Source: Algoriphagus sp. (lineage in GTDB: Bacteria > Bacteroidota > Bacteroidia > Cytophagales > Cyclobacteriaceae). From it: DNA of 64,000 nt. The notes under the pieces are model-generated. The model was given only the letters and a program-made list of their open reading frames with translations, was not told where the DNA came from and did no database searches. Shown here one piece after another: positions 1-64,000 of this stretch. The position numbers and the translations under genes are program-made. The DNA is taken from assembly GCA_029945945.1 (NCBI GenBank), contig JAQSDM010000005.1, positions 62,001-126,000 of the forward strand, read 5' to 3'. Within the stretch, counting starts at the first letter, position 1, and each line of letters begins with the position of its first letter.

Positions 1-1689
1 GACCGCAACGACCATTCCATCACCACCGAACAAAGGATCCCAAGCGTCTTCAGGTTTGTTGGTAGACTTCCCAAACCAAACTCCGTTGTCCTGCATTCCG
101 CCATAGATATTGTATGGTGTTGCCTGATCGACCATCACGGAGTAGAATTGAGAAATCGGCATTTGAGTATTCATGTGATCCCATCTTGACCCGCCGCCAT
201 AGCTTCTGTATAGTCCGCCATCGTTTCCAAGAAGAATGTGTTTGCTGTCCTTTGGATTGATCCACATGGACTGATGATCGGAGTGAGGATCACCGATTGA
301 ATCTGTACGGGAGAAGTTTTTGCCACCGTCACGGGAAACCAACAAAGGAACACCGAGTACGAATATTTCATTTTCATCCTGAGTACTGACTCTCACTTCG
401 CCAAAATAGTAACCGTACGTGTTGTAAAGGCGACTGATATCAGACTCAGATACTTTCTTCCAGCTTTTACCCGAATCCTCAGAGCGATAGACTTCAGCTC
501 CTTTGATTGGCTGGCCAAACATGGCTGCATTAGCATCCACTGATCCACCCATGTAATTGGCGATCTGGGAGGTGGTGATTTTACCCACTTTCAGTTGTCT
601 TTTGATTTCAGCAGCGGTGTATTTGGTGCTGAATTGGCTTCTTCTCAAAAATGAATTGAGCTTCTTATCATCTAGCGCCAAAGCCTGATCCAGACTCATT
701 TCTTTGAAATCTTCAAACTTGATCGGGTTTTCTTCTTGCTCTTGCTGTCCACCTCTTGGGCGGGGTGCTTCCGCAGGTTTATCTGATTTCCCCTGATTAT
801 CCAGCAAAGCATAGACAACTTTTGGATTGGATTGACTGAAGTCAAAACCGATTCGGCCTACAAATTCATCCTGCGGAAAGCCGGTTACAGCTTTTTTCCA
901 GGTATTTCCGCCATCCTCTGATCTCCAAATCGTAGATCCATCACCATTTCCGATGAAATCATGGGCCTGACGGAATCTCTCCCAGCTTGAAGCCAAAAGA
1001 ACATCAGGATTGGAAGGATTGATTTTGATGTCGATTATGCCGGTACTTTCGTCGATGTAAAGGACTTTTTTCCAGGATTTTCCACCATCTGTAGTTTTGT
1101 AAAGCCCGCGATCTTTGTTTTTGGAATAAAGCGAACCCATCACTCCTACCCAGACAATGTCCGGATTAGTTGGGTGAATTTGAATCTGTCCTGTATGATG
1201 GGAATAGGGCAAGCCCATCATTTGCCAGGTTTTGCCTGCATCTGTGGATTTATAAATTCCCGAGCCTGCATAAGTGGATCGACTGGAGTTGTTTTCTCCC
1301 GTCCCAACCCAAAGCACATTATTATCGGATGGCGAAAGTGCCATCGCTCCAATACCCAATGCGCTCTGATGGTCAAAAATCGGAGTAAAAGATTGGCCGT
1401 TGTCCTCGGTTTTCCAGACGCCTCCGGAAGCCGCAGCCACATAGAAGGTGTTTTGATTTTGAGCCACTTCGATGTCCACGATTCTGCCGGACATATTGGT
1501 TGGGCCTACATTTTTGGCTTTGAAATCTTTGAGAGGAGTGGAGGAAAGCATCGCTTTGTGCTTTTCTATAGATTCCTGAAGCGCTTTTTCTGAGGTGGGT
1601 TTGATATCCTGTGCCTGCAAGCTTTCTATGCTGAAAAGCGAAAGCATGCCCGAAGCCAGAAGTATCAGGTAGGTAGAATTCTTTTTCAT
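1..1689 (-). CDS. Secreted sortilin/VPS10-type BNR (Asp-box) propeller protein, 3' end outside window
   Basis: The first 563 codons are visible and stay open to the left edge, so the C-terminus is missing. The protein starts with a signal peptide (residues 1 to about 26, ending in LQAQ), so it is exported. At least six Asp-box-like motifs follow (for example KTEDNGQSF, KSTDAGKTW, KTTDGGKSW, RSEDGGNTW, RSEDSGKSW, SRDGGKNF), the hallmark of multi-bladed sialidase/sortilin-like propellers. A region rich in P, G, Q and E, followed by a short helical stretch, interrupts the repeats near residues 300-350. Bacteroidota carry many such proteins of about 1000 residues, often annotated as glycosyl hydrolase or WD40/YVTN/BNR-like, without a proven substrate. 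I infer a cell-surface or periplasmic role and do not assign an enzymatic activity. Confidence 0.85.
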   Translation of the reverse strand, partial: MKKNSTYLILLASGMLSLFSIESLQAQDIKPTSEKALQESIEKHKAMLSSTPLKDFKAKNVGPTNMSGRIVDIEVAQNQNTFYVAAASGGVWKTEDNGQSFTPIFDHQSALGIGAMALSPSDNNVLWVGTGENNSSRSTYAGSGIYKSTDAGKTWQMMGLPYSHHTGQIQIHPTNPDIVWVGVMGSLYSKNKDRGLYKTTDGGKSWKKVLYIDESTGIIDIKINPSNPDVLLASSWERFRQAHDFIGNGDGSTIWRSEDGGNTWKKAVTGFPQDEFVGRIGFDFSQSNPKVVYALLDNQGKSDKPAEAPRPRGGQQEQEENPIKFEDFKEMSLDQALALDDKKLNSFLRRSQFSTKYTAAEIKRQLKVGKITTSQIANYMGGSVDANAAMFGQPIKGAEVYRSEDSGKSWKKVSESDISRLYNTYGYYFGEVRVSTQDENEIFVLGVPLLVSRDGGKNFSRTDSIGDPHSDHQSMWINPKDSKHILLGNDGGLYRSYGGGSRWDHMNTQMPISQFYSVMVDQATPYNIYGGMQDNGVWFGKSTNKPEDAWDPLFGGDGMVVAV

Positions 1690-1783
1690 TTGTGGTTTTT
1701 AAGTCTGGAAAACAATATAAACAATAGCTGGCAAAGTCTTTAGACAATGCCTGCGGGTGGAAAAAGGTCTATTTGAATGGTGA

Positions 1784-2953
1784 TTACCTGGAGATCAAGC
1801 GGGTTTTGTAGATGACGACGTAGTCCTTTTCTACTTCAGAGTAATCGGGTGAAAACCAGATTTCAGCATTAGAAATGTACTTGTCAATATTTCCAAGATA
1901 CTTGTGTTTTTTGACAAGGCTCGAAACTGCTTTTCCGTCAAATACCACCCAACCGAAAATGTTTTTCTTTAGCATTTCCTCATAGAATTTAGAATTATCA
2001 CCTTTCGTTTCTGATGTGATCAGATCATATTCTTCATTCGTCAGCCCTCGGGCATAGTTTACGATAAATTGATTTTTATCTATAGGGATTACTTGATTCA
2101 TCGATCCTGTATAAATATCTCTCATCTCATAAGAACCAAATGTCTCGGCATCTTTAGGCTCTTTTTCTATGAATTCCGGAAATGGAATCTTGCGTATAGA
2201 GACGAGGCTGTCCAAATTCGAAATGTGATACCCGTATAAAACCGGTTCATTTCGGAACGAGACGAAAAGTGTATCTCCTTTACTTGCAAGACCAGTTGAG
2301 TAGTTTACGTTGAGGTAGGTTTTTTCATTAGTGTTGAATTTGGACTCCTTCGGAAAGGGTAGGGCGGGGGTAAACTTCCCGTCGTTCAAATCCAAAATCT
2401 CCACGCGTTTGGTTTCCACTTGAAATTTTTTGCCGTCAAAGCCAAATTCATCTGCGATTCTTCCTTCCCATGGGAAGAATATTTTCCCTTCATGGATGAC
2501 AATGTTTGTTTTGAATTGGTTGATCATGGAAAAGCCCGGCTGGAATTCAGGTAAGAAAGTGCGTGTGGGTTCTCCAGTGAGAGAGTAAAGATAGAACCCT
2601 CTGAAGGCAGGGACGATGATCTCAGTTTCATTCAGGAAAGTCGGTGGACCTAATCGTGTTTGTTGATATAAACCCGGGCCATCGCCTTGCTTATTGAACT
2701 TATGGAGGATTTCTCCTGATGCACCGGTTACGAAGATTGAATCGGTCAGATGGTCAACCAGAAGAAATGTAGACCCATCCTTTGAAATATCCGCCAAATA
2801 AAGATTTCCCAAGTAATCTACCACCAGAGAATCGTAGATTTCAAATTCAAAGGATTGCTCTGAAAGCGGCTTTTGGAGAATCTCTTCCTCTTTGGAAGTA
2901 CAGGCAAAAGCAAAAAGAAGGCTTAGCCCGAGGGTAAAAAGTTGGTTTTTCAT
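1784..2953 (-). CDS. Six-bladed beta-propeller lipoprotein (DUF4221-like), second of a tandem pair
   Basis: 389 residues. The N-terminus MKNQLFTLGLSLLFAFAC is a lipoprotein signal with the lipobox cysteine at residue 18, so the product should be membrane anchored. The rest has repeated strand-rich units with aromatic and Gly/Asp turns (for example the segments ending FYLYSLTGE and LFVSFRNEP), resembling the six-bladed propeller lipoproteins common in Bacteroidota. The start codon overlaps the upstream paralogue's stop (ATGA), implying co-transcription and translational coupling. The two proteins are similar in length and layout but clearly diverged. Function and ligand are not known; I do not see catalytic motifs. 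Confidence 0.8.
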   Translation of the reverse strand: MKNQLFTLGLSLLFAFACTSKEEEILQKPLSEQSFEFEIYDSLVVDYLGNLYLADISKDGSTFLLVDHLTDSIFVTGASGEILHKFNKQGDGPGLYQQTRLGPPTFLNETEIIVPAFRGFYLYSLTGEPTRTFLPEFQPGFSMINQFKTNIVIHEGKIFFPWEGRIADEFGFDGKKFQVETKRVEILDLNDGKFTPALPFPKESKFNTNEKTYLNVNYSTGLASKGDTLFVSFRNEPVLYGYHISNLDSLVSIRKIPFPEFIEKEPKDAETFGSYEMRDIYTGSMNQVIPIDKNQFIVNYARGLTNEEYDLITSETKGDNSKFYEEMLKKNIFGWVVFDGKAVSSLVKKHKYLGNIDKYISNAEIWFSPDYSEVEKDYVVIYKTRLISR

Positions 2954-4101
2954 TTTTGGACGAGTTTCAATTGATAAATTGTGATTACTTCCGGTTCTTC
3001 CTCTAATTCATTGACATTTTGCATAGCCCAGATTCGGTTTTGAGTGTCAACCCGGCCCAGCCTGTATTTTTTCGGGAATAGTTTATGTTCGCTAAATTGA
3101 TCTTTTGAATTCCTAACCATCCACTTTTGCGGATTCATTCGGTCAATTTCTCTTTGGTATTCCTCTCTTCCTAAATCAAGGGAGGGGAAATTTTCCTTTT
3201 TTAACCCCGAATAGTAAGTGATCAAATCTAATTCACCCACTTTTAAAATATTGGCAATCTTGCCTGGAGAGTCTGATACCTCCGTGTAATCTTCTTCATC
3301 TCCGTAGGGAAATCCGCTTTTCATTACAAATTTGTCGAAAGGAATTCTCATTGATTTTTGCTTCAATTGTGGATCATTCAGATCCAAATCATAAAGCAGC
3401 GTATCTGATTGATGAGCATAAGTCAATTTATTCCCGGCAAGAGAAAAGGAAAGAGAAATGAAATTAAAAGCTTCACCAGACTTGAGATAGCGGCTATCCG
3501 TATGAAGTGGTGCGATGGGTTTGAATTCTTCTGTACCAAGCGGAATAAGGTCAAAGGCATTGTAATTTTCATAGTATCCTTTTTGGTTGGGAGGAAAATC
3601 TGTCTGAGGATTTCCGCTGAAAGAGACCAAGGAAGGTCCGGCGAACGTTTCGGCGAAGTATAAATGATCAAATCCTGAATAAAACATTCCTTGGAGGGGA
3701 TAAGGTCTTTTCAGTCCTTTCAAAAAATTAAACTCCAAATCATAGAAATAAATACCCTGTCGTCCCTGAATGATGATGGTGTCTCCCATGAAAATTGCTC
3801 CTGCACAAAGTCCACCAAAACCATTTGGGGCATCTTTGGGTACATCCAGTCTTCTTAAAATTTTGCCAGATGAATTTGTCAAAATCATCTTTGTGCTTTT
3901 TCCAAAAACGCTGAAAAGAAAAAGATCCTTTTCTGCTTGGACTGACATTAATTCGAGATCTTCCAAAGTGGCGATCTGAATCGAATCCACAATCTCCAAT
4001 TCCCATGTCAATGAATCGGTGTTCCTTTTTTCTTCTGAAGCCCCACACCCCCAACCAAAAAATACGGTCGCCAAAACCGTACCTGTTAAAAATTTATTCA
4101 T
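2950..4101 (-). CDS. Six-bladed beta-propeller lipoprotein (DUF4221-like), first of a tandem pair
   Basis: 383 residues from the ATG at 4101. An in-frame GTG at 4116 would add five residues, but the ATG gives a standard lipoprotein signal (MNKFLTGTVLATVFFGWGC, lipobox cysteine 19). Opening motifs such as WELEIVDSIQI and SGKILRRLDVP are typical of the Bacteroidota 6-bladed propeller/DUF4221 type. It overlaps the next gene by ATGA, so both are likely made from one message. A perfect 8-bp inverted repeat lies 46 bp upstream of the start. I infer a surface or periplasmic binding or scaffold role; no specific function can be assigned. Confidence 0.8.
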   Translation of the reverse strand: MNKFLTGTVLATVFFGWGCGASEEKRNTDSLTWELEIVDSIQIATLEDLELMSVQAEKDLFLFSVFGKSTKMILTNSSGKILRRLDVPKDAPNGFGGLCAGAIFMGDTIIIQGRQGIYFYDLEFNFLKGLKRPYPLQGMFYSGFDHLYFAETFAGPSLVSFSGNPQTDFPPNQKGYYENYNAFDLIPLGTEEFKPIAPLHTDSRYLKSGEAFNFISLSFSLAGNKLTYAHQSDTLLYDLDLNDPQLKQKSMRIPFDKFVMKSGFPYGDEEDYTEVSDSPGKIANILKVGELDLITYYSGLKKENFPSLDLGREEYQREIDRMNPQKWMVRNSKDQFSEHKLFPKKYRLGRVDTQNRIWAMQNVNELEEEPEVITIYQLKLVQK

Positions 4102-4146
4102 AGCCTGATTTTTCACCTAAGAAAATAAAATACTAGGATAAAACAA

Positions 4147-4167
4147 TTAAATAGTTTTACTATTTAA
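4147..4167. repeat. Perfect inverted repeat upstream of the propeller-lipoprotein pair
   Basis: TTAAATAG and CTATTTAA are perfect 8-bp arms around the 5-nt spacer TTTTA. It lies in the leader or promoter region of the minus-strand lipoprotein pair. The stem is AT-only apart from one G-C pair per arm and lacks a T-tract, so an operator fits better than a terminator, but this is inference. Confidence 0.45.
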
Positions 4168-4246
4168 GATCAACTCACACCTGATTTAAGTGAATTGCTC
4201 AGGGCGATTATCTCAAAGAATCTAAAAAGTTTATTTACCGAAAAGA

Positions 4247-4278
4247 AAAAATCCACGGTTTTGGAGCCGTGGATTTTT
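4247..4278 (-). terminator. Intrinsic terminator after the GMC/subunit-3 operon
   Basis: A 12-bp perfect stem (AAAAATCCACGG / CCGTGGATTTTT) with a short loop sits 16 bp after the minus-strand stop at 4294 and ends in a T-tract in that direction. It shields the lipoprotein pair from read-through. Confidence 0.85.
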
Positions 4279-4293
4279 AAATTTTTGACGGGA

Positions 4294-4998
4294 TCAACCG
4301 ATCAGATTCCCCTGATCATCCCAGACGGCGACGGTTCCTCTGTCTTCCGGTTTGAGATACACCGAAAGGTATTTTTCCTCCAGGCTTACTCCATGTTTAT
4401 CCATGACTTCCTTTGGCACCCCATCCCAGACATTGGCTTGGTTACCCATATAGCCCATGTATTTCCATCCAGCTTCGGTAGAGAAATAACCGGAGCATGT
4501 GAGGTTTCTTAGCATGTTGAACCACCTTACACCACCTTCGTATTCAGGCTTTGCTTTCTCCGGCCAGGCGACTTCATCTACGATTTGCAACACTTCTGCT
4601 TGGCTGAGTTCGGTGAATTTCTTCCCGAATTTCTCGTCAGATTCAAAGTCCAGCCACATCAAACCACCGCGCATAGGAGTTTGGTAGTTAGGTTGATCTT
4701 TCATGATAAACTCCATAAAATCCACCACGCCTACTTCTGTCGCAGCGGGAGATTCTGAGTCCTTCGGCATGATGATATCCACAAGCGTACTGAGTTTCTT
4801 CCGCTCTTCATCTGTAAAGAAGATTTCTGAAAGCAACTTTTGATCCCTGAGATCTTCCTCCGGAACTCTCCCGCCTATGGTTCCTCCCGAAAGGAGAGGA
4901 GTTTCAGGTGCGGTGCTTTCAGGAGCACAATTGGTAAGTAGCAAGCCCGAGGCTATAGAGCCCGTAAAGAGCATTTTGAGATTTTCTCTTCTGTTCAT
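4294..4998 (-). CDS. Gluconate 2-dehydrogenase subunit 3 family protein (small subunit of a GMC dehydrogenase)
   Basis: 234 residues. The N-terminus MNRRENLKMLFTGSIASG has an RR pair at 3-4 and a lipobox-like TNC at residue 24, suggesting a Tat-routed lipoprotein. The body matches the gluconate 2-dehydrogenase subunit 3 type: alternating helices, FFTDEERKKLSTLVDIIMP near residues 60-80, then FMEFIMKDQ and repeated Trp/Leu segments. In characterised FAD-linked sugar dehydrogenases the corresponding small 'hitch-hiker' subunit carries the flavoprotein across the membrane. The GMC gene lies three bases upstream on the same strand, as expected for such a pair. No multihaem cytochrome c is adjacent, so the electron acceptor is unknown. 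Confidence 0.87.
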   Translation of the reverse strand: MNRRENLKMLFTGSIASGLLLTNCAPESTAPETPLLSGGTIGGRVPEEDLRDQKLLSEIFFTDEERKKLSTLVDIIMPKDSESPAATEVGVVDFMEFIMKDQPNYQTPMRGGLMWLDFESDEKFGKKFTELSQAEVLQIVDEVAWPEKAKPEYEGGVRWFNMLRNLTCSGYFSTEAGWKYMGYMGNQANVWDGVPKEVMDKHGVSLEEKYLSVYLKPEDRGTVAVWDDQGNLIG

Positions 4999-5001
4999 GG
5001 C

Positions 5002-6744
5002 TTAGATATTTTTCTTATTCAATTCGGAAATAATGAAATCTGAGGTTCTCCAGGATAAAGCCAAAATGGTCCAGGTTGGGTTTTTGTCCGCCTGAGAAAC
5101 AAATGGTCCTGCATCCACCACAAAGAGGTTTTTGCAATCGTGCGCCTGTGAGTTGGAATTGACGACCGAAGTCTTGGGATCATTTCCCATTCGGGTGGTA
5201 CCTACTTCGTGAATGATTCGTCCCGGTGCAGCAAGTCCGTAGAGTGTATCAGCCCCCGGCTTTTCACCCAATAAAATAGCGCCAGCACCGGTCAGAATTT
5301 CTTCGAAAGTGTCCTGCATGTGTTTGGCCTGCTTGATTTCCTGATCCGTCCATTTATAATGGAAGCGAAGAACCGGAATACCAAACTTGTCTACCGTAGT
5401 TGGATCTATTTCGCAATAGTTGTCATACATCGGAACGCTTTCCCCACGACCTGACATTCCCAGAGTAGAGCCATATATTTTGCGGATATCTTTCTTCAAT
5501 CCTTCGCCATATCCACCGTTTGGACTTGGGCTGCCAAATTCATCTTTGATGTATTTTCTCATAGAGTCCATGCCGCCTCCGGTTCCGTAGGCAGGCTGAC
5601 CCATACCACCCCAGTATTCGATGTGATAGCCTCTGGCAAAATCGAGTTTTTTATTATCAAGCCACCAAGGAGTATACATGTGCAATCCTCCGACACCATC
5701 TTCATTGTATCGCTCACGATTAATCATGTCAGGCATAATTCCCGATCTGCTGGCTCCTGTGGAATCATGCAGATAGCGTCCCAATACTCCGGAATCTCCG
5801 CCGATGCCATTGGGATGAGATTTTGATTTTGAATTCATCATGATTCTGGAAGACTCGCAGGAAGAAGCACCCAATACCACTACTCGTGATTTGAGTTTAT
5901 ATTCCTTCATGTCTTTTGTATTCACGAAGGAAACTCCGGTTGCTTTTCCAGTATCGTCGGTCGTTACTTTTCTAACCATGGAATGTGTGAAAAGATCAAC
6001 TTTTCCGCTTTTCATCGCAGGATGAACTAAGCAGGTGCCTGCGGAAAAGTCGGCATGTACCTGGCAACCTCTGTTGCATTGGCTGCAAAAAAAGCAAACG
6101 CCACGCTCTTTATTGATAGGACGAGTCAGCATAGAAAGTCTCGATGGAATCATCGGAATACTTGCTTTGTCAGCTCCTTTTTTGATGTAAAGCTCATGCA
6201 ATCTTGGCTTTGGAGGAGGAAGGAAAAATCCATCCGGCTCATTGAACATGCCTTCTTTGGATCCAAAGACACCAATAAGCTTATCTACTTTATCGTAATA
6301 AGGCTTCACATCTTCGTATCCGATCGGCCAGTCATGGCCCATCCCGTCGATGCTTGCTCTTTTGAAGTCATTTGGACCAAAACGAAGTGAAATTCTTCCC
6401 CAGTGATTGGTACGGCCACCGACCATTCTCGATCTGAACCAGTCGAACTCGGTTCCGTCCTTGCGGGTATAAGGTTCTCCTTCGATGTCCCAGCCTCCGA
6501 TTGCTGCATCAAAATCCCCAAACGGTCGAATTCTTGTACCGGCGCCTCTTCTTGGTGATTCCCAAGGTGGCCTCAATTGAGTCCTGTCCTCTTCTTTTGC
6601 CGGATCCCAATCTCCGCCGGCTTCAACGACCGCTACGGAAAGTCCAGCTTCTGAAAGTATTTTGGAGGCCATTCCTCCGCCTGCTCCGGAACCTACGATA
6701 ATCACATCATAGGACTCACCGGAAGATTTGATTTGAAAACTCAT
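5002..6744 (-). CDS. GMC family FAD-dependent oxidoreductase (large subunit of a membrane-linked dehydrogenase)
   Basis: 580 residues from the ATG at 6744 (a TTG two codons earlier is less likely). The FAD-binding Rossmann motif GSGAGGG is at 18-24, the acidic residue of the second strand in VVEAGG at 39-44, and the GMC signature around MVGGRTNHWGR at 107-117. Near the C-terminus HEVGTTRMG starts at 512 and NPTWTI at 555, giving the usual His and Asn of the active site. A cysteine cluster C217-x2-C220-x2-C223-x3-C227 could bind an Fe-S centre. The protein has no signal peptide, consistent with export by piggy-back on the Tat-tagged small subunit encoded next to it. The substrate is probably a sugar or alcohol; I cannot name it. 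Confidence 0.88.
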   Translation of the reverse strand: MSFQIKSSGESYDVIIVGSGAGGGMASKILSEAGLSVAVVEAGGDWDPAKEEDRTQLRPPWESPRRGAGTRIRPFGDFDAAIGGWDIEGEPYTRKDGTEFDWFRSRMVGGRTNHWGRISLRFGPNDFKRASIDGMGHDWPIGYEDVKPYYDKVDKLIGVFGSKEGMFNEPDGFFLPPPKPRLHELYIKKGADKASIPMIPSRLSMLTRPINKERGVCFFCSQCNRGCQVHADFSAGTCLVHPAMKSGKVDLFTHSMVRKVTTDDTGKATGVSFVNTKDMKEYKLKSRVVVLGASSCESSRIMMNSKSKSHPNGIGGDSGVLGRYLHDSTGASRSGIMPDMINRERYNEDGVGGLHMYTPWWLDNKKLDFARGYHIEYWGGMGQPAYGTGGGMDSMRKYIKDEFGSPSPNGGYGEGLKKDIRKIYGSTLGMSGRGESVPMYDNYCEIDPTTVDKFGIPVLRFHYKWTDQEIKQAKHMQDTFEEILTGAGAILLGEKPGADTLYGLAAPGRIIHEVGTTRMGNDPKTSVVNSNSQAHDCKNLFVVDAGPFVSQADKNPTWTILALSWRTSDFIISELNKKNI

Positions 6745-6875
6745 TTTCAAAAATTTTAATTAAGTATAAAATATAGGGCGAAAAATTTAATCATGGAAGC
6801 CGATTGCTTTGAAGTTGAAAAAAAACAGGATAAAGAAGAATTGCCAGGCAGAAGTTTGTCTTCCATAAAAATAAG

Positions 6876-6907
6876 AAGCCCCAAAGTAGCTTTACTACTT
6901 TAGGGCT
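6876..6907 (-). terminator. Intrinsic terminator downstream of tesA
   Basis: AGCCCCAAAGTAG pairs with CTACTTTAGGGCT (one mismatch) around a 6-nt loop. It lies about 24 bp past the tesA stop at 6931 and ahead of the GMC gene. Confidence 0.7.
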
Positions 6908-6930
6908 TTGATGACTTAACTCTTTTGATT

Positions 6931-7620
6931 TTAGATCATCTCCTTTATATAAGGCCAAATTGTCTCAAACACGATCTTGTGGCCGGCTTCGGTTGGATGA
7001 ATTCCGTCAGGAAGGTTTAGGTCAGGATTACCCGCAACTCCTTCAAGCAAGAATGGAATCAGCGTTACATTTTTCTCAGTCGCTACTTCCGGATAGATAT
7101 TTTTAAACTCATCTGTATAATCCTGACCCATGTTTGGAGGGATTTGCATTCCTGCCAGAATGATTTTGGTGTCAGGGTATTTTGCCCGCACTTTATCAAT
7201 GATTCCTAGCAGATTCTTTTTGCTTTCGCTGGGTAAAATTCCCCTGAGTCCATCGTTTCCACCAAGTTCAAGGACGAAAATGGCTGGTTCATCTTCCAGA
7301 AACCAATCCAACCTGCTAAGTCCTCCGGCGGTCGTTTCTCCGCTAAGTCCTCCATTGATCACCCGATAATTCAATCCCAGACTGTCAATCCTTGCCTGTG
7401 TCAAACCAGCAAAAGCATCGTCTTGCTCAATTCCATATCCTGCAGTGAGGCTGTTTCCAAAGAATAGGATGGTCTTTTGGGTTGTATCCTGACTTTGCTG
7501 ATCTGTGGCTTCCTGTGTTTCGGCTTCTTTCGTTTCCGAAGTGGAACCACAAGAGGCAAAGATTCCAGTGAAAAGTAATAGGATGGCAAACTTTGAAATC
7601 GGGTGAATGAATCGGATCAT
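6931..7620 (-). CDS. tesA: SGNH-hydrolase lipoprotein, arylesterase / lysophospholipase L1 (TesA-like)
   Basis: 229 residues. A lipoprotein signal ends in FASC with the lipidated cysteine at 24, followed by a Ser/Thr/Glu/Gln-rich spacer to about residue 48. Block I reads GNSLTAGYG with the nucleophile at Ser57 (Asn in place of the usual Asp of GDSL). The oxyanion block GGNDG follows near residue 118, and block V DGIHP places Asp205 and His208, completing the triad. E. coli TesA is a periplasmic thioesterase/protease/lysophospholipase I of the same fold. The gene is divergent from ybbA-ybbP, the same arrangement as in E. coli, which supports the assignment. The actual physiological ester is unknown. 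Confidence 0.88.
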   Translation of the reverse strand: MIRFIHPISKFAILLLFTGIFASCGSTSETKEAETQEATDQQSQDTTQKTILFFGNSLTAGYGIEQDDAFAGLTQARIDSLGLNYRVINGGLSGETTAGGLSRLDWFLEDEPAIFVLELGGNDGLRGILPSESKKNLLGIIDKVRAKYPDTKIILAGMQIPPNMGQDYTDEFKNIYPEVATEKNVTLIPFLLEGVAGNPDLNLPDGIHPTEAGHKIVFETIWPYIKEMI

Positions 7621-7802
7621 GAGCGTTTTAATTTCTGCTTGTAAATGTATTAAAAGAAAAAAGGCAGATCATAGTTCAATTCTTTTTAGATCTTGATTTT
7701 CTACAGACCCGAAAATCGCTCCTGGAAAAGAAAATCCACCGTTCTAACCATTGGATTTAGCATGACCTTTTGATTTTTCTTTTATTTGCCAGAATTCCAA
7801 AA

Positions 7803-7831
7803 TTTACTTTGGTGTTTTCCAACAAAGTAAA
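7803..7831. repeat. Perfect 9-bp inverted repeat in the tesA-ybbA divergent gap
   Basis: TTTACTTTG at 7803-7811 and CAAAGTAAA at 7823-7831 are perfect arms separated by 11 bp. The centre-to-centre distance is about two helical turns, fitting a dimeric regulator. The left arm also resembles a -7 element (TTACTTTG). The rest of the 257-bp gap shows nothing else I can name. Confidence 0.5.
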
Positions 7832-7877
7832 ACGCAATGCGTTTGACTTTTCATCTTTAATCCATCGAACCGCATAA

Positions 7878-8555
7878 ATGAACATCCTTTCTATTAAGAA
7901 CCTGAGTAAAACTTACCAAAGCGGGACCAGAAAACTGACCGTTTTGGATGAGGTTAATTTTGATATTAAATCCGGTGAAATGATTTCTATCGTCGGTCCG
8001 TCAGGAAGTGGAAAAACGACCCTGCTCGGCCTCTGTGCCGGCCTTGATTCGGGAAGCACCGGGAGCGTAGTTTTGAATGGAGAATCTCTCGAAAAGATGA
8101 CCGAAGATCAGCGAGCTTTCGTCAGAAATCAGCACGTGGGGTTTATTTTTCAAAACTTTCAGTTGCTTCCAACCCTGACCGCACTTGAAAATGTGATGGT
8201 TCCTTTGGAATTGAAAAAGAGAAAAGATGCCCGCCAAAAAGCTCAGGAACTGCTTGAAAAAGTGGGTTTGGGCGATCGTGCTACTCACTATCCTACGCAA
8301 CTTTCCGGTGGAGAACAGCAACGAGTTTCCATTGCCCGCGCTTTTGCCAATGAGCCGAAAATACTTTTCGCAGATGAGCCAACAGGGAATCTTGATACAG
8401 AAACAGGAGAGATGATCGAGAAGTTGATTTTTGATCTGAACAAAGAACAAGGAACAACGCTGGTTTTGGTGACACACGATCTGGAGTTGGCTGCGAAAAC
8501 CCAGCGAATCATTCATATCAAAGGAGGAAAAATACAGGAGGATGTCCATGCCTGA
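7878..8555 (+). CDS. ybbA: ABC transporter ATP-binding protein, LolD/YbbA type
   Basis: 225 residues, the normal size of a stand-alone ATPase of the LolD/MacB/YbbA group. Walker A is GPSGSGKT at 40-47, the Q-loop is in FIFQNFQLLPTL near 90-101, the signature LSGGEQQ is near 142-148, and Walker B with the following glutamate reads ILFADEPTGNLD near 161-172. The stop overlaps the permease start by 14 bp, so the two proteins are coupled. With YbbP it should form an exporter-like type VII (MacB-fold) machine that works on the periplasmic or lipid side rather than importing a solute. Placement beside tesA repeats the E. coli neighbourhood. Confidence 0.93.
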   Translation: MNILSIKNLSKTYQSGTRKLTVLDEVNFDIKSGEMISIVGPSGSGKTTLLGLCAGLDSGSTGSVVLNGESLEKMTEDQRAFVRNQHVGFIFQNFQLLPTLTALENVMVPLELKKRKDARQKAQELLEKVGLGDRATHYPTQLSGGEQQRVSIARAFANEPKILFADEPTGNLDTETGEMIEKLIFDLNKEQGTTLVLVTHDLELAAKTQRIIHIKGGKIQEDVHA

Positions 8556-11073
8556 TTATTCCTGGATTTTAAAGATGGCTTTCCGGGACTTCCGGAAAAA
8601 CATCTCTCGTTTATTGCTATTTGTTTCTTCGATAGTAGTCGGGATTGCAGCCTTGGTTGCAATCAGCAGTTTTGGAGAAAACCTCACCAAAGACATCGAT
8701 AACCAAGCGAAGGAATTACTTGGAGCCGATCTGGTCTTGGAAAATAACACTCCGGTTGGTGAGCAAGGTGTTGATAGTATGGCATTGGAAATGGCTGCTG
8801 AAGTGAATTTTGCCTCCATGGTTGCCTATCCGAAAACAGGCGCAAGCAGACTCACGCAGGTTCGAGCGCTTGAGGGGAACTTCCCCTTTTATGGAGTTTT
8901 GGAAACAATTCCGGTATCCGGCGAGTCTGATTTCCGCAAGGGAGGAAAAAAAGCGTTGGTTCAAAAAGCCCTGTTGGCCCAGTTCAACGCTCAGGTCGGG
9001 GATTTTATAAAAGTTGGGAATGTTGATTTCGAGATTGTCGGCGAATTGCAGTCAGTTCCCGGTCAGACCGGAATCACAGCAACTGTAGCTCCTACAGTTT
9101 ATATTCCGATGGAATATCTTTTGGAAACCGGCCTGGTCCAATACGGCAGCCGGGTAAATTACAATCGCTATTTTCTTTTCGCTGAGAATACCAATGTTGA
9201 AGAGCTGATCAAACCCTACGAAGACCAATGGGAAGTCGATCGGGTAGATGCAGATACAGTTGAAGATAGGAAGCAATCAACAGGTCGTTCTTTCGCAAAC
9301 CTTTCCAATTTCCTGAGTCTGGTGGCATTCATTGCACTTCTTTTAGGGTGTGTGGGAGTAGCGTCTGCGGTCAATGTTTTTGTAAAAGAAAAACTTGCCT
9401 CAGTGGCAGTATTGAGATGTTTGGGAGTTTCTTCTCGAGATGTATTGCTGATTTACCTTTCGGAAATTATCCTGATGGGATTAGTAGGAGCGATTTTAGG
9501 GGCCTTTTTAGGTACTCTTCTTCAGTTTATCCTGCCGGTTGTTTTTGCTGATTTTCTTCCAGTGGAAGTGAATGTCGGGGTTTCCTGGATTTCGGTTCTG
9601 TTTGGGATTGTCACTGGATTGTTCGTATCCATTTTGTTTGCGTTGTTGCCTTTGCTGAAAGTCAGAAATGTGTCGCCAATGGCGACCTTAAGGCCGGAAA
9701 CAGCGGATACAACTTTGATGAAAGACCCGCTTCGTTGGTTGGTAATCGGTGCAATACTTGCTTTTATCTGGGGATTCAGCTTCTATCTTTTGAAAGACTG
9801 GAAACTTGCCTTCGGGTTTACCGGATTTGTGGTGGTTGCCTTTGGTTTGCTGTGGGGAGTTGGCCAATTGATCATGTGGACGGTTCGGCGGTTTTTGCCG
9901 ATCACCTTCGCGTATCCTTTGAGACAATCATTAGCGAATCTTTATCGGCCCAATAATCAGACCGTCTCTTTGATAGCTACGATTGGATTGGGTACTGCGA
10001 TGATCAGCACGCTCTTTTTCCTGCAAAATCAACTGCTTGAAGAAGCAAAATTTGCAGACAAAAAGGATCAGCCAAACATGTTGATGTTTGATATTCAGAC
10101 AGCTCAATTGCAGGATGTGAAAAGTAAAATCACCAGTCGTGGATTGCCGATCATGCAGGAAGTTGCGATCGTTACGATGCTGCTGAACTCAATTGAAGGG
10201 GTTGATAAAAAGGAGAACGAAGACCTTTCTGAGGAAAAGCGCTATTCCAGATGGTTATACAATCGGGAGTTTCGGGTGACGTACCGAGATACCCTTATTT
10301 CTTCAGAAACGCTTACCCAGGGAAAGTTAAGGCCATTGGGAAGTGCTGGAGATAGTATCTTTGTTTCTTTTGAGAAAGGATTTGCAGAAGGAAATAAAAT
10401 CAAACTGGGCGATGAAGTAGAATTCAACGTCCAAGGCAGGCCGATCAAAACCTATGTAGGAAGCTTGAGAGATGTCAAATTCAACCAGGTTTCAACCAAT
10501 TTTCTGGTCCTGTTTCCTGAGGGAGTTCTGGAGTCTGCACCTAAATTCCATGTGCTGATTACTAAAACCAAAGATGATAGGGAAGCAGCAGATGTACAGT
10601 CAGAGATCGTGCGAACTTTCCCTAATATTTCTATCATCAACTTAGGGACAATCGTGGCAGCCCTGGAAGAGATTCTGGGCAAGATTAGCTTTGTTATCCA
10701 GTTCATGGCGTTTTTCAGTATTGCAACCGGGATTTTGGTATTGATCAGTTCGCTCATCATCAGCAAATACCAACGGATGCGAGAAAGTATATTGCTTCGG
10801 ACTTTGGGAGCAAGTTCTGCAATTGTATCAAAGATCAATACCCTGGAATACTTCTTCCTGGGAAGTTTGGCCTCACTTTCCGGTTTGATCCTTTCCTTTA
10901 TTGCTACCTGGTTGCTGAGTGAATTTGTTTTCAATTTCACTTTCCGAGGTGCCTGGCTGGAAGCATTAGTTCTATACCTTGCAATCACAAGCTTAACAAT
11001 TGTCCTGGGTTGGCTGAATGGACGGAAAATCATTAACCAGCCTCCGATGGAGATCCTGAGGGGAAATGGTTAA
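8542..11073 (+). CDS. ybbP: ABC transporter permease, YbbP-like with two FtsX domains
   Basis: 843 residues, typical for YbbP. A first membrane helix lies near 20-45, a large extracytoplasmic domain near 50-245, then three helices near 255-370 (FtsX domain 1), two more near 395-455, a second extracytoplasmic stretch to about 700, and C-terminal helices near 715-830 (FtsX domain 2). The tail MEILRG is a typical ending of this permease group. It starts within ybbA after a purine-rich AGGAGG. Known relatives act on lipids, lipoproteins or peptides; the substrate of YbbAP is still debated. A terminator follows the stop. Confidence 0.92.
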   Translation: MSMPDYSWILKMAFRDFRKNISRLLLFVSSIVVGIAALVAISSFGENLTKDIDNQAKELLGADLVLENNTPVGEQGVDSMALEMAAEVNFASMVAYPKTGASRLTQVRALEGNFPFYGVLETIPVSGESDFRKGGKKALVQKALLAQFNAQVGDFIKVGNVDFEIVGELQSVPGQTGITATVAPTVYIPMEYLLETGLVQYGSRVNYNRYFLFAENTNVEELIKPYEDQWEVDRVDADTVEDRKQSTGRSFANLSNFLSLVAFIALLLGCVGVASAVNVFVKEKLASVAVLRCLGVSSRDVLLIYLSEIILMGLVGAILGAFLGTLLQFILPVVFADFLPVEVNVGVSWISVLFGIVTGLFVSILFALLPLLKVRNVSPMATLRPETADTTLMKDPLRWLVIGAILAFIWGFSFYLLKDWKLAFGFTGFVVVAFGLLWGVGQLIMWTVRRFLPITFAYPLRQSLANLYRPNNQTVSLIATIGLGTAMISTLFFLQNQLLEEAKFADKKDQPNMLMFDIQTAQLQDVKSKITSRGLPIMQEVAIVTMLLNSIEGVDKKENEDLSEEKRYSRWLYNREFRVTYRDTLISSETLTQGKLRPLGSAGDSIFVSFEKGFAEGNKIKLGDEVEFNVQGRPIKTYVGSLRDVKFNQVSTNFLVLFPEGVLESAPKFHVLITKTKDDREAADVQSEIVRTFPNISIINLGTIVAALEEILGKISFVIQFMAFFSIATGILVLISSLIISKYQRMRESILLRTLGASSAIVSKINTLEYFFLGSLASLSGLILSFIATWLLSEFVFNFTFRGAWLEALVLYLAITSLTIVLGWLNGRKIINQPPMEILRGNG

Positions 11074-11107
11074 AAAATGAAGCATTAAGAATGAAAAATT
11101 TTCAATT

Positions 11108-11143
11108 AAAAACAGGTTCTCAGAAATGGGAGCCTGTTTTGTT
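11108..11143 (+). terminator. Intrinsic terminator after ybbP
   Basis: AAACAGGTTCTC pairs with GGGAGCCTGTTT (G-T pairs included) around a short loop and is followed by TTGTTT. It lies 35 bp past the ybbP stop. Confidence 0.7.
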
Positions 11144-11158
11144 TGCCAAGAAAAGCAA

Positions 11159-11190
11159 AAACCCCTTCAAATTTTCATCTGAAGGGGTTT
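11159..11190 (-). terminator. Terminator of tRNA-Leu
   Basis: AACCCCTTCA / TGAAGGGGTT stem, five bases beyond the 3' end of the minus-strand tRNA, ending in a T-tract in that direction. Confidence 0.85.
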
Positions 11191-11194
11191 TGTG

Positions 11195-11278
11195 TACCCA
11201 GAGCCGGAGTCGAACCGGCACGAGTGTAACCTCATTGGTGTTTGAGACCAACGCGTCTACCGATTCCGCCATCTGGGC
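11195..11278 (-). tRNA. tRNA-Leu (anticodon CAA)
   Basis: 84 nt with a complete class II cloverleaf. The acceptor stem is GCCCAGA/TCTGGGT with discriminator A, the anticodon stem TTGGT/ACCAA encloses the loop CTCAAAC (anticodon CAA, reads UUG), a long variable arm is present, and the T-loop is the canonical TTCGACT. CCA is not encoded. Confidence 0.95.
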
Positions 11279-11324
11279 TTGTGGTGAGAGTGTGTCTCGT
11301 TCCCGTTATTTTCACAACGGGATG

Positions 11325-11355
11325 CAAATATGAATAAAGATTTTTTTACCTCCAA
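11325..11355 (-). promoter_or_regulatory. Candidate promoter for tRNA-Leu
   Basis: On the minus strand TTG, 20 bp, then CATATTTG (seven of eight matches to TAnnTTTG). Transcription would start about 40 nt before the tRNA. The leader contains a perfect 7-bp inverted repeat, TCCCGTT/AACGGGA at 11301-11322. Confidence 0.4.
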
Positions 11356-11357
11356 CC

Positions 11358-11657
11358 TCAGGATTTGACTTCCTGCAACTTTTTTGAACTGACAGCCTTT
11401 GGCTTCTCCGAGAAAAGGGCTTTTGTAAAGCTCCAGACAGATTTAAAAAGCTCAGAATCACGATATTGATCCAGTGCTTCTTCGGTTTCCCAGTGACTGT
11501 AAGTCGTGAAAATATTTTTTTGAGTTGTGTCCTGCCAGAGTTCCAAATGCTGACATCCAGGGAAGTTTCGGATGTAAGACTTGTTTGCTTCGAAGTTTTC
11601 AAGAAAAGCCGGAACCTCCTCAGGTCGGAAAGTCATGCGAACGATTCGGATCAGCAT
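11358..11657 (-). CDS. Antibiotic biosynthesis monooxygenase (ABM) fold protein
   Basis: 99 residues. The opening MLIRIVRMTFRPEEVPAFLENF, the central GCQHLELWQD and the TYSHWETEEALDQYRDS segment are the typical pattern of the ABM/dimeric alpha-beta barrel family (YgiN-like quinol monooxygenases and haem-degrading relatives). Such proteins work as small cytoplasmic dimers. It follows the SAM hydroxide adenosyltransferase gene by four bases on the same strand, so the two are probably co-transcribed. The reaction cannot be predicted from sequence alone. Confidence 0.85.
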   Translation of the reverse strand: MLIRIVRMTFRPEEVPAFLENFEANKSYIRNFPGCQHLELWQDTTQKNIFTTYSHWETEEALDQYRDSELFKSVWSFTKALFSEKPKAVSSKKLQEVKS

Positions 11658-11661
11658 AGCT

Positions 11662-12432
11662 TCAGCTTTCGAAGTTGATATAGACTACGCTGTCGTATCT
11701 CAGCCCCAATAGGTCGCCGCCATGCCCATGATTGATCCCGATTTCCAGCAAGTCAATGCTGTTGAAGAATGCGAAACAATCACCCGGCTCCACCTGATCA
11801 TAGCCCACATGAAGCTTGTCCACCGTCTCTCTGCCAAATTCGATGGTGAACTTGCCGGGATTCAGTTTTTCAAAAATCTCTTTTCTGATATTGGTAATCA
11901 GGTTTCCATAGCGATCTACTCTCAGGACATTTCCGATGATTTGTTGCTTTGTTGCTTTCGGATGACGGGACATCAATTTTCTGAAATTAGTCAACGGTCC
12001 GCCAAAATCGTGAATTGCCGCTCCGCTAGCTACTTTGGCTGCAATCGGAGCCAGAATGTCTTTCGCAGGAAAAGTTGAATCCTTCACATGGATATCAGCA
12101 AACTGAACCATGATTCCGGGGTCCTGATCAGCCAGCAAACTCAGAATTCCATTGTTGGGGCCCACGAAAATATGTTCCTCCAGTTTCACCCCGATGTAAC
12201 CATGGGTATGACTTCCTGTGGTATTGATGGCGACTAAATGGACGGTTCCCTTCGGGAATTCACGAAATGTGGATCGCAAGACAAAAGCCGCATGAGCTAT
12301 ATCAAATTCACCGATGTTGTGTGAAATATCGATGATATTCAATTGAGGATTTATTGAAAGCATTTTGGCTTTTACAGCCGGAACGTAAAAATCTTTGTCC
12401 CCAAAATCTGAGAGGAATGTCACTAATGCCAT
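11662..12432 (-). CDS. SAM hydroxide adenosyltransferase family protein (DUF62 / SAM_HAT)
   Basis: 256 residues. The start MALVTFLSDFGDKDFYV has the conserved substrate-binding Asp pair (SDFG), followed by ISHNIGEFDIAHAAFVLRS and FVGPNNGILS, hallmark blocks of the family that splits S-adenosylmethionine to adenosine and methionine using water (relatives of fluorinases and chlorinases). The C-terminal barrel begins near residue 165 (VLRVDRYGNLITN). The native proteins are cytoplasmic trimers. A near-ideal Bacteroidota promoter lies upstream (12482-12513) and a monooxygenase-fold gene follows. I see no chlorinase/fluorinase-specific loop, so the hydrolase form is more likely. Confidence 0.9.
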   Translation of the reverse strand: MALVTFLSDFGDKDFYVPAVKAKMLSINPQLNIIDISHNIGEFDIAHAAFVLRSTFREFPKGTVHLVAINTTGSHTHGYIGVKLEEHIFVGPNNGILSLLADQDPGIMVQFADIHVKDSTFPAKDILAPIAAKVASGAAIHDFGGPLTNFRKLMSRHPKATKQQIIGNVLRVDRYGNLITNIRKEIFEKLNPGKFTIEFGRETVDKLHVGYDQVEPGDCFAFFNSIDLLEIGINHGHGGDLLGLRYDSVVYINFES

Positions 12433-12456
12433 GGAAGCAAGTCGATTAAAATTATG

Positions 12457-12464
12457 TACTTTTG
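12457..12464 (+). promoter_or_regulatory. Candidate -7 element for phoH
   Basis: TACTTTTG matches TAnnTTTG exactly and points toward phoH 74 bp away, but no TTG is found 19-21 bp upstream. Confidence 0.3.
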
Positions 12465-12481
12465 TTTAAGAGGGGGATGAA

Positions 12482-12513
12482 CAAAAATAGAGATTTTATT
12501 CTTTCACCTTCAA
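12482..12513 (-). promoter_or_regulatory. Candidate Bacteroidota promoter for the SAM_HAT gene
   Basis: On the minus strand TTG, 21 bp, then TATTTTTG, which matches the TAnnTTTG -7 consensus exactly. The expected start site would leave a leader of roughly 40 nt before the ATG at 12432. Confidence 0.5.
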
Positions 12514-12537
12514 CGAAAATCTAATCAATAAACGAGT

Positions 12538-13515
12538 TTGGTCGAAAAAGTAATCACCTTAGAAAACGTACCATTGGCTGAATTTTTAGGCCCTGCCAAT
12601 GAGAATATCAGGCAAATAGCTCTTGCCTTTCCCCAAAGCAAAATTATTTCCCGAGGTAATGAAGTTCGCATCCAAGGTGGAGCGCCAGAAATCCTTCGTA
12701 TCAACGATCTGATCAATCTTTTGCTCGAGCATTTTGATCGATTCGGGCATCTCACTCCGGAAAATGTAAAAGATTACCTAGACCTCGAAGGCATTCCTTT
12801 CGAAGAAGCCAACAGGGATCAGGTTCTTGTCTTTGGCAACAAAGGTCTTGTCATCAAGCCAAAATCAGCTAATCAGCAAAAACTCGTGGAAGCTGCGATG
12901 AAGAATGATCTGGTTTTTGCTTTAGGTCCTGCCGGTACGGGCAAGACTTATATTGCTGTTGCCCTCGCGGTGCGTGCATTGAAAAACAGAGAAGTAAAAA
13001 GAATCATCATCACAAGACCTGCCGTGGAAGCGGGAGAAAACCTTGGCTTCTTACCTGGAGATCTTCAGGAGAAACTTGATCCGTATTTGAGACCGATCTA
13101 CGATGCCTTGCAAGACATGGTGCCACCAGAAAAGCTGAAATACTATCAGGAAACAAGGGTAATCGAGATAGCGCCTTTAGCTTACATGAGAGGAAGGACG
13201 CTTCATGATGCTTTTGTCCTGCTGGACGAAGCTCAGAATACCACTCAGGAGCAAATCAAAATGTTCCTGACCCGAATGGGACCCAACTCAAAAGTGATCA
13301 TCACAGGTGATCAAACTCAGGTGGATTTACCCGTTCGGCAAAAGTCTGGATTGTCAGAAGCTCTGAAAATCCTGAAAGATGTGAAAGGTATCGGTATCGT
13401 GAGCCTTAGCGGAAAAGATGTGATCCGACATAAACTGGTGAAAGCTATAATTGAAGCCTACGAAAAAGATCAAATCGATAAAGACCAGCCTAGAAATGAA
13501 CCTTCTGGTAAATAA
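12538..13515 (+). CDS. phoH: PhoH family protein (PhoH-like ATPase)
   Basis: 325 residues beginning at a TTG; no ATG is found in frame before the conserved ATPase core, and the N-terminal block VEKVITLENVPL is part of the family. Walker A is GPAGTGKT at 130-137 and Walker B is FVLLDEAQN near 225-233, followed by the GDQTQVDLP block near 261. The family is widespread and cytoplasmic. Members bind ATP and are linked to RNA metabolism and ribosome maturation (YbeZ), often next to ybeY, which is not adjacent here. The following GNAT gene starts inside this gene. Confidence 0.92.
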   Translation: MVEKVITLENVPLAEFLGPANENIRQIALAFPQSKIISRGNEVRIQGGAPEILRINDLINLLLEHFDRFGHLTPENVKDYLDLEGIPFEEANRDQVLVFGNKGLVIKPKSANQQKLVEAAMKNDLVFALGPAGTGKTYIAVALAVRALKNREVKRIIITRPAVEAGENLGFLPGDLQEKLDPYLRPIYDALQDMVPPEKLKYYQETRVIEIAPLAYMRGRTLHDAFVLLDEAQNTTQEQIKMFLTRMGPNSKVIITGDQTQVDLPVRQKSGLSEALKILKDVKGIGIVSLSGKDVIRHKLVKAIIEAYEKDQIDKDQPRNEPSGK

Positions 13516-13930
13516 AATCACCGCCGAAGAAGATCTGAAATCAGCTTTCAAAATAAGAAAAGACGTGTTTGTGATCGAGCAGGAAGTGGATGCTGCTGAT
13601 GAATACGACGAGTTTGAAGAAACTTCAACTCATTTTTTGGCATTGCTCGACGGAATGCCAGTTGGTACAGCAAGATGGAGATTTACTCAGAACGGAGTAA
13701 AACTCGAGCGCTTCGCTGTGCTGAAAGAAGCCAGAGGTCAAGGTGTGGGTCAGGCGCTTGTAGCGGAAGTTTTGAGTGATATTTCGGCTAATAATGCCAC
13801 AATTGGCAAACTCAAATACCTTCATTCTCAACTTACCGCCGTTCCCTTGTATTCAAAGTTTGGGTTTGAAAAAGAGGGAGATATCTTCGAGGAGTGTAAT
13901 ATTCTTCATTATAAAATGAAGTTGGCTTGA
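13496..13930 (+). CDS. GNAT family N-acetyltransferase (ElaA/YitI-like)
   Basis: 144 residues from the ATG at 13496, which overlaps the phoH stop by 20 bp; the longer frame further upstream would only add a phoH-shadow tail. The acetyl-CoA loop reads ARGQGVGQALV near residues 81-91, preceded by VKLERFAVLKE. The block IRKDVFVIEQEVDAADE near the N-terminus is typical of the ElaA/YitI subgroup. The C-terminal YSKFGFEKEGDIFEECNILHYKM is the usual closing strand. The substrate amine is unknown. Confidence 0.88.
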   Translation: MNLLVNKITAEEDLKSAFKIRKDVFVIEQEVDAADEYDEFEETSTHFLALLDGMPVGTARWRFTQNGVKLERFAVLKEARGQGVGQALVAEVLSDISANNATIGKLKYLHSQLTAVPLYSKFGFEKEGDIFEECNILHYKMKLA

Positions 13931-13965
13931 CCCTTGCAGTTTCAATTGAAACCAACTTAAATATC

Positions 13966-14529
13966 ATGAAAAAAACGTTTTTCACCCTTACTCTTTTAAT
14001 AGGAATTCTATCTTTCAGTCAGGCTCAGCAAGTGCTTTCAAGTAGTTCACAGCTTAACAGGGACTTCTCGAATGAAATAAAGGTCAATTTCCTAAACCTG
14101 ATTGTTTTGGGATCTGTCGAGGTTGGCTATGAGAGATATCTGAGCGAAGAGCATTCCCTGGACTTTCAAGTGCTTCTTAATGATCGTTTTGGATACAATT
14201 CCGAAGGAAATGGAAAAGAGTACAAGACCAACTCAATCCAAACCGGAATGAACTTCTATTTTGGAAATAAGGAAAGCGGCAGATTCTATCTTTTTCCGTT
14301 TGCAAAGATTCGTTTTGGAGACTTCGAGGAAAACGATAATGGCGCTATCACGACCACCGATATGACAGCATTTATTTTTGGTGCTGGATTTGGATATAAG
14401 TGGGAAGTATCTGAAAACTTTGCATTCGGTCCTTACGCAAGCATTGCCCGAGGTTTCAGTGATGAAGTAGCGGATAAATTTACCAGAATTGAGCCGAATG
14501 CAGGATTCAGTTTAGGGTATAGATTCTGA
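13966..14529 (+). CDS. Secreted outer-membrane beta-barrel-like protein (DUF3575-like)
   Basis: 187 residues from the ATG at 13966. The signal peptide MKKTFFTLTLLIGILSFSQAQ is clear, so a longer in-frame start at 13927 is rejected. The mature part alternates polar and hydrophobic residues in short strands (IKVNFLNLIVLGSVEVGYERYL, MNFYFGN, FIFGAGFGYKWEVS) and ends in SLGYRF, a terminal aromatic as expected for a BamA-inserted barrel of about eight strands. The role is unknown. A terminator follows 24 bp after the stop. Confidence 0.75.
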   Translation: MKKTFFTLTLLIGILSFSQAQQVLSSSSQLNRDFSNEIKVNFLNLIVLGSVEVGYERYLSEEHSLDFQVLLNDRFGYNSEGNGKEYKTNSIQTGMNFYFGNKESGRFYLFPFAKIRFGDFEENDNGAITTTDMTAFIFGAGFGYKWEVSENFAFGPYASIARGFSDEVADKFTRIEPNAGFSLGYRF

Positions 14530-14552
14530 TCTTCAATAACCTATAAAATAGT

Positions 14553-14578
14553 AAGAGCCCTAAGCGGGCTCTTTTTTT
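14553..14578 (+). terminator. Intrinsic terminator after the beta-barrel gene
   Basis: AGAGCCC / GGGCTCT stem with a short loop and a run of eight T. Confidence 0.9.
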
Positions 14579-14618
14579 TGCCAAAAAAGCTTATCTTAAA
14601 TCTTTAATTTTTTAAAAC

Positions 14619-16559
14619 ATGAGATTTGCTGACTTTCCATTTTTACGGTATTTACCTTTTCTGCTTGGAGGAATATTTTTAGGCAGAACAGAATTTTCGC
14701 CGGGACTTTGGCCTCTTATGGGAGCGATTCTCATCCTTTGGCTTGGATATTTCTTCTTGGTTTTGAAGGAAGAGAAAATTAAAACTATCCTCCGGCCAAG
14801 TGCACTCGCATACGTGATGCTTGTTCTTTTTGGTGCGCTCTTAATTCAAGTGAAAAAGGAAAGTCTTCCTGATGACTTGTCAAAAGTTGAAACTGCAGAC
14901 CATTACCTCGCTGAAGTGATTCAATACGATGTTCAAAAACCTAATTCATTTGAGAATTTGCTTGAATTGAAATCGGTGAAAACTTCTGAAGGTTGGTCGG
15001 ATGCTTCGGGAAGAGTATTGATCTATCATCAAAGTGAAACTCCGCTTTTGCCCGGGCAAATCTTACTTGTCAACAAAGCTCCTGAGGTAATTCCCGGGCC
15101 AAAAAACCCAAATGAGTTTGATTACAAAGGATTTTTGGTTAGAAAAGGGATTTTTTACAGACAGTTCATAGGAAAGGAGGTCAGCATAATTCGATCAGCC
15201 CAAAGCTCAGATTTCCGTTATTTCCTGGATCATCTCCGACAGAAAATGGTGTTGATGCTGGAAGCAAAAATCCCTGATCCGGATTCAAGACAGGTTGCGT
15301 TGGCCCTTCTGCTGGGGCAAAAGCAAAACCTCGATCCGGAAATAAATAAAGCGTATTCTGAAACCGGAGTGATGCATATTTTGGCGGTTTCCGGGCTACA
15401 TGTGGCTATTATTTATGCCATTTTCATGTTCTTGATGAAGTTATTCCGACTGAAAAAACATCAAACCAAATACTATCTCACCGGAGTGATTGGAATCATT
15501 TGGCTGTATGCATTTCTCACTGGCTTATCTCCATCGGTACTGCGGGCCGCTACTATGTTTTCCCTGATTACGCTAGGTCAAATGAGAGACCGAAAACCAT
15601 CGATTTATAATGTACTCGCTTTCTCCGCAATGCTTTTAATCACTGCGAATCCTGACGTGATCTTTGATGTAGGATTTCAGCTTTCCTATCTGGCGGTGAC
15701 AGGAATCGTTTTGATCCAGCCGTTGATTCTAAACTGGTGGCTGCCATCGTCCAAAGTGGGGGAATACTTCTGGCAAATGACTTCGGTAAGTATTGCTGCA
15801 CAATTGGTCACTTTTCCTCTTTCAGTATATTATTTCCATGTCTTCCCAACCTACTTTCTAATCGCAAATCTGGTTGTGATTCCCATTTCATTCCTGATCA
15901 TGCAAGTAGGCGTTCCTCTGATGATTTTGGGTTGGGTTCCCTTCCTTGGAGAGGCTTTGGGCTGGGTTTTAAGTTGGTTGGTTTGGGTTCAGAACCAGGT
16001 CACTTTGCTCATTCACTTATTTCCTGCCGGTACGGTCAATCGGCTTACCATTGGTTTTCCGGGGATGATTTTGATTTGGGCACTGATCCTGATTTGGTCA
16101 AACTGGGAATTCGGATCCCGGAGAAATCTCACCTGGACTGCATACTTCCTTTTTTTCTTTTGGTCAATTTCACTGGTAAAAAATGAGCTTTCCAGACCTG
16201 AAGACGAGTTGATTATATATCAGGGGAAAAGGGGGAATATGTTTGATTTCTCCTCAGCGGGAAATCTATATTCCTGGAATCAGGGTTTGGAAAGAGAAGA
16301 AATCAGTTTTATCTCAGATCCAAACCGGATTGCAAGTCATTGGTCTCAATTCCCTGAGTCATTTTCAGCAGGTAAAACAGAGTCAGGCAATTTTGTTTTT
16401 CCTTTTCATTCTGTTGCTTTCGACGAAGCTCAAAAGAAGCTCTATTTTTCGCGGAAAACTCCAAAATCCATTCAGATTTGGGAAGAGAATCGTTGGGAAA
16501 ATCTGGTTAGTTCAGATTCTCTAGCGTTAGGCAATAATGCTTTTCGAATACTTTTCTGA
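14619..16559 (+). CDS. comEC: ComEC/Rec2 family DNA-uptake channel protein
   Basis: 646 residues. Two or three N-terminal helices (about 8-75), a soluble OB-like DUF4131 region near 90-190 and the Competence domain from about 225 with the signature HILAVSGLHVAI near 252-263, then six or more membrane helices to about residue 520. ComEC forms the inner-membrane pore for single-stranded DNA in natural transformation. The protein stops about 125 residues after the last helix, and I cannot see the HxHxDH motif of the metallo-beta-lactamase nuclease domain, so this looks like the short form. It sits alone, without other competence genes in the window. Confidence 0.9.
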   Translation: MRFADFPFLRYLPFLLGGIFLGRTEFSPGLWPLMGAILILWLGYFFLVLKEEKIKTILRPSALAYVMLVLFGALLIQVKKESLPDDLSKVETADHYLAEVIQYDVQKPNSFENLLELKSVKTSEGWSDASGRVLIYHQSETPLLPGQILLVNKAPEVIPGPKNPNEFDYKGFLVRKGIFYRQFIGKEVSIIRSAQSSDFRYFLDHLRQKMVLMLEAKIPDPDSRQVALALLLGQKQNLDPEINKAYSETGVMHILAVSGLHVAIIYAIFMFLMKLFRLKKHQTKYYLTGVIGIIWLYAFLTGLSPSVLRAATMFSLITLGQMRDRKPSIYNVLAFSAMLLITANPDVIFDVGFQLSYLAVTGIVLIQPLILNWWLPSSKVGEYFWQMTSVSIAAQLVTFPLSVYYFHVFPTYFLIANLVVIPISFLIMQVGVPLMILGWVPFLGEALGWVLSWLVWVQNQVTLLIHLFPAGTVNRLTIGFPGMILIWALILIWSNWEFGSRRNLTWTAYFLFFFWSISLVKNELSRPEDELIIYQGKRGNMFDFSSAGNLYSWNQGLEREEISFISDPNRIASHWSQFPESFSAGKTESGNFVFPFHSVAFDEAQKKLYFSRKTPKSIQIWEENRWENLVSSDSLALGNNAFRILF

Positions 16560-16585
16560 ATCCCTTTTTTGGGATTGCCTTTTTC
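16558..16585 (+). terminator. Weak terminator after comEC
   Basis: AATCCC / GGGATT hairpin followed by GCCTTTTTC, directly at the comEC stop. Confidence 0.45.
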
Positions 16586-16620
16586 TGAACCTAACTTGAT
16601 CACAATCAAAAAATAAATTC

Positions 16621-17397
16621 ATGAGTAAACCAGTCTTGACAAAAGTGGCCGATCGAATTGGCTACATCACGCTCAACCGACCCGAAAAGAGAAATGCCCT
16701 GAGTCCTGATTTGATTTTGGGGCTGAAAGATGCTTTTGTGGAAATGGGTGATCGTGACGATGTCAAAGTAATCATCCTTCGCGCAAGTGGAAAGGCCTTT
16801 TGTGCCGGTGCGGATTTGAGCTATTTGCAGGAGATGCAAGCTTTTACTTTCGAAGAAAATCTGGAAGATAGTAACCGTCTGAAAGATCTGTTCTCCTTGA
16901 TCTTTACCATTCCCAAAGTGGTCATTGCTCAGGTTCAAGGGCATGCTTTGGCGGGAGGAAGTGGATTGGTGACGGTTTGTGACTTTGGTTTCTCTGTTCC
17001 CGAAGCACTTTTTGGCTACACAGAAGTAAGGATTGGTTTTGTGCCGGCTCTCGTTTCTGTTTTTTTGCACGAGCAAATCGGAGGGGCCAAGACGCAGGAA
17101 TTATTGCTTTCCGGAGGATTGATCACAGCTGCAAAAGCTTCGGAATTAGGACTGATCACTGAAGTGGTGGGAGATGATTCGTTGGAAAAAGAAGTCATCG
17201 GATTTGCCAAAAAGCTCATTCACCAGAATTCAGGCTTCTCTATGGGGCAGACCAAAAAACTCCTTCGGGCATTGTCACAGGAATCCAGAGAAAAAGGATT
17301 GAAAATGGCGGCGGAAATCAATGCCGCGGCTCGATCGCATGAAGATTGTGTAAAAGGAATTTCTTCCTTTCTGAATAAAACAGAACCAAACTGGTAA
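16621..17397 (+). CDS. Enoyl-CoA hydratase/isomerase (crotonase) family protein
   Basis: 258 residues, normal for a crotonase monomer. The start matches IGYITLNRPEKRNALS, the oxyanion-hole blocks are SGKAFCAGADLSYL near 56-69 and HALAGGSGL near 107-115, and the glutamate region is FGYTEVRIGFVP near 129-141. Relatives hydrate enoyl-CoA in beta-oxidation or methylglutaconyl-CoA in leucine breakdown; the sequence does not decide between them. The stop codon directly abuts the GTG start of recQ, which makes a common message likely. Confidence 0.9.
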   Translation: MSKPVLTKVADRIGYITLNRPEKRNALSPDLILGLKDAFVEMGDRDDVKVIILRASGKAFCAGADLSYLQEMQAFTFEENLEDSNRLKDLFSLIFTIPKVVIAQVQGHALAGGSGLVTVCDFGFSVPEALFGYTEVRIGFVPALVSVFLHEQIGGAKTQELLLSGGLITAAKASELGLITEVVGDDSLEKEVIGFAKKLIHQNSGFSMGQTKKLLRALSQESREKGLKMAAEINAAARSHEDCVKGISSFLNKTEPNW

Positions 17398-19320
17398 GTG
17401 CAAAATCGGGCTCAGCATATCCTAAGAGAAGTTTTTGGTCATGAGGACTTTCGTCTTGTCCAAAAACAAGTCATCGATGCGGTGCTCGATGGCAAAGATA
17501 CGCTTGCGCTTTTGCCGACAGGCGGAGGAAAATCTCTTTGCTTTCAGATTCCTGCTTTGGTCAATGAAGGGATTTGTCTGGTCGTCAGTCCGCTGATTGC
17601 GCTGATGAAGGACCAAGTGGATGCCTTGAAAAGCAAGGGAATCCTCGCCGCTGCGATTTATTCGGGCATGAGTTATCGGGAAATTGACCGCACGCTGGAT
17701 AATTGCATTTATGGGAATTACAAGTTCCTCTATGTTTCCCCGGAGCGATTAAAAGCCGAACTTTTTATTGAGCGTTTTCGCCAGATGAATGTAAATCTCA
17801 TCGCGGTAGACGAGGCGCACTGCATTTCTCAATGGGGATATGATTTTCGCCCACCATACCTGGAGATCGCAGAAATCCGCCAATACCATCCGAAAGTAGC
17901 CGTATTGGCGCTCACTGCATCTGCGACGCCTGAGGTTTGTGCAGATATTTTGGAAAAGCTTCAGATGAAAGCTCCTAAGGAGTTTCGTCAGAGTTTTGCC
18001 CGGGTCAATCTGAGTTATAGTGTCAGAATCGTTGAAAATAAGATTGAAAAAGGGACAGAAATCCTGAATCGGATTCCGGGTTCGGCGATTTGGTATGTCA
18101 GAAACCGACACGCTACCCATCAGATAGCGAAAGCACTCACTCAATTGGGAATTTCGGCTTCTGCCTACCATGCTGGCTTGAGTATGGCGGATCGGGCAAA
18201 GAGACAGGAAGAATGGAAAGGAAATAAAATCCGGGTGATGGTCAGTACCAATGCCTTCGGAATGGGAATCGACAAGCCGGATGTTCGGGTGGTGATCCAC
18301 AGTGATCTCCCCGAAAATCTGGAAAACTATTACCAGGAAGCCGGTCGTGCAGGAAGGGATGGCAAAAAGGCCTATGGGGTTTTGATGGTCAATGAGGAAG
18401 ATTTTGAACTGGTTTTGACCCGATCAGCCTTGATGTATCCGCCGACTGATTTTTTGAAGCGGGTATATCAGTGCCTGGCAAATTTTTATCGAATCGCCGT
18501 TGGCAGCAACATGCTCAGCAGCTTCGATTTTGAATGGAACGAATTTGCAAATACCTATAATCTGGGCGTTCTGGAGACTTTTTATGCGCTTAAGGTTTTG
18601 GAGGAGGAAGGATTTATTGGATTGAGCGAAAGCTATTATTCTCCCTCGAAAGTCCATTTCAATGTGGATCCCGGTAGGTTGTACGAGATTCAGATTGCTC
18701 ACGCAAAGTTGGATCCGATTATCAAAATGTTGCTGAGGACCTATGGTGGGAATATTTTCTCCGAGTACATCAAAATCCAGGAAGCCAAACTTGCCAAATC
18801 TCTAGAAATCAAAGAATCCGACCTTATCAAGAGTTTACATCAATTGGTGCAGATGGAGGTGATAGATTACGATCAGCGAAAAGATAAGCCACAGCTGACA
18901 TTTCTGACTCCCCGATATGATGCAGGGAAGCTCCCGCTGAATCTCAATCGGATCGAACTTCGCCGCGAACTGACTTTGCATAAAGCAGTCAAAATGGTGG
19001 AATACGCCCGTCAAAAGAGCATTTGCAGAACACAATACATACAGGAATATTTTGGAGAAAAGACCGATGAAACTTGCGGGATTTGCGATTGGTGTCAGGA
19101 AGACAGGAAATCAAAAGATCCCGAAGGAACTGAGATTCGGTTTCAAACCCGGGTTCTCGAAACTTTAAAGCAAGGCGGCGAGTTAACAGAACACCAATTG
19201 CTGGACAGTCTCAGACTTCCTGCTTCGGAAAAAAACCTAAATTTCATTCGCCAATTGCAGGATCATGGTCTGATCACACTCCTGCAAGACGGCAAACTCT
19301 CGATCAATCCCCATGAGTAA
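17398..19320 (+). CDS. recQ: RecQ-type ATP-dependent DNA helicase
   Basis: 640 residues, starting with GTG directly after the preceding TAA. Motif I is LLPTGGGKSLC near 38-48, motif II is VDEAHC near 137-142, motif III LTASATP follows, and motif VI is QEAGRAGRDG. The RecQ zinc site is complete (Cys543, Cys560, Cys563, Cys566). The C-terminal 70 residues form a short winged-helix-like tail and there is no clear HRDC domain, as in many Bacteroidota second RecQ copies. It unwinds DNA in recombination and fork repair. The stop overlaps the next gene by 8 bp. Confidence 0.93.
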   Translation: MQNRAQHILREVFGHEDFRLVQKQVIDAVLDGKDTLALLPTGGGKSLCFQIPALVNEGICLVVSPLIALMKDQVDALKSKGILAAAIYSGMSYREIDRTLDNCIYGNYKFLYVSPERLKAELFIERFRQMNVNLIAVDEAHCISQWGYDFRPPYLEIAEIRQYHPKVAVLALTASATPEVCADILEKLQMKAPKEFRQSFARVNLSYSVRIVENKIEKGTEILNRIPGSAIWYVRNRHATHQIAKALTQLGISASAYHAGLSMADRAKRQEEWKGNKIRVMVSTNAFGMGIDKPDVRVVIHSDLPENLENYYQEAGRAGRDGKKAYGVLMVNEEDFELVLTRSALMYPPTDFLKRVYQCLANFYRIAVGSNMLSSFDFEWNEFANTYNLGVLETFYALKVLEEEGFIGLSESYYSPSKVHFNVDPGRLYEIQIAHAKLDPIIKMLLRTYGGNIFSEYIKIQEAKLAKSLEIKESDLIKSLHQLVQMEVIDYDQRKDKPQLTFLTPRYDAGKLPLNLNRIELRRELTLHKAVKMVEYARQKSICRTQYIQEYFGEKTDETCGICDWCQEDRKSKDPEGTEIRFQTRVLETLKQGGELTEHQLLDSLRLPASEKNLNFIRQLQDHGLITLLQDGKLSINPHE

Positions 19321-19927
19321 CTTTCTGGACGATCTTTTCAATAAAGTCTTCAAGTCTTCGGATAAGTCTCCGATGAACCTGAAGGAAAACTTTGTGCTGA
19401 AGGATTCTGAAATCCAGGAAGCCGAAGACTGGATAAGTGGGGAAGAAGGTCAGGTGCTTTTGGCCAGACTTTATAAAAATTACCATTTCAAGAGAGCCCA
19501 GATCAATGAGTATCCTCAGGTTCATATCTTCGATTCCCGCTACGCCAAAGGTTTCGCGATTACATTCGAAGAGCCTTTTACTTCCAAAACATTTTCACAG
19601 GTTTTCTTGGCTTTTGCGCAGCGAGTTCTAGCTTTGGGATATCAGCAGGTCAGTCTCGACCGGAAAATGGAAGAAGTGAATGAGCAGGTGAAAGTGACAG
19701 AGAAATTTTACTTCAAACCACCCCTGCAAATGCCTGTTGATGGAGAGCTAATCTCCCAGTTGTATGGAAATATTGCGATTGAAAAAGTAAGCGTAAATAA
19801 TCAGCCCAACTACCTAAAATTCCTGGCGACTTTCTATTCAGACCGATTGTATCAGGATCCGAAACCCTTCGACCACATGCTGGATCGATTATTTGATGCT
19901 AACACCAATGGACAGAATTCTATTTAG
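19313..19927 (+). CDS. Conserved-looking protein of unknown function in the recQ operon
   Basis: 204 residues, no signal peptide and no membrane segment. It begins MSNFLDDLFNKVFKSSDKS, overlaps the recQ stop by 8 bp and itself overlaps the NUDIX start by 20 bp. The middle holds an alternating strand/helix pattern (VHIFDSRYAKGFAITFEEP, then a helix FSQVFLAFAQRVLALGY). I do not recognise a family or a catalytic motif. Its translational coupling on both sides suggests it is a genuine gene, probably cytoplasmic; a nucleic-acid role is only suggested by recQ next door. Confidence 0.75.
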   Translation: MSNFLDDLFNKVFKSSDKSPMNLKENFVLKDSEIQEAEDWISGEEGQVLLARLYKNYHFKRAQINEYPQVHIFDSRYAKGFAITFEEPFTSKTFSQVFLAFAQRVLALGYQQVSLDRKMEEVNEQVKVTEKFYFKPPLQMPVDGELISQLYGNIAIEKVSVNNQPNYLKFLATFYSDRLYQDPKPFDHMLDRLFDANTNGQNSI

Positions 19928-20459
19928 AGAGCAACTGAACAAATACCGCACCCCATACGAAGATGAGGTGAGTTTTATCAAAGACTTTGAAGAACTTACA
20001 GAAGATCCTATGGCCTACAAGCGGGAGAGATTGGAAGGGCATTTCACCGCTTCTGCTTGGGTAGTCAATAAAGAGAGAACTCATACGCTGCTGACTTTGC
20101 ATCGCAAACTTGGAAGATGGTTACAGCTGGGTGGGCACGCCGATGGAAACGAAAACCTATTGGAAGTAGCGATGCAGGAAGCTACTGAAGAAAGCGGACT
20201 AAAAAGCCTGACTTTGGTGGATTTGAACATTTTTGATCTTGACAAGCATATTATTCCTGAGCGACCACACGTACCTGAGCATTTTCACTACGATGTGAGA
20301 TACCTTTTCGAAGCAGAAATCAACGAACCACTCCATGTGAGCAAGGAAAGTATTTCCCTGGCTTGGATCGCTTTCGATTCTGTGACCGATATGATCGGCT
20401 ACAATCCTTCGATCCTGCGAATGCTAGAAAAAACCAGCAAATCAGAAATCCTCCTTTGA
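19908..20459 (+). CDS. NUDIX hydrolase
   Basis: 183 residues from the ATG at 19908 (another ATG at 19896 and a TTG before it are possible). The Nudix box is G-x5-E-x7-QE-x2-EE-x-G (GHADGNENLLEVAM followed by QEATEESGL), with Gln in place of the usual Arg before the first catalytic Glu. HFHYDVRYLFEAE follows as the core strand. Such enzymes hydrolyse nucleoside diphosphates linked to another group; the substrate is not deducible. It overlaps the upstream gene by 20 bp and shares TGATG with the downstream thioesterase. Confidence 0.88.
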   Translation: MDRILFREQLNKYRTPYEDEVSFIKDFEELTEDPMAYKRERLEGHFTASAWVVNKERTHTLLTLHRKLGRWLQLGGHADGNENLLEVAMQEATEESGLKSLTLVDLNIFDLDKHIIPERPHVPEHFHYDVRYLFEAEINEPLHVSKESISLAWIAFDSVTDMIGYNPSILRMLEKTSKSEILL

Positions 20460-20896
20460 TGCAACGAATTGACCCTGCGCAGATTCAGCGCGAGATTGAT
20501 TTTTTCACCCCGATCCAAATCCGATTTTCAGATATCGATGGGTATTCTCATGTGAACAACGGTGTGTACTTCAGCTATTTTGAGCATTCAAGAGCTGTTT
20601 ATTTATATGAAGTTTGCGAGTGGGATATCATGTCGATCGGCACCGTGGTAGCGAGGATTGAAATCGATTATATGAAACCCGTTCATCTGGAGGATGAGAT
20701 CAAATGTTTTGTTCATTGCACCCGAACGGGGAATTCTTCTTTTGACTTAGCCCAATATTTGGTCGGTGAAAGTAAAGCCGGGGGTTCTCATGTTTTTGCA
20801 AAATGCAAGTGTACAATGGTCGCCGTGGACATGCAAACCATGCGTCCCGTTCCGATTCCCGCCGATTCCCTGAGTAAACTAACTCAGAAAGCCTGA
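20459..20896 (+). CDS. Acyl-CoA thioesterase, hot-dog (4HBT) fold
   Basis: 145 residues from the ATG at 20459, which shares one base with the NUDIX stop (TGATG). The signature IRFSDIDGYSHVNNGVYFSYFEHSR places the catalytic Asp/Asn-His region of the 4-hydroxybenzoyl-CoA thioesterase family near residues 20-45, and VARIEIDYMKPVHLEDEIKC is the following strand pair. The likely role is hydrolysing an acyl-CoA or acyl-ACP thioester in the cytoplasm; the chain length is unknown. The nearest longer in-frame start would lie inside the NUDIX gene and is rejected. Confidence 0.87.
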   Translation: MQRIDPAQIQREIDFFTPIQIRFSDIDGYSHVNNGVYFSYFEHSRAVYLYEVCEWDIMSIGTVVARIEIDYMKPVHLEDEIKCFVHCTRTGNSSFDLAQYLVGESKAGGSHVFAKCKCTMVAVDMQTMRPVPIPADSLSKLTQKA

Positions 20897-20914
20897 TTAA
20901 AAGGCTTGATTCCC

Positions 20915-20922
20915 TATCTTTG
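20915..20922 (+). promoter_or_regulatory. Candidate -7 element for the TPR lipoprotein gene
   Basis: TATCTTTG matches TAnnTTTG exactly and lies 15 bp before the GTG at 20938. No good TTG is at the right distance. If used, the upstream in-frame TTG at 20920 could not be the start. Confidence 0.35.
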
Positions 20923-20937
20923 CCGAAAATTTATCCC

Positions 20938-21645
20938 GTGAAAAAACTTTGGTTGATTGCCGTAATGGCCGTTGGTCTGCTGAGTTGCAGCCCGAGTGAA
21001 GAGGAACTGCTCAAGGCAGGAATGGAGAAAATGGACACCGAATCCTGGAATGAGGCCATCGAATATTTCGACCGTCTTCTGGAGGTTAATCCTGCAAATG
21101 CCCAGGCGTTGAATGCAAAAGGAGTGGCACTTTTTCAGCAAGAGAAATACAAAGAAGCGATTCCGGTTTTCACCCAAGCCATCGAAAGTGACTCGACGAT
21201 TTATAAGCCATGGTTTAATCGGGCCAATTCAAATCTCGAACTCAAGAATTTCAAACAAGCGATTTCTGATTATAACATGGCCAATGGCCTGGATCCTGCC
21301 CAAACGGACATCTACTACAACCGTGGCCTGGCTTTGCTGGGAATGGAAGAATACGAAGATGCCTTACTGGACTTTGACGCAGCCTTGCAGGTAAATCCAA
21401 ATCAGGCTTTGGTGTATTTCAATAAGGGGAAAGCCCAAATTGGAAACAACGATCCTGCAGGAGCGATGGAATCACTGACCAATGCAGTCAATCTGGATGG
21501 AAAAAATGGGGCAGCCTATTATCTGCTTGGCGTGACCCGCATGAGTGCACTCGGCGAAAAAGAAGAAGGTTGCGTGGATTTGAAAATGGCACTTTCTCTG
21601 GGACATACCGAAGCCAAAACTTGGCTCGAAGACTTCTGTAAGTAA
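20938..21645 (+). CDS. Tetratricopeptide-repeat lipoprotein
   Basis: 235 residues from the GTG at 20938, which gives a lipoprotein signal (KKLWLIAVMAVGLLSC, lipidated cysteine at 17). About six TPR units follow, each with the W/Y-N-A-G-x-AL-Y-x-A-x-xP periodicity (for example AIEYFDRLLEVNPANAQALNAKG and AISDYNMANGLDPAQ). TPRs mediate protein contacts, so this is probably a periplasmic or surface-anchored adaptor. The stop is two bases before the tsaC/sua5 start, implying a shared message. Confidence 0.87.
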   Translation: MKKLWLIAVMAVGLLSCSPSEEELLKAGMEKMDTESWNEAIEYFDRLLEVNPANAQALNAKGVALFQQEKYKEAIPVFTQAIESDSTIYKPWFNRANSNLELKNFKQAISDYNMANGLDPAQTDIYYNRGLALLGMEEYEDALLDFDAALQVNPNQALVYFNKGKAQIGNNDPAGAMESLTNAVNLDGKNGAAYYLLGVTRMSALGEKEEGCVDLKMALSLGHTEAKTWLEDFCK

Positions 21646-21646
21646 A

Positions 21647-22612
21647 ATGGCTCAGAAAGGTCAGGATATCAGGTTGGCGGCGAATTTTCTGAAAGAAGGA
21701 AAATTGGTCGCTATTCCTACCGAGACGGTTTATGGTCTTGCGGGGAATGCGCTGAATCCTGCCGCTGTTGCTTCCATTTTTGAAACTAAAAACCGACCAA
21801 GTTTCGATCCGTTGATCATTCATGTCTCAGGGATCGGGCTGGTTGAAAAGTACACGGAGGATTTTCCAAAACCACTTCAAAAATTAGCGGAGAAATTTTG
21901 GCCTGGTCCGCTGACTTTACTTTTACCCCGAAAAAATAATATCCCCGACTTGGTCACTTCCGGCCTTGATCGAGTAGCTGTTCGGGTTCCAGATCATGAG
22001 CTTACTTTAGCCTTATTGGCATCGCTGGATTTTCCTTTGGCGGCTCCAAGTGCCAATCCTTTTGGCTATATCAGTCCGACAACCGCTGAGCATGTCGACG
22101 CCCAATTGGGAGGAAAAATTCCTTACATCCTCGACGGTGGCCCCTGCAAAGTGGGGTTGGAAAGTACGATTGTCGGAATGGAAGGGGAGGAAGTGATAAT
22201 TTACCGACTTGGCGGACTGGAAATATCGGAGATAGAATCGATCGTCGGGAAGGTGAAAATCAAAGATCACAGCTCCTCCAATCCTCAGGCACCGGGCTTG
22301 CTCGAAAGTCACTACGCTCCGCGAAAACCATTCATCCTCGGAGATCTTAACGAAATGATCCCGGGATTTCAAACTCGAAAAGTTGATTTTGCCGTGTTGA
22401 GTTTCACCAGGCAAATCGAGGGAATTTCGGGGGAAAGGCAGTTTTTCCTGAGCAAGAACTCTGATTTGAAAGAAGCCGCCGCTAATCTTTTTGCAGCCAT
22501 GCGCCACCTTGATGAGAGCGATGCTGAAGTGATTTTGGCTGAGTTGATGCCGGAAGTTGGCTTGGGCAGAGCAATTAATGATCGCCTGAAAAGGGCTGCA
22601 GCAAAAGTCTGA
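21647..22612 (+). CDS. tsaC: L-threonylcarbamoyladenylate synthase (YrdC + Sua5 domains)
   Basis: 321 residues. It makes threonylcarbamoyl-AMP from threonine, bicarbonate and ATP for t6A37 in ANN-decoding tRNAs. The YrdC domain opens with IPTETVYGLAGNA at 23-35 and has KNRP at 48-51, then APSANPFG near 132-139. After about residue 200 comes the extra Sua5 domain (GLLESHYAPRKP linker near 222-233), so this is the longer Sua5 form. It follows the TPR lipoprotein by one base and precedes pgk after a 124-bp gap. It may equally be named sua5. Confidence 0.93.
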   Translation: MAQKGQDIRLAANFLKEGKLVAIPTETVYGLAGNALNPAAVASIFETKNRPSFDPLIIHVSGIGLVEKYTEDFPKPLQKLAEKFWPGPLTLLLPRKNNIPDLVTSGLDRVAVRVPDHELTLALLASLDFPLAAPSANPFGYISPTTAEHVDAQLGGKIPYILDGGPCKVGLESTIVGMEGEEVIIYRLGGLEISEIESIVGKVKIKDHSSSNPQAPGLLESHYAPRKPFILGDLNEMIPGFQTRKVDFAVLSFTRQIEGISGERQFFLSKNSDLKEAAANLFAAMRHLDESDAEVILAELMPEVGLGRAINDRLKRAAAKV

Positions 22613-22736
22613 AATTGCTACTTAGAATTACTCAGGGAAATTGATCATTTCGATAGGTCGGTTTTTGATGGAATCTTTGATAAATTCGGGACTAATTTTT
22701 ACCGAAGCACTAACTAAAATTTATTAGCCCATACTC

Positions 22737-23954
22737 ATGAATCCTAGAATTAAAAATGTCGATAATCTCAGCTTTGCGGGAAAAAAAGCGCTGATCCGGG
22801 TGGATTTCAACGTGCCGCTTGACGAGCATAATAATGTCTCTGACGATACTCGAATCCAGGCTGCACTTCCAACGATCAATAAAATTTTGAACGATGGCGG
22901 TTCTGTGATTTTGATGTCTCACCTGGGCAGACCAAAAGGCGGTCCTGAGGAAAAATATTCCTTGAAGCACATTCTTTTGTCTTTGGAGAAAGCACTTGGT
23001 AAACCTGTGAAATTCGCTTCTGACTGCATCGGAACTGAAGCTGAAATGCTTGCTTTGGGCCTGGAGCCAGGAGAGGTTTTATTGCTAGAGAACTTGAGAT
23101 TTTACAAGGAGGAGGAAGCCGGAGATGTTGACTTCGCTAAGAAACTTGCCAAACTGGGCGATATCTATGTGAATGATGCTTTTGGAACTGCCCACAGAGC
23201 GCATGCTTCCACCGCAGTGATTGCACAGTTTTTCATCGAAAAAGTATGTGGCTATTTGATGCAATCTGAATTGAAAAATGCAGACATGGTCCTTGATAAT
23301 CCCGAGCGCCCGTACACGGCCATTATGGGCGGGGCGAAAATCGCAGATAAGATTTTGATCATCGAGCGCTTGCTAGACAAAGTTGACAACCTGATCATCG
23401 GTGGTGGTATGTCCTACACATTTGCAAAAGCACAAGGCGGAACAATTGGAAATTCTTTGCTGGAAGCAGACAAGATGGACTTTGTGTTGGAGCTGATGGA
23501 GACTGCGAAAGCAAAAGGCGTCAACCTGATTTTGCCTGTTGATTCAATTACATCCAAGGCTTTTGCAAATGATGCCGAGCAAGGTGTTGCCAACAAAGGA
23601 GAAATTCCTGATGGCTGGATGGGCCTTGATATCGGACCAAAATCCCGTGAGATTTTCAAAGAAGTAATTCTGAAATCAAAAACTATTCTTTGGAATGGCC
23701 CGATGGGTGTGTTTGAAATGGATTCGTTTGACAAAGGAACAAAGGCTGTAGCGGAAGCGGTAGCCGAGGCAACCAGAAATGGTGCTTATTCATTGATCGG
23801 TGGAGGTGACTCTGCAGCCGCAGTAAATAAGTTTGGCTACACAGATCAGGTTTCGTACGTCTCTACAGGTGGAGGAGCATTGCTGGAGCATATGGAAGGG
23901 AAAGTCCTTCCGGGAGTTGCAGCTCTTGAGCCGGGGTATACTGGAAAACACTAA
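22737..23954 (+). CDS. pgk: Phosphoglycerate kinase
   Basis: 405 residues, close to the usual length. RVDFNVP is at 21-27, SHLGRPKG at 61-68, the hinge/ATP region includes GGAKIADK near 198, and the nucleotide Gly-rich motif GGGDSAAAV lies near residue 350. It transfers phosphate from 1,3-bisphosphoglycerate to ADP in glycolysis. It stands alone between a 124-bp upstream gap without a clear promoter motif and a strong terminator. Confidence 0.97.
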
Positions 23955-23958
23955 TTAT

Positions 23959-23987
23959 AGAAAAAGGGCCGATAAGGCCCTTTTTCT
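23959..23987. terminator. Bidirectional terminator between pgk and the convergent endonuclease-fold gene
   Basis: Perfect 12-bp stem AGAAAAAGGGCC / GGCCCTTTTTCT with loop GATAA. The minus-strand gene's stop codon (23986-23988) reaches into the right arm. Confidence 0.92.
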
Positions 23988-24846
23988 ATTTCCATTTAAC
24001 TTCCACCAGCACCGGAAAATGGTCTGAAGGATATTTTTTCCCATAGTTATCAGTCAGGATACCATGTCGGATTACTTCGATTTTTCCATTGATGAAGACA
24101 TGATCGATGATTCCGTCAGGCATTTTTTCCCAATCAAATCCAGAGAAAGTTCCGGCAGGACCGTAGGCTGGAATCTTCGAGATCAACCTCGCATCTTGCC
24201 ATACAGGATTTGCAGTAATCGTTGAATAGGCTGGATTGTCAGGAGTGACATTGAAATCACCCATCAAAATAACCGGCAATTTTTTCGTATTGATCTTCTC
24301 GATTTGCGCCATCAGCAGTTTGCTGCTTTCCTCTCTCGCTCGCTGTCCGATGTGGTCGTAATGGATGTTAAATACGAAGAAGGCCTTGTTTGATTTGTCT
24401 TTGAATTTTCCCCAGGAACAAATCCTATTCAAAGCCGCATCCCAACCTTTACTTGGGGTTTCGGGAGTTGGGGAAAGCCAGAAAGTACCCTGATCTAGTA
24501 ATTTGTACTGGGCGGGATCAAAAATAATAGCGGTGTATTCACCTTTTTGAGCCCCGTCATCTCGGCCTACTCCGAGATAGGAATAGCCCAAACCTGTACT
24601 CATTTGCTCGATTTGATGATGAAGGCCTTCCTGGGTTCCAAAGAGTCCGATTTTATGAAATTTGATCAGACCGATTACATGCGGGAGTCGGTCTTTCCAG
24701 AGATTTCCTACATCGTTTGAGTTGTCCCATCGCACATTGAAAGTGGCTATGTTATGGTTTTGACCAAAAGCTGACAGGCAAAACATCGGGCCTAAGAACA
24801 GCAGAAGAAGGTAAATTTGGAATATTTTAACAGGGTTGAGTTTCAT
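23986..24846 (-). CDS. Secreted endonuclease/exonuclease/phosphatase family protein
   Basis: 286 residues with a signal peptide (hydrophobic 9-27, cleavage near SAFGQ). The fold markers are ATFNVRWDN near 34-42, GTQEG near 70-74, a GMGDFN-type block (ILMGDFNVTPDNP) near 193-205, and YPSDHFPV near the C-terminus, giving the Asn, Glu, Asp and His metal and catalytic positions. Related Bacteroidota proteins are periplasmic or secreted phosphodiesterases; the substrate may be nucleic acid, sphingolipid or inositol phosphate. It is divergent, with a 61-bp gap, from a flavin reductase gene. Confidence 0.88.
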   Translation of the reverse strand: MKLNPVKIFQIYLLLLFLGPMFCLSAFGQNHNIATFNVRWDNSNDVGNLWKDRLPHVIGLIKFHKIGLFGTQEGLHHQIEQMSTGLGYSYLGVGRDDGAQKGEYTAIIFDPAQYKLLDQGTFWLSPTPETPSKGWDAALNRICSWGKFKDKSNKAFFVFNIHYDHIGQRAREESSKLLMAQIEKINTKKLPVILMGDFNVTPDNPAYSTITANPVWQDARLISKIPAYGPAGTFSGFDWEKMPDGIIDHVFINGKIEVIRHGILTDNYGKKYPSDHFPVLVEVKWK

Positions 24847-24907
24847 GATGCAGAACTAATTGCTGGGAAATGGCTTATCAATTAAAATTGCAATCTATTT
24901 TTATCAA

Positions 24908-25801
24908 ATGAAAACCATTTATCCCAAAGACCTCGGCACCCAGGATTTTCACACCTTGCTGCAAGGTAGCGTATCACCCCGCCCGATCGCCTTTGCCAGT
25001 ACCGTTGATAAGGAAGGAAATGTCAATCTGAGCCCTTTCAGTTTTTTCAACATGTTCAGCACAAATCCTCCTATTTTGATTTTTTCTCCTTCGAGAAGAG
25101 TGCGGGATAATACGACCAAACACACCCTGGAGAATGTGCTCGAAGTGCCGGAAGTGGTGATCCATATCGTCAATTACGGCTTGGTGGAGCAAATGTCTCT
25201 GGCTAGTACTGAATATGGAAAGGGCGTAAATGAGTTTGAGAAAGCAGGTTTGACTGCCGTTGATTCCTTGCATGTGAAGCCGCCCAGAGTGAAAGAAGCA
25301 CCGGTTGCATTTGAATGCAAAGTGATTGAGATAAAGCCTTTGGGAACTGGTGGTGGAGCGGGAAATCTGGTGATTTGCGAAGTATTGGTGGCGCACATCA
25401 ACGAATCGATTCTGGATGATTTTGGAGTGATTGATCCCCATAAACTGGATGCTGTGGCTCGTCTTGGCGGAGATTGGTACTGCCGGGCAAGCGGCGATTC
25501 GTTGTTCAAGATTGCAAAACCTCTTCGTACGATGGGAATCGGAATCGATTCAATCCCTGACGAAATCAGAAACAGTTTGGTCCTCAGCGGGAATAATCTT
25601 GGAAGACTGGGAAATGTGGAGCAATTACCGAGAGAGGAAGAAATAGCGGCTTTTGCGAAAACTCCTGAAATTCAGGAAATGCACGTTCGATTCAAAAATG
25701 ACCCCGAATCCTGGCTGGATCATTTGCACCGCTTTGCAAAAGAAGAATTGGAGGCAGGAGAAGTAGAAAAAGCTTGGTTGATTTTACTCCAAAAACAATA
25801 A
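24908..25801 (+). CDS. Flavin reductase-like FMN-binding protein (DIM6/NTAB family)
   Basis: 297 residues from the ATG at 24908; the longer frame begins in non-coding DNA and adds an unusual tail, so it is rejected. The FMN-binding core has LLQGSVSPRPIAFASTVDKEGNVNLSPFSFFN near 15-47 and IFSPSRRVRDNTTKHTLEN near 54-75. The C-terminal 90 residues are a helical extension seen in the larger Bacteroidota members. The family reduces or binds flavin; the partner is not apparent here. Confidence 0.87.
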   Translation: MKTIYPKDLGTQDFHTLLQGSVSPRPIAFASTVDKEGNVNLSPFSFFNMFSTNPPILIFSPSRRVRDNTTKHTLENVLEVPEVVIHIVNYGLVEQMSLASTEYGKGVNEFEKAGLTAVDSLHVKPPRVKEAPVAFECKVIEIKPLGTGGGAGNLVICEVLVAHINESILDDFGVIDPHKLDAVARLGGDWYCRASGDSLFKIAKPLRTMGIGIDSIPDEIRNSLVLSGNNLGRLGNVEQLPREEEIAAFAKTPEIQEMHVRFKNDPESWLDHLHRFAKEELEAGEVEKAWLILLQKQ

Positions 25802-25843
25802 AAAAGAACGGCCCCGGAAAATCTTCCGAGGCCGTTCTTTTTT
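25800..25843. terminator. Bidirectional terminator between the flavin reductase and sppA
   Basis: Long stem AAAAAGAACGGCC / GGCCGTTCTTTTT with an extended inner helix CCGGAA / TTCCG. The sppA stop codon (25842-25844) overlaps the T-tract, and the stop of the plus-strand gene touches its left foot. Confidence 0.92.
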
Positions 25844-27608
25844 ATTTGATGTTTATTTCCTGTGGCATCCTTACCTGTACGCCTTGGTAGTTTTTCAGCT
25901 TTTGTACTTTCTGATACATCGGATAGCTTTCTCCCAATTCAGCTTTGATCCAGCCAACACGAACATTGTCGCCAAAGTCTTCAATGAAGGATTCGAACCA
26001 TGCCTTTTGCGCAGGATAATATACAACCCGATAGTCATCGGCTGCTCCAATTCTTCCAGCAGCGATTTCAATCGTAGTTTCTAGACCTCCCAGAACATCA
26101 ACCAAGCCTCTTTCCTTGGCTTGTGCACCAGTCCAAACTCTACCCGAAGCGATTGCTTTAACGGAGTCCGGATTCATTTTTCTGCCCTCCGCTACTCGCT
26201 TTATGAACGTCTCATATCCTTCTTCGACGTTGGTCTGAACGATCATCCGTTCCACTTCGGTCATTTGTCTGGCCGGATTCATAAAGTCAGAAAGCTCACC
26301 GGTGGAAACCACATCTGTGGTCACTCCCAGTTTCTCATTCAACAATTCCTCGACGTTGAACCAAAGTCCGAAAATTCCGATCGAGCCTGTGATTGTATTC
26401 GGTTGAGCTACAATGGTGTCAGCGGGAGCGGAGATATAATATCCACCTGAGGCTGCTACTTCGCCCATGGATACATACAATGGTTTTGCTTTTTTAGCTT
26501 CCACCATTTCTCTCCAGATTACTTCGGAGGCAAGGATAGATCCTCCCGGCGAATTGACTCTCAGGATAATTGCTTTGATGTTTTCGTCTTTTCTTGCTTT
26601 GCGGATTTCCTCAGCGAATTTATCAGAACTGATTGCGCCATCGGCTTTTCCACTCACGATATCACCCTCGGCGATGATGACTGCGATTCGATTCTTAGAA
26701 GTTACATTTTTGGATTTTACTGTTGAGTTCAGCTCTGTAGCATTGATGGAAGAAATCTTGTCATCTTCTCCGATTCCAAGTTTTGCTTTCAGTTTGCCTT
26801 CGATTTCATCTTCGTAAGCCAAAGCTGTTGCCAAACCGTATTTCACCGCATCTTCCGGCTTTCTGACCAGCATTTGCACGTTGATTTTGGTCAGGCTATC
26901 CAGATTCATTTTTTTGGATGCTGCTATTCCTTTCAGTGCATTTTTGTTAATATCATCGAGGAAAGACTGAGTTTGCAGCCTGTTTTCAGGACTCATTTTA
27001 TCGAGAATGAAAGGCTCCACTGCACTTTTGAATTCACCGACCCGAAATACTTCCGGCTTTATTCCGACTTTTTCGAAGAAACCTTTCAGGAAAATCACTT
27101 CCGAAGAAAAGCCATTGAAATCAATTGCTCCCATTGGATTCAGGTACAATTCATCCGCAACAGATGCGAGATAATATCCGCCTTCAGTATAGGCTTCATC
27201 GTAGGCCAGGATAAACTTTCCGGAAGTTTTGAAATCTTCCAATACCTCTCTCAATTCCAGAAGATTTGCCTGTCCGGCCATGATTAAGCCAGTGTTGAGG
27301 TAAATTCCCTTGATGTTTTCGTTGGTTTTGGCTTCTCCAATTGCTTTTTTCAGATTGACCAATCCTGCGTTGAATTCTCTTCCAAAAGGATTTCCCAAAA
27401 AGGAAAGATCCATATCCTCTTCAGAAGTTCGCTCAACCAACGAACGACCATTTAGATTAAGGTGAAGGATTGAATTTTCTTTTACCGTGACTTCTTTTTC
27501 GCCGGAGGCTGCAATCATTGCGATGATTCCGAAGGTGACAAGGACACTCAGAATACTGAAAATGAAAAGCCCGACTATGACAGCAAGTACGTTTCCTAAG
27601 AATTTCAT
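25842..27608 (-). CDS. sppA: Signal peptide peptidase SppA, 67K type
   Basis: 588 residues from the ATG at 27608 (an ATG 42 bp upstream would add a hydrophilic tail before the membrane helix). One N-terminal membrane segment at about 7-33 anchors the enzyme, followed by two tandem protease repeats. The catalytic dyad is Lys194 (GEFKSAVEPF) and Ser387 (VAASGGYY), matching Lys209/Ser409 of E. coli SppA. It degrades signal peptides left in the membrane. It is divergent from folK across a gap with two perfect inverted repeats. Confidence 0.94.
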   Translation of the reverse strand: MKFLGNVLAVIVGLFIFSILSVLVTFGIIAMIAASGEKEVTVKENSILHLNLNGRSLVERTSEEDMDLSFLGNPFGREFNAGLVNLKKAIGEAKTNENIKGIYLNTGLIMAGQANLLELREVLEDFKTSGKFILAYDEAYTEGGYYLASVADELYLNPMGAIDFNGFSSEVIFLKGFFEKVGIKPEVFRVGEFKSAVEPFILDKMSPENRLQTQSFLDDINKNALKGIAASKKMNLDSLTKINVQMLVRKPEDAVKYGLATALAYEDEIEGKLKAKLGIGEDDKISSINATELNSTVKSKNVTSKNRIAVIIAEGDIVSGKADGAISSDKFAEEIRKARKDENIKAIILRVNSPGGSILASEVIWREMVEAKKAKPLYVSMGEVAASGGYYISAPADTIVAQPNTITGSIGIFGLWFNVEELLNEKLGVTTDVVSTGELSDFMNPARQMTEVERMIVQTNVEEGYETFIKRVAEGRKMNPDSVKAIASGRVWTGAQAKERGLVDVLGGLETTIEIAAGRIGAADDYRVVYYPAQKAWFESFIEDFGDNVRVGWIKAELGESYPMYQKVQKLKNYQGVQVRMPQEINIK

Positions 27609-27672
27609 ATGATTATAATTTGATTTTAAAGGCCATATGGAATCTCGCATGGGTGGAAATCATTCCTCCCTG

Positions 27673-27686
27673 TGACGTCTTCGTCA
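27673..27686. repeat. Inverted repeat TGACG-N4-CGTCA in the sppA-folK gap
   Basis: Perfect 5-bp arms around TCTT. It lies 65 bp upstream of sppA and 83 bp upstream of folK; a possible operator. Confidence 0.35.
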
Positions 27687-27716
27687 TGCTCGATTTCATG
27701 GGTAGTTAAATTAAAG

Positions 27717-27737
27717 GCCAAAATAACCTATTTTGGC
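27717..27737. repeat. Perfect 9-bp inverted repeat in the sppA-folK gap
   Basis: GCCAAAATA at 27717-27725 and TATTTTGGC at 27729-27737 with spacer ACC. It could be an operator for both divergent genes. It has no T-tract and is too close to the folK start for a terminator. Confidence 0.5.
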
Positions 27738-27768
27738 TGATGTTTACAAAAGGCTAATAACGGAGGAA

Positions 27769-28272
27769 ATGTTTGCAAAGGTTGTGCTGATTCTTGGAGG
27801 AAACCTTGGAGATCGCAAGGAATTAATAAATCAAGCTGTAAAATCAATCTCTGAAAAGAACCGTTTGATCGCTTTTTCTGCCATATATGAGACTCAGGCG
27901 TGGGGAAACGTCGCTCATGGCAATTTTTTAAACCAGGTAATTCAAATAGAAAGTTCTCTTTCTCCTGAGAAACTCCTACATCAGATTCAGCAGATCGAAA
28001 AAAAACTTGGCCGAAAGCGTACAGAAACTTGGGGTGACCGGACAATGGATATTGATATTCTGTATTTCGGGGATGAAGTCATCAAAACTCCGAACCTGAC
28101 AATTCCGCACCGATATATTCAAGACAGACGTTTTGTGTTGATCCCTTTGGCAGAGATCCTGCCGGATATGATTCATCCTGTACTTGGCAAAAGCAATCAG
28201 ACTCTTTTGGAAGAATGCCAGGATCCATGCGAAGTCAAGATTTTCACCGGAACACAAAAAGACCCGCTTTGA
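27769..28272 (+). CDS. folK: 6-hydroxymethyl-7,8-dihydropterin pyrophosphokinase (HPPK)
   Basis: 167 residues from the ATG at 27769; the in-frame TTG at 27733 lies in the palindrome and is rejected. The opening VLILGGNLGDR (residues 6-16) and the ATP-binding signature WGDRTMDIDILYFGD near 89-103 define HPPK, which transfers pyrophosphate from ATP to the pterin in folate synthesis. GGAGG lies only two bases before the ATG, too close to serve as a normal ribosome site. A strong terminator follows. Confidence 0.94.
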   Translation: MFAKVVLILGGNLGDRKELINQAVKSISEKNRLIAFSAIYETQAWGNVAHGNFLNQVIQIESSLSPEKLLHQIQQIEKKLGRKRTETWGDRTMDIDILYFGDEVIKTPNLTIPHRYIQDRRFVLIPLAEILPDMIHPVLGKSNQTLLEECQDPCEVKIFTGTQKDPL

Positions 28273-28286
28273 GTGCGGGTCTTTTT
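28256..28286. terminator. Bidirectional terminator between folK and fabD
   Basis: Perfect 12-bp stem AAAAAGACCCGC / GCGGGTCTTTTT; it contains the folK stop region and lies four bases from the fabD stop. Confidence 0.92.
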
Positions 28287-28289
28287 GAT

Positions 28290-29165
28290 TTATAATCCTG
28301 AAACCTCTGCTTCAGGATGGATTTTTTTCACCAGGCCTTGAAGGACTTTTCCCGGTCCGCATTCTACAAACTGAATCGCACCATCTTTCACCATATTTTG
28401 AACAGACTGAGTCCATTTCACCGGTGCAGTCAGTTGAGCGATGAGATTAGCTTTAATTTGGTCCACATCACTTACCGCTGTGGTGCTTACATTTTGGTAA
28501 ATAGGGCAGACAGGATTACTAAAATGAGTTGCTTCGATAGCGGATTGTAATTTTTCTCTTGCCGGCTCCATCAGAGGAGAGTGAAATGCGCCGCCAACAG
28601 GAAGCGGTAATGCCCGCTTTGCTCCGGCGGCTTTCATCAGTTCGCAGGCGATCTCTATTCCTCGGTTAGAACCTGAAATTACTAATTGACCTGGACAGTT
28701 ATAATTAGCCGGAACGACGATTTCTTCGGTGATTCCTGCACAGATTTCTTCGACTTTTTTGTCAGCCAAACCCAGTATCGCAGCCATTGTCGAAGGATTG
28801 ATTTCGCAAGCTTCCTGCATGGCCATTGCCCGCTGATAGACAAGTTTCAGTCCATCTTCGAAAGCAAGAGTGCCGTTGGCTACTAAAGCGCTAAACTCTC
28901 CCAATGAGTGACCTGCCACCATGTCCGGAGCAAAGTCCGGAGTGGTTTTAGCTAAAATCACCGAATGAAGAAATATCGCCGGCTGAGTTACTCTTGTTTG
29001 TTTCAATTCCTCATCGGTACCTTCAAACATGATGTCCGTGATCCTGAAACCAAGAATTTCATTGGCCTTCTCAAAAAGGGCCTTAGCTGTTGGGTTTTCT
29101 TCGTAAAGGGCTTTTCCCATTCCGGGAAACTGGGCTCCCTGGCCCGGAAAAACAAATGCCTTCAT
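28290..29165 (-). CDS. fabD: ACP S-malonyltransferase
   Basis: 291 residues. PGQGAQ at 7-12, the nucleophile motif GHSLGE at 85-90 (Ser87), Arg near 112 in YQRAMAMQ, and the His region in GGAFHSPLM near residue 200. It loads malonyl from malonyl-CoA onto acyl carrier protein, the first committed step of fatty acid elongation. It stands apart from other fab genes here. A TATCTTTG -7 element is found 26 bp upstream. Confidence 0.96.
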   Translation of the reverse strand: MKAFVFPGQGAQFPGMGKALYEENPTAKALFEKANEILGFRITDIMFEGTDEELKQTRVTQPAIFLHSVILAKTTPDFAPDMVAGHSLGEFSALVANGTLAFEDGLKLVYQRAMAMQEACEINPSTMAAILGLADKKVEEICAGITEEIVVPANYNCPGQLVISGSNRGIEIACELMKAAGAKRALPLPVGGAFHSPLMEPAREKLQSAIEATHFSNPVCPIYQNVSTTAVSDVDQIKANLIAQLTAPVKWTQSVQNMVKDGAIQFVECGPGKVLQGLVKKIHPEAEVSGL

Positions 29166-29190
29166 TGATTCGATTTATGATTGTGAGGCG

Positions 29191-29198
29191 CAAAGATA
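29191..29198 (-). promoter_or_regulatory. Candidate -7 element for fabD
   Basis: TATCTTTG on the minus strand (exact TAnnTTTG), 26 bp before the ATG; no clear TTG at -33. Confidence 0.4.
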
Positions 29199-29241
29199 GA
29201 GGTTTTCCATTAGTAGGAAATTGGTTGAATCCTTCTGGCTA

Positions 29242-30162
29242 TTATAGAATATGACTGAAATGTGCTTTAAATACGGTTTCCTTATTTTCTTCAATCCAAC
29301 TCAAAAAGGCTTTGACAGCCGGATTATGGTTTTTTTGCTTTAGCCAGACAAGGGTCCAATTAGCTCTCAGGGGAAGTCCCGGGTACTCCAGGATTGTAAT
29401 TCTTTTGTCGATTATTTCCTGAGTCATTGAAAAACTTGATAGAAGCGACGCTCCCAGTCCTGCCATCACCGCTTGCTTTACGGCTTCATTTGTGGAAAGA
29501 TCCATTTTGCTATTCACGGTAAATTCCTTCTCCATAAAAAACTTCTCCATCATTACCCGGGTTCCGGAGCCTTTTTCTCTCAAGACAAAAGGGATTTTAT
29601 CCCAGTTTCCTTTTTCAATTTCGGTTCGATAGGTTTCAGCATTTTCAGGGGAACAAGCCAGATACCATTTGTTTTCAGCAAGAATTATACTGTCCAAATC
29701 GAGCTCTTCGGGTACCATAGAAACCAGAGCCAGATCGGTTGAATTCTCCTGAAGTTGTGAAATCACCGTAATTCGATTCGACACTTCCAAGTTCATCTCC
29801 AGATGCGTGTGAATTTTCAAAAAATCTGACATGATATAAGGCATTAGGTACTTGCCTGTGGATACGGTGGAAATTTTAATTTTCCCGATAAGGAGGCCTT
29901 TCATCTCCAGCACCCTGTTTTGGATCTTTTCGAGTTCGGAGAAGATCCTGTTTGCAGTTTCAACCAATTCCTCCCCGAAAGAAGTAATATGAATTTGCTT
30001 GCCAATAATCTCTGTTAGCGGGATTTCAAACTGATCCTGAAGGTTTTTAAGTTGGATGGAAACCGCAGGTTGGCTCATATTTAAAGCTACTGAAGCCCTT
30101 GTGATACTTTTTTGATTTGCTACGGCCTGTAAGATCCTGAGATGATGGAGAGATATATTCAT
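29242..30162 (-). CDS. LysR family transcriptional regulator, divergent from sbtA
   Basis: 306 residues. The winged helix-turn-helix occupies about 3-62 (ITRASVALNMSQPAVSIQLKNL), with a linker helix to 88 and a periplasmic-binding-type effector domain from about 92 to 295. It is divergent from the sodium-dependent bicarbonate permease, the same logic as the CmpR/CcmR LysR regulators of inorganic-carbon genes in cyanobacteria, so I infer it controls sbtA in response to a carbon-status metabolite. An inverted repeat GTATA-N4-TATAC lies just upstream of its start. Confidence 0.92.
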   Translation of the reverse strand: MNISLHHLRILQAVANQKSITRASVALNMSQPAVSIQLKNLQDQFEIPLTEIIGKQIHITSFGEELVETANRIFSELEKIQNRVLEMKGLLIGKIKISTVSTGKYLMPYIMSDFLKIHTHLEMNLEVSNRITVISQLQENSTDLALVSMVPEELDLDSIILAENKWYLACSPENAETYRTEIEKGNWDKIPFVLREKGSGTRVMMEKFFMEKEFTVNSKMDLSTNEAVKQAVMAGLGASLLSSFSMTQEIIDKRITILEYPGLPLRANWTLVWLKQKNHNPAVKAFLSWIEENKETVFKAHFSHIL

Positions 30163-30175
30163 AAATTAAATTAAT

Positions 30176-30189
30176 GTATAAATATATAC
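30176..30189. promoter_or_regulatory. Candidate LysR-type operator between lysR and sbtA
   Basis: GTATA at 30176-30180 and TATAC at 30185-30189 with a 4-bp spacer, in the 86-bp gap between the two divergent starts. It is AT-rich and of the dyad type used by LysR proteins (T-N11-A form). Confidence 0.4.
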
Positions 30190-30248
30190 TTATAAAAAAA
30201 TAATATGTTTTACTTTTTTCTACAAAAATCCAACTTCATCTTTGTGTC

Positions 30249-31208
30249 ATGGATTTTCAAATACTTCTCAATAACCTCACGAATCCAAGTTTGCTGTTTT
30301 TCGTGTTGGGAATTTTAGCTGTCAGGTTAAAAAGTGATCTGGAGATTCCTCCCACAAGTGCCAAGTTTATAGCACTATATCTAATGCTCTCGATTGGATT
30401 CAAAGGAGGTCAGGAATTGTCCCATAGCGAGTTTGATTTGGGGATACTTGGGGCATTGGCCTTCGGGATTATTATTTCAGCAGCGATTCCTTTTTACACT
30501 TTTTTTCTCCTGCGGAAAAGACTTGGAACTGCAAACGCTGCTGCAATTTCAGCCGCCTACGGTTCGATCAGTGCCGTGACATTTGTAGCGGCTGTTTCAT
30601 TTTTGGATCTTCAGGGGCAGACTTTTGGCGGACATATGGTTGCGGTGATGGCCTTGATGGAAGCTCCAGCGATCATTTCAGGGGTGATTTTGCTGGAGAA
30701 ATACTCAGAAAAGAAGTCCGAAGGGGGAAAAAAGGAAATCATTTTGCACGCCTTTACTAATGGAAGTGTGCTTCTGATCTTAGGTAGTCTTGTGATTGGA
30801 TTGATTGCTGACGAAAAACAGGCAGAAGGAATCAAGCCTTTTGTCACAGATATATTTAAGGGATTTCTGGCGGTATTCCTTTTGGATATGGGGATCTCCA
30901 GCGGCAGAAAGCTAAAAACCTTTTTTAAATACGGGTACTTCTCGAGTGTTTTTGCAATCCTCGTTCCCCTTGTAAATGGATGTGCTGTTGCATTCCTGAG
31001 TTTTTGGATTGCTCCCGAAGCCGGAGACCGTTTTATTTTTGCGATTTTGGCAGCGAGTGCATCTTACATCGCGGTACCTGCAGCGATGAAACTGGCAAAC
31101 CCCGAGGCTGATGAAGGATTATATATTCCAATGGCTCTTGCGATCACATTTCCTTTCAATATCACAATCGGAATGCCCGTTTACTGGATGATTATTCAGT
31201 ACTTCTAA
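30249..31208 (+). CDS. sbtA: Sodium-dependent bicarbonate transport family permease (SbtA)
   Basis: 319 residues, highly hydrophobic, with about ten membrane segments in two related halves and a charged loop near residues 155-170 (EKYSEKKSEGGKK). Motifs typical of the family include LYLMLSIGFKGGQELS near 42-57, AAYGSISAVTFVAA near 99-112 and VAVMALMEAPAIISG near 130-144. Cyanobacterial SbtA imports bicarbonate with sodium under the control of the PII-like SbtB, which is not encoded next to it here. In a heterotroph it may feed carboxylases. The stop overlaps the convergent DCC gene by 4 bp. Confidence 0.93.
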   Translation: MDFQILLNNLTNPSLLFFVLGILAVRLKSDLEIPPTSAKFIALYLMLSIGFKGGQELSHSEFDLGILGALAFGIIISAAIPFYTFFLLRKRLGTANAAAISAAYGSISAVTFVAAVSFLDLQGQTFGGHMVAVMALMEAPAIISGVILLEKYSEKKSEGGKKEIILHAFTNGSVLLILGSLVIGLIADEKQAEGIKPFVTDIFKGFLAVFLLDMGISSGRKLKTFFKYGYFSSVFAILVPLVNGCAVAFLSFWIAPEAGDRFIFAILAASASYIAVPAAMKLANPEADEGLYIPMALAITFPFNITIGMPVYWMIIQYF

Positions 31209-31627
31209 AGTTTATAAGTTTCATGCGAAAGGAACTTAGACTTTTCTTCAGGGCTTGCAATCCGGCAGGTGTTTTTCTTGCCAAACCAACTGTATCGATT
31301 TTTTCCAATAAAATCATAGACCGGATCTCGGAGCCATTTTGGAAGAAATATAAGGGGATAAAAAGCAGGCCAAACGCCAGAAAGATTCCTGGCGATTTTC
31401 AAGGCAGCAGTGCTTTTGTAAAAGATCTCGCCATTTTCCAATAAGACCAGACTATCCAAATAATTGGCTTTAACCTGGTATTTTGAGAGAATCTCTTTGC
31501 TAAAACCATCTTGCAATGCTCCCACTAGGAATTTGTTGTGGCGATCCCTTTTGATAATGAAATCGATGGAAGCATTGCAGAGGTTACAGACACCGTCAAA
31601 GAAGACGATGGATTTGGTTTGTCTCAT
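31205..31627 (-). CDS. DCC family thiol-disulfide oxidoreductase
   Basis: 140 residues. The defining motif FFDGVCNLC at 9-17 gives Asp11 and the redox-like CxxC (Cys14, Cys17), followed by the DRHNKFLVGALQ block and the C-terminal WFGKKNTCR end. Members resemble thioredoxin folds but activity is mostly unproven. The start overlaps the stop of the upstream T9SS substrate gene (ATGA), so translation is coupled. It also overlaps sbtA tail to tail by 4 bp. No signal peptide is visible. Confidence 0.87.
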   Translation of the reverse strand: MRQTKSIVFFDGVCNLCNASIDFIIKRDRHNKFLVGALQDGFSKEILSKYQVKANYLDSLVLLENGEIFYKSTAALKIARNLSGVWPAFYPLIFLPKWLRDPVYDFIGKNRYSWFGKKNTCRIASPEEKSKFLSHETYKL

Positions 31628-34401
31628 TTAACGAGCTGAATGGTTCCCTTCAGTGTTTGTTCCTTTTTTGCAGGATCCAATACGTCAAACCAAACTTTTC
31701 CAGAATAGAAATAAGTGCCCGCAGGTAGCTCATTTCCATTCTTGTCTCTACCATCCCAACGAATGAACACATCGTTTTCTGCAGATTCCAAACTGTTGTA
31801 AGTGAATACTTCCACTCCCCATCTGTTGACAATAAAGATTTCCACTCCGAGCACAAATCTTGGACATTCAGAGAATGGATTATCAAAGGCCATGAAGGTT
31901 TCGTTAAGACCGTCACCATTTGGAGTGAACGCATTTGGGATAATGAATTTTGGACAATTGTCCACGCATACGACATTGCTTGGCTCACTTTCATTTCCTG
32001 ATCTGTCGATTGCAGTGATGTAGTAGCAGCCTCGGTAGTTTGGCAGATTGTTGATTCTTGTTTCAAGTTCCAACGCTGAAAGTTCGGCTACCAGCTCGAA
32101 TTGGCCTTCTTCTCCGTCCGGAGTAAAGTATAATTTATAACCACTGAGTTCGTCATCACATTCCCCTGAGAAATCAGGTTTCCAGCTAAGGTCATGATAA
32201 TAAGTGTTCACATTGCATGCGACCTCTGAGAGATATTCTTCGCAAACAGGACCTTCAAAAGTGAGGACAGGAGGACAAGGAAGTCGATTGTCATCCGGTT
32301 TTGCACAGACGATTTGTGACTTATTTTCCAAAGGATAGATCAGGCCGGCGACATTGTAGGCGCCCTTTGTCACCACGTAGTAGCAATATTCAATTTCCTT
32401 TCTAAGGGGAACTCCGTTTGAACTTCCATCATCGAAATATTTAAATCCTGCCTGAGTCACATCTACCTCAGCGATTTTCACAAAAGTATCTGCATCAGCA
32501 GCCGCAGCGTCAGTCCGATTTCGATAGACGTCATGCTTGTATTGAGAAATCGAATTGTTCCATGGAACTGTGAATGACCAGTTCAATTCAATTGCTTCAT
32601 TAATTATTGTAGGCTCTAATCTTACCGAAGAAGCCGATGAGGAAGTGTCAATTTTCAGGTTGTTATCCAGCAATACAACACGATAATTGTAAACCAGATT
32701 TTCGGTATTCAAGGCTTTGTCAGTAAACAAAGTGTCGGTGGTGACACCAAGGGATATTCTTCCCTGACTTCCTGTGAAGCCATTATTCCTGATCAACTCA
32801 TAACTATATGGGCCTGGGAATTGAACTTTATCAATGTCATATGGAGGTGTCCATTTGATGAAAATTTCACCGTTTACAGGATCTGTTGCTTCTACGCTAA
32901 CATTGGTAATGATGGGAACGTCAACGTCTATTGTGATACAGATTTCATCGGAAACAATGCTTTCGCCGGCTCTTGGTTCTGGATAAGCTGCCACTAATCT
33001 GTAGCAATAAGTATTTCCTGGAGCCAATCCTTCTCCGCCATTCAAATCCTTAAAATTAAAGGTTGCCATGTCAGTGGTTCCGATCAATTCATAGCCTGGG
33101 CGGATTCCGGTTTCGCAGGAATCGGGTTCATACGGATCAGAATTGATTCTTCTCCAAATCTGCATTTCATTGGCTGAGTTGGCGCATACGTAAGGATCCC
33201 AATTGAGCTCAACTGATCTTCCTTCCATCTGTTCAATTTCATCAAACACAGGGGGAGGACCTACTATTTTTATTTTCCAGGTTTTGATATCCACCAACTT
33301 AGGGCCTGAACTTGGCTGGTCTGTGATTCGGACACGGACTTCATATTCCCTTGCTCGGACATGGTTGCAGACCGTTTGCCAGCTAAAATCAATAATTCCC
33401 GGTGTTGGCTGAAATTTGCTCAATGGGGAATAGGTGGCCGGAGAAGTGGTGATTTCCATGGGTTCACCAAAAATCTCAATTTTAATCGGGTCTCCATCCG
33501 GATCCTCCCCCTGGATAATTTCTTCGATCAAAGTACCTGCAACAACACAAAGGTCTGGAGGTAGAATCAGTTCAGGCCGCCGATTGTTAGAGTTTTCGAT
33601 GATAATCTGCATGTCACGAATAACAAAGCCAATCAACTCCCATTTCCCGTCTAATTTTCGGTATTCCTTGATCTTGAATGCAACGTTAAATTGTCCTGCG
33701 GTCCCTGGCGCATCCCAAACAAGGTCCCCAAAAATAGGATCCAGTGTCAAAAATGGTGGTGTTGAACCATCTTCCTGCTTAAAGCTGAATTCTGAGGAAG
33801 CCGGGCTTCTGTAGTTATTTACTGGTCTTTGGAAAGCTTGTTTTGGAACATCCATTTCGTAAGCCAAGCTGTCTCCGTCAGGATCGTATGCGCCGGGATT
33901 GTGGATGTAGCGAACGTTGATAGCTCCATTGTCTACCGGTGGAATAGTCAAAACAGGTGAATTATTTACTCCGATAAATGGATCAATTGTAATTTGGGTT
34001 TCCACATAAAAAGGCGTGTCGACAGAATTGTCCATGTTCAGAGTCCGGTCATTTCTGTTGAATTCCTGGAATCGAATGGTGTATGTTCCCGGGCCTTGAA
34101 AGGTGTGAGTGATGACGAACGTATTTTTTTCGATTTGATCACCGAGGCTTTCCACAAGGGAAAAATCACTTTCCGTATTTAATTGCTCCTCTCTTCCATC
34201 TCCAAAATTGATAGTTCCAGGCCCGAAAATAACGCTGGAACGCGTGTCGGTATAGCCAACAACTATAATCCGGTAGGTGAGGGTTTGCACCGAAATCCGC
34301 TCAGCAATGATTTCTCCCGCCCGAATGTGCGTGGCCCATGCGTTTGAAATACCGAGAATCAGGAATGTTAAAAAGAACCCAAGGAAAATTTTAAGCTTCA
34401 T
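31624..34401 (-). CDS. Large secreted protein with gliding-motility/T9SS type B C-terminal domain
   Basis: 925 residues from the ATG at 34401 (TTG at 34410 also in frame). Signal peptide MKLKIFLGFFLTFLILGISNAWA. An N-terminal PKD/Ig-like part (VVGYTDTRSS... FGDGREE near 45-75) is followed by several fibronectin-type III/Ig-like repeats with about 15 spaced cysteines. The C-terminus has IPNAFTPNGDGLNETF, FIVNRWGVEVFTYN and ends LKGTIQLVK: the CHU_C/type B sorting domain recognised by the type IX secretion system. It is probably exported to the surface as an adhesin-like protein. The downstream DCC gene is coupled to it. Confidence 0.92.
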   Translation of the reverse strand: MKLKIFLGFFLTFLILGISNAWATHIRAGEIIAERISVQTLTYRIIVVGYTDTRSSVIFGPGTINFGDGREEQLNTESDFSLVESLGDQIEKNTFVITHTFQGPGTYTIRFQEFNRNDRTLNMDNSVDTPFYVETQITIDPFIGVNNSPVLTIPPVDNGAINVRYIHNPGAYDPDGDSLAYEMDVPKQAFQRPVNNYRSPASSEFSFKQEDGSTPPFLTLDPIFGDLVWDAPGTAGQFNVAFKIKEYRKLDGKWELIGFVIRDMQIIIENSNNRRPELILPPDLCVVAGTLIEEIIQGEDPDGDPIKIEIFGEPMEITTSPATYSPLSKFQPTPGIIDFSWQTVCNHVRAREYEVRVRITDQPSSGPKLVDIKTWKIKIVGPPPVFDEIEQMEGRSVELNWDPYVCANSANEMQIWRRINSDPYEPDSCETGIRPGYELIGTTDMATFNFKDLNGGEGLAPGNTYCYRLVAAYPEPRAGESIVSDEICITIDVDVPIITNVSVEATDPVNGEIFIKWTPPYDIDKVQFPGPYSYELIRNNGFTGSQGRISLGVTTDTLFTDKALNTENLVYNYRVVLLDNNLKIDTSSSASSVRLEPTIINEAIELNWSFTVPWNNSISQYKHDVYRNRTDAAAADADTFVKIAEVDVTQAGFKYFDDGSSNGVPLRKEIEYCYYVVTKGAYNVAGLIYPLENKSQIVCAKPDDNRLPCPPVLTFEGPVCEEYLSEVACNVNTYYHDLSWKPDFSGECDDELSGYKLYFTPDGEEGQFELVAELSALELETRINNLPNYRGCYYITAIDRSGNESEPSNVVCVDNCPKFIIPNAFTPNGDGLNETFMAFDNPFSECPRFVLGVEIFIVNRWGVEVFTYNSLESAENDVFIRWDGRDKNGNELPAGTYFYSGKVWFDVLDPAKKEQTLKGTIQLVK

Positions 34402-34720
34402 AATGGTCAACTTTGGTCTTTTACAGGTTTAAAACTCAGCTCCAGCCAAAAAGTTGAGCTGATCAGTTTAATATTCATTTTTTACCTATACGAAATAAAT
34501 GGAAGTAAGGAGAAATTCCCCGTAATGTCAAACAATAAAAATCAACAGACTGTTACTAATCAAATTGAAGCGAAGATTTTAAAGCCTGAAATCCTAAATT
34601 ATTTAGAACCTTTTAAAATAGCTAAACCGTGTTTGAATGGATTGTTTACTAACCCAGCCAAATGTAAATTTGGCCGCATTAAACTCGCAGAATTCGTTCT
34701 AAACTAATCGAAAAATTGAT
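34402..34720. other. 319-bp gap with the sdh promoter
   Basis: This divergent gap between the T9SS substrate and sdhC holds the sdh promoter at 34642-34672 and a weak inverted repeat CAGCTC/GAGCTG near 34437-34464. A 60-codon open frame in it lacks any family feature. I see nothing else. Confidence 0.6.
34642..34672 (+). promoter_or_regulatory. Bacteroidota-type promoter of sdhCAB
   Basis: TTG at 34642-34644, 20 bp, then TAAATTTG at 34665-34672, an exact TAnnTTTG. The predicted start site is about 40 nt before the sdhC ATG. Confidence 0.6.
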
Positions 34721-35407
34721 ATGAGCTGGGTTAAAAAAACCTTGAGTAGCACACTTGGAAGAAAACTTATCATGGCATTGACAGGTCTCTTCCTAATCCT
34801 GTTTCTTACAGGCCATGTTTCCGGAAACATGTTATTATTCAAAAATGATGGAGGAGAGGCATTTAATATGTATGCCAAGTTCATGACCACCAATCCGATC
34901 GTGAAGCTTCTTTCTTACATCACTTATCTTTCCGTAATAGGTCATGTTATCTATTCCATCATACTTTCAGGCCATAATAAAGCTGCTCGCCCGATAGCTT
35001 ACGCTGAATCGAAGTCCTCTACTAACAGTAGCGCAGCGTCGAGAAATATGGGTATTTTGGGTACGGTCATTTTAGTATTTTTGGCAGGTCACATGTACAG
35101 CTTCTGGTTTCAGATGCATTGGGGAGAAATACCTCTTGTGAACTATGAAGGAGAGGAATACAAAAACCTTTATGCCGTTGTTCAGGTTGCATTTCAGCAG
35201 TTTTGGATGGTAGGGCTTTATGTCGTAGCAATGGCATTTCTTGCTTTTCACCTTTCTCATGGATTTGCCAGTGCGTTCCAAACTCTTGGATTAAGCCATA
35301 AAAAATATTCTCCAGCAATTCAATTTGTCGGAAGAGTTTATTGCATTCTGGTTCCTGTATTATTTGCCAGTATGCCACTTTACATCTATTTCACATCACA
35401 GAGCTAA
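34721..35407 (+). CDS. sdhC: Succinate dehydrogenase/fumarate reductase cytochrome b subunit (type B)
   Basis: 228 residues with about five membrane helices. Histidine-bearing helices (GHVSGNMLLF near 29-38, IGHVIYSII near 73-81, AGHMYSFWFQMHWGE near 122-136, FHLSHGFASAFQTLG near 183-197) supply ligands for two haems b, as in type B enzymes with a single large anchor. It couples quinone to the catalytic subunits as complex II of the respiratory chain. It heads the sdhCAB operon. Confidence 0.95.
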   Translation: MSWVKKTLSSTLGRKLIMALTGLFLILFLTGHVSGNMLLFKNDGGEAFNMYAKFMTTNPIVKLLSYITYLSVIGHVIYSIILSGHNKAARPIAYAESKSSTNSSAASRNMGILGTVILVFLAGHMYSFWFQMHWGEIPLVNYEGEEYKNLYAVVQVAFQQFWMVGLYVVAMAFLAFHLSHGFASAFQTLGLSHKKYSPAIQFVGRVYCILVPVLFASMPLYIYFTSQS

Positions 35408-35420
35408 CAACTAGTCCCGT

Positions 35421-37355
35421 ATGATATTAGATTCCAAATCACCTGCAGGTCCTCTGGCCGAAAAGTGGACTAAACATAAGTTTAACAGCAAGCTGGTCAA
35501 CCCGGCAAACAAAAGAAAATACGACGTCATCGTTGTAGGTACAGGATTAGCCGGAGCCTCAGCTGCAGCTTCTCTTGCTGAGTTGGGTTACAATGTGAAG
35601 GCATTCACCTTCCATGATAGTCCAAGAAGAGCACACTCGATTGCCGCTCAAGGCGGTATCAATGCTGCCAAAAACTACCAAAACGATGGGGACTCTGTTT
35701 TCAGATTGTTTTATGATACCATCAAGGGTGGAGACTATCGGGCAAGAGAGTCCAATGTTTACCGTCTTGCAGAAGTTTCGGTAAGCATTATTGATCAATG
35801 CGTAGCGCAAGGTGTTCCCTTTGCCCGTGAGTATGGCGGATTGCTTGCCAACCGATCTTTCGGTGGAGCACAGGTGTCGAGAACTTTCTACGCTCGTGGC
35901 CAAACAGGACAGCAATTACTTTTGGGAGCATATTCTGCTCTTAGCCGTCAGGTAGCCAATGGCAAAGTAAAATTGTATCCACGTACCGAAATGATGGACG
36001 TTGTTGTAATTGACGGCCATGCAAGAGGAATCGTGACAAGAAATGTAATCACCGGTGAGGTCGAAACTCATGCTGCTCATGCTGTTTTGCTTTGCACAGG
36101 TGGTTATGGAAACGTCTTTTTCCTTTCCACCAACGCAATGGGATGCAATGTGACTGCAGCCTGGAGAGCTCACAAGCGCGGAGCATATTTCGCAAATCCT
36201 TGCTTTACCCAGATTCACCCCACTTGTATTCCTGTCTCAGGAGATCATCAGTCCAAGTTGACTTTGATGTCTGAATCCTTGAGAAATGACGGACGTGTTT
36301 GGGTGCCAAAAACTGTAGAAACTGCTGAGAAACTCCGTAAAGGACAAATCAAGGCTGCTGAAATCAAAGAAGAAGATCGCGATTACTTCCTGGAAAGAAA
36401 ATATCCAAGTTTTGGAAACCTGGTCCCTCGGGATGTGGCTTCCAGAAATGCGAAAGAGGTTTGCGATGAAGGAAAAGGAGTAAATGAAACAGGAGAAGCA
36501 GTTTTCCTTGATTTCCGCGATGCAATTAAGAGAGATACCGAGGCTTTGATTAAAGCCAAATACGGTAACCTTTTCGACATGTATCAGCAGATTACCGGCG
36601 AGAATCCTTACCAAACTCCAATGATGATCTATCCAGCTGTTCACTATACTATGGGCGGACTTTGGGTAGATTATAATCTAATGACTACAGTTCCCGGATT
36701 ATATGCTTTGGGAGAGGCAAACTTCTCAGATCACGGAGCAAACAGATTGGGCGCTTCTGCTTTGATGCAGGGATTGGCCGACGGATATTTCGTGATTCCT
36801 TATACTCTTGGAGATTATCTGGCTCAGACGCCACCAGTAAAGGTGGATGCTTCTCATCCGGAGTTTGCAAAAGTGTCCAGAGAAGTAAAAGACAGAATCA
36901 GCCAATTGCTCAATATAGATGGAAAAAAATCGGTTGATTATTTCCATAAGAAACTGGGTAAGATCATGTGGAATGAGTGCGGAATGGCACGGACTGAGGA
37001 AGGTTTGAAGAAAGCAAAAGCAGATATTCAGGCACTCAGGAAAGAATTCTGGTCAAACGTGAAAGTGCTGGGACAAAACGAGGAGCTTAACCAGTCTTTG
37101 GAGAAAGCACACCGCGTAGCTGATTTCCTTGAATTGGGAGAGTTGATGGTGGATGATGCACTCAACAGAAACGAATCTTGCGGAGGTCACTTCAGAGTGG
37201 AATACCAGACTCCGGAAGGAGAAGCATTGAGAGATGATGAGAACTTTGCTTATGTAGCTGCCTGGAAGTATACTGGTGACAATAAGGAAGAAGAACTTGT
37301 CAAAGAGCCTTTGGCCTTCGAAAACGTGAAGTTGACTCAGAGATCATACAAATAA
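35421..37355 (+). CDS. sdhA: Succinate dehydrogenase/fumarate reductase flavoprotein subunit
   Basis: 644 residues. The FAD Rossmann motif GTGLAG is at 40-45, and His72 in AHSIAAQGG is the covalent FAD ligand. CTGGYGNVF near residue 232 and QIHPTCIP near 267-274 are core motifs, and [10 protein letters not shown] near the dicarboxylate site and [20 protein letters not shown] near the C-terminal FAD site are intact. The length matches Bacteroidota type B enzymes. It oxidises succinate to fumarate in the citric acid cycle and is transcribed with sdhC and sdhB. Confidence 0.97.
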
Positions 37356-37381
37356 TCGCCCAGAAAAAAATTCATAAGGTT

Positions 37382-38131
37382 ATGAAATTGACATTGAAAA
37401 TATGGAGACAAAAAAACTCTGCTGATACCGGAGGATTTGTCACCTATCCGATAGACGGAATATCTAAGGACATGTCGTTCCTCGAGATGATGGACGTATT
37501 AAATGAAGAATTGACCGAGAAAAATCAGGATCCTGTACACTTTGATCACGATTGTCGTGAAGGTATATGCGGAACTTGTTCTCTGTACATAGATGGAAAG
37601 CCGCACGGACCACTGCAAACAACCACTTGCCAGTTGCACATGCGCTCATTCTCTGATGGAGATACCATCACCATTGAGCCATGGAGAGCGAAAGCATTTC
37701 CGGTTTTGAAGGACTTGGTGGTAGACAGATCTTCTTTTGACAGAATCATCCAAGCAGGAGGCTATGTGTCAGTTAATACCGGAGGTGTACCTGATGCTAA
37801 CGAAATTCCGATTCCAAAAACGATGGCGGATCTTGCAATGGATGCCGCCCAGTGTATCGGTTGCGGAGCTTGCGTGGCAGCCTGTAAAAATGCCTCAGCA
37901 ATGCTATTCACCTCTGCCAAAGTTTCTCAGCTTGCTTTACTTCCTCAGGGACAAATTGAGCGAAAAACAAGAGCTGAAAAGATGGTGGCACAGATGGATG
38001 CGGAAGGTTTTGGTGCTTGTACAAACACCGGCGCATGCGAAGCCGAATGTCCAAAAGGCATTTCACTCACCAATATTGCCAGAATGAACAGAGAGTATTT
38101 CTCTGCAGTAATGAGCAGCGAAAACATGTGA
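37382..38131 (+). CDS. sdhB: Succinate dehydrogenase/fumarate reductase iron-sulfur subunit
   Basis: 249 residues. The [2Fe-2S] cysteines are C58, C63, C66 ([10 protein letters not shown]) and C83. [13 protein letters not shown] near 159-171 and [14 protein letters not shown] near 211-224 carry the [4Fe-4S] and [3Fe-4S] ligands. It passes electrons from the flavin to the cytochrome b subunit. It closes the operon, followed by a good terminator. Confidence 0.97.
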
Positions 38132-38157
38132 TAAACGCATTAAACAAGAATAGAATA

Positions 38158-38188
38158 GGGGACAGGATTGATTTCTGTCCCTTTTTTT
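38158..38188 (+). terminator. Intrinsic terminator of sdhCAB
   Basis: GGGGACAG / CTGTCCC stem with a 9-nt loop and seven T, 27 bp past the sdhB stop. Confidence 0.9.
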
Positions 38189-38231
38189 ATTTTTGTTGTT
38201 CCCAAAAGCCAACCAAAAACTTCTTTTTAAC

Positions 38232-38669
38232 ATGATCACTTTTCAATCCTACTTTCCTGGTAAACCAATTTCTGAAGATTTAAAAGATCAGATTGCCGAT
38301 TTTCTGGTCAAGGAACTGGGGAAATTTGGGGATCCAAAGGAAGATGTGTTGAAATGCCTTGCATATGTTTTTGGGCAAAATACTCCGGGTGGATTTGTGA
38401 TTTTGGCCATGGAGAAATCCGAAATCCGGGGAGTATTGATTATGAACAAAACCGGGATGTCAGGCTATATTCCCGAGAATATACTGGTTTACATCGCAGT
38501 GGATGCTTCGAAAAGAGGAAGTGGAATCGGGCTAAAACTCATGAGTTTAGCCATAGAATCATCGGATGGAGCAATCGCACTTCATATGGAGGCTGATAAT
38601 CCTGCAAGAAGACTTTACGAACGTTTGGGGTTTACCAATAAGTACCTGGAGATGAGATTGGTAAAGTGA
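38232..38669 (+). CDS. GNAT family N-acetyltransferase
   Basis: 145 residues from the ATG at 38232; a TTG-type extension upstream would run into the sdh terminator. The acetyl-CoA loop reads DASKRGSGIGLKLM near 92-105 and ALHMEADNPARRLYERLGF near 115-133 is the closing motif. The family transfers acetyl from acetyl-CoA to an amine; the substrate is unknown. It stands alone between the sdh terminator and a 292-bp gap. Confidence 0.88.
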   Translation: MITFQSYFPGKPISEDLKDQIADFLVKELGKFGDPKEDVLKCLAYVFGQNTPGGFVILAMEKSEIRGVLIMNKTGMSGYIPENILVYIAVDASKRGSGIGLKLMSLAIESSDGAIALHMEADNPARRLYERLGFTNKYLEMRLVK

Positions 38670-38961
38670 GCCATTCCTTTTTTATTCATTTCCCGCAATA
38701 AGTTCAAGGAGACATTTTTCATAATTGAGGAAAAATTTCCTGAATCTTTTCTCACTAAAAATGACAAGAGTCCAACTCATTTTCCCAAAGAACTTTCATT
38801 AGCCTTCGTTCTTAAATATTGAAAGTTCAAGATTCTCAATTCTGGCAATTACGAAAACTAAGTTCCTGAAGAATTTCCTTTTCGGAAATGGATTTTTTGC
38901 CCTTCCTGCTTTTTGGCACCAGGATGGTAAAATATGAAGGGTAACCAATTATTACTAACAC
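38670..38961. other. 292-bp non-coding gap ahead of a beta-barrel gene
   Basis: Contains the dyad AGGAAA-AA-TTTCCT at 38728-38741, a second dyad TTTCC-N5-GGAAA near 38874-38888, and a sigma-54-like site at 38914-38929. No gene is visible. Confidence 0.5.
38914..38929 (+). promoter_or_regulatory. Possible sigma-54 (-24/-12) promoter
   Basis: TGGCACCAGGATGGTA fits the -24 half (TGGCAC) exactly, with correct spacing. The -12 half is GGTA instead of TTGCA, so the match is partial. It is 33 bp before the ATG of the beta-barrel gene. rpoN is present in the window. Confidence 0.3.
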
Positions 38962-39552
38962 ATGAAAAAGTTAATGTTTTTACTGGCCTTTGGCCTCTTG
39001 GGAATCCAGTTAGCGCAAGCTCAATCTCCTTCTACTGGCGGATTCGGTATTCGTGGCGGAGTAAATTTCTTCAATTTTGGAGGAGATGATGTCTCAGAAA
39101 ATAACTACACAAACCGAACGGGATATCACGCCGGTGTGTATGCTTCCATCTTTGCATCAAGCAGAATAGCCATAGAACCAGGTGTTTACTATTCTGTAAA
39201 AGGAACTCAAAACGATGATGCAGTAAATAGCAGAGCGATTTTAGAATATGTAGACGTGCCTTTGCTTTTAAGAATGTACGTATCGGACGGGTTCAATTTG
39301 TTTGCAGGCCCTCAGGTATCTTTTCTGACTGAATCCAAATTCGAAAGTGATTTTGGAGGCTCAACTGTGAGCATCGACACCAACTCAATCAAGGATACGG
39401 ACATGGGATTAGTCTTCGGTTTGGGGTACAACTTACCCAAGGGCTTCAATGTCCAGGGATCGTATGATTTGGGATTAACGCCAATTTTTGAAAATAGCGA
39501 TGCTGATGTTTACAACAGAGGATTTAAGTTTTCTCTGGGATATACTTTCTAA
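38962..39552 (+). CDS. Porin family outer-membrane beta-barrel protein
   Basis: 196 residues. Signal peptide 1-20 (ending QLAQA). The mature chain has the outer-membrane beta-barrel (PF13568-like) pattern: GFGIRGGVNFFNFG, GYHAGVYASIF, IAIEPGVYYSVKG, VDVPLLLRMYV, FAGPQVSFLTESK and a terminal FKFSLGYTF with an aromatic last residue. It is paralogous in layout to the protein at 42746. It may be a small porin or structural barrel. Confidence 0.85.
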   Translation: MKKLMFLLAFGLLGIQLAQAQSPSTGGFGIRGGVNFFNFGGDDVSENNYTNRTGYHAGVYASIFASSRIAIEPGVYYSVKGTQNDDAVNSRAILEYVDVPLLLRMYVSDGFNLFAGPQVSFLTESKFESDFGGSTVSIDTNSIKDTDMGLVFGLGYNLPKGFNVQGSYDLGLTPIFENSDADVYNRGFKFSLGYTF

Positions 39553-39571
39553 TCCAGACTTCTAAAAAGTG

Positions 39572-39603
39572 AAAAGGCTTTCCAATTTTGGAAAGCCTTT
39601 TTT
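39572..39603. terminator. Bidirectional terminator between the barrel and the diheme cytochrome
   Basis: Perfect 13-bp stem AAAAGGCTTTCCA / TGGAAAGCCTTTT; it lies four bases from the minus-strand stop at 39607. Confidence 0.92.
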
Positions 39604-39606
39604 GTT

Positions 39607-40686
39607 TCAGTTCAGGCTATTGATCCATTCCCGGATTAGTTCGACACCTTCCTTGTGAATTGTCGTTCGTCCGAGTTCCGGCATCGCAACACCCACCTGA
39701 GTTGAATTCATTCGGTGGGTGATGATGGACTCATCTGCCTCGCCTGGCGCGATATCGAATTTGAATTTTCCAGCTCCAAAACCTGCAGCCACCGGAGTTT
39801 TATTGATTCCAAGTTTCATTGGGTCAGTTTGATCGTGAGTGAGAAAAAGTCCTGATGTACTCGCGGGACCTTCTGCGCTATGGCAATGTGCACAATTGAT
39901 GTCGAGATAAGCCATTGCCCTATCATTCAGAGGGAGGTCAGAGTCTTGGTAATTGATCATTGCGGGATGAGCCGATTCTCCCAGAAAACCTTCCAACTTT
40001 CCAAGTCCAGTCCAGTGAGCCAATTGATTTTTACTGCCGCTACCGAAATTCAATTCATTGTTCAGGTGCTTCACTTTCACTCCGATCGGTGCCATTTGCT
40101 CATTCCTGTTATGGCAGGATTTGCATTGATTTTTATTGGGAACCAGGTAATTGATCACCTGATATTTTCCCTGAATATCTACATACTTCACCTCGATTTC
40201 CCCACCGACTACTTTGAGCACCGCATCTGTCTGGCTTTCATTCCAGATGTATGGATAAGCTTCCCATCCATTTTCTTCGTGGATCATCAGTCGAGTTTCT
40301 ATGATTCTTCTTCCTCCTTCCGGCTTTCGAAAATCGGCTGGGTAATAGAAATTTTTGATCAGTGTAGTTCCTTTTGGCAAATTCAATTCATCATCCGAAA
40401 TGCTGGCTTTGACTCCTTCCGGCAGCTGCACAAACCGGGTTTTTAAGGCATAATCGGTGAAAAGTGAAGATGCCGGTTTGTAGAAAATTATGCCTTCTGC
40501 AGGTTTCAATGAATTGATTTCTCCTGTGAAAAAGCCATAGGTTGAAAGCCTTTTGTAAGGAAATTTTCCGTCTGCGATTTCCTCTTCCAGTTTGGTCTCC
40601 GCTGCCTTTTCTTCCTGACAAGCGATCAATAAAAAGCCTCCCAGAATGATCGCACCGATGCTAAGTGATAATTTCTTTCGTTCCAT
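39607..40686 (-). CDS. SO2930 family diheme c-type cytochrome lipoprotein
   Basis: 359 residues from the ATG at 40686 (GAGG just upstream; an in-frame TTG three codons earlier is rejected). Lipoprotein signal with lipidated Cys23 (FLLIAC). Two haem c sites: CKSCH at 188-192 and CAHCH at 265-269, with later Met residues available as axial ligands. The N-terminal half (LSTYGFFTG, FYKPASSLFTDYALKTRF) matches the SO2930/HNE_0200 family. The upstream beta-helix gene is the known neighbour of this family. It probably acts as an electron-transfer or oxidase partner in the periplasm; the reaction is unknown. Confidence 0.88.
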   Translation of the reverse strand: MERKKLSLSIGAIILGGFLLIACQEEKAAETKLEEEIADGKFPYKRLSTYGFFTGEINSLKPAEGIIFYKPASSLFTDYALKTRFVQLPEGVKASISDDELNLPKGTTLIKNFYYPADFRKPEGGRRIIETRLMIHEENGWEAYPYIWNESQTDAVLKVVGGEIEVKYVDIQGKYQVINYLVPNKNQCKSCHNRNEQMAPIGVKVKHLNNELNFGSGSKNQLAHWTGLGKLEGFLGESAHPAMINYQDSDLPLNDRAMAYLDINCAHCHSAEGPASTSGLFLTHDQTDPMKLGINKTPVAAGFGAGKFKFDIAPGEADESIITHRMNSTQVGVAMPELGRTTIHKEGVELIREWINSLN

Positions 40687-40716
40687 CTCCCTCAATTTCT
40701 ATTCACTATCATCAAA

Positions 40717-42012
40717 TTATTTCTCTGCAATATGTTTGGTGTCAGTCTGCACATCCACTTTACAATTTCCAAAAACCTGATAATCTGCGAAGGCCTCAAT
40801 ATTGTCTTTTCCATCCATCAGATAGAAGCGTGTAAAGCGTAGATTCTCCATCCCTTTTTCAGAAATACAAATCCGCATTGGGTTGGATTCGATGGTTTCA
40901 CTGATGGTCTTATCCCAAAATCCATCGTAAATAATATCTTGAGTTTTGGCAGTGCCATGCGCATTGTAAACACTCACGAGCTGACCCATTTCTTTGGTCA
41001 AATCCGGGAACCCTTCGCTGTTATCGTATTCGTTGTCGTGGACATAAATGTCCGTCGTGAACGGAGACCAATTTGGATCCTCTGAAGGAAAGCCCGTAAT
41101 CTGATAGTTGGCAATGGCTACACCCAGAGTTTTGTTTCGAAGGATCCGATTGTTGAAAACCTCCACTTCTTTCGCAGCAAGAAGAACTACTCCTGATCCC
41201 GGAGGAATCATCGTCACGGTATTTCCGTTTGGCTCTTCGCTGAGTGCGGTTGCAAAATTCTCGTGATTGTTATCGATGATATCGTTGTTATAGATTCGAG
41301 TTCTTCGACCGTCTGATTTTGGAAGTCCGGGAAGGTTGAAAACCAAAATTCCACCGGCATTTTCTCTCGCTATGTTTCCATAAACCTCCGCATTGTCACA
41401 GTTTTCGATTTCAATTCCTGCGACATTTCCGAAGGCAAGCGAGTTTTTCACGACAATATTTTCAGATTGACCCACATAAATACCGGCATCACGGGAATGC
41501 GAAGCAATGCATTCGTCGATCAACACATTTTTGCATTGCACGGGATAGATAGCGTAAGTACCATTTTTGGATTTATCGCCGTTGGTCCAGGTTACATTGA
41601 TCCTGCGAAAAGTAATTCCATCGGAATGCTGCGATTTGATACCATCGCCGGGTGCATCTTCGATTGTCAAATCCTGGATGGTGATTGAATTACCCACGAT
41701 TTTCACCCCTTCTCCACCGCTCTTGAGGTTCTTGAAAGAAAGCACCGTTTGGTCCATTCCGGCACCTTTGATAAGGATATGAGTTTTATTATCGAGGATT
41801 AATTGGGTGCTCAGTTCGTAATATCCTGCCGGAATCTCGATCGTTGCGCTGTCTTCTGCCATGATGAAATCTTCCACGACTTTTTCAACTTCTTCGGCAC
41901 TTACCCTTGTAAGTTGGGAAGAGTCATAAGTCATTTCATTTGTGCTGCTGCTACAGCCAATCACTGCAGTTAGCAAAAACAATGAAAAGAGGGATGAAGC
42001 AATATTTTTCAT
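40717..42012 (-). CDS. Parallel beta-helix repeat lipoprotein, partner of the diheme cytochrome
   Basis: 431 residues from the ATG at 42012 (a longer TTG start is rejected). Lipoprotein signal ending VIGC, Cys20. The middle consists of right-handed beta-helix coils: repeated N-V-x-x-N, SIHI/TIQD, GIEIENCDNAEVYGN, GILVFNLPG motifs with stacked Asn, as in pectate-lyase-like and carbohydrate-active proteins. It lies 30 bp upstream of the cytochrome on the same strand. I infer the two act on one extracytoplasmic substrate, possibly a polysaccharide, but neither the substrate nor catalysis is shown. Confidence 0.86.
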   Translation of the reverse strand: MKNIASSLFSLFLLTAVIGCSSSTNEMTYDSSQLTRVSAEEVEKVVEDFIMAEDSATIEIPAGYYELSTQLILDNKTHILIKGAGMDQTVLSFKNLKSGGEGVKIVGNSITIQDLTIEDAPGDGIKSQHSDGITFRRINVTWTNGDKSKNGTYAIYPVQCKNVLIDECIASHSRDAGIYVGQSENIVVKNSLAFGNVAGIEIENCDNAEVYGNIARENAGGILVFNLPGLPKSDGRRTRIYNNDIIDNNHENFATALSEEPNGNTVTMIPPGSGVVLLAAKEVEVFNNRILRNKTLGVAIANYQITGFPSEDPNWSPFTTDIYVHDNEYDNSEGFPDLTKEMGQLVSVYNAHGTAKTQDIIYDGFWDKTISETIESNPMRICISEKGMENLRFTRFYLMDGKDNIEAFADYQVFGNCKVDVQTDTKHIAEK

Positions 42013-42092
42013 GACATTTGGGTTTTTGAACAAATTAATCTGCCAAAACTAGCCATTACAAAAAACAAAAGCTTTTGAGAAAAGTCAAATAA

Positions 42093-42656
42093 TCAAATCT
42101 TTGCCCGGATCCGGCTCAGCGTTTCAATACTCATATCAAGGTAAGATGCGATATTCCCCACCGAAGCTTTTTGAATTACTTTAGGTCGGTATTCCATCAA
42201 TTCGAGGTATCGTTCGCGTGCAGTTTTGAATTTTGCAAAAATAGATTGCTCCTCCAATACGATGTAATACTGTTCCAGAATCATCCGGTAAGCTCGTTCT
42301 ATTCTCGGATTGTCCACAAAAAGTGACTGAAGTTCATCGTAACTGATTCGGTAAACCACACTTTTTTCCAGTACTTCTATGTTTTCGTAGGATGGTTTGC
42401 GGGTAATAAAGGAGTGCATCGCAGTGACAAATTCCCCGTCAAGAGAGAAAGACACCGTTATATCCTTGTTTTCCCGGACGTAAAAACTCCTGGCAGCGCC
42501 CGATTTGATGTAGTGAAGGAAATAGCTGATTTTACCCGCTTCTTCCAGCAATCCGCCTTTTTCATAGCTAACACTTTCCAGCTTGGCGGAGAATGCTTTT
42601 TTGTCTGCATCAGTCAGAAAAGGAAATTCATCAAAGATACCTATGAGTTTTTCCAT
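42093..42656 (-). CDS. Crp/Fnr family transcriptional regulator
   Basis: 187 residues. A cyclic-nucleotide-binding-like beta barrel spans about 20-115 (LEEAGKISYFLHYIKSGAARSF, SFSLDGEFVTAMHSF), and a short winged helix-turn-helix closes the protein (IASYLDMSIETLSRIRAK). The cysteines of FNR and the usual cAMP residues are absent, as in most Bacteroidota members of this group. It is divergent from the beta-barrel gene at 42746 (89-bp gap), its most probable target. The ligand is unknown. Confidence 0.88.
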   Translation of the reverse strand: MEKLIGIFDEFPFLTDADKKAFSAKLESVSYEKGGLLEEAGKISYFLHYIKSGAARSFYVRENKDITVSFSLDGEFVTAMHSFITRKPSYENIEVLEKSVVYRISYDELQSLFVDNPRIERAYRMILEQYYIVLEEQSIFAKFKTARERYLELMEYRPKVIQKASVGNIASYLDMSIETLSRIRAKI

Positions 42657-42745
42657 AATTGGTGTATTAAATAATCAGAGATTCGGCTGAGTATTTTAAA
42701 TGCTTCTGTTAGTTTTAGCAAGTAAATTAAAAATATAACCGATTC

Positions 42746-43297
42746 ATGAAAAAGCTTTTGATCTTATTCTTCGCATTAGGGATTTTTGGGAGTGCTCAGG
42801 CGCAACTATTTGGAGTCAGGGCCGGATTGAGTTCAGCAAATTTTTCCGACACCAATTATAATGCAAAAGTTGGAGCCCATGTCGGGATTTATTACTGGTA
42901 TGAAATTGACAATTTTGCGATAGAACCGGGTGTCCAGTTTTCACAGAAAGGGTATGAGTCCAATGAGAAAACGACAGGTGCCGTAATTGATGAAAGATTA
43001 AATTATCTAGATTTCCCTTTGATATTCAGGTTGGACATTATTCCTGTCCTAAACGTGTTTGCCGGTCCGCAAGCTTCCTTTTTGTTATCCAGAAAATATG
43101 AGTTGGCAGGTGTGACTTCGACCAGTACTGATGTGATCCGTGGGTATGATTTTGGGGGTCTGGTCGGCATGTGCGCTTATCTTCCAGGAGGAGTGAATTT
43201 ACAGTTAAGCTATGATTTCGGACTTACAGGCCTTAATTATTACGACACTGATGTGAAAAATCAAGTACTGAAAATATCAGCCGGATTTGACTTCTAG
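42746..43297 (+). CDS. Porin family outer-membrane beta-barrel protein
   Basis: 183 residues. Signal peptide 1-19 (GSAQA). The PF13568-like barrel pattern is clear: FGVRAGLSSANFSD, GAHVGIYYWYEID, FAIEPGVQFSQKGYES, LDFPLIFRLDI, VFAGPQASFLLS, and a terminal LKISAGFDF. It is related in layout to the barrel at 38962. It lies divergent from a Crp/Fnr regulator, so I infer it is regulated by it. Confidence 0.86.
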   Translation: MKKLLILFFALGIFGSAQAQLFGVRAGLSSANFSDTNYNAKVGAHVGIYYWYEIDNFAIEPGVQFSQKGYESNEKTTGAVIDERLNYLDFPLIFRLDIIPVLNVFAGPQASFLLSRKYELAGVTSTSTDVIRGYDFGGLVGMCAYLPGGVNLQLSYDFGLTGLNYYDTDVKNQVLKISAGFDF

Positions 43298-43299
43298 AA

Positions 43300-43334
43300 A
43301 ATAAAACCCGATGCGAATCGGGTTTTATTTTTTT
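43300..43334. terminator. Bidirectional terminator between the barrel and ruvC
   Basis: Perfect 13-bp stem AATAAAACCCGAT / ATCGGGTTTTATT. The ruvC stop (43325-43327) lies inside the right arm. Confidence 0.9.
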
Positions 43335-43900
43335 AACCGATCAGGGTTTTCTTCGATAAAGGATTTCCATCCTTCATTTCTTCCCCGGGTTTGCATTCTT
43401 CCTTCGTGAAAATGATGACAAAGGGCAACTGCCAATGCGTCTGTGGCATCCAAAAGCTTTGGCAATTCCTCGATATTTAGCAAGGTTTGAAGCATAGCTG
43501 CCACTTGTTCTTTGGAGGCATTACCGTTTCCGGTCACTGATTGTTTTACTTTTTTCGGAGAATATTCAGTGATTGGGATATCCCGTGCCAAGGCTGCAGC
43601 CATCGCGACACCTTGGGCTCGTCCAAGTTTGAGCATCGATTGCACGTTTACTCCATAGAAAGGAGCCTCCAATGCGACGGTATCTGGCAAAAATTCATCG
43701 ATGATAGCGGTAACCCGCTCAAAAATCTTTTTCAGCTTCAGTTCGTGCGTTTCATATTTTTTCAGATGAATTACGCCGTATTGCAAAATCTTGTATTTCT
43801 TTCCCTCGATGAGTAGCAGTCCATACCCCATCACAGTGGTGCCGGGGTCGATTCCCAGGATGATTTTTTCCTTTGCCTCTTTTTTTGGTTCTTTACTCAC
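43325..43900 (-). CDS. ruvC: Crossover junction endodeoxyribonuclease RuvC
   Basis: 191 residues from a GTG at 43900; no ATG is available before the catalytic region. The first catalytic Asp is D18 in [13 protein letters not shown], a Glu follows in VALEAPFYG near residue 73, and the last acidic pair is in [15 protein letters not shown]. RuvC cuts Holliday junctions at the end of recombination. It is divergent from a glycosyltransferase with only 21 bp between starts, so the promoters must reach into coding sequence or lie very close. Confidence 0.94.
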
Positions 43901-43921
43901 ACCCGCAAGTTAGCCCAAAAG

Positions 43922-45034
43922 ATGCTAAGTTTTTATCTGGTCTGGATGCTGATCTATTTCCTTCTTCTTTCAGAATTAGCCAAATTTTGGCCAGAAAGAA
44001 GTTGTGAAACAAAGCAGGTTCAGGTTTTTCCAAAAGTCTCAGTATTGATTCCATGTAGAAATGAGTCAGAGAATATCCATCGTTTGGCGGGTGAATTCAA
44101 AAGACTTCACTATCCAAATCTTGAGTTGATTTTCGTGGACGATCACAGCGAAGACGATACCTATGAATTAATTGAGGCAGCTGCTTGTAGTGATCTGAGA
44201 ATTGTTCCGTTGAGAAGTCCCGGGGAGGGAAAAAAAGCTGCTTTAGAATTTGCGATAGATCAGGCCAATGGTGAAATAATTCTTTGCTCTGATGCGGATT
44301 GTTCATTTCCCGAGAATTGGGTAAAAGGAATGGTTTCACAATTCGATAATCAAGAAATTCAACTGGTAGCCGGACCGGTGATAGTAACTGATAATGGCAG
44401 ATTTTTGGGAGCATTCCAGCAAGCAGACTGGGCGAGCAATCTTTTGGTTTCGGCTTACTTTTTCTCCAAAAGCAAACCTCTGATGTGCAGCGGAGCAAAT
44501 CTTGCATACAGGAAAAGCGCATTTTTAGATGTCTTGGGATATGAAGGGAATCGCGATTTTTCTTCGGGAGACGATGAGTTTTTGCTGAAGAAAATAGTGA
44601 AGAAGTACGGAGCCTCATCCTGCGTTTATTTGCCTTTCGTAGAAAATCTGGTCCAAACCAAACCTGAACCAAACTGGAAAGCATTCATCAATCAGCGCGT
44701 CCGCTGGGCAGGAAAGTGGAAAGCCCACCGATCTTACTCACATGCAGTTTCAGCAGTTTTCTCATTTTTGGCCCAGCTTGTTTGGATGGGCAGTTTTGGA
44801 TTATTGACTTTGGGATCTCTTGGAATTTTAATTTTCGGCATGGTTTGGACTTCCAAAATTCTGGCAGAAAAAAGATCCCTTGGGAAAGTCCTGAGAATCT
44901 TTGGAATCAAGCATCGAAAGATTGAATTTGTTCTGACTTCCTTCATTCATCCGATTTATGTGCTTGCAGTGGGTTTGGGAGCGATTCAAGGAAATTTCAC
45001 ATGGAAAGGTCGTCGAAATAGCAGAAGTGATTAA
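43922..45034 (+). CDS. Family 2 glycosyltransferase, membrane-associated
   Basis: 370 residues. An N-terminal membrane helix (1-20) precedes the GT-A catalytic domain: VSVLIPCRNES near 40-50, FVDDHSEDDT near 71-80, ILCSDADC near 120-127 and the acceptor/processive-like motif INQRVRWAGKW near 259-269. Two C-terminal hydrophobic segments follow near 280-310 and 335-360. It transfers a sugar from a nucleotide or lipid donor at the inner face of the membrane. A second GT2 gene (47149) with the same architecture lies in the same run. Confidence 0.9.
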   Translation: MLSFYLVWMLIYFLLLSELAKFWPERSCETKQVQVFPKVSVLIPCRNESENIHRLAGEFKRLHYPNLELIFVDDHSEDDTYELIEAAACSDLRIVPLRSPGEGKKAALEFAIDQANGEIILCSDADCSFPENWVKGMVSQFDNQEIQLVAGPVIVTDNGRFLGAFQQADWASNLLVSAYFFSKSKPLMCSGANLAYRKSAFLDVLGYEGNRDFSSGDDEFLLKKIVKKYGASSCVYLPFVENLVQTKPEPNWKAFINQRVRWAGKWKAHRSYSHAVSAVFSFLAQLVWMGSFGLLTLGSLGILIFGMVWTSKILAEKRSLGKVLRIFGIKHRKIEFVLTSFIHPIYVLAVGLGAIQGNFTWKGRRNSRSD

Positions 45035-45055
45035 TTTAGCCTTGAAAATCAAACC

Positions 45056-45307
45056 ATGACCGACGTAGAATTTGACCTGATGGACGAGCTTTATTTTGTC
45101 CAGCCATTCGAAAACATCCAAGAAACCCTCAAGTGGCAGGAGGAATTGCTTTTGACAACCCTGCAATCTCTTTATTCCCAGGGATATATCAAGTGCTTGG
45201 AAACGCCCGATCATGAGCGATTTGACGAGGTGGATGTATTAAAAGATGGGAAAAAATTGTTTTTTCTCGCTACCAAAAAAGGCCTGATGGCACATAACTC
45301 AATCTGA
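45056..45307 (+). CDS. Small protein of unknown function between a glycosyltransferase and a phosphatase
   Basis: 83 residues. The sequence is helical with a repeated ETLKWQEELLLTTLQSLYSQGYI stretch and ends in a VDVLKDGKKLFFLATKKG hairpin, a layout like a small winged-helix domain, but I cannot match a family. It starts 21 bp after the glycosyltransferase and stops three bases before the phosphatase start, so it belongs to the same transcription unit. It is acidic and cytoplasmic. Confidence 0.72.
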   Translation: MTDVEFDLMDELYFVQPFENIQETLKWQEELLLTTLQSLYSQGYIKCLETPDHERFDEVDVLKDGKKLFFLATKKGLMAHNSI

Positions 45308-45310
45308 TCC

Positions 45311-46522
45311 TTGGCTACCGAAACCTTAAAATATCAGCGCAAGGAACTTGAGTTAAAAGCGCTGCTGGAAATCACTCAGGCGATCAATGAAAATCAGTCC
45401 GAGTCCGTCTTGCTCAATATATTCAAATTCACTTGTCTGGTTCATTTGAATATTAAGGCATTGCTGCTTTATGTGGCAAAAGAGGGGGATTTTGAGAATA
45501 AAATAAGTCATGGGGTAAAAGCCAAGGTGCCAAAATTTATTTCAGGGGATCAGGTCATCGATGAAAAAAAATCCGGTGAGCTGAGATTGAACATGACCAG
45601 CGAGTATTCTTTCGAGGAGCTTGAAACCTATTTGCCGGTCTACCATAAAGATAAAATGCTGGCGATTTTATTTCTGAGAAGAAAAGATCTCAGCCTGGAT
45701 GTTGATCTGAATTTCACTCAAGCTTTGACCAATATCCTTGTCGTGGCTCTTGAAAATAAGAGGTTTGCCAGAAAGCAGCTGCAGCAGGAAGTACTAAACC
45801 GTGAAGTGGCGATTGCATCCCAGGTCCAGCAAATGCTTTTCCCTTCCGAGCTTCCTAATACCAAAGAACTGAAAGCAAAAGTGACCTATTTCCCGCACAG
45901 CATGGTTGGCGGGGATTATTACGATTTGGTTCAGAAGTCAAAAGATGAAGTTTACTTCTGTATTGCGGATGTTTCCGGCAAAGGGATTTCAGCAGCGCTT
46001 TTGATGTCAAACTTTCAGGCAGCACTTCGAACGTTGCTCAGAAGCGATGCAGATCTGAAAATGGTTGTCAATCAGCTGAATTATACACTTTTCGAGAACA
46101 CAAAAGGAGAGAGGTTTATCACTTTTTTTCTGGGTCATTTTAATTTTAAAACTCGCGAACTTCATTTTGTAAATGCCGGCCATAATCCTCCATTGCTTTG
46201 TTGGGAAAAAGAAAAGCGAAGTGAATTATTAGAAGCCGGGACGACTATCCTTGGAGCCTTTGAAGAGTTGCCTTTTTTGGAGGTTGGAACCAGGAAAAAC
46301 CTGAATCATTTTACAATTCATTTGTACACGGACGGCCTGACGGAAGCTATGAATTCCTCTGAAGAAGAATATGGAGAAGAGCGGTTTCAGAATTTTGTGG
46401 ACACGCATATAAATATGGATCCAGAGGAATTTCACACAGTATTCCTGGAAAAAATGGGCGAGTTTTCTCAAGACGTTCCGCTTACAGATGATTTGACATT
46501 ACTCAGTCTAAGGTTCCAGTAA
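45311..46522 (+). CDS. PP2C-like SpoIIE/RsbU family protein phosphatase with N-terminal GAF-like domain
   Basis: 403 residues. The start is a TTG at 45311, directly after the preceding stop; no ATG is in frame before the sensor domain. Residues 1-160 form a GAF-like sensor (LLEITQAINENQSE, YLPVYHKDKMLAILFLRRKD). After a coiled-coil linker (REVAIASQVQQMLFP) comes the RsbU/SpoIIE domain: MVGGDYYDLV near 198, CIADVSGKGISAALLMS near 217-233, FVNAGHNPPLL near 287 and YTDGLTEAMN near 346 give the Asp metal ligands. Such enzymes dephosphorylate anti-anti-sigma factors; the partner is not next door. Confidence 0.91.
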   Translation: MATETLKYQRKELELKALLEITQAINENQSESVLLNIFKFTCLVHLNIKALLLYVAKEGDFENKISHGVKAKVPKFISGDQVIDEKKSGELRLNMTSEYSFEELETYLPVYHKDKMLAILFLRRKDLSLDVDLNFTQALTNILVVALENKRFARKQLQQEVLNREVAIASQVQQMLFPSELPNTKELKAKVTYFPHSMVGGDYYDLVQKSKDEVYFCIADVSGKGISAALLMSNFQAALRTLLRSDADLKMVVNQLNYTLFENTKGERFITFFLGHFNFKTRELHFVNAGHNPPLLCWEKEKRSELLEAGTTILGAFEELPFLEVGTRKNLNHFTIHLYTDGLTEAMNSSEEEYGEERFQNFVDTHINMDPEEFHTVFLEKMGEFSQDVPLTDDLTLLSLRFQ

Positions 46523-46525
46523 GCA

Positions 46526-47152
46526 ATGGTTTGGCATACAGTTCCAATTCTTGTTCAGCGAGTTTTTCCGGAAAGGATATGGAATGGAGACCCTGAGCAT
46601 AACCGGATTTACCTCACCTTTGATGATGGGCCAGTTCCCGGAGTCACCGATTTTGTGTTAGACGAATTGGCAAAAAGGAATCAGGTAGCCACTTTTTTTG
46701 TAGTGGGCGACAATGTCCGGAAGCATCCTAAATTGGCCCGGAGAATTCTTGAATCAGGGCATCAGATCGGTAATCATACTTTTAACCATCTGAATGGATG
46801 GAAAACTGATCTGGATTCTTATATCGAAAATGTTGAACGATGTCAGGACACACTTCGGGATCTGTTGGCTTTCGAAGCAACGCTTTTCCGGCCTCCTTAC
46901 GGATTACTGACTCAGGCCCAGGCCAAACTGGTAAGGGAAACACATCAGATTACCATGTGGAGTTTGCTCTCCGGAGATTACGATGAGCAACTCGGATCTG
47001 AAGTGATTTTAGAAAAAACCAAAATCCACTCTCGCCAAGGAAAAATCGTTGTTTTTCATGATCAGGAGAAAACGGCGAAAGTTTTACCCAATTTTTTACC
47101 AAATTACCTTGATTATGTTCTGGATCAGGGTTGGTCCACTTCCACTTTATGA
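46526..47152 (+). CDS. Polysaccharide deacetylase family protein
   Basis: 208 residues. NodB homology: TFDDGP at 31-36 (catalytic and metal Asp), NHTFNH at 83-88 (metal His pair), RPPYG near 123-127 and WSLLSGDYD near 146-154, with a closing IVVFHDQEK. It removes acetyl from amino sugars of a polysaccharide or peptidoglycan. No signal peptide is visible, unusual for an enzyme acting outside the cell, but many Bacteroidota members look like this. It overlaps the next gene by ATGA. Confidence 0.91.
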   Translation: MVWHTVPILVQRVFPERIWNGDPEHNRIYLTFDDGPVPGVTDFVLDELAKRNQVATFFVVGDNVRKHPKLARRILESGHQIGNHTFNHLNGWKTDLDSYIENVERCQDTLRDLLAFEATLFRPPYGLLTQAQAKLVRETHQITMWSLLSGDYDEQLGSEVILEKTKIHSRQGKIVVFHDQEKTAKVLPNFLPNYLDYVLDQGWSTSTL

Positions 47153-48255
47153 TATTGATACCTTCGCTGATTCTGGTTACTATTCTGGTTGTTCAGAATA
47201 TTTTGCTTTACCTCAGGATCAGGTTTGATTTCCAAAATCATCGTAAAAAATTACCCGAAAACCTCCCAGTCGTTTCTGTTTTGATTGCTGCCAGAAATGA
47301 AGAAAAGCACTTGCCGAGGCTTTTGGCTTCACTCGGGAGGCTCGATTATCCGGATGAAAAATTACAGATTTTGATTGCGGATGACCTGAGTTCCGATTCG
47401 ACCTTAAAAATTATAAAGCATTGGTGCGATCGCCCGTCAAGAAGTTATTTTGCAGTGGAAGCTAACCAGGCATTCACTAGAAATGCGAATGGAAAGGCAA
47501 ATGCGTTGGCTTTTTTGGAGCAAAGTGCTACAGGAGAATTTCTGTTTTTCACTGATGCAGATTGCCAGGCGAACCCCGGTTGGATCAAAGAAGCCGTTTC
47601 CTGCATGGATCAAAGTGTTGGATTACTCAATGGGATTACCCAGGTCAAGGGAGAAAGTTGGCTTGCTAAAATGCAAGAAATCGATTGGTGGAATACTCTG
47701 GGAATCGTCAAAATAGTAACTGACTTGGGATGGCCTACCACCGGAATGGGCAATAATATGGTGATAAGAAGGGAAGCTCTCGAAAAAATTGGTGGTTTTG
47801 CTCATTTGCCATTTTGTATGACTGAGGATCTTGAATTATCCAGGTCAATTCGAAAGGCTGGATATCGGGTTATTCACCAAGTGAGTCCTGAAATTTTGGT
47901 GTTTACAAAAGCTGAACCTGACTGGAATGCACTTATGCATCAACGAAAGCGTTGGATGCAGGGGGTAATTACATTGCCACTTTTTTGGTTGGTTATGCTC
48001 TTTTTTCAAGCCGCATTTTTTCCTGCAGTAGTATATTTACTATGGGTTAGTCCTCTGATTGGTATCAGTTTTTGGCTATTGAAAATGGCGGTTCAAAGCT
48101 TTTTCGTAAGAGAATTTTCATCCAAAGTAACTTCACCACCCAATTGGAACGATCTTTTGATGTTTGATTTTTATTACTTGCTTTCTACCTCCAACACGAT
48201 TCTTTATTACTTTTGGCCTTCCCGAATCCAATGGAAATCCAGAAAATACAGATGA
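47149..48255 (+). CDS. Family 2 glycosyltransferase, membrane-associated (second copy)
   Basis: 368 residues from the ATG at 47149, which overlaps the deacetylase stop (ATGA). One membrane helix at 1-22, then the GT-A domain: VSVLIAARNEEKHLP near 42-56, IADDLSSDST near 75-84, FFTDADCQANPGW near 131-143, TEDLELSRSIRK near 225-236 and QRKRWMQG near 264-271, then two or three C-terminal helices. Its size and layout match the enzyme at 43922. Its stop overlaps tatD by ATGA. Confidence 0.9.
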   Translation: MILIPSLILVTILVVQNILLYLRIRFDFQNHRKKLPENLPVVSVLIAARNEEKHLPRLLASLGRLDYPDEKLQILIADDLSSDSTLKIIKHWCDRPSRSYFAVEANQAFTRNANGKANALAFLEQSATGEFLFFTDADCQANPGWIKEAVSCMDQSVGLLNGITQVKGESWLAKMQEIDWWNTLGIVKIVTDLGWPTTGMGNNMVIRREALEKIGGFAHLPFCMTEDLELSRSIRKAGYRVIHQVSPEILVFTKAEPDWNALMHQRKRWMQGVITLPLFWLVMLFFQAAFFPAVVYLLWVSPLIGISFWLLKMAVQSFFVREFSSKVTSPPNWNDLLMFDFYYLLSTSNTILYYFWPSRIQWKSRKYR

Positions 48256-49028
48256 ACCTGATCGATACCCATGCGCATATTTATTCCACGAAATTCGATT
48301 CGGATCGAGATCAAGTCATTCAGGAGATCCGGAATGCGGGTGTGGAGCGGGTTTATATGCCAAATGTGGATGTGAATACAATTGAGGCAATGCTCGATTG
48401 CGAGGAAAAATACCAAGGTTTATGCATTCCGATGATGGGCTTGCATCCTTGTGATGTGAAGGAAGATTTCGAAGAACAGCTTCTTGTAATGGAAGATTGG
48501 CTCAATAAAAGATCATTTGCAGCAGTAGGAGAGATCGGGCTGGATTTGTATTGGGACAAAACCTTTTTTGAACAGCAGAAAAAGGCCTTGCGAATTCAGA
48601 TTGGCTGGGCAAAAGCTAAAAATCTTCCAATTGTGCTCCATTGCAGAGAATCCATGGATGAGACGATCGCTATTGTAAAAGAAGAACACGATGGAAAACT
48701 CAGAGGAATTTTTCATTGTTTCAATGGAAATGTGAGCCAGGCCAACCAAATCATAGAAATGGGATTTCTTTTGGGAATTGGTGGTGTAGCCACTTATAAG
48801 AATGGAGGTTTGGACCTGGTAATTCCCGAAATTGGCTTAGAAAACCTAGTGTTAGAAACTGACGCACCTTATCTTGCTCCCGTGCCCTTTCGGGGAAAAA
48901 GAAATTCTCCAGCCTATTTGCCATTTATTGCAGAGAAAATCGGGGACTTTCTTAAGATTTCGAAAGAGGAGGTAGCCTTAAAAACAAAGGAAAACGCATT
49001 GAATTTATTCCATGATTTTCAGTCATGA
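48252..49028 (+). CDS. tatD: TatD family metal-dependent hydrolase
   Basis: 258 residues from the ATG at 48252 (ATGA with the preceding stop; the longer frame is a shadow). LIDTHAHIYS gives His7 and His9, GEIGLDLYWDK near 92-102 the metal Glu, VLHCRE near 129 and FHCFNGN near 154 two His ligands, and LETDAPYLAP near 205 the metal Asp. TatD proteins are 3'-5' DNases or RNA-processing enzymes, or D-aminoacyl-tRNA deacylase-like. The stop overlaps the asparaginase start by ATGA. Confidence 0.93.
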   Translation: MNLIDTHAHIYSTKFDSDRDQVIQEIRNAGVERVYMPNVDVNTIEAMLDCEEKYQGLCIPMMGLHPCDVKEDFEEQLLVMEDWLNKRSFAAVGEIGLDLYWDKTFFEQQKKALRIQIGWAKAKNLPIVLHCRESMDETIAIVKEEHDGKLRGIFHCFNGNVSQANQIIEMGFLLGIGGVATYKNGGLDLVIPEIGLENLVLETDAPYLAPVPFRGKRNSPAYLPFIAEKIGDFLKISKEEVALKTKENALNLFHDFQS

Positions 49029-50092
49029 ATTATAAAATCGTAAGACTTAATACAGGATTAAGAACAAGTAAAACCTCATCGGTGCTGATTATCTATACCG
49101 GGGGTACACTTGGAATGGCGTATGATGAATCGGGAGCATTGGTTCCTTTCAACTTTGGCCAAATCCTGGAAAAGATTCCCATCATGTCTAATATGAATAT
49201 CGCCATTACGGTGATTTCATTTCCCGAGCCAATCGATTCATCCAATGTATCGATGAAGCACTGGACAGATATGGCCTATATTATATATGAGAATTATGAC
49301 AGCTACGATGGCTTTGTAGTTTTGCATGGTACTGATACGATGGCGTATTCAGCATCTATGATGAGCTATATGCTTCAAGGTTTGAATAAACCGGTGATTT
49401 TTACAGGGGCGCAGCTTCCTATCTCGGCCATGAGATCAGATGCCAGAGAAAACTTAATGACTTCACTTGAAATAGCTACTGCGAAAATCAATGATAAACC
49501 GATCGTGCCTGAAGTTTGTATTTTTTTCAATCATATGCTTTTGAGGGGCAACCGATCCAAGAAAGTTCAGAGTGTCCACTTTGACGCATTTGAGTCAGAA
49601 AATTACCCGTCGCTGGCAGAGGCAGGAATTGTGATTGACTACAATACCTCGGTAATACGGCCAATAGAATCGCACAAGAAATTAACAAATCGAAATCATC
49701 TTGATAATGGCGTGATGATTTTGAAGCTGTTTCCCGGAATTACCTCCAAAGTCATGGATGCTTGTTTCGATATTGAGGGTCTCAAAGGAGTCGTTTTGGA
49801 AACATACGGTTCCGGTAATAGCCCAAGCGAAGCTTGGTTTATGAATTCACTCGGGCGGGCAATTAAGAAAGGATTGATCATCCTGAATGTATCCCAGTGC
49901 AACGGTGGAAGAGTGATCCAGGGAAGATATGAGACCAGTAAGGAACTGTTGAATGTGGGTGTAATTAGTGGTGCAGATATCACCACAGAAGCCGCAATTA
50001 CCAAGTTAATGTTTTTACTGGGGCAAGAGAAGAACCTGGATGATGTCAGGAAAAAACTGACAATTCCTCTGGCAGGTGAAATGACTTCCTGA
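49025..50092 (+). CDS. ansA: Type I L-asparaginase
   Basis: 355 residues. The first catalytic Thr is T25 in YTGGTLG, and HGTDTMAYSAS at 101-111 provides the second Thr/Asp set. FTGAQLP near 126-132 is the next conserved block. No signal peptide is seen, as in cytoplasmic type I enzymes. It hydrolyses asparagine to aspartate and ammonia. It is the last gene of the overlapping deacetylase-GT2-tatD-ansA chain. tRNA-Ser follows 95 bp later. Confidence 0.92.
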   Translation: MNYKIVRLNTGLRTSKTSSVLIIYTGGTLGMAYDESGALVPFNFGQILEKIPIMSNMNIAITVISFPEPIDSSNVSMKHWTDMAYIIYENYDSYDGFVVLHGTDTMAYSASMMSYMLQGLNKPVIFTGAQLPISAMRSDARENLMTSLEIATAKINDKPIVPEVCIFFNHMLLRGNRSKKVQSVHFDAFESENYPSLAEAGIVIDYNTSVIRPIESHKKLTNRNHLDNGVMILKLFPGITSKVMDACFDIEGLKGVVLETYGSGNSPSEAWFMNSLGRAIKKGLIILNVSQCNGGRVIQGRYETSKELLNVGVISGADITTEAAITKLMFLLGQEKNLDDVRKKLTIPLAGEMTS

Positions 50093-50122
50093 TTTCAATT
50101 GTTGGCTATTATTCAGGAATAT

Positions 50123-50153
50123 TTGGAATCGGGACGAATAATTTTTTTCTTTG
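50123..50153 (+). promoter_or_regulatory. Candidate promoter of tRNA-Ser
   Basis: TTG at 50123-50125, 20 bp, TTTCTTTG at 50146-50153 (seven of eight matches); about 30 nt before the tRNA. Confidence 0.4.
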
Positions 50154-50187
50154 CACTCCGATTCGCAAAACGATTCATAATTGACAC

Positions 50188-50274
50188 AGAGAGGTGTCCG
50201 AGTGGCTGAAGGAGCACGCCTGGAAAGTGTGTATACCCTTAAAGGTATCGAGGGTTCGAATCCCTCTCTCTCTG
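50188..50274 (+). tRNA. tRNA-Ser (anticodon GGA)
   Basis: 87 nt class II tRNA. Acceptor AGAGAGG/TCTCTCT with discriminator G, anticodon stem CACGC/GTGTG around CTGGAAA (anticodon GGA), long variable arm, canonical T-loop TTCGAAT. CCA is not encoded. A terminator follows eight bases later. Confidence 0.95.
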
Positions 50275-50281
50275 CAAATAG

Positions 50282-50312
50282 AACCAACTTCATAAATGAG
50301 GTTGGTTTTTTT
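50282..50312 (+). terminator. Terminator of tRNA-Ser
   Basis: AACCAACTTCAT / ATGAGGTTGGTT stem (one G-T pair) with seven T. Confidence 0.85.
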
Positions 50313-50314
50313 GT

Positions 50315-50864
50315 TTTAGCGACATTTGAAATGCTTCAAAAAGGTAATACTGCTTTTATTTTCAATCAGAATTCATGGAAAATTTCAGAAAAGATTAGCG
50401 AACTCAGAAAACAGAACTTTTTTATTTCCATTCCTCAAAAAATAAAAACAATGGCCAAAACTTGTGTTTTATTCTATCAAAATGGAAAAAACCTGAATAA
50501 AAAACCAAGGAAGGCCATTTCAAGGTAAGATTGTGACGGATTGTTTTGGGATTAGTCAGAATTTAAAATGGATTTTAGTGCTGCTGATGTAAAAGTACCC
50601 GACTAAGGCATTTTTTTATTTTTCTTTTTGAGAAAAAATAAGAACCTTAACAGCGAGTTTAAAGGTCTATTCTGTTTTCTTCAAAAAATAGTTATTCTTC
50701 CGCTCGTGTAAAAATTGCCTTAGTAAGGCTTTAAAAGCGGAATTGTAAAAAAAAATCTAAAAGAGGTCATTGTTTTTTGAATTTAAAAAATGATAACTTT
50801 AAAACTCGATTCCAGTGTAAAAAACCATTTAACCTTTATCTAAAGTCTAATTAAAAATCACATT
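50315..50864. other. 550-bp AT-rich gap upstream of the ExbB operon
   Basis: No gene is convincing. It contains a perfect palindrome GCCTTA-G-TAAGGC at 50717-50729, a related half site (CTAAGGC near 50603-50609), and three TGTAAAA words near 50588, 50706 and 50816. A possible promoter lies at 50770-50801. Read-through open frames have poor composition. Confidence 0.5.
50770..50801 (+). promoter_or_regulatory. Candidate promoter of the exbB operon
   Basis: TTG at 50770-50772, 21 bp, TAACTTTA at 50794-50801 (seven of eight matches). The leader would be about 57 nt. Confidence 0.35.
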
Positions 50865-51668
50865 ATGAGAAAGTTAATCACTTTGTTCATGCTTGCAGGT
50901 ATCATGTTTGTTCCTGTTTTCGCTAACGCACAAGAAGCAGCTGCTGACACTGCTGCTCAAGAAGCAACTACCCCAGCGGCCGAGGAGCCTGCTGCATCTC
51001 CCGCAATTGTAGACGATGAGATCGTTGCAGAGGAGCTTGGTTTTCATCAGCAAGTAAAAGAAAAGTTTATTGAGGGCGGAGTCCTTTATATGACTCCTAT
51101 TTTGTTTTGTTTGATTTTGGGCCTTGCAGTATCCCTAGAAAGAATCATCACATTGAACCTTTCTACTACAAACACTAAGAAGTTGTTGATCAGAGTTGAA
51201 GATGCTTTGGCTTCTGGCGGAATTGAAGCTGCTAAAGATGTGACCAAAAACACCAAAGGCCCTGTTGCTTCTATCTTTACCCAAGGTCTGATGAGATATT
51301 CAGAGGGAATCGAAATGGTTGAGAAGTCAGTTATCGCTTATGGTTCTGTTGAAATGGGACGCTTAGAAAAGGGACTTATCTGGCTCGCTTTGTTTATTGC
51401 GACAGCTCCTATGTTGGGTTTCTTAGGTACAGTAATTGGTATGATTGAGGCATTTGATGCTATTGAGGCAGCTGGTGATATTTCTCCATCTCTTGTTGCT
51501 GCGGGTATTAAAGTCGCATTGATTACTACTGTAGGTGGTTTGATCGTGGCGATTATCCTACAAGTTTTCTATAATTATATAGTTGCAAAAATTGATTCCC
51601 TTGCAAACAGTATGGAAGATGCATCAATATCTTTAGTGGATGTGCTCGTAAAGCACAAACTGAAATAA
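50865..51668 (+). CDS. exbB: MotA/TolQ/ExbB family proton-channel protein with an N-terminal signal and acidic linker
   Basis: 267 residues. A signal-like segment (1-23, ending FANAQ) is followed by an Ala/Glu/Pro-rich linker (about 24-60), then three membrane helices near 75-95, 165-190 and 208-235 with the ExbB core LEKGLIWLALFIATAPMLGFLGTVIGMIEAFD. It forms the proton-conducting pentamer that powers TonB or a related outer-membrane process. The order exbB, small membrane protein, exbD, exbD is one operon. Confidence 0.92.
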   Translation: MRKLITLFMLAGIMFVPVFANAQEAAADTAAQEATTPAAEEPAASPAIVDDEIVAEELGFHQQVKEKFIEGGVLYMTPILFCLILGLAVSLERIITLNLSTTNTKKLLIRVEDALASGGIEAAKDVTKNTKGPVASIFTQGLMRYSEGIEMVEKSVIAYGSVEMGRLEKGLIWLALFIATAPMLGFLGTVIGMIEAFDAIEAAGDISPSLVAAGIKVALITTVGGLIVAIILQVFYNYIVAKIDSLANSMEDASISLVDVLVKHKLK

Positions 51669-51727
51669 TAGTAATTTACTGTTAGTTTGGATTTTCCCAT
51701 AGTTTCACACATTAAAATATATTAATA

Positions 51728-52057
51728 ATGGATATATATGACATTGGTTTGTATGCTGGGTACCTTTTGGTTATTGTCGGTACTTTTGCAGCAATCCTAC
51801 TTCCGTTACTCAAGGTATTTGGTAACCCGAAAGATTTGATGACATCTGGAATAGCGGTTCTAGGGATTTTAGGACTCTTCGCTATTGCCTATATGATTTC
51901 TGATAATGACGTAACTCCTAGATTGGCAGCAGAGCCATTTAATATGACTCCACAATCTTCACAATTTATTGGAGGCCTCTTGATTTCATGTTATTTCTTG
52001 TTTGTAATTGCTTTTGTAGGGATTTTTGTTACGGAAGCTTCTAAACTATTGAAATAA
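51728..52057 (+). CDS. Three-helix membrane protein of unknown function in the ExbB/ExbD operon
   Basis: 109 residues with three clear membrane segments (about 5-28, 38-58 and 82-105) and a short outside loop with DVTPRLAAEP. It lies 59 bp after exbB, and its stop shares a base with the exbD start (TAATG). I do not recognise a family. Its steady position among energy-transducing genes suggests an accessory subunit of the motor, but this is inference. Confidence 0.8.
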   Translation: MDIYDIGLYAGYLLVIVGTFAAILLPLLKVFGNPKDLMTSGIAVLGILGLFAIAYMISDNDVTPRLAAEPFNMTPQSSQFIGGLLISCYFLFVIAFVGIFVTEASKLLK

Positions 52058-52689
52058 TGGCTAGCAGAATGAAAAAGGAAGCACCAGAAATCCCTGCGGG
52101 ATCTATGGCAGATATCGCCTTCCTACTTTTGATCTTCTTCCTCGTTACCACTACAATTGCTTCGGATAAAGGGATTTTGAATTTCCTTCCACCCAAGCAG
52201 GATCCAAATGTGCCTCCGCCTGATATAAAGGTGAATGAAAGAAATATCTTTACAATCCTCATCAATGCTAACGATCAACTTCTAGTTGAAGGTGAATACG
52301 GTACTACTGAAAGTTTAGATCAAGACGTTAAGGCATTCATTTTGAATTTCGGTGCACCCGATGAAGAAGGACAAGCTCTCTATAACTCACTTCCAGCTTC
52401 CCTTCAGTCATTGGCTCTTAGAGATCCTGCATCTTCAGATGATCCGAGTGAGGCTATTGTGTCTATTAAGACGAACAGAGGGACCAGCTATGACATATAC
52501 CTTGAGGTATTTGATTTAGTTAAAAAGGCTTATTTCGATATTTATGCGGCGAGAGTAAATCTTTCATCCGAGGAATATAGAGCCCTATCAGCTGAAATGC
52601 CAGGAGAATCGGATTTACAAGACAAAGGAAAAGAAGGAATCCCAATGGCGATTTCAATTGCGGAACCAGATAAACAAGGAGGTAATTGA
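52057..52689 (+). CDS. exbD: ExbD/TolR family protein (first copy)
   Basis: 210 residues. A short cytoplasmic start (MASRMKKEAPEIP) is followed by MADIAFLLLIFFLVTTTIASD near 17-37, a single membrane helix with the conserved proton-relaying Asp (D19). The periplasmic domain has a longer insert than usual near 80-130. It begins on the last base of the previous stop and is one base from the second exbD. Partner of ExbB in using the proton gradient. Confidence 0.9.
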   Translation: MASRMKKEAPEIPAGSMADIAFLLLIFFLVTTTIASDKGILNFLPPKQDPNVPPPDIKVNERNIFTILINANDQLLVEGEYGTTESLDQDVKAFILNFGAPDEEGQALYNSLPASLQSLALRDPASSDDPSEAIVSIKTNRGTSYDIYLEVFDLVKKAYFDIYAARVNLSSEEYRALSAEMPGESDLQDKGKEGIPMAISIAEPDKQGGN

Positions 52690-52690
52690 T

Positions 52691-53149
52691 ATGGCAAAGT
52701 TTAAAAAGAAAAGTAAGGCATCAACGGCGATTTCTGTCGCATCCCTACCAGATATTGTTTTTATACTTCTTTTCTTCTTTATGGTGACCACCGTAATGAG
52801 AGAGCAGGATATATTGGTAGAACAGAAACTTCCACAGGCTTCACAGCTTCAGAAGCTTCAAAAGAAAACTTTAATTTCTTACATTTATTTAGGAAATCCA
52901 AAGAATGTTGCTCTTTATGGAACTGAACCAAGAATTCAGGCAAACGATGCTTTGTTAAACCCTGCTGACATTGTTCAGTGGGTTAACCAAGAAAGAGATT
53001 TGCTTCCTGAATCCGAAAGGGGATTAATTACAATCTCTATGAAAGCAGATAAAGATGTGAAAATGGGACCAATCTCAGATGTTCAGACTGAACTTAGAGA
53101 AGCGGATGCTCGTCGTGTACTTTATGCAGCCACCAAAAAAATTGATTAA
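52691..53149 (+). CDS. exbD: ExbD/TolR family protein (second copy)
   Basis: 152 residues from the ATG at 52691; the upstream frame would extend into the first exbD. ASLPDIVFILLFFFMVTTVMRE near 18-39 is the single membrane helix with the conserved Asp, followed by a compact periplasmic domain. Two different ExbD proteins with one ExbB suggest hetero-dimers or alternative complexes. A terminator follows. Confidence 0.9.
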   Translation: MAKFKKKSKASTAISVASLPDIVFILLFFFMVTTVMREQDILVEQKLPQASQLQKLQKKTLISYIYLGNPKNVALYGTEPRIQANDALLNPADIVQWVNQERDLLPESERGLITISMKADKDVKMGPISDVQTELREADARRVLYAATKKID

Positions 53150-53174
53150 TTAATCTAGTTCATCCAGTATATTT

Positions 53175-53203
53175 AAAGCTATCTCTTAAGAGATAGCTTT
53201 TTT
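53175..53203 (+). terminator. Intrinsic terminator of the exb operon
   Basis: Perfect palindrome AAAGCTATCTCTT / AAGAGATAGCTTT followed by TTT. Confidence 0.85.
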
Positions 53204-53216
53204 CATTTAATGGCAT

Positions 53217-54530
53217 ATGATCGTAAATCTTACTAATAAAAAGAAAGTTCAAAATTCCTGGGCAATGTATGATTGGGCTAATTCTGTTTATAGCCTGGTG
53301 ATTACATCTACTATTTTCCCTGTCTATTTCAATAGCGTGACTAAAAATGCTGATGGGAGCGATAAGGTTAGTTTTTTTGGTATAGAGATGATCAATACAG
53401 TTTTGTATTCCTATTCGATATCGTTTTCCTTTTTGGTGATAGCACTTATTTCTCCTTTGCTTTCAGGAGTAGCTGATTCAAGCGGGAAGAAACTTCATTT
53501 TATGAAGTTCTTTGCCTATTTGGGGTCGATTTCTTGCATTGGTCTCTTCTTCTTTGATGGTAGTAATCTTGAATGGGGGATTATTTGTAGTGTTTTGGCA
53601 AGCATAGGATATGCGGGTAGTATTGTTTTTTACAATGCTTATCTGCCCGAAATCTCGGAAGAAAGTGAGTATGATATGTTAAGTGCAAAGGGTTTCGCAC
53701 TTGGTTATATTGGTAGTGTAATCTTGTTGGTATTAAACCTCATGATGATTCAATTTCCCACTTGGTTTATGATTCCTGAAGGAGGATTTGCAGCACGTTT
53801 TTCCTTTTTAATCACCGGAATATGGTGGGCAGGTTTTTCTCAGATTCCATTTAGAAACCTTCCAATAAATCCATTTAAAAAGCATATCAAGAAGGAGATC
53901 CTTTTAAAAGGATATCAAGAAATAAGGAAGGTCTGGGGTGAAGTTCGGGAGATAAAAGTCATGACCAGATTTCTGACTTCCTTTTTCTTTTATTCTATGG
54001 GAGTTCAAACAGTCATGTATTTGGCTGCTTCTTTTGGAGACAAAGAACTAGGATTACCAGGAGATCAATTGATTTTAACCATTCTTATTATCCAGTTTGT
54101 AGCAATAATCGGAAGTTATTTTTTTGCTTTTATTTCAAAAATGTATGGGAATAAAGCTAGTCTTGTCATCATGGTTCTCGTTTGGGTGATCATATGTGGT
54201 GCTGCTTACTTTGTTTATACAGTTTATGAATTCTTCGCTTTGGCCTTCATTGTGGGTTTAGTTATGGGGGGGATTCAATCACTTTCCAGGTCCACTTTTT
54301 CCAAACTTATTCCAAAATCCACTACGGATCATGCTTCTTATTTCAGTTTTTATGATGTCACAGAAAAACTAGCAATAGTTTTGGGAACACTTTCCTATGG
54401 ACTTATCGAACAAATGACAGGAAGCATGAGGAATAGCTCTTTGTCTCTGGGGATTTTCTTTTTGGTTGGTTTGGGATTTTTACTATTAGTGACAATTCCC
54501 AAAAAGGATCTTTCAGTTGAAACAGCCTGA
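53217..54530 (+). CDS. MFS transporter, UMF1/Atg22-like family
   Basis: 437 residues with about twelve membrane segments. The start NSWAMYDWANSVYSLVITSTIFPVYF is the UMF1/Atg22 signature (NxxxYDWAnSay), and SSLSRSTFSKLIPKSTTDHASYFSFYD-like block near 352-378 is typical. Yeast Atg22 exports amino acids from the vacuole; bacterial substrates are unknown. It is two bases before nnr and likely co-transcribed with it. Confidence 0.9.
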   Translation: MIVNLTNKKKVQNSWAMYDWANSVYSLVITSTIFPVYFNSVTKNADGSDKVSFFGIEMINTVLYSYSISFSFLVIALISPLLSGVADSSGKKLHFMKFFAYLGSISCIGLFFFDGSNLEWGIICSVLASIGYAGSIVFYNAYLPEISEESEYDMLSAKGFALGYIGSVILLVLNLMMIQFPTWFMIPEGGFAARFSFLITGIWWAGFSQIPFRNLPINPFKKHIKKEILLKGYQEIRKVWGEVREIKVMTRFLTSFFFYSMGVQTVMYLAASFGDKELGLPGDQLILTILIIQFVAIIGSYFFAFISKMYGNKASLVIMVLVWVIICGAAYFVYTVYEFFALAFIVGLVMGGIQSLSRSTFSKLIPKSTTDHASYFSFYDVTEKLAIVLGTLSYGLIEQMTGSMRNSSLSLGIFFLVGLGFLLLVTIPKKDLSVETA

Positions 54531-54532
54531 TT

Positions 54533-56002
54533 ATGGTAAAAATTCTGTCAGGAAATCAGGTAAAACTTTTAGATGAATTGCACTTAAAGCATTCAGGCCA
54601 ATTTAGCCATGAACTGATGGAAGAGGCTGCTAGAGGTTTTGTGAAATGGTTTTATGAGCAGGATTTTGATGGAAACTTTCTGGTTTTTGTTTTCGCCGGT
54701 GCCGGAAATAATGGAGGTGATGGTTTAGCGATTGCAAGGTTACTTAATGAAGCTTCAAGGAATATCAAAATTGTCAAATGCTTTGAAAGTGAGGATCAAC
54801 TTAACCCTGATGCAAAGCATAATTGGAATTTACTTTCTCCAGTCATTGACATGCTTGAGTGGAAAAAATTTCCAGGTAATTCTAAAGGCATTTTGATTGA
54901 CGCATTTTTGGGAGTTGGGTTTAAAGGTGAGTTAAGACAAACTGCCAAAGATATTATTACCACAATCAATCATTTTGATGGGATTAAGATTAGTGTCGAT
55001 TTGCCAAGTGGTTTGCATTCTGAGACTATTAGCAAAGAATATGTCGTAAAAGCAGACTTCACTGTTTCATTTGCTTTTCCCAAGTTGTCCTTGCTTCTAC
55101 CTGAGCATTCAGAATATGTAGGGGAGTTGAGCGTAGTAGATATTGGAATAAGTGACGATAGGTATCAGTCTTTCGATTCTAATTTTTTTTATGTTCAGCA
55201 ACTTGACATTCCATCACTTCATCGAAAATTTCATAGGTTCAGTCACAAAGGCGATTTTGGTAAAATCTTACTTGTCGGAGGAAGTCCCGGTAAAATGGGA
55301 GCTTTAACTCTTTCCTCAAAAAGCGCGCTTAGGACTGGTTCGGGTTTGGTTACTTGTCATCTTGAGGAAACTGAACGTTTCATTTTGCAAGTCAGCGTAC
55401 AGGAAGCAATGGTTACCTGGGGAGAATTGGGGGATCTTGAAAATTACGATGCAATCGGAATTGGTCCCGGATGGGGAAAAGTCAACCGTAAACACCTTTT
55501 GGAACAAATACTGAATGAATTCAAAAAACCTTTGGTGATTGATGCCGATGGATTAAATCTATTAGCTCAAAATCCTGAATTGATAGCCAGACTTCCTGAA
55601 AATTCGATTTTAACTCCGCACATCGGTGAGTTTTCTAGATTAGCAGGATCCGCCGATAATCATCTTCACCGGATGGAATTGGCAAAAGATTTTGCCCAAA
55701 ATTATCATGTCATATTAGTACTCAAAGGAGCAAATACAGTCATTAGTTTGCCCGATGGCCGTCAACTATTCAATTCCACAGGAACAAATTATATGGCAAC
55801 AGGTGGTGCCGGCGATGTTTTGACAGGTATGGTTACCGCTTATTTAGGAATGGGATATTTGCCTGAAAACGCAGCCATTTGTGGTGTTTTTCATCATGGA
55901 TTGGCAGGAGAATTCGCAGGCAAAAAAAAGCGCAGAAGTTTAATAGCATCAGACATTATTGATGAGATCCCGGAAACCTATATTCAACTTAACATTGTCT
56001 GA
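54533..56002 (+). CDS. nnr: Bifunctional NAD(P)H-hydrate repair enzyme (epimerase + dehydratase)
   Basis: 489 residues. The N-terminal half (about 1-215) is the YjeF_N epimerase with GAGNNGGDGLAIAR near 56-69; the C-terminal half (about 225-489) is the ADP/ATP-dependent dehydratase with HKGDFGKILLVGGSPGKMGA near 236-255 and TGGAGDVLTGM near 422-432. It repairs damaged NADHX and NADPHX in the cytoplasm. The gene follows an MFS transporter by two bases. Confidence 0.94.
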   Translation: MVKILSGNQVKLLDELHLKHSGQFSHELMEEAARGFVKWFYEQDFDGNFLVFVFAGAGNNGGDGLAIARLLNEASRNIKIVKCFESEDQLNPDAKHNWNLLSPVIDMLEWKKFPGNSKGILIDAFLGVGFKGELRQTAKDIITTINHFDGIKISVDLPSGLHSETISKEYVVKADFTVSFAFPKLSLLLPEHSEYVGELSVVDIGISDDRYQSFDSNFFYVQQLDIPSLHRKFHRFSHKGDFGKILLVGGSPGKMGALTLSSKSALRTGSGLVTCHLEETERFILQVSVQEAMVTWGELGDLENYDAIGIGPGWGKVNRKHLLEQILNEFKKPLVIDADGLNLLAQNPELIARLPENSILTPHIGEFSRLAGSADNHLHRMELAKDFAQNYHVILVLKGANTVISLPDGRQLFNSTGTNYMATGGAGDVLTGMVTAYLGMGYLPENAAICGVFHHGLAGEFAGKKKRRSLIASDIIDEIPETYIQLNIV

Positions 56003-56064
56003 TTATTGCCCAATCCCAAACTATTATCTTTTGATCGCGGTTCTTTCTGAGAACCATTTTTGAA

Positions 56065-57252
56065 ATGAAAAACGAAAAACTTCTGCTGTGGACGCTTGCA
56101 GCCATCAATTTTATCCATATCGTCGACTTCATGATTTTGATGCCTTTGGGTCCTCAATTGATGAGGATTTTTGATATTTCACCCAGAGAATTTGGATTAC
56201 TTGTATCATCTTACACATTCAGTGCTGGGATTTCCAGTTTTTTTGGAGCATTTTTTTTGGACCGATTCGACCGAAAGAGGATTTTGCTTTGGGTTTATAT
56301 CGGATTTGCGGTTTCCACTTTAGGCTGTGCTCTTTCGCCAAGTTATCCAGTTTTGCTGATTGCCAGAGTGCTTTCCGGAGTATTCGGTGGTTTGACATCT
56401 GCTTTGATTCTTGCAATTATCGGTGATGTAATTCCCGACACGCGAAGAGGCAGAGCAATGGGTCTGGTGATGGCAGCATTTTCAATAGCTTCTGTTTTAG
56501 GGGTTCCGATGGGTTTGTTTTTAGCAAGTTTGTCTGACTGGCATACACCATTTTATATCCTGACTTTTTTGTCGGTATCGAGTTTGGCAATGATCGTCCG
56601 ATTTATTCCAAATATCACAGAGCACCTGGATAAAGTCTCAGTAAGACCACATCCATTGGAAGTGATTTCCAAAGTCACCAGTGATCCAAATCAAATGAAA
56701 GCCATTACTCTTTCTGTGATGATGATGCTGGGTCAATTTATGATCATTCCGTTTTTGAGTGCCTATACTGTGGCCAATGTTGGTTTTACAGAGATGCAAT
56801 TGACCTATATCTACATGGCTGGCGGGGCCTTCACCATATTTACTTCACCTTGGGTAGGAAAGCTCTCAGATAAACATGGGAAATTTAAAATTTTCACCAT
56901 TTTCATGGTCCTGAATTTAATTCCTATTGCAATTATTACTCATTTGGGAGTGACGCCTATCCCTCTTGTTTTGTTAGTCTCCACGATGCTTTTTGTGACA
57001 TCTAACGGAAGATATGTGCCAGCAGCCGCCTTGATCACAGGGACCGCAAGACCTGAAAACAGAGGTAGTTTTTTGAGTTTCAATTCTGCCGTTCAGCAAC
57101 TTTCAACCGGCGTAGCTTCACTGGTAGCGGGATTTATTATCGCCGAAGATGCAGAAGGTCATTTGCTCAATTACAATGTAGTTGGCTACATCGCCATCTT
57201 CTTCAGTATAATTTGTATTCCGCTTGCAGCAAGAATTAAGATTGTCAGCTAA
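56065..57252 (+). CDS. MFS transporter (drug/sugar efflux type, AraJ-like)
   Basis: 395 residues with twelve predicted helices. The loop between helices 2 and 3 has FLDRFDRKRILL (MFS motif A), and helix 4-5 includes LARVLSGVFGGLTSALIL and GRAMGLVMAAFSIASVLGVPMGLFLA. This is the 12-TM DHA1-like class that exports drugs or sugars with protons. The substrate is unknown. A terminator with the asnS stop in its foot follows. Confidence 0.9.
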   Translation: MKNEKLLLWTLAAINFIHIVDFMILMPLGPQLMRIFDISPREFGLLVSSYTFSAGISSFFGAFFLDRFDRKRILLWVYIGFAVSTLGCALSPSYPVLLIARVLSGVFGGLTSALILAIIGDVIPDTRRGRAMGLVMAAFSIASVLGVPMGLFLASLSDWHTPFYILTFLSVSSLAMIVRFIPNITEHLDKVSVRPHPLEVISKVTSDPNQMKAITLSVMMMLGQFMIIPFLSAYTVANVGFTEMQLTYIYMAGGAFTIFTSPWVGKLSDKHGKFKIFTIFMVLNLIPIAIITHLGVTPIPLVLLVSTMLFVTSNGRYVPAAALITGTARPENRGSFLSFNSAVQQLSTGVASLVAGFIIAEDAEGHLLNYNVVGYIAIFFSIICIPLAARIKIVS

Positions 57253-57253
57253 A

Positions 57254-57287
57254 AAAAAAATCCCCGACTCGCATCGGGGATTTTTTT
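57254..57287. terminator. Bidirectional terminator between the MFS gene and asnS
   Basis: Perfect 14-bp stem AAAAAAATCCCCGA / TCGGGGATTTTTTT with loop CTCGCA; the asnS stop (57286-57288) overlaps its end. Confidence 0.92.
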
Positions 57288-58737
57288 AGAACTCTGCATT
57301 TCCCGGAGTCCGGGGGAAAGCTATTACGTCCCTGATATTACTCATGCCCGTGACGAAAAGGATCATCCGCTCAAAACCTAGTCCGAATCCCGCGTGTGGG
57401 GTAGCTCCAAATCTTCGAGTGTCCAGATACCACCACATTTCCTCTTGGGGAATATTCATTTCTTCCATTCTTTTGGTTAGTAAGTCTAATCGCTCTTCAC
57501 GCTGAGAACCTCCAACTATCTCGCCGATACCGGGGAATAGAATATCCATGGCTGCTACCGTCTTTCCATCCTCATTTTGACGCATGTAGAAGGATTTAAT
57601 CTCCTTTGGATAATCTGTCAGAATCACCGGCTTTTTGAAGTGTTTTTCTACCAGGTATCGCTCGTGTTCAGATTGAAGATCAGTACCCCATGATTCGATC
57701 AGATAGGTAAATTTCTTCTTCTTATTAGGATTTGAGTTTCTAAGGATATCGATGGCTTCGGTATAAGTGAGTCTGACAAAATCATTATCCACGACAAACT
57801 TCAGCTTTTCAATCAGACCTAATTCACTTCTTTGATCAGCAGGCTTGGCACTTTCTTCCTCGGCTGCACGCTGATCGAGAAATTTCAAATCTTCTGCGCA
57901 ATTCTCCAAAGCATAGCGAATGACATATTTCAGAAAATCTTCAGCCAGATTTTGATTGTCTTCGGCATCGTAAAAAGCCATTTCGGGCTCGATCATCCAG
58001 AATTCCGCGAGGTGACGCGTAGTATTTGAATTTTCAGCCCTGAAAGTTGGGCCGAAAGTGTAAATCTCTGCCAATGCCATTGCTGCCAATTCGCCCTCAA
58101 GTTGACCTGATACCGTCAGGTTTGTTTCCCGTTCGAAGAAATCCTGCTTGAAGTCAATTCTGCCATCATCCGTTTTTGGGAGTTTATGGAGGTCCAGCGT
58201 AGTTACTTTAAATGTTTCTCCCGCTCCTTCTGCATCAGATGCAGTGATGATAGGGGTATGAATGTAGAAGAATCCTTTGTCGTTGAAATACTTGTTTACT
58301 GCAAAAGCCAAGGCATGCCTAACTCTGAAGACAGCTCCGAAAGTATTCGTACGCATTCTGAGATGTGCGATTTCCCGAAGGAATTCCAGAGAATGTTTCT
58401 TTGGCTGAAGGGGATATTTTTCAGGATCTGCTTCACCAAGTACCTCAATGATTTCGGCATTTAGCTCAGAGCTTTGCCCGGCTCCTTGAGATTCCACAAT
58501 TTTTCCAGTTATTTTCAGACAAGCACCGGTCGTACATTTTTTAAGAATTTCCTCAGAAATCAAATTTGGGTCCGCCACTACCTGGTAGTTGGTAATGATA
58601 GAGCCGTCATTCAAGGCAATGAAAGAAACATTTTTATTACTTCTTTTTGTGCGAACCCAGCCCATGAGGGTGACTTCTGTGCCAATTGGATGATGGTCCA
58701 GGATGGTCTTTATTTTGACCCGTTTGTTAAATGCCAT
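57286..58737 (-). CDS. asnS: Asparagine--tRNA ligase
   Basis: 483 residues. An OB-fold anticodon domain covers about 14-115 ([25 protein letters not shown]), followed by the class II catalytic core: [24 protein letters not shown] near 235-258 and the motif 3 [34 protein letters not shown] near the C-terminus. It charges tRNA-Asn. Divergent from rpoN, with TTG-N20-TTTTTTTG at 58791-58821 as a candidate promoter. Confidence 0.97.
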
Positions 58738-58790
58738 TAGGAAATTTATTTATTGGAAAATCAGTTTTCCGGGATAATTTTAGTGGAATG

Positions 58791-58821
58791 CAAAAAAACG
58801 ATTAAATCACCTTTATATCAA
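58791..58821 (-). promoter_or_regulatory. Candidate promoter of asnS
   Basis: On the minus strand TTG, 20 bp, TTTTTTTG (seven of eight matches). The leader would contain the dyad GGAAAA-N4-TTTTCC at 58755-58770. Confidence 0.35.
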
Positions 58822-58839
58822 AAAATTGATCGTTTTTCC

Positions 58840-58847
58840 TAACTTTG
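58840..58847 (+). promoter_or_regulatory. Candidate -7 element of rpoN
   Basis: TAACTTTG matches TAnnTTTG exactly, 68 bp before the rpoN ATG; the -33 element is not clear. Confidence 0.35.
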
Positions 58848-58914
58848 AAAATAAGGCTTTTTCTGTTGAAATGGCCTTTTTTGAACCTAAATAGCTGGTT
58901 TTACATCATTTCTA

Positions 58915-60369
58915 ATGCAAAAGCTAAATCTTAGCCAATCCCTTTCTCAAAAGCTTTCTCCGCAGCAAATTCAATTTATCAAATTGCTGCAAGTACCTAC
59001 AGCCGAACTGGAGGCAAGGATAGAAGAGGAATTGGAGATTAATCCTGCCTTGGAAGAAGGAAGAGAAGAGGAGCCTGAGGCTGCTCAGGATGAATATGAG
59101 GACTCCTACGAAGAAGACACGGGGCATGATGACCACGACGTAAATCTGGATGATTATCTGGATGATGAGTATGGTGGATATAAAATGCAGGGGGATGGAA
59201 ACTATAATTCCGATGAAGAAGATCGGGAAATGCCAATTTCCAGTGGTACCTCTCTCCACGAGCAATTGATATCTCAATTAGGTTTCCTAAAACTCGATGA
59301 CCGTCAAAAAATCATCGGACTCCAACTTATCGGCAGTATCGAAAATGACGGATATATCAGAAGAGATCTGGATGCCATTATCAATGATTTAGCTTTCAGC
59401 CAAAATATTGAGACTGATTTTGACGAGGTAGAAGAGATTCTTCGCAAAATCCAGACGTTTGATCCTGCTGGAATTGCCTCACGAAATCTTCAGGAATGTC
59501 TCACTATTCAATTAGAAAGAAAAGAACATCCTGACGATCCGACCGTCCAGCATGCACTGATGATCATTCACGATTGCTTTGAGGAATTTACCAAAAAACA
59601 CTATTCTAAGATTCAGAAGAAGTGTAACCTCACAGATGAGGAAACCAAAGATGCGGTCAACCTGATTACAAAGCTCAACCCAAAACCGGGAGGAGCTTCA
59701 GACGGATTAGTGAGAACTCAATATATTATTCCGGATTTTATGCTTACTAATAATAATGGTAAGATGGAAATCACCTTAAACTCAAGAAATGCTCCTGAAC
59801 TCAGGATTTCCAGATCTTATGCTGATATGTTTGATGCATATGATAAGAGTGATAAAAAGGATAAAAAGCTAAAAGACACAGTCACTTTCGTTAAGCAAAA
59901 GCTGGATTCTGCTAAGTGGTTTATTGATGCAATCAAGCAAAGACAAAATACACTGTTGCGAACCATGGAAGCCATTCTGATGTATCAAAAGGAGTTTTTC
60001 CTGGATGGTGACGAGACTAATCTGCGGCCGATGATTTTGAAAGACATCGCAGAGAGGATAGATATGGATATTTCTACCGTCTCCAGAGTTGCCAATAGCA
60101 AAGCAATCCAGACTGAATTTGGTGTTTATCCGCTAAAATATTTCTTCTCGGAAGGTATCGCGACAGATAGCGGAGAAGATGTGAGTAACCGGGAAGTGAA
60201 GTCTGTTTTGCAGACGATGGTGGATGCAGAAGATAAAAAACGCCCTCTTTCAGATGATAAGCTGGTGAAAATGCTCAACAAAAAAGGATATAATATTGCC
60301 CGCAGAACTGTCGCTAAATATCGCGAACAGCTTCAGATTCCTGTAGCTAGATTGAGAAAAGAACTGTAG
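58915..60369 (+). CDS. rpoN: RNA polymerase sigma-54 factor
   Basis: 484 residues. The Gln-rich region I (QSLSQKLSPQQIQFIKLLQ) is at 6-24, the acidic region II covers about 45-100, the core-binding and DNA-binding regions follow, and the RpoN box ARRTVAKYRE is at 462-471. It directs RNA polymerase to -24/-12 promoters, needing an AAA+ activator (none in the window). The stop shares one base with the GTG of the PAP2-like gene. Confidence 0.96.
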   Translation: MQKLNLSQSLSQKLSPQQIQFIKLLQVPTAELEARIEEELEINPALEEGREEEPEAAQDEYEDSYEEDTGHDDHDVNLDDYLDDEYGGYKMQGDGNYNSDEEDREMPISSGTSLHEQLISQLGFLKLDDRQKIIGLQLIGSIENDGYIRRDLDAIINDLAFSQNIETDFDEVEEILRKIQTFDPAGIASRNLQECLTIQLERKEHPDDPTVQHALMIIHDCFEEFTKKHYSKIQKKCNLTDEETKDAVNLITKLNPKPGGASDGLVRTQYIIPDFMLTNNNGKMEITLNSRNAPELRISRSYADMFDAYDKSDKKDKKLKDTVTFVKQKLDSAKWFIDAIKQRQNTLLRTMEAILMYQKEFFLDGDETNLRPMILKDIAERIDMDISTVSRVANSKAIQTEFGVYPLKYFFSEGIATDSGEDVSNREVKSVLQTMVDAEDKKRPLSDDKLVKMLNKKGYNIARRTVAKYREQLQIPVARLRKEL

Positions 60370-60989
60370 TGTTGAAGTATCCGGCCTTGCTTATATCGGT
60401 TGTTTTTCAACCATTACTCATTCCATCTCTTGTTTTTGGGTTGATTTTGTACGCAGTCCCCGAGGCAACAAGTATCCCGGCGGAATTTAAGGATCGGATA
60501 TTTTTTCTGATCGTTTTGTCCACTCTTCTGATCCCAATGATCACCATCATTGGGTTACGATTGAGTGGGACATTGAAAAGTCTGCACATGAATGAGATTC
60601 AGGACAGGTTAATCCCATTCTCGATTACTTCTGTTTATTATTTACTTACGGCTTACTTTCTGTATCAAAAAACCGAGCTTGATCCGATTCTTTGGCAAAC
60701 GCTTTCGCTGATTACGATTGCGGTGATTGGGTTGACAGTTGTCACTTTTTTTTGGAAAATGTCCGCCCATATGACTGGAGCAGGAGGGTTATTGGCAGTT
60801 GTCCTAGTTTTAGGATATAAGTTCCATACGTTCCAGGTGCTGTATCCTTTGATCCTTTCTATTCTTCTGGTTGGAGCTATTGGATCCGCTAGGCTTTTCT
60901 TGGGTGCTCATAAACCAATAGAGATTTACGTTGGCATGTTCTTTGGATTTCTGGTTTGTTTTTTGGGATTTAACTGGATTTGGGCATAA
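60369..60989 (+). CDS. PAP2-like membrane protein, possibly degenerate phosphatase
   Basis: 206 residues with about six membrane helices, starting at a GTG that shares a base with the rpoN stop. Order-preserving traces of the PAP2 phosphatase signature are seen: IQDRLIPF near 77-84 (for KxxxxxxRP), SAHMTGAGG near 131-139 (for PSGH) and SARLFLGAHKPIEIYVG near 177-193 (for SRxxxxxHxxxD), but the first Lys and last Asp are not in place. A lipid-phosphatase relative is likely; activity is uncertain. Confidence 0.8.
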   Translation: MLKYPALLISVVFQPLLIPSLVFGLILYAVPEATSIPAEFKDRIFFLIVLSTLLIPMITIIGLRLSGTLKSLHMNEIQDRLIPFSITSVYYLLTAYFLYQKTELDPILWQTLSLITIAVIGLTVVTFFWKMSAHMTGAGGLLAVVLVLGYKFHTFQVLYPLILSILLVGAIGSARLFLGAHKPIEIYVGMFFGFLVCFLGFNWIWA

Positions 60990-61024
60990 AAAAAACCGAG
61001 CAAAAGCCCGGTTGTATTTTTTTT
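60988..61024. terminator. Bidirectional terminator after the PAP2-like gene
   Basis: AACCGAGC / GCCCGGTT-type hairpin (one mismatch) flanked by A- and T-tracts; it also lies before the stop of the minus-strand barrel gene. Confidence 0.7.
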
Positions 61025-61032
61025 AAGTAAAC

Positions 61033-61779
61033 TTAAAACACGTTGATAGCAACTCCAAAATTGATTTGATTTGCTTGTGTAGCAAATGGCCCAAGTCCTG
61101 CTTTGAAAAGGTCATTCAATCCGAAATATCCCCAAACATAAAAGCCCGGAGAACCTGCTTTTACAGAAACGCCGTATCGGAATTCTTCAAAACCGAAATT
61201 CTGGGAATCCTTTATTTTTCGCCTCAATCCGTCAGAGTCTTCGAATTTATTTTTTGTGTGCGCATTGTAGAGGTATCCTACTTTTCCACCAACGCTAAAT
61301 CTAAAACCTTTGGAGTAATTGGTTTTATTGAGATGATAGGTGATATCAAGAGGGATTTCAACATAATTAGTAGCAACCACATTGGTGTAAAGGACAATGT
61401 CATCACCATATACGTCCGCCACTTCTTTAAGTATACTTGATTCAGGGCCAAGCAAAGGGTTGTTGAAAAGGTTTTCATCATTTTCAAAGGCCAGTTTATC
61501 TGTTCCAATGCCAATTCCCGGGTTGATCGTGATTCCAGAAGTTTTACCTCCTACCGGAATTGGGTGTTGGTAATACACATTGAACGTGCGTGAGCCGAGG
61601 AAATTAATTCCCAAAGCCTCAGGTCTGTTATTAAGCTGATTAAAGCCGAATTCGAACACTAAATCGCTTGGGATGTTTGGTCTGCCACCAATTGGAGTTT
61701 TAGGCAACTTAATCGTCTCCTGCGCAAAAGTTGAGTGAATCAAAGCGAAGGCGATAAGGAAAGTGTATATTTTTTTCAT
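61033..61779 (-). CDS. Outer-membrane beta-barrel-like protein
   Basis: 248 residues from the ATG at 61779. A 12-residue-longer start is rejected, since it would overlap a likely -7 element. Signal peptide MKKIYTFLIAFALIHSTFA. The mature part has strand-rich segments (LVFEFGFNQL, FNVYYQHPIPVG, VEIPLDITYHLN, FRFSVGGKVGYLYN, GVSVKAGSPGFYVWGYFGL) and the final NFGVAINVF ends in Phe, as outer-membrane barrels do. Role unknown. Confidence 0.8.
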   Translation of the reverse strand: MKKIYTFLIAFALIHSTFAQETIKLPKTPIGGRPNIPSDLVFEFGFNQLNNRPEALGINFLGSRTFNVYYQHPIPVGGKTSGITINPGIGIGTDKLAFENDENLFNNPLLGPESSILKEVADVYGDDIVLYTNVVATNYVEIPLDITYHLNKTNYSKGFRFSVGGKVGYLYNAHTKNKFEDSDGLRRKIKDSQNFGFEEFRYGVSVKAGSPGFYVWGYFGLNDLFKAGLGPFATQANQINFGVAINVF

Positions 61780-61812
61780 CAAAAGGGAATACTTTTTTGC
61801 ATTCAATGCGGG

Positions 61813-61820
61813 CAAAAATA
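61813..61820 (-). promoter_or_regulatory. Candidate -7 element of the beta-barrel gene
   Basis: TATTTTTG on the minus strand (exact TAnnTTTG), 34 bp before the ATG at 61779; no TTG at -33. Confidence 0.35.
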
Positions 61821-61917
61821 TGAAATCCCAAAGGATTTACCCCTGTTTTAGTCTTAATTATTCTTAAGCAAAATAGTATAACAGCCGTGAAATCTTAAAT
61901 TTCTTCGATAAGTGCAT

Positions 61918-61947
61918 TTGGAAAAAATCTAATAATGGGTACCTTTG
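61918..61947 (+). promoter_or_regulatory. Promoter of tRNA-Arg
   Basis: TTG at 61918-61920, 19 bp, TACCTTTG at 61940-61947, an exact match. The start site would lie just before the tRNA. Confidence 0.65.
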
Positions 61948-61958
61948 CAAACCGAAAT

Positions 61959-62032
61959 GGCTTTGTAGCTCAATTGAATAGAGCACCTGATTACGGCTCA
62001 GGAGGTTTCAGGTTTGAATCCTGACAAGGTCA
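61959..62032 (+). tRNA. tRNA-Arg (anticodon ACG) with an unusual A19-U56 elbow pair
   Basis: 74 nt, full cloverleaf: acceptor GGCTTTG/CAAGGTC (two G-T pairs), discriminator A, D-stem GCTC/GAGC, anticodon stem CCTGA/TCAGG around TTACGGC (anticodon ACG), 5-nt variable loop, T-stem TCAGG/CCTGA. The D-loop is AATTGAATA and the T-loop TTTGAAT: position 19 is A instead of G and position 56 is U instead of C. A20 and C35, arginine identity elements, are kept. CCA is not encoded. Confidence 0.9.
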
Positions 62033-62033
62033 C

Positions 62034-62060
62034 TAAAGCCCGATCAAACGATCGGGCTTT
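62034..62060 (+). terminator. Terminator of tRNA-Arg
   Basis: AAAGCCCGATC / GATCGGGCTTT perfect stem with a short loop, then a T-rich tail. Confidence 0.9.
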
Positions 62061-62156
62061 ATTTTTTACCTGTTTAGCAAGTATTTATATTCGTGACATC
62101 AGATTTTTTATTGATATTCGATTTCAATTTTATCTCAGATGAATAGTCGTTATTCA

Positions 62157-62399
62157 ATGAAAAAGCTTCCCCTGATTTTTCTTCTTTCATTTTTCAGTTG
62201 TGAGGTTATCGATGAACTCACGGATATCGAAGAAATCAAAGGGCCCTGTACAATTGTCCTAAAAGATGGAAGCACCTTAGAAACTACCGAAGATATTGAA
62301 CTGAGCGTAAGGACTCAGGCAATCACATATCGTGATGAGAATAAGAAGCTCCGGTCACTTTTTAAGGATGATTACCAAAGTTATACCTGCGGCAACTAA
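62157..62399 (+). CDS. Small putative lipoprotein of unknown function
   Basis: 80 residues from the ATG at 62157 (another ATG at 62139 would add six residues). MKKLPLIFLLSFFSC is a lipoprotein signal with Cys15. The short mature part is acidic with KDGSTLETTEDIELSV and has two more cysteines (in GPCTIV and YTCGN) that could form a disulfide. I do not know the family. The gene converges with the GH140-like gene, and the stop codons overlap by 4 bp. Confidence 0.72.
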   Translation: MKKLPLIFLLSFFSCEVIDELTDIEEIKGPCTIVLKDGSTLETTEDIELSVRTQAITYRDENKKLRSLFKDDYQSYTCGN

Positions 62400-63766
62400 T
62401 CTCCTGATTCCAAAATCAACACCCAGTCATTTCCTCTTCCTTCGGTTGGGGGTGTGATGCTCACATTTGGACCGTTCGAAAAAGATACTTCCATTGGGAA
62501 ACTTACCCCTGTTCGCGGGTCAAACCATTTCCCTGTGAATTTCTCCCCATCCAAAGCAGTTAGATTCAGGTTCGTTTTTCTTCCTGTCGGAAAGTAAAAC
62601 ATTGCAAAATTACCAGATTCATCCCGGGTGGCTGCCACATAAAACTCATCGTCCTCCTGAGAATCTGTTATTAATGTCTGATCCGAAATCCTGGAAAAGT
62701 ATTCCTGAGAAAGCATCAGATTTTTCAAGTGTTTCATCTGATTGGCAACTTCCAAATCCAGGGATAATTTCCATGGCTTCAGAGGTGCATTCACCGGAGT
62801 TTTGTCCAGATCATACATTTGCCAAACTGCATGGCATCCATATGTCTGACCTGCTGCACCGGCAAATACATTCCAATACATGATTTTCCGGATGTCTGTG
62901 GCTTCGCTGTAGCCAAATTCTTTTGAATTGAAGCATTTTGGATGCTCCTCGTACATGGGTTCTCCGTCAATTGTCGGTTTTGCCGGGCTAAGTGAAAGGT
63001 CATGACTGATTTTTTTATAAGTCGGCTGATCTGGACAATGACCCGTTTGGTGCATGTTGAAGCTTAGCCACTTTTCTCCATGGAACCAATTAGAGCTTCC
63101 CCCCGGACTGGCGGGCTGAGGGTGAAATGTGATCAGTTGGAGATAAGCAGGATTTTGAGATTCCACTATTCCCCGCGCCATTTCATTCCAGACTTTTACA
63201 TCTTCTGAGTTCTCTCTTGGATTTCGGTCACCTCCTAAAACCCAAATGACGTTTGGCTGATCTTTGTATCGGTTTCCAATCCATTTTCCATACGAATATG
63301 CTGTCTTGGTGGTAAAGATTTCCGGACCCAATCCCCAACTGTCTTCAAAAAGCTTATCCCCCCAGGTTGGTAAAAGTGCGATGTAAATATCCCTTTCCAA
63401 GGCCATTTGAATCACTTTATCTACATGACTGAAGTAGGCTTCGTTGTACTCCCATTTTTCCAGAGAAAGAAAAGGTTTGTCCCCGTTTGCATTGGGTTCG
63501 TTGATACCATCCAATTCTGAAAGAACCACTGCCTGAACCACATTGAATCCCTGAGATTTTCTTTTATCCAAATAGAAAGCGGTTTCTTCTGCATCGCAGC
63601 GATGAAAGAGTTCCCAGGCCGTATCCGCCATCCAAAAGAATGGTTCACCGGCCGAGGTCATCAGATATTTATTTCCGGCATGAATCACCAATGGACCTTT
63701 GATTTGCTGGGAAAAAGCAGACCCGCAAACCAAAGAGAAAAAGAGGATTAAGTTAAATTTTTGCAT
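62396..63766 (-). CDS. Glycoside hydrolase family 140-like protein (DUF4038 + C-terminal collagen-binding-like domain)
   Basis: 456 residues from the ATG at 63766, giving the signal peptide MQKFNLILFFSLVCGSAFSQ; a longer frame would include the terminator hairpin upstream. The TIM-barrel DUF4038 spans about 25-355: FFWMADTAWELFHR near 42-55, RKSQGFNVVQAVVL, WVLGGDRNP near 173-181 (acid/base Asp), and IDGEPMYEEHP near 269-279 (nucleophile region Glu). A small all-beta domain (about 370-456) closes it. GH140 enzymes release apiose from rhamnogalacturonan II. The upstream transporter end suggests a glycan locus to the right. Confidence 0.87.
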   Translation of the reverse strand: MQKFNLILFFSLVCGSAFSQQIKGPLVIHAGNKYLMTSAGEPFFWMADTAWELFHRCDAEETAFYLDKRKSQGFNVVQAVVLSELDGINEPNANGDKPFLSLEKWEYNEAYFSHVDKVIQMALERDIYIALLPTWGDKLFEDSWGLGPEIFTTKTAYSYGKWIGNRYKDQPNVIWVLGGDRNPRENSEDVKVWNEMARGIVESQNPAYLQLITFHPQPASPGGSSNWFHGEKWLSFNMHQTGHCPDQPTYKKISHDLSLSPAKPTIDGEPMYEEHPKCFNSKEFGYSEATDIRKIMYWNVFAGAAGQTYGCHAVWQMYDLDKTPVNAPLKPWKLSLDLEVANQMKHLKNLMLSQEYFSRISDQTLITDSQEDDEFYVAATRDESGNFAMFYFPTGRKTNLNLTALDGEKFTGKWFDPRTGVSFPMEVSFSNGPNVSITPPTEGRGNDWVLILESGD

Positions 63767-63770
63767 AAAA

Positions 63771-63790
63771 AAAGCAGCCCGAAGGCTGCT
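63771..63790 (-). terminator. Terminator between the transporter fragment and the GH140-like gene
   Basis: AGCAGCC / GGCTGCT stem with CGAA loop, followed by seven T in the minus direction. It lies nine bases after the transporter stop and just ahead of the hydrolase start. Confidence 0.85.
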
Positions 63791-63798
63791 GATTATTT

Positions 63799-64000
63799 TT
63801 AGTGAGCTGCGGAAACAGCTGGTTTCGAATTTTTCTGCCAAATAAAGAAGATAATAAAGAGCACAATTAAGAGACCGGGGAACAAGAGCATTTTCTGAAG
63901 AGTCTCCTGTCCTGCTGCCAATTCCAAAGCATCCCCCGTCAATCCGGCTGCAGCTTGTGATATTCTTGAAGAATCAATCCATGAGCCGATGATAGGCTGG
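63799..64000 (-). CDS. C-terminal end of a membrane transporter, probably MFS, cut by the window edge
   Basis: Only the last 66 codons are present; the stop is at 63799-63801 and the frame is open to the right edge. It starts QPIIGSWIDSS, has a linker with GDALELAAGQETL, and ends with one membrane helix (MLLFPGLLIVLFIIFFIW) and a basic tail. This arrangement resembles the last helix of Bacteroidota sugar-type MFS proteins. The fragment is too short for a substrate. Confidence 0.6.
   Translation of the reverse strand, partial: QPIIGSWIDSSRISQAAAGLTGDALELAAGQETLQKMLLFPGLLIVLFIIFFIWQKNSKPAVSAAH

Follow-up and report, generated by a model that had tools for sequence, protein, structure and literature searches.

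A natural A19-U56 elbow pair in tRNA-Arg(ACG), common to a Bacteroidota clade and matched on viral genomes

A tRNA-Arg(ACG) gene with a re-paired elbow

Within the window (the whole 64,000-nucleotide stretch analysed, from Algoriphagus sp.), ARAGORN predicts a tRNA-Arg(acg) at 61959-62033 on the forward strand. The Rfam family RF00005 matches 61959-62032 with 59.9 bits against a cut-off of 29, thus passing the Rfam tRNA threshold. Every stem pairs when wobbles are included, and the cloverleaf is intact: the acceptor stem is GGCTTTG/CAAGGTC, with wobbles G2.U71 and U4.G69, the D-stem GCTC/GAGC, the anticodon arm CCTGA-TTACGGC-TCAGG and the T-stem TCAGG/CCTGA, with a variable loop AGGTT (T48). 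CCA is not encoded, and CTAA comes after the discriminator A73. The coordinates of the features at the locus are collected in Table 1.

The G19-C56 pair closes the tRNA elbow and is taught as almost invariant. When numbered from the stems, the D-loop of the present gene reads A14 A15 T16 T17 G18 A19 A20 T20a A21 and the T-loop T54 T55 T56 G57 A58 A59 T60. The canonical G19-C56 is therefore absent, and 19-56 is A-U, a Watson-Crick pair by sequence. The other canonical elbow letters, G18 with U55 and U54 with A58, are present as read from the letters. Both letters of the A19-U56 pair claimed in the first-pass annotation were confirmed in this way, and the paired stems, A15-U48 and A20 were all as it had described them. 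Comparison with the canonical bacterial tRNA-Arg(ACG) of the inosine-34 type shows a shared cloverleaf, anticodon, A20, C35, G36 and A73, together with R15-Y48, G18, U54, U55 and A58, and a candidate TadA-like gene accompanies them; the difference lies in the elbow pair, which is G19-C56 there and A19-U56 here. The determinants of tRNA-Arg are given as A20, C35, U/G36 and A/G73 (PMC9976931), and A20, C35, G36 and A73 all occur in our sequence.

Upstream of the gene, TTTG at 61917-61920 is followed after 19 bases by TACCTTTG at 61940-61947, an arrangement that we take to be the Bacteroidota promoter consensus. The promoter had been described as exact, which holds against this consensus only and fails against sigma-70, since a sigma-70 scan returned no promoter. 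The claim of a terminator was borne out by a 12-pair hairpin and T run directly downstream. We compared by eye the flanks of 16 genes, namely the tRNA-Arg(ACG) gene itself and 15 from relatives. TACYTTTG is found upstream in 15 of the 16 (L051 differs), with TTTG ahead of it in 13 of the 16 (not L043, L048 and L050), and downstream all 16 combine a hairpin-like repeat and a T run. A gene beside the tRNA gene, at 62396-63841 on the reverse strand, encodes an Apiosidase-like glycoside hydrolase whose second domain belongs to the Collagen_bind_2 family.

Table 1. Positions of the tRNA-Arg(ACG) gene, its elbow letters and its flanking signals in the window
Feature	Position	Strand	Basis
Bacteroidota-type promoter, TTTG-N19-TACCTTTG	61917..61947	+	Sequence; similar elements in most of 16 flanks
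Mature part (1-73) of the tRNA-Arg(ACG) gene	61959..62032	+	ARAGORN, Rfam, stem reading
A15, partner of U48 (62007)	61973	+	Stem numbering; A15-U48 also in the G19-C56 relatives listed
A19 of the tRNA (G in nearly all tRNAs)	61977	+	Sequence, stem numbering
Anticodon ACG, inosine expected at 34	61993..61995	+	ARAGORN; TadA-like gene at another place in the genome
U56 of the tRNA, T in the DNA (C in nearly all tRNAs), pairs with 19	62015	+	Sequence, stem numbering
Intrinsic terminator, 12-pair hairpin and T run	62034..62069 (hairpin 62034-62061)	+	Terminator scan; flank comparison

The gene among the tRNAs of its genome

The genome assembly (14 contigs, 4.84 Mb) contains 38 tRNA genes, corresponding to 35 distinct tRNAs. 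ARAGORN on the loci identified a single ACG gene, the remaining Arg genes being TCG, TCT and CCT, and a search for another ACG copy among the 38 tRNA genes found none. The other 34 distinct tRNAs of the genome are G19-C56, the three further Arg tRNAs included. Of these, 33 were numbered automatically (31 plus the 2 other tRNAs of the window), and a tRNA-Met missed by the automatic rule shows GG and TTC by eye. Neither tRNA-Ile(GAT) nor tRNA-Ala(TGC) was among the 38 tRNA genes, which suggests that the assembly lacks the rRNA operons; a hidden ACG copy could therefore still exist. The suggestion that this may be the only ACG tRNA thus stands for the 38 genes, with the rRNA operons perhaps missing. 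The companion suggestion of a divergent second copy with a special role falls, given the single ACG gene and a state that is common to the genus and to about half of the class families read.

One ArgRS gene in the genome scores above the family cut-off. Since the other Arg tRNAs carry G19-C56, this single enzyme would have to charge both kinds of elbow pair. A TadA-like protein of 147 amino acids has TadA as its best family, with 129.7 bits, below the curated cut-off of 150. Arginine codons in the 45 ORFs of at least 200 amino acids in the window (CGU 63, CGC 63, CGA 111, CGG 90, AGA 242, AGG 88) indicate that a small yet real share of the codons falls to the ACG tRNA.

A19-U56 is shared by whole families of the class

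To read the pair in relatives, positions 19 and 56 were left free in a BLAST search, which gave matches in 45 of 58 genomes. Within the genus, all 32 genomes with a full-length match are A19-U56 (36 searched, source genome included); of the others, G007 gave a partial match and G004, G008 and G028 none at the set E-value, and G002 and G024, which have second copies, were read at one copy each. Single genomes from other families of the order were A-U in f2, f15, f16, f19 and f20, and G-C in f5, f8, f9, f11, f13, f17 and f18. A scan of the order with both positions free matched 145 of 164 genomes. In the 125 of these 145 that were read, by eye, we observed 50 A-U, 75 G-C and no mixed pair, with A-U falling in f1 (14), f2 (7), f15 (10), f16 (6) and f19 (13). 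Family f16 has both states, with 6 A-U and 10 G-C among the matches listed.

The phylum was scanned with a pattern restricted to R19 and Y56, which matched 283 of 374 genomes. The 139 of 283 that were read comprise 27 A-U and 23 G-C inside the class and 89 G-C outside it, again with none mixed. This pattern missed f26 and parts of f24 and f25, where the D-stem is GCGC (the GCTC-type pattern matched 0 of 11 genomes in f26). A GCGC-stem pattern matched 7 of 8 genomes, giving 6 ACG genes and 1 TCG gene, all A19-U56; G479 had no match with it. G671, G682 and G694 (f25, f26) are G-C in the phylum scan and may hold an extra gene. With these three excluded, the class has 12 families with A-U and 15 with G-C among the matches listed, f16 being counted in both. 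The fetched loci include 228 tRNA-Arg(ACG) records (225 distinct with flanks), of which 133 are A-U, 95 G-C and none other, many of them having come from patterns restricted to R19 and Y56. In genome G592, which has no ACG match, locus L238 is a tRNA-Arg(TCG) with A19-U56 that may have arisen from the ACG gene by a shift of anticodon.

A scan of named genomes gave at least 118 loci with a pattern that demands A15 and U48 and is therefore silent on G15-C48 tRNAs. The named loci among the matches listed comprise 42 A-U, all from Bacteroidota, 76 G-C and none mixed. The 62 Bacteroidota loci among them divide into 42 A-U and 20 G-C, and the other 56, of which 52 come from other phyla and 4 lack a phylum name, are G-C without exception. 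Among the matches listed, A-U accounts for Bacteroidales 20/20, Chitinophagaceae 5/5, Flavobacteriaceae 10/11 and Saprospiraceae 1/2, with one locus each in Weeksellaceae, Flammeovirgaceae and Leadbetterellaceae (Emticicia) and three unplaced; G-C was found in Hymenobacteraceae (4), Sphingobacteriaceae (3), Cytophagaceae (2), Spirosomataceae (1), Saprospiraceae (1), Flavobacteriaceae (1) and 8 less well placed loci. Saprospiraceae and Flavobacteriaceae hold both states among the matches listed, one side being a single MAG named by title. The A-U genera sampled include Prevotella, Alistipes, Flavobacterium and Chitinophaga, and both F. defluvii and F. gillisiae are A19-U56. The tRNA, the promoter and the relatives together also fit a Bacteroidota origin of the window. 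Under the same numbering, locus L270 of Leyella lascolaii is a tRNA-Ser(CGA) with A19-U56.

We considered A15-U48 as a possible part of the exchange, and this was ruled out, the listed G19-C56 relatives having A15-U48 too. Since relatives keep both letters, A19-U56 is conserved beyond chance. The first-pass annotation had argued that both partners changed with pairing kept, in a manner pointing away from error or decay, and this agrees with the same letters in relatives and with the lack of any mixed state in the cellular ACG genes read. Its impression of local rarity was mistaken: 32 of 32 genus genomes and about half of the class families read share the pair. Relatives with G19-C56, which it had named as part of the evidence that would go against its reading, do exist, so that this objection holds halfway; they belong only to other families or to other genera of f16, and in them both partners differ together.

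The exchange is thus old in the window's class and common to whole families, with other families G-C. The 89 listed genomes outside the class and the 56 listed loci outside the phylum are all G-C, which favours G-C as the ancestral state. An AsnRS tree was built from 76 genomes (4 of the 80 searched had no match); it requires 11 changes of the elbow pair, of which well supported branches force just 1, and the AsnRS gene itself may have moved between lineages. More than one switch is claimed only because family f16 holds both states. The path of change probably included an intermediate absent from the cellular genes read, for which G19.U56 is a likelier form than A19.C56.

Re-paired elbows in other isoacceptors and on viral contigs

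Outside the A34 tRNAs, A19-U56 in tRNAs of the GCTC/GAGC stem type was found in 11 of 296 genomes of the window's class, the isoacceptors being Gly-TCC, Arg-TCT, Arg-TCG and Ala-TGC. The tRNA-Gly(TCC) genes with A19-U56 are at L718-L723 and L726, in families f30, f31, f85 and f132 of this class.

The same stem pattern was used on viral contigs. Watson-Crick versions of 19-56 were found in at least 120 (A-U), 108 (U-A) and 55 (C-G) stretches, and the mismatches scanned, which were G-U, A-C, U-C and A-A only, in 47, 29, 29 and 2 stretches, respectively. ARAGORN confirms the patterned tRNA in 118 of the 120 A-U stretches listed, 107/108 U-A, 53/55 C-G, 45/47 G-U, 27/29 A-C, 26/29 U-C and 2/2 A-A, and the D-loop register of some unpaired viral tRNAs is doubtful. 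On 120 viral contigs picked for a G-C tRNA, 501 of 511 numbered tRNAs are G-C; the other 10 are 4 A-U, 1 U-A, 3 A-C and 2 C-C by an automatic rule that misnumbered some of them. From the counts of the viral scan, 19-56 acts in viruses mainly as a pair and not as fixed letters. Pairing is not absolute on these contigs, since G19.U56 (47) and A19.C56 (29) occur.

The viral tRNA-Arg genes (IMG/VR) resemble the present gene in having both 19-56 partners altered yet paired and in the same D-loop frame (AATTGAATA, AATTGTATA, AATTGCATA). Unlike it, they are mostly Arg(TCT), show every Watson-Crick version and lie on viral contigs. On contig L213, two tRNA-Thr are U19-A56, and a further tRNA-Thr and a tRNA-Tyr are C19-G56; contigs L166 and L186 carry tRNA-Arg(TCT) with U19-A56.

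Compensation within the elbow and its alternatives

We consider the gene to encode an ordinary elongator tRNA-Arg(ICG) with a compensated A19-U56 elbow, in which selection keeps the pairing and not the letters, a reading that we hold to be about 77% probable. One letter of the pair would have changed and its partner followed, as a compensatory replacement under a pairing constraint. The resulting A19-U56 would close the elbow and could adopt the same Watson-Crick geometry and place in the stack as G19-C56. The tRNA would be expressed, charged by the single ArgRS that also faces the G19-C56 Arg tRNAs, modified to inosine at 34 so as to read CGU, CGC and CGA, and presumably equal to a canonical tRNA on the ribosome.

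Engineered tRNAs are consistent with this reading. Either A19:U56 or C19:G56 restores charging of mt-tRNASer, and the authors conclude that the structural integrity of the pair is read there and not its identity (PMC10412605). A table of RNase P studies gives a G19A/C56U pre-tRNA 1.78 per min against 1.67 for the unchanged substrate, and a constant of 7.7 nM against 4.8 nM (PMC5039416). The constructs carry the same exchange as our gene, made by hand and functional in the assays; they are a mitochondrial tRNASer and an RNase P substrate, in contrast to a natural bacterial tRNA-Arg.

Plain neutral compensation does not explain the near restriction of the exchange to one isoacceptor in the class, nor does it explain an excess of tRNA-Arg among re-paired viral tRNAs. 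Against an independent G-C scan, in which Arg makes up 43 of 138 distinct viral tRNAs, the Arg share is 62/109 for A-U among the matches listed (Fisher p 6e-5), 63/81 for U-A (2e-11) and 24/40 for C-G (1.5e-3), in tests that ignore kinship. The share is 12/34 for G-U, with no difference from G-C (p 0.68 in the same test), 0/23 for A-C and 1/23 for U-C. A G-C control taken from the same contigs was biased and gave a larger excess. These counts suggest that re-pairing of the elbow is tolerated or favoured in Arg tRNAs, where an unpaired elbow seldom is, and that the intermediate was more likely G.U than A.C.

It is conceivable, although we regard it as improbable, that the re-paired elbow is a selected feature of tRNA-Arg, recurrent in Bacteroidota and in viruses, that alters how the elbow is read while the tRNA stays usable. 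The reader in question may be a nuclease, an integrase, the docking of ArgRS or a step on the ribosome. A somewhat less probable proposal places the constraint in ArgRS, which reads A20 near 19-56: tRNA-Arg would be held to strict pairing, slips would quickly be compensated and re-paired elbows would accumulate. A20 sits one base from position 19, and it is the main arginine determinant for the E. coli ArgRS, five residues of which it contacts (PMC9976931). The Arg excess among re-paired viral tRNAs, with a near absence among A-C and U-C, is as this proposal would have it. However, the viral counts ignore kinship among contigs, and three of the four Arg isoacceptors of the host keep G19-C56 beside a single ArgRS gene. 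Three doubtful Arg tRNAs on the G-C contigs, outside the scan pattern, are also numbered A-C (L762 seems to be misnumbered, and the loops of L750 and L817 are odd).

The over-representation of tRNA-Arg among re-paired viral tRNAs, in three different versions, could also reflect escape from a factor that recognises the elbow or its DNA, be it a toxin that cuts tRNAs, a nuclease of a defence system or an integrase acting at the T-loop of tRNA-Arg genes. We consider this quite unlikely for the present gene, which is a cellular gene common to whole families.

The T-stem differs between the two states as well. In a comparison of distinct Bacteroidota ACG sequences (75 A-U and 33 G-C after 1 of 109 was set aside), G occupies position 50 in 5 of the 75 A-U and in 25 of the 33 G-C sequences, with matching differences at 64, 51 and 63. 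The T-stem pairs 50-64 and 51-63 are linked to EF-Tu, and the exchange might be one part of a T-arm retuned, together with these pairs, for EF-Tu affinity or elbow stability. Exceptions occur in both directions, however, shared descent can explain the link, and a test of independent pairs on the AsnRS tree, with one usable pair on well supported branches, was not significant, which leaves this idea with very little probability. Finally, sequencing error, a pseudogene or misnumbering is refuted by the relatives, which have the same letters in dozens of genomes, intact stems and a similar promoter and terminator.

Overall, a compensated elbow in an ordinary tRNA-Arg(ICG) is the reading we prefer: the finding is real, its rarity was overstated and a special role is unsupported. 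In the open-access literature searched we recognised no report of a natural A19-U56 in a bacterial tRNA-Arg. The flat outer face of G19-C56 is a contact for ribosomal protein L5 and for many proteins and RNAs (PMC4810234). The A19-U56 bacteria and the viral Watson-Crick variants are natural material for asking which features of the elbow are read by shape and which by letter. Furthermore, tRNA finders and identity models should not treat G19 and C56 as fixed. The locus presents a natural, clade-wide re-paired tRNA elbow that is matched on viral genomes, an old shared variant and no one-off oddity.
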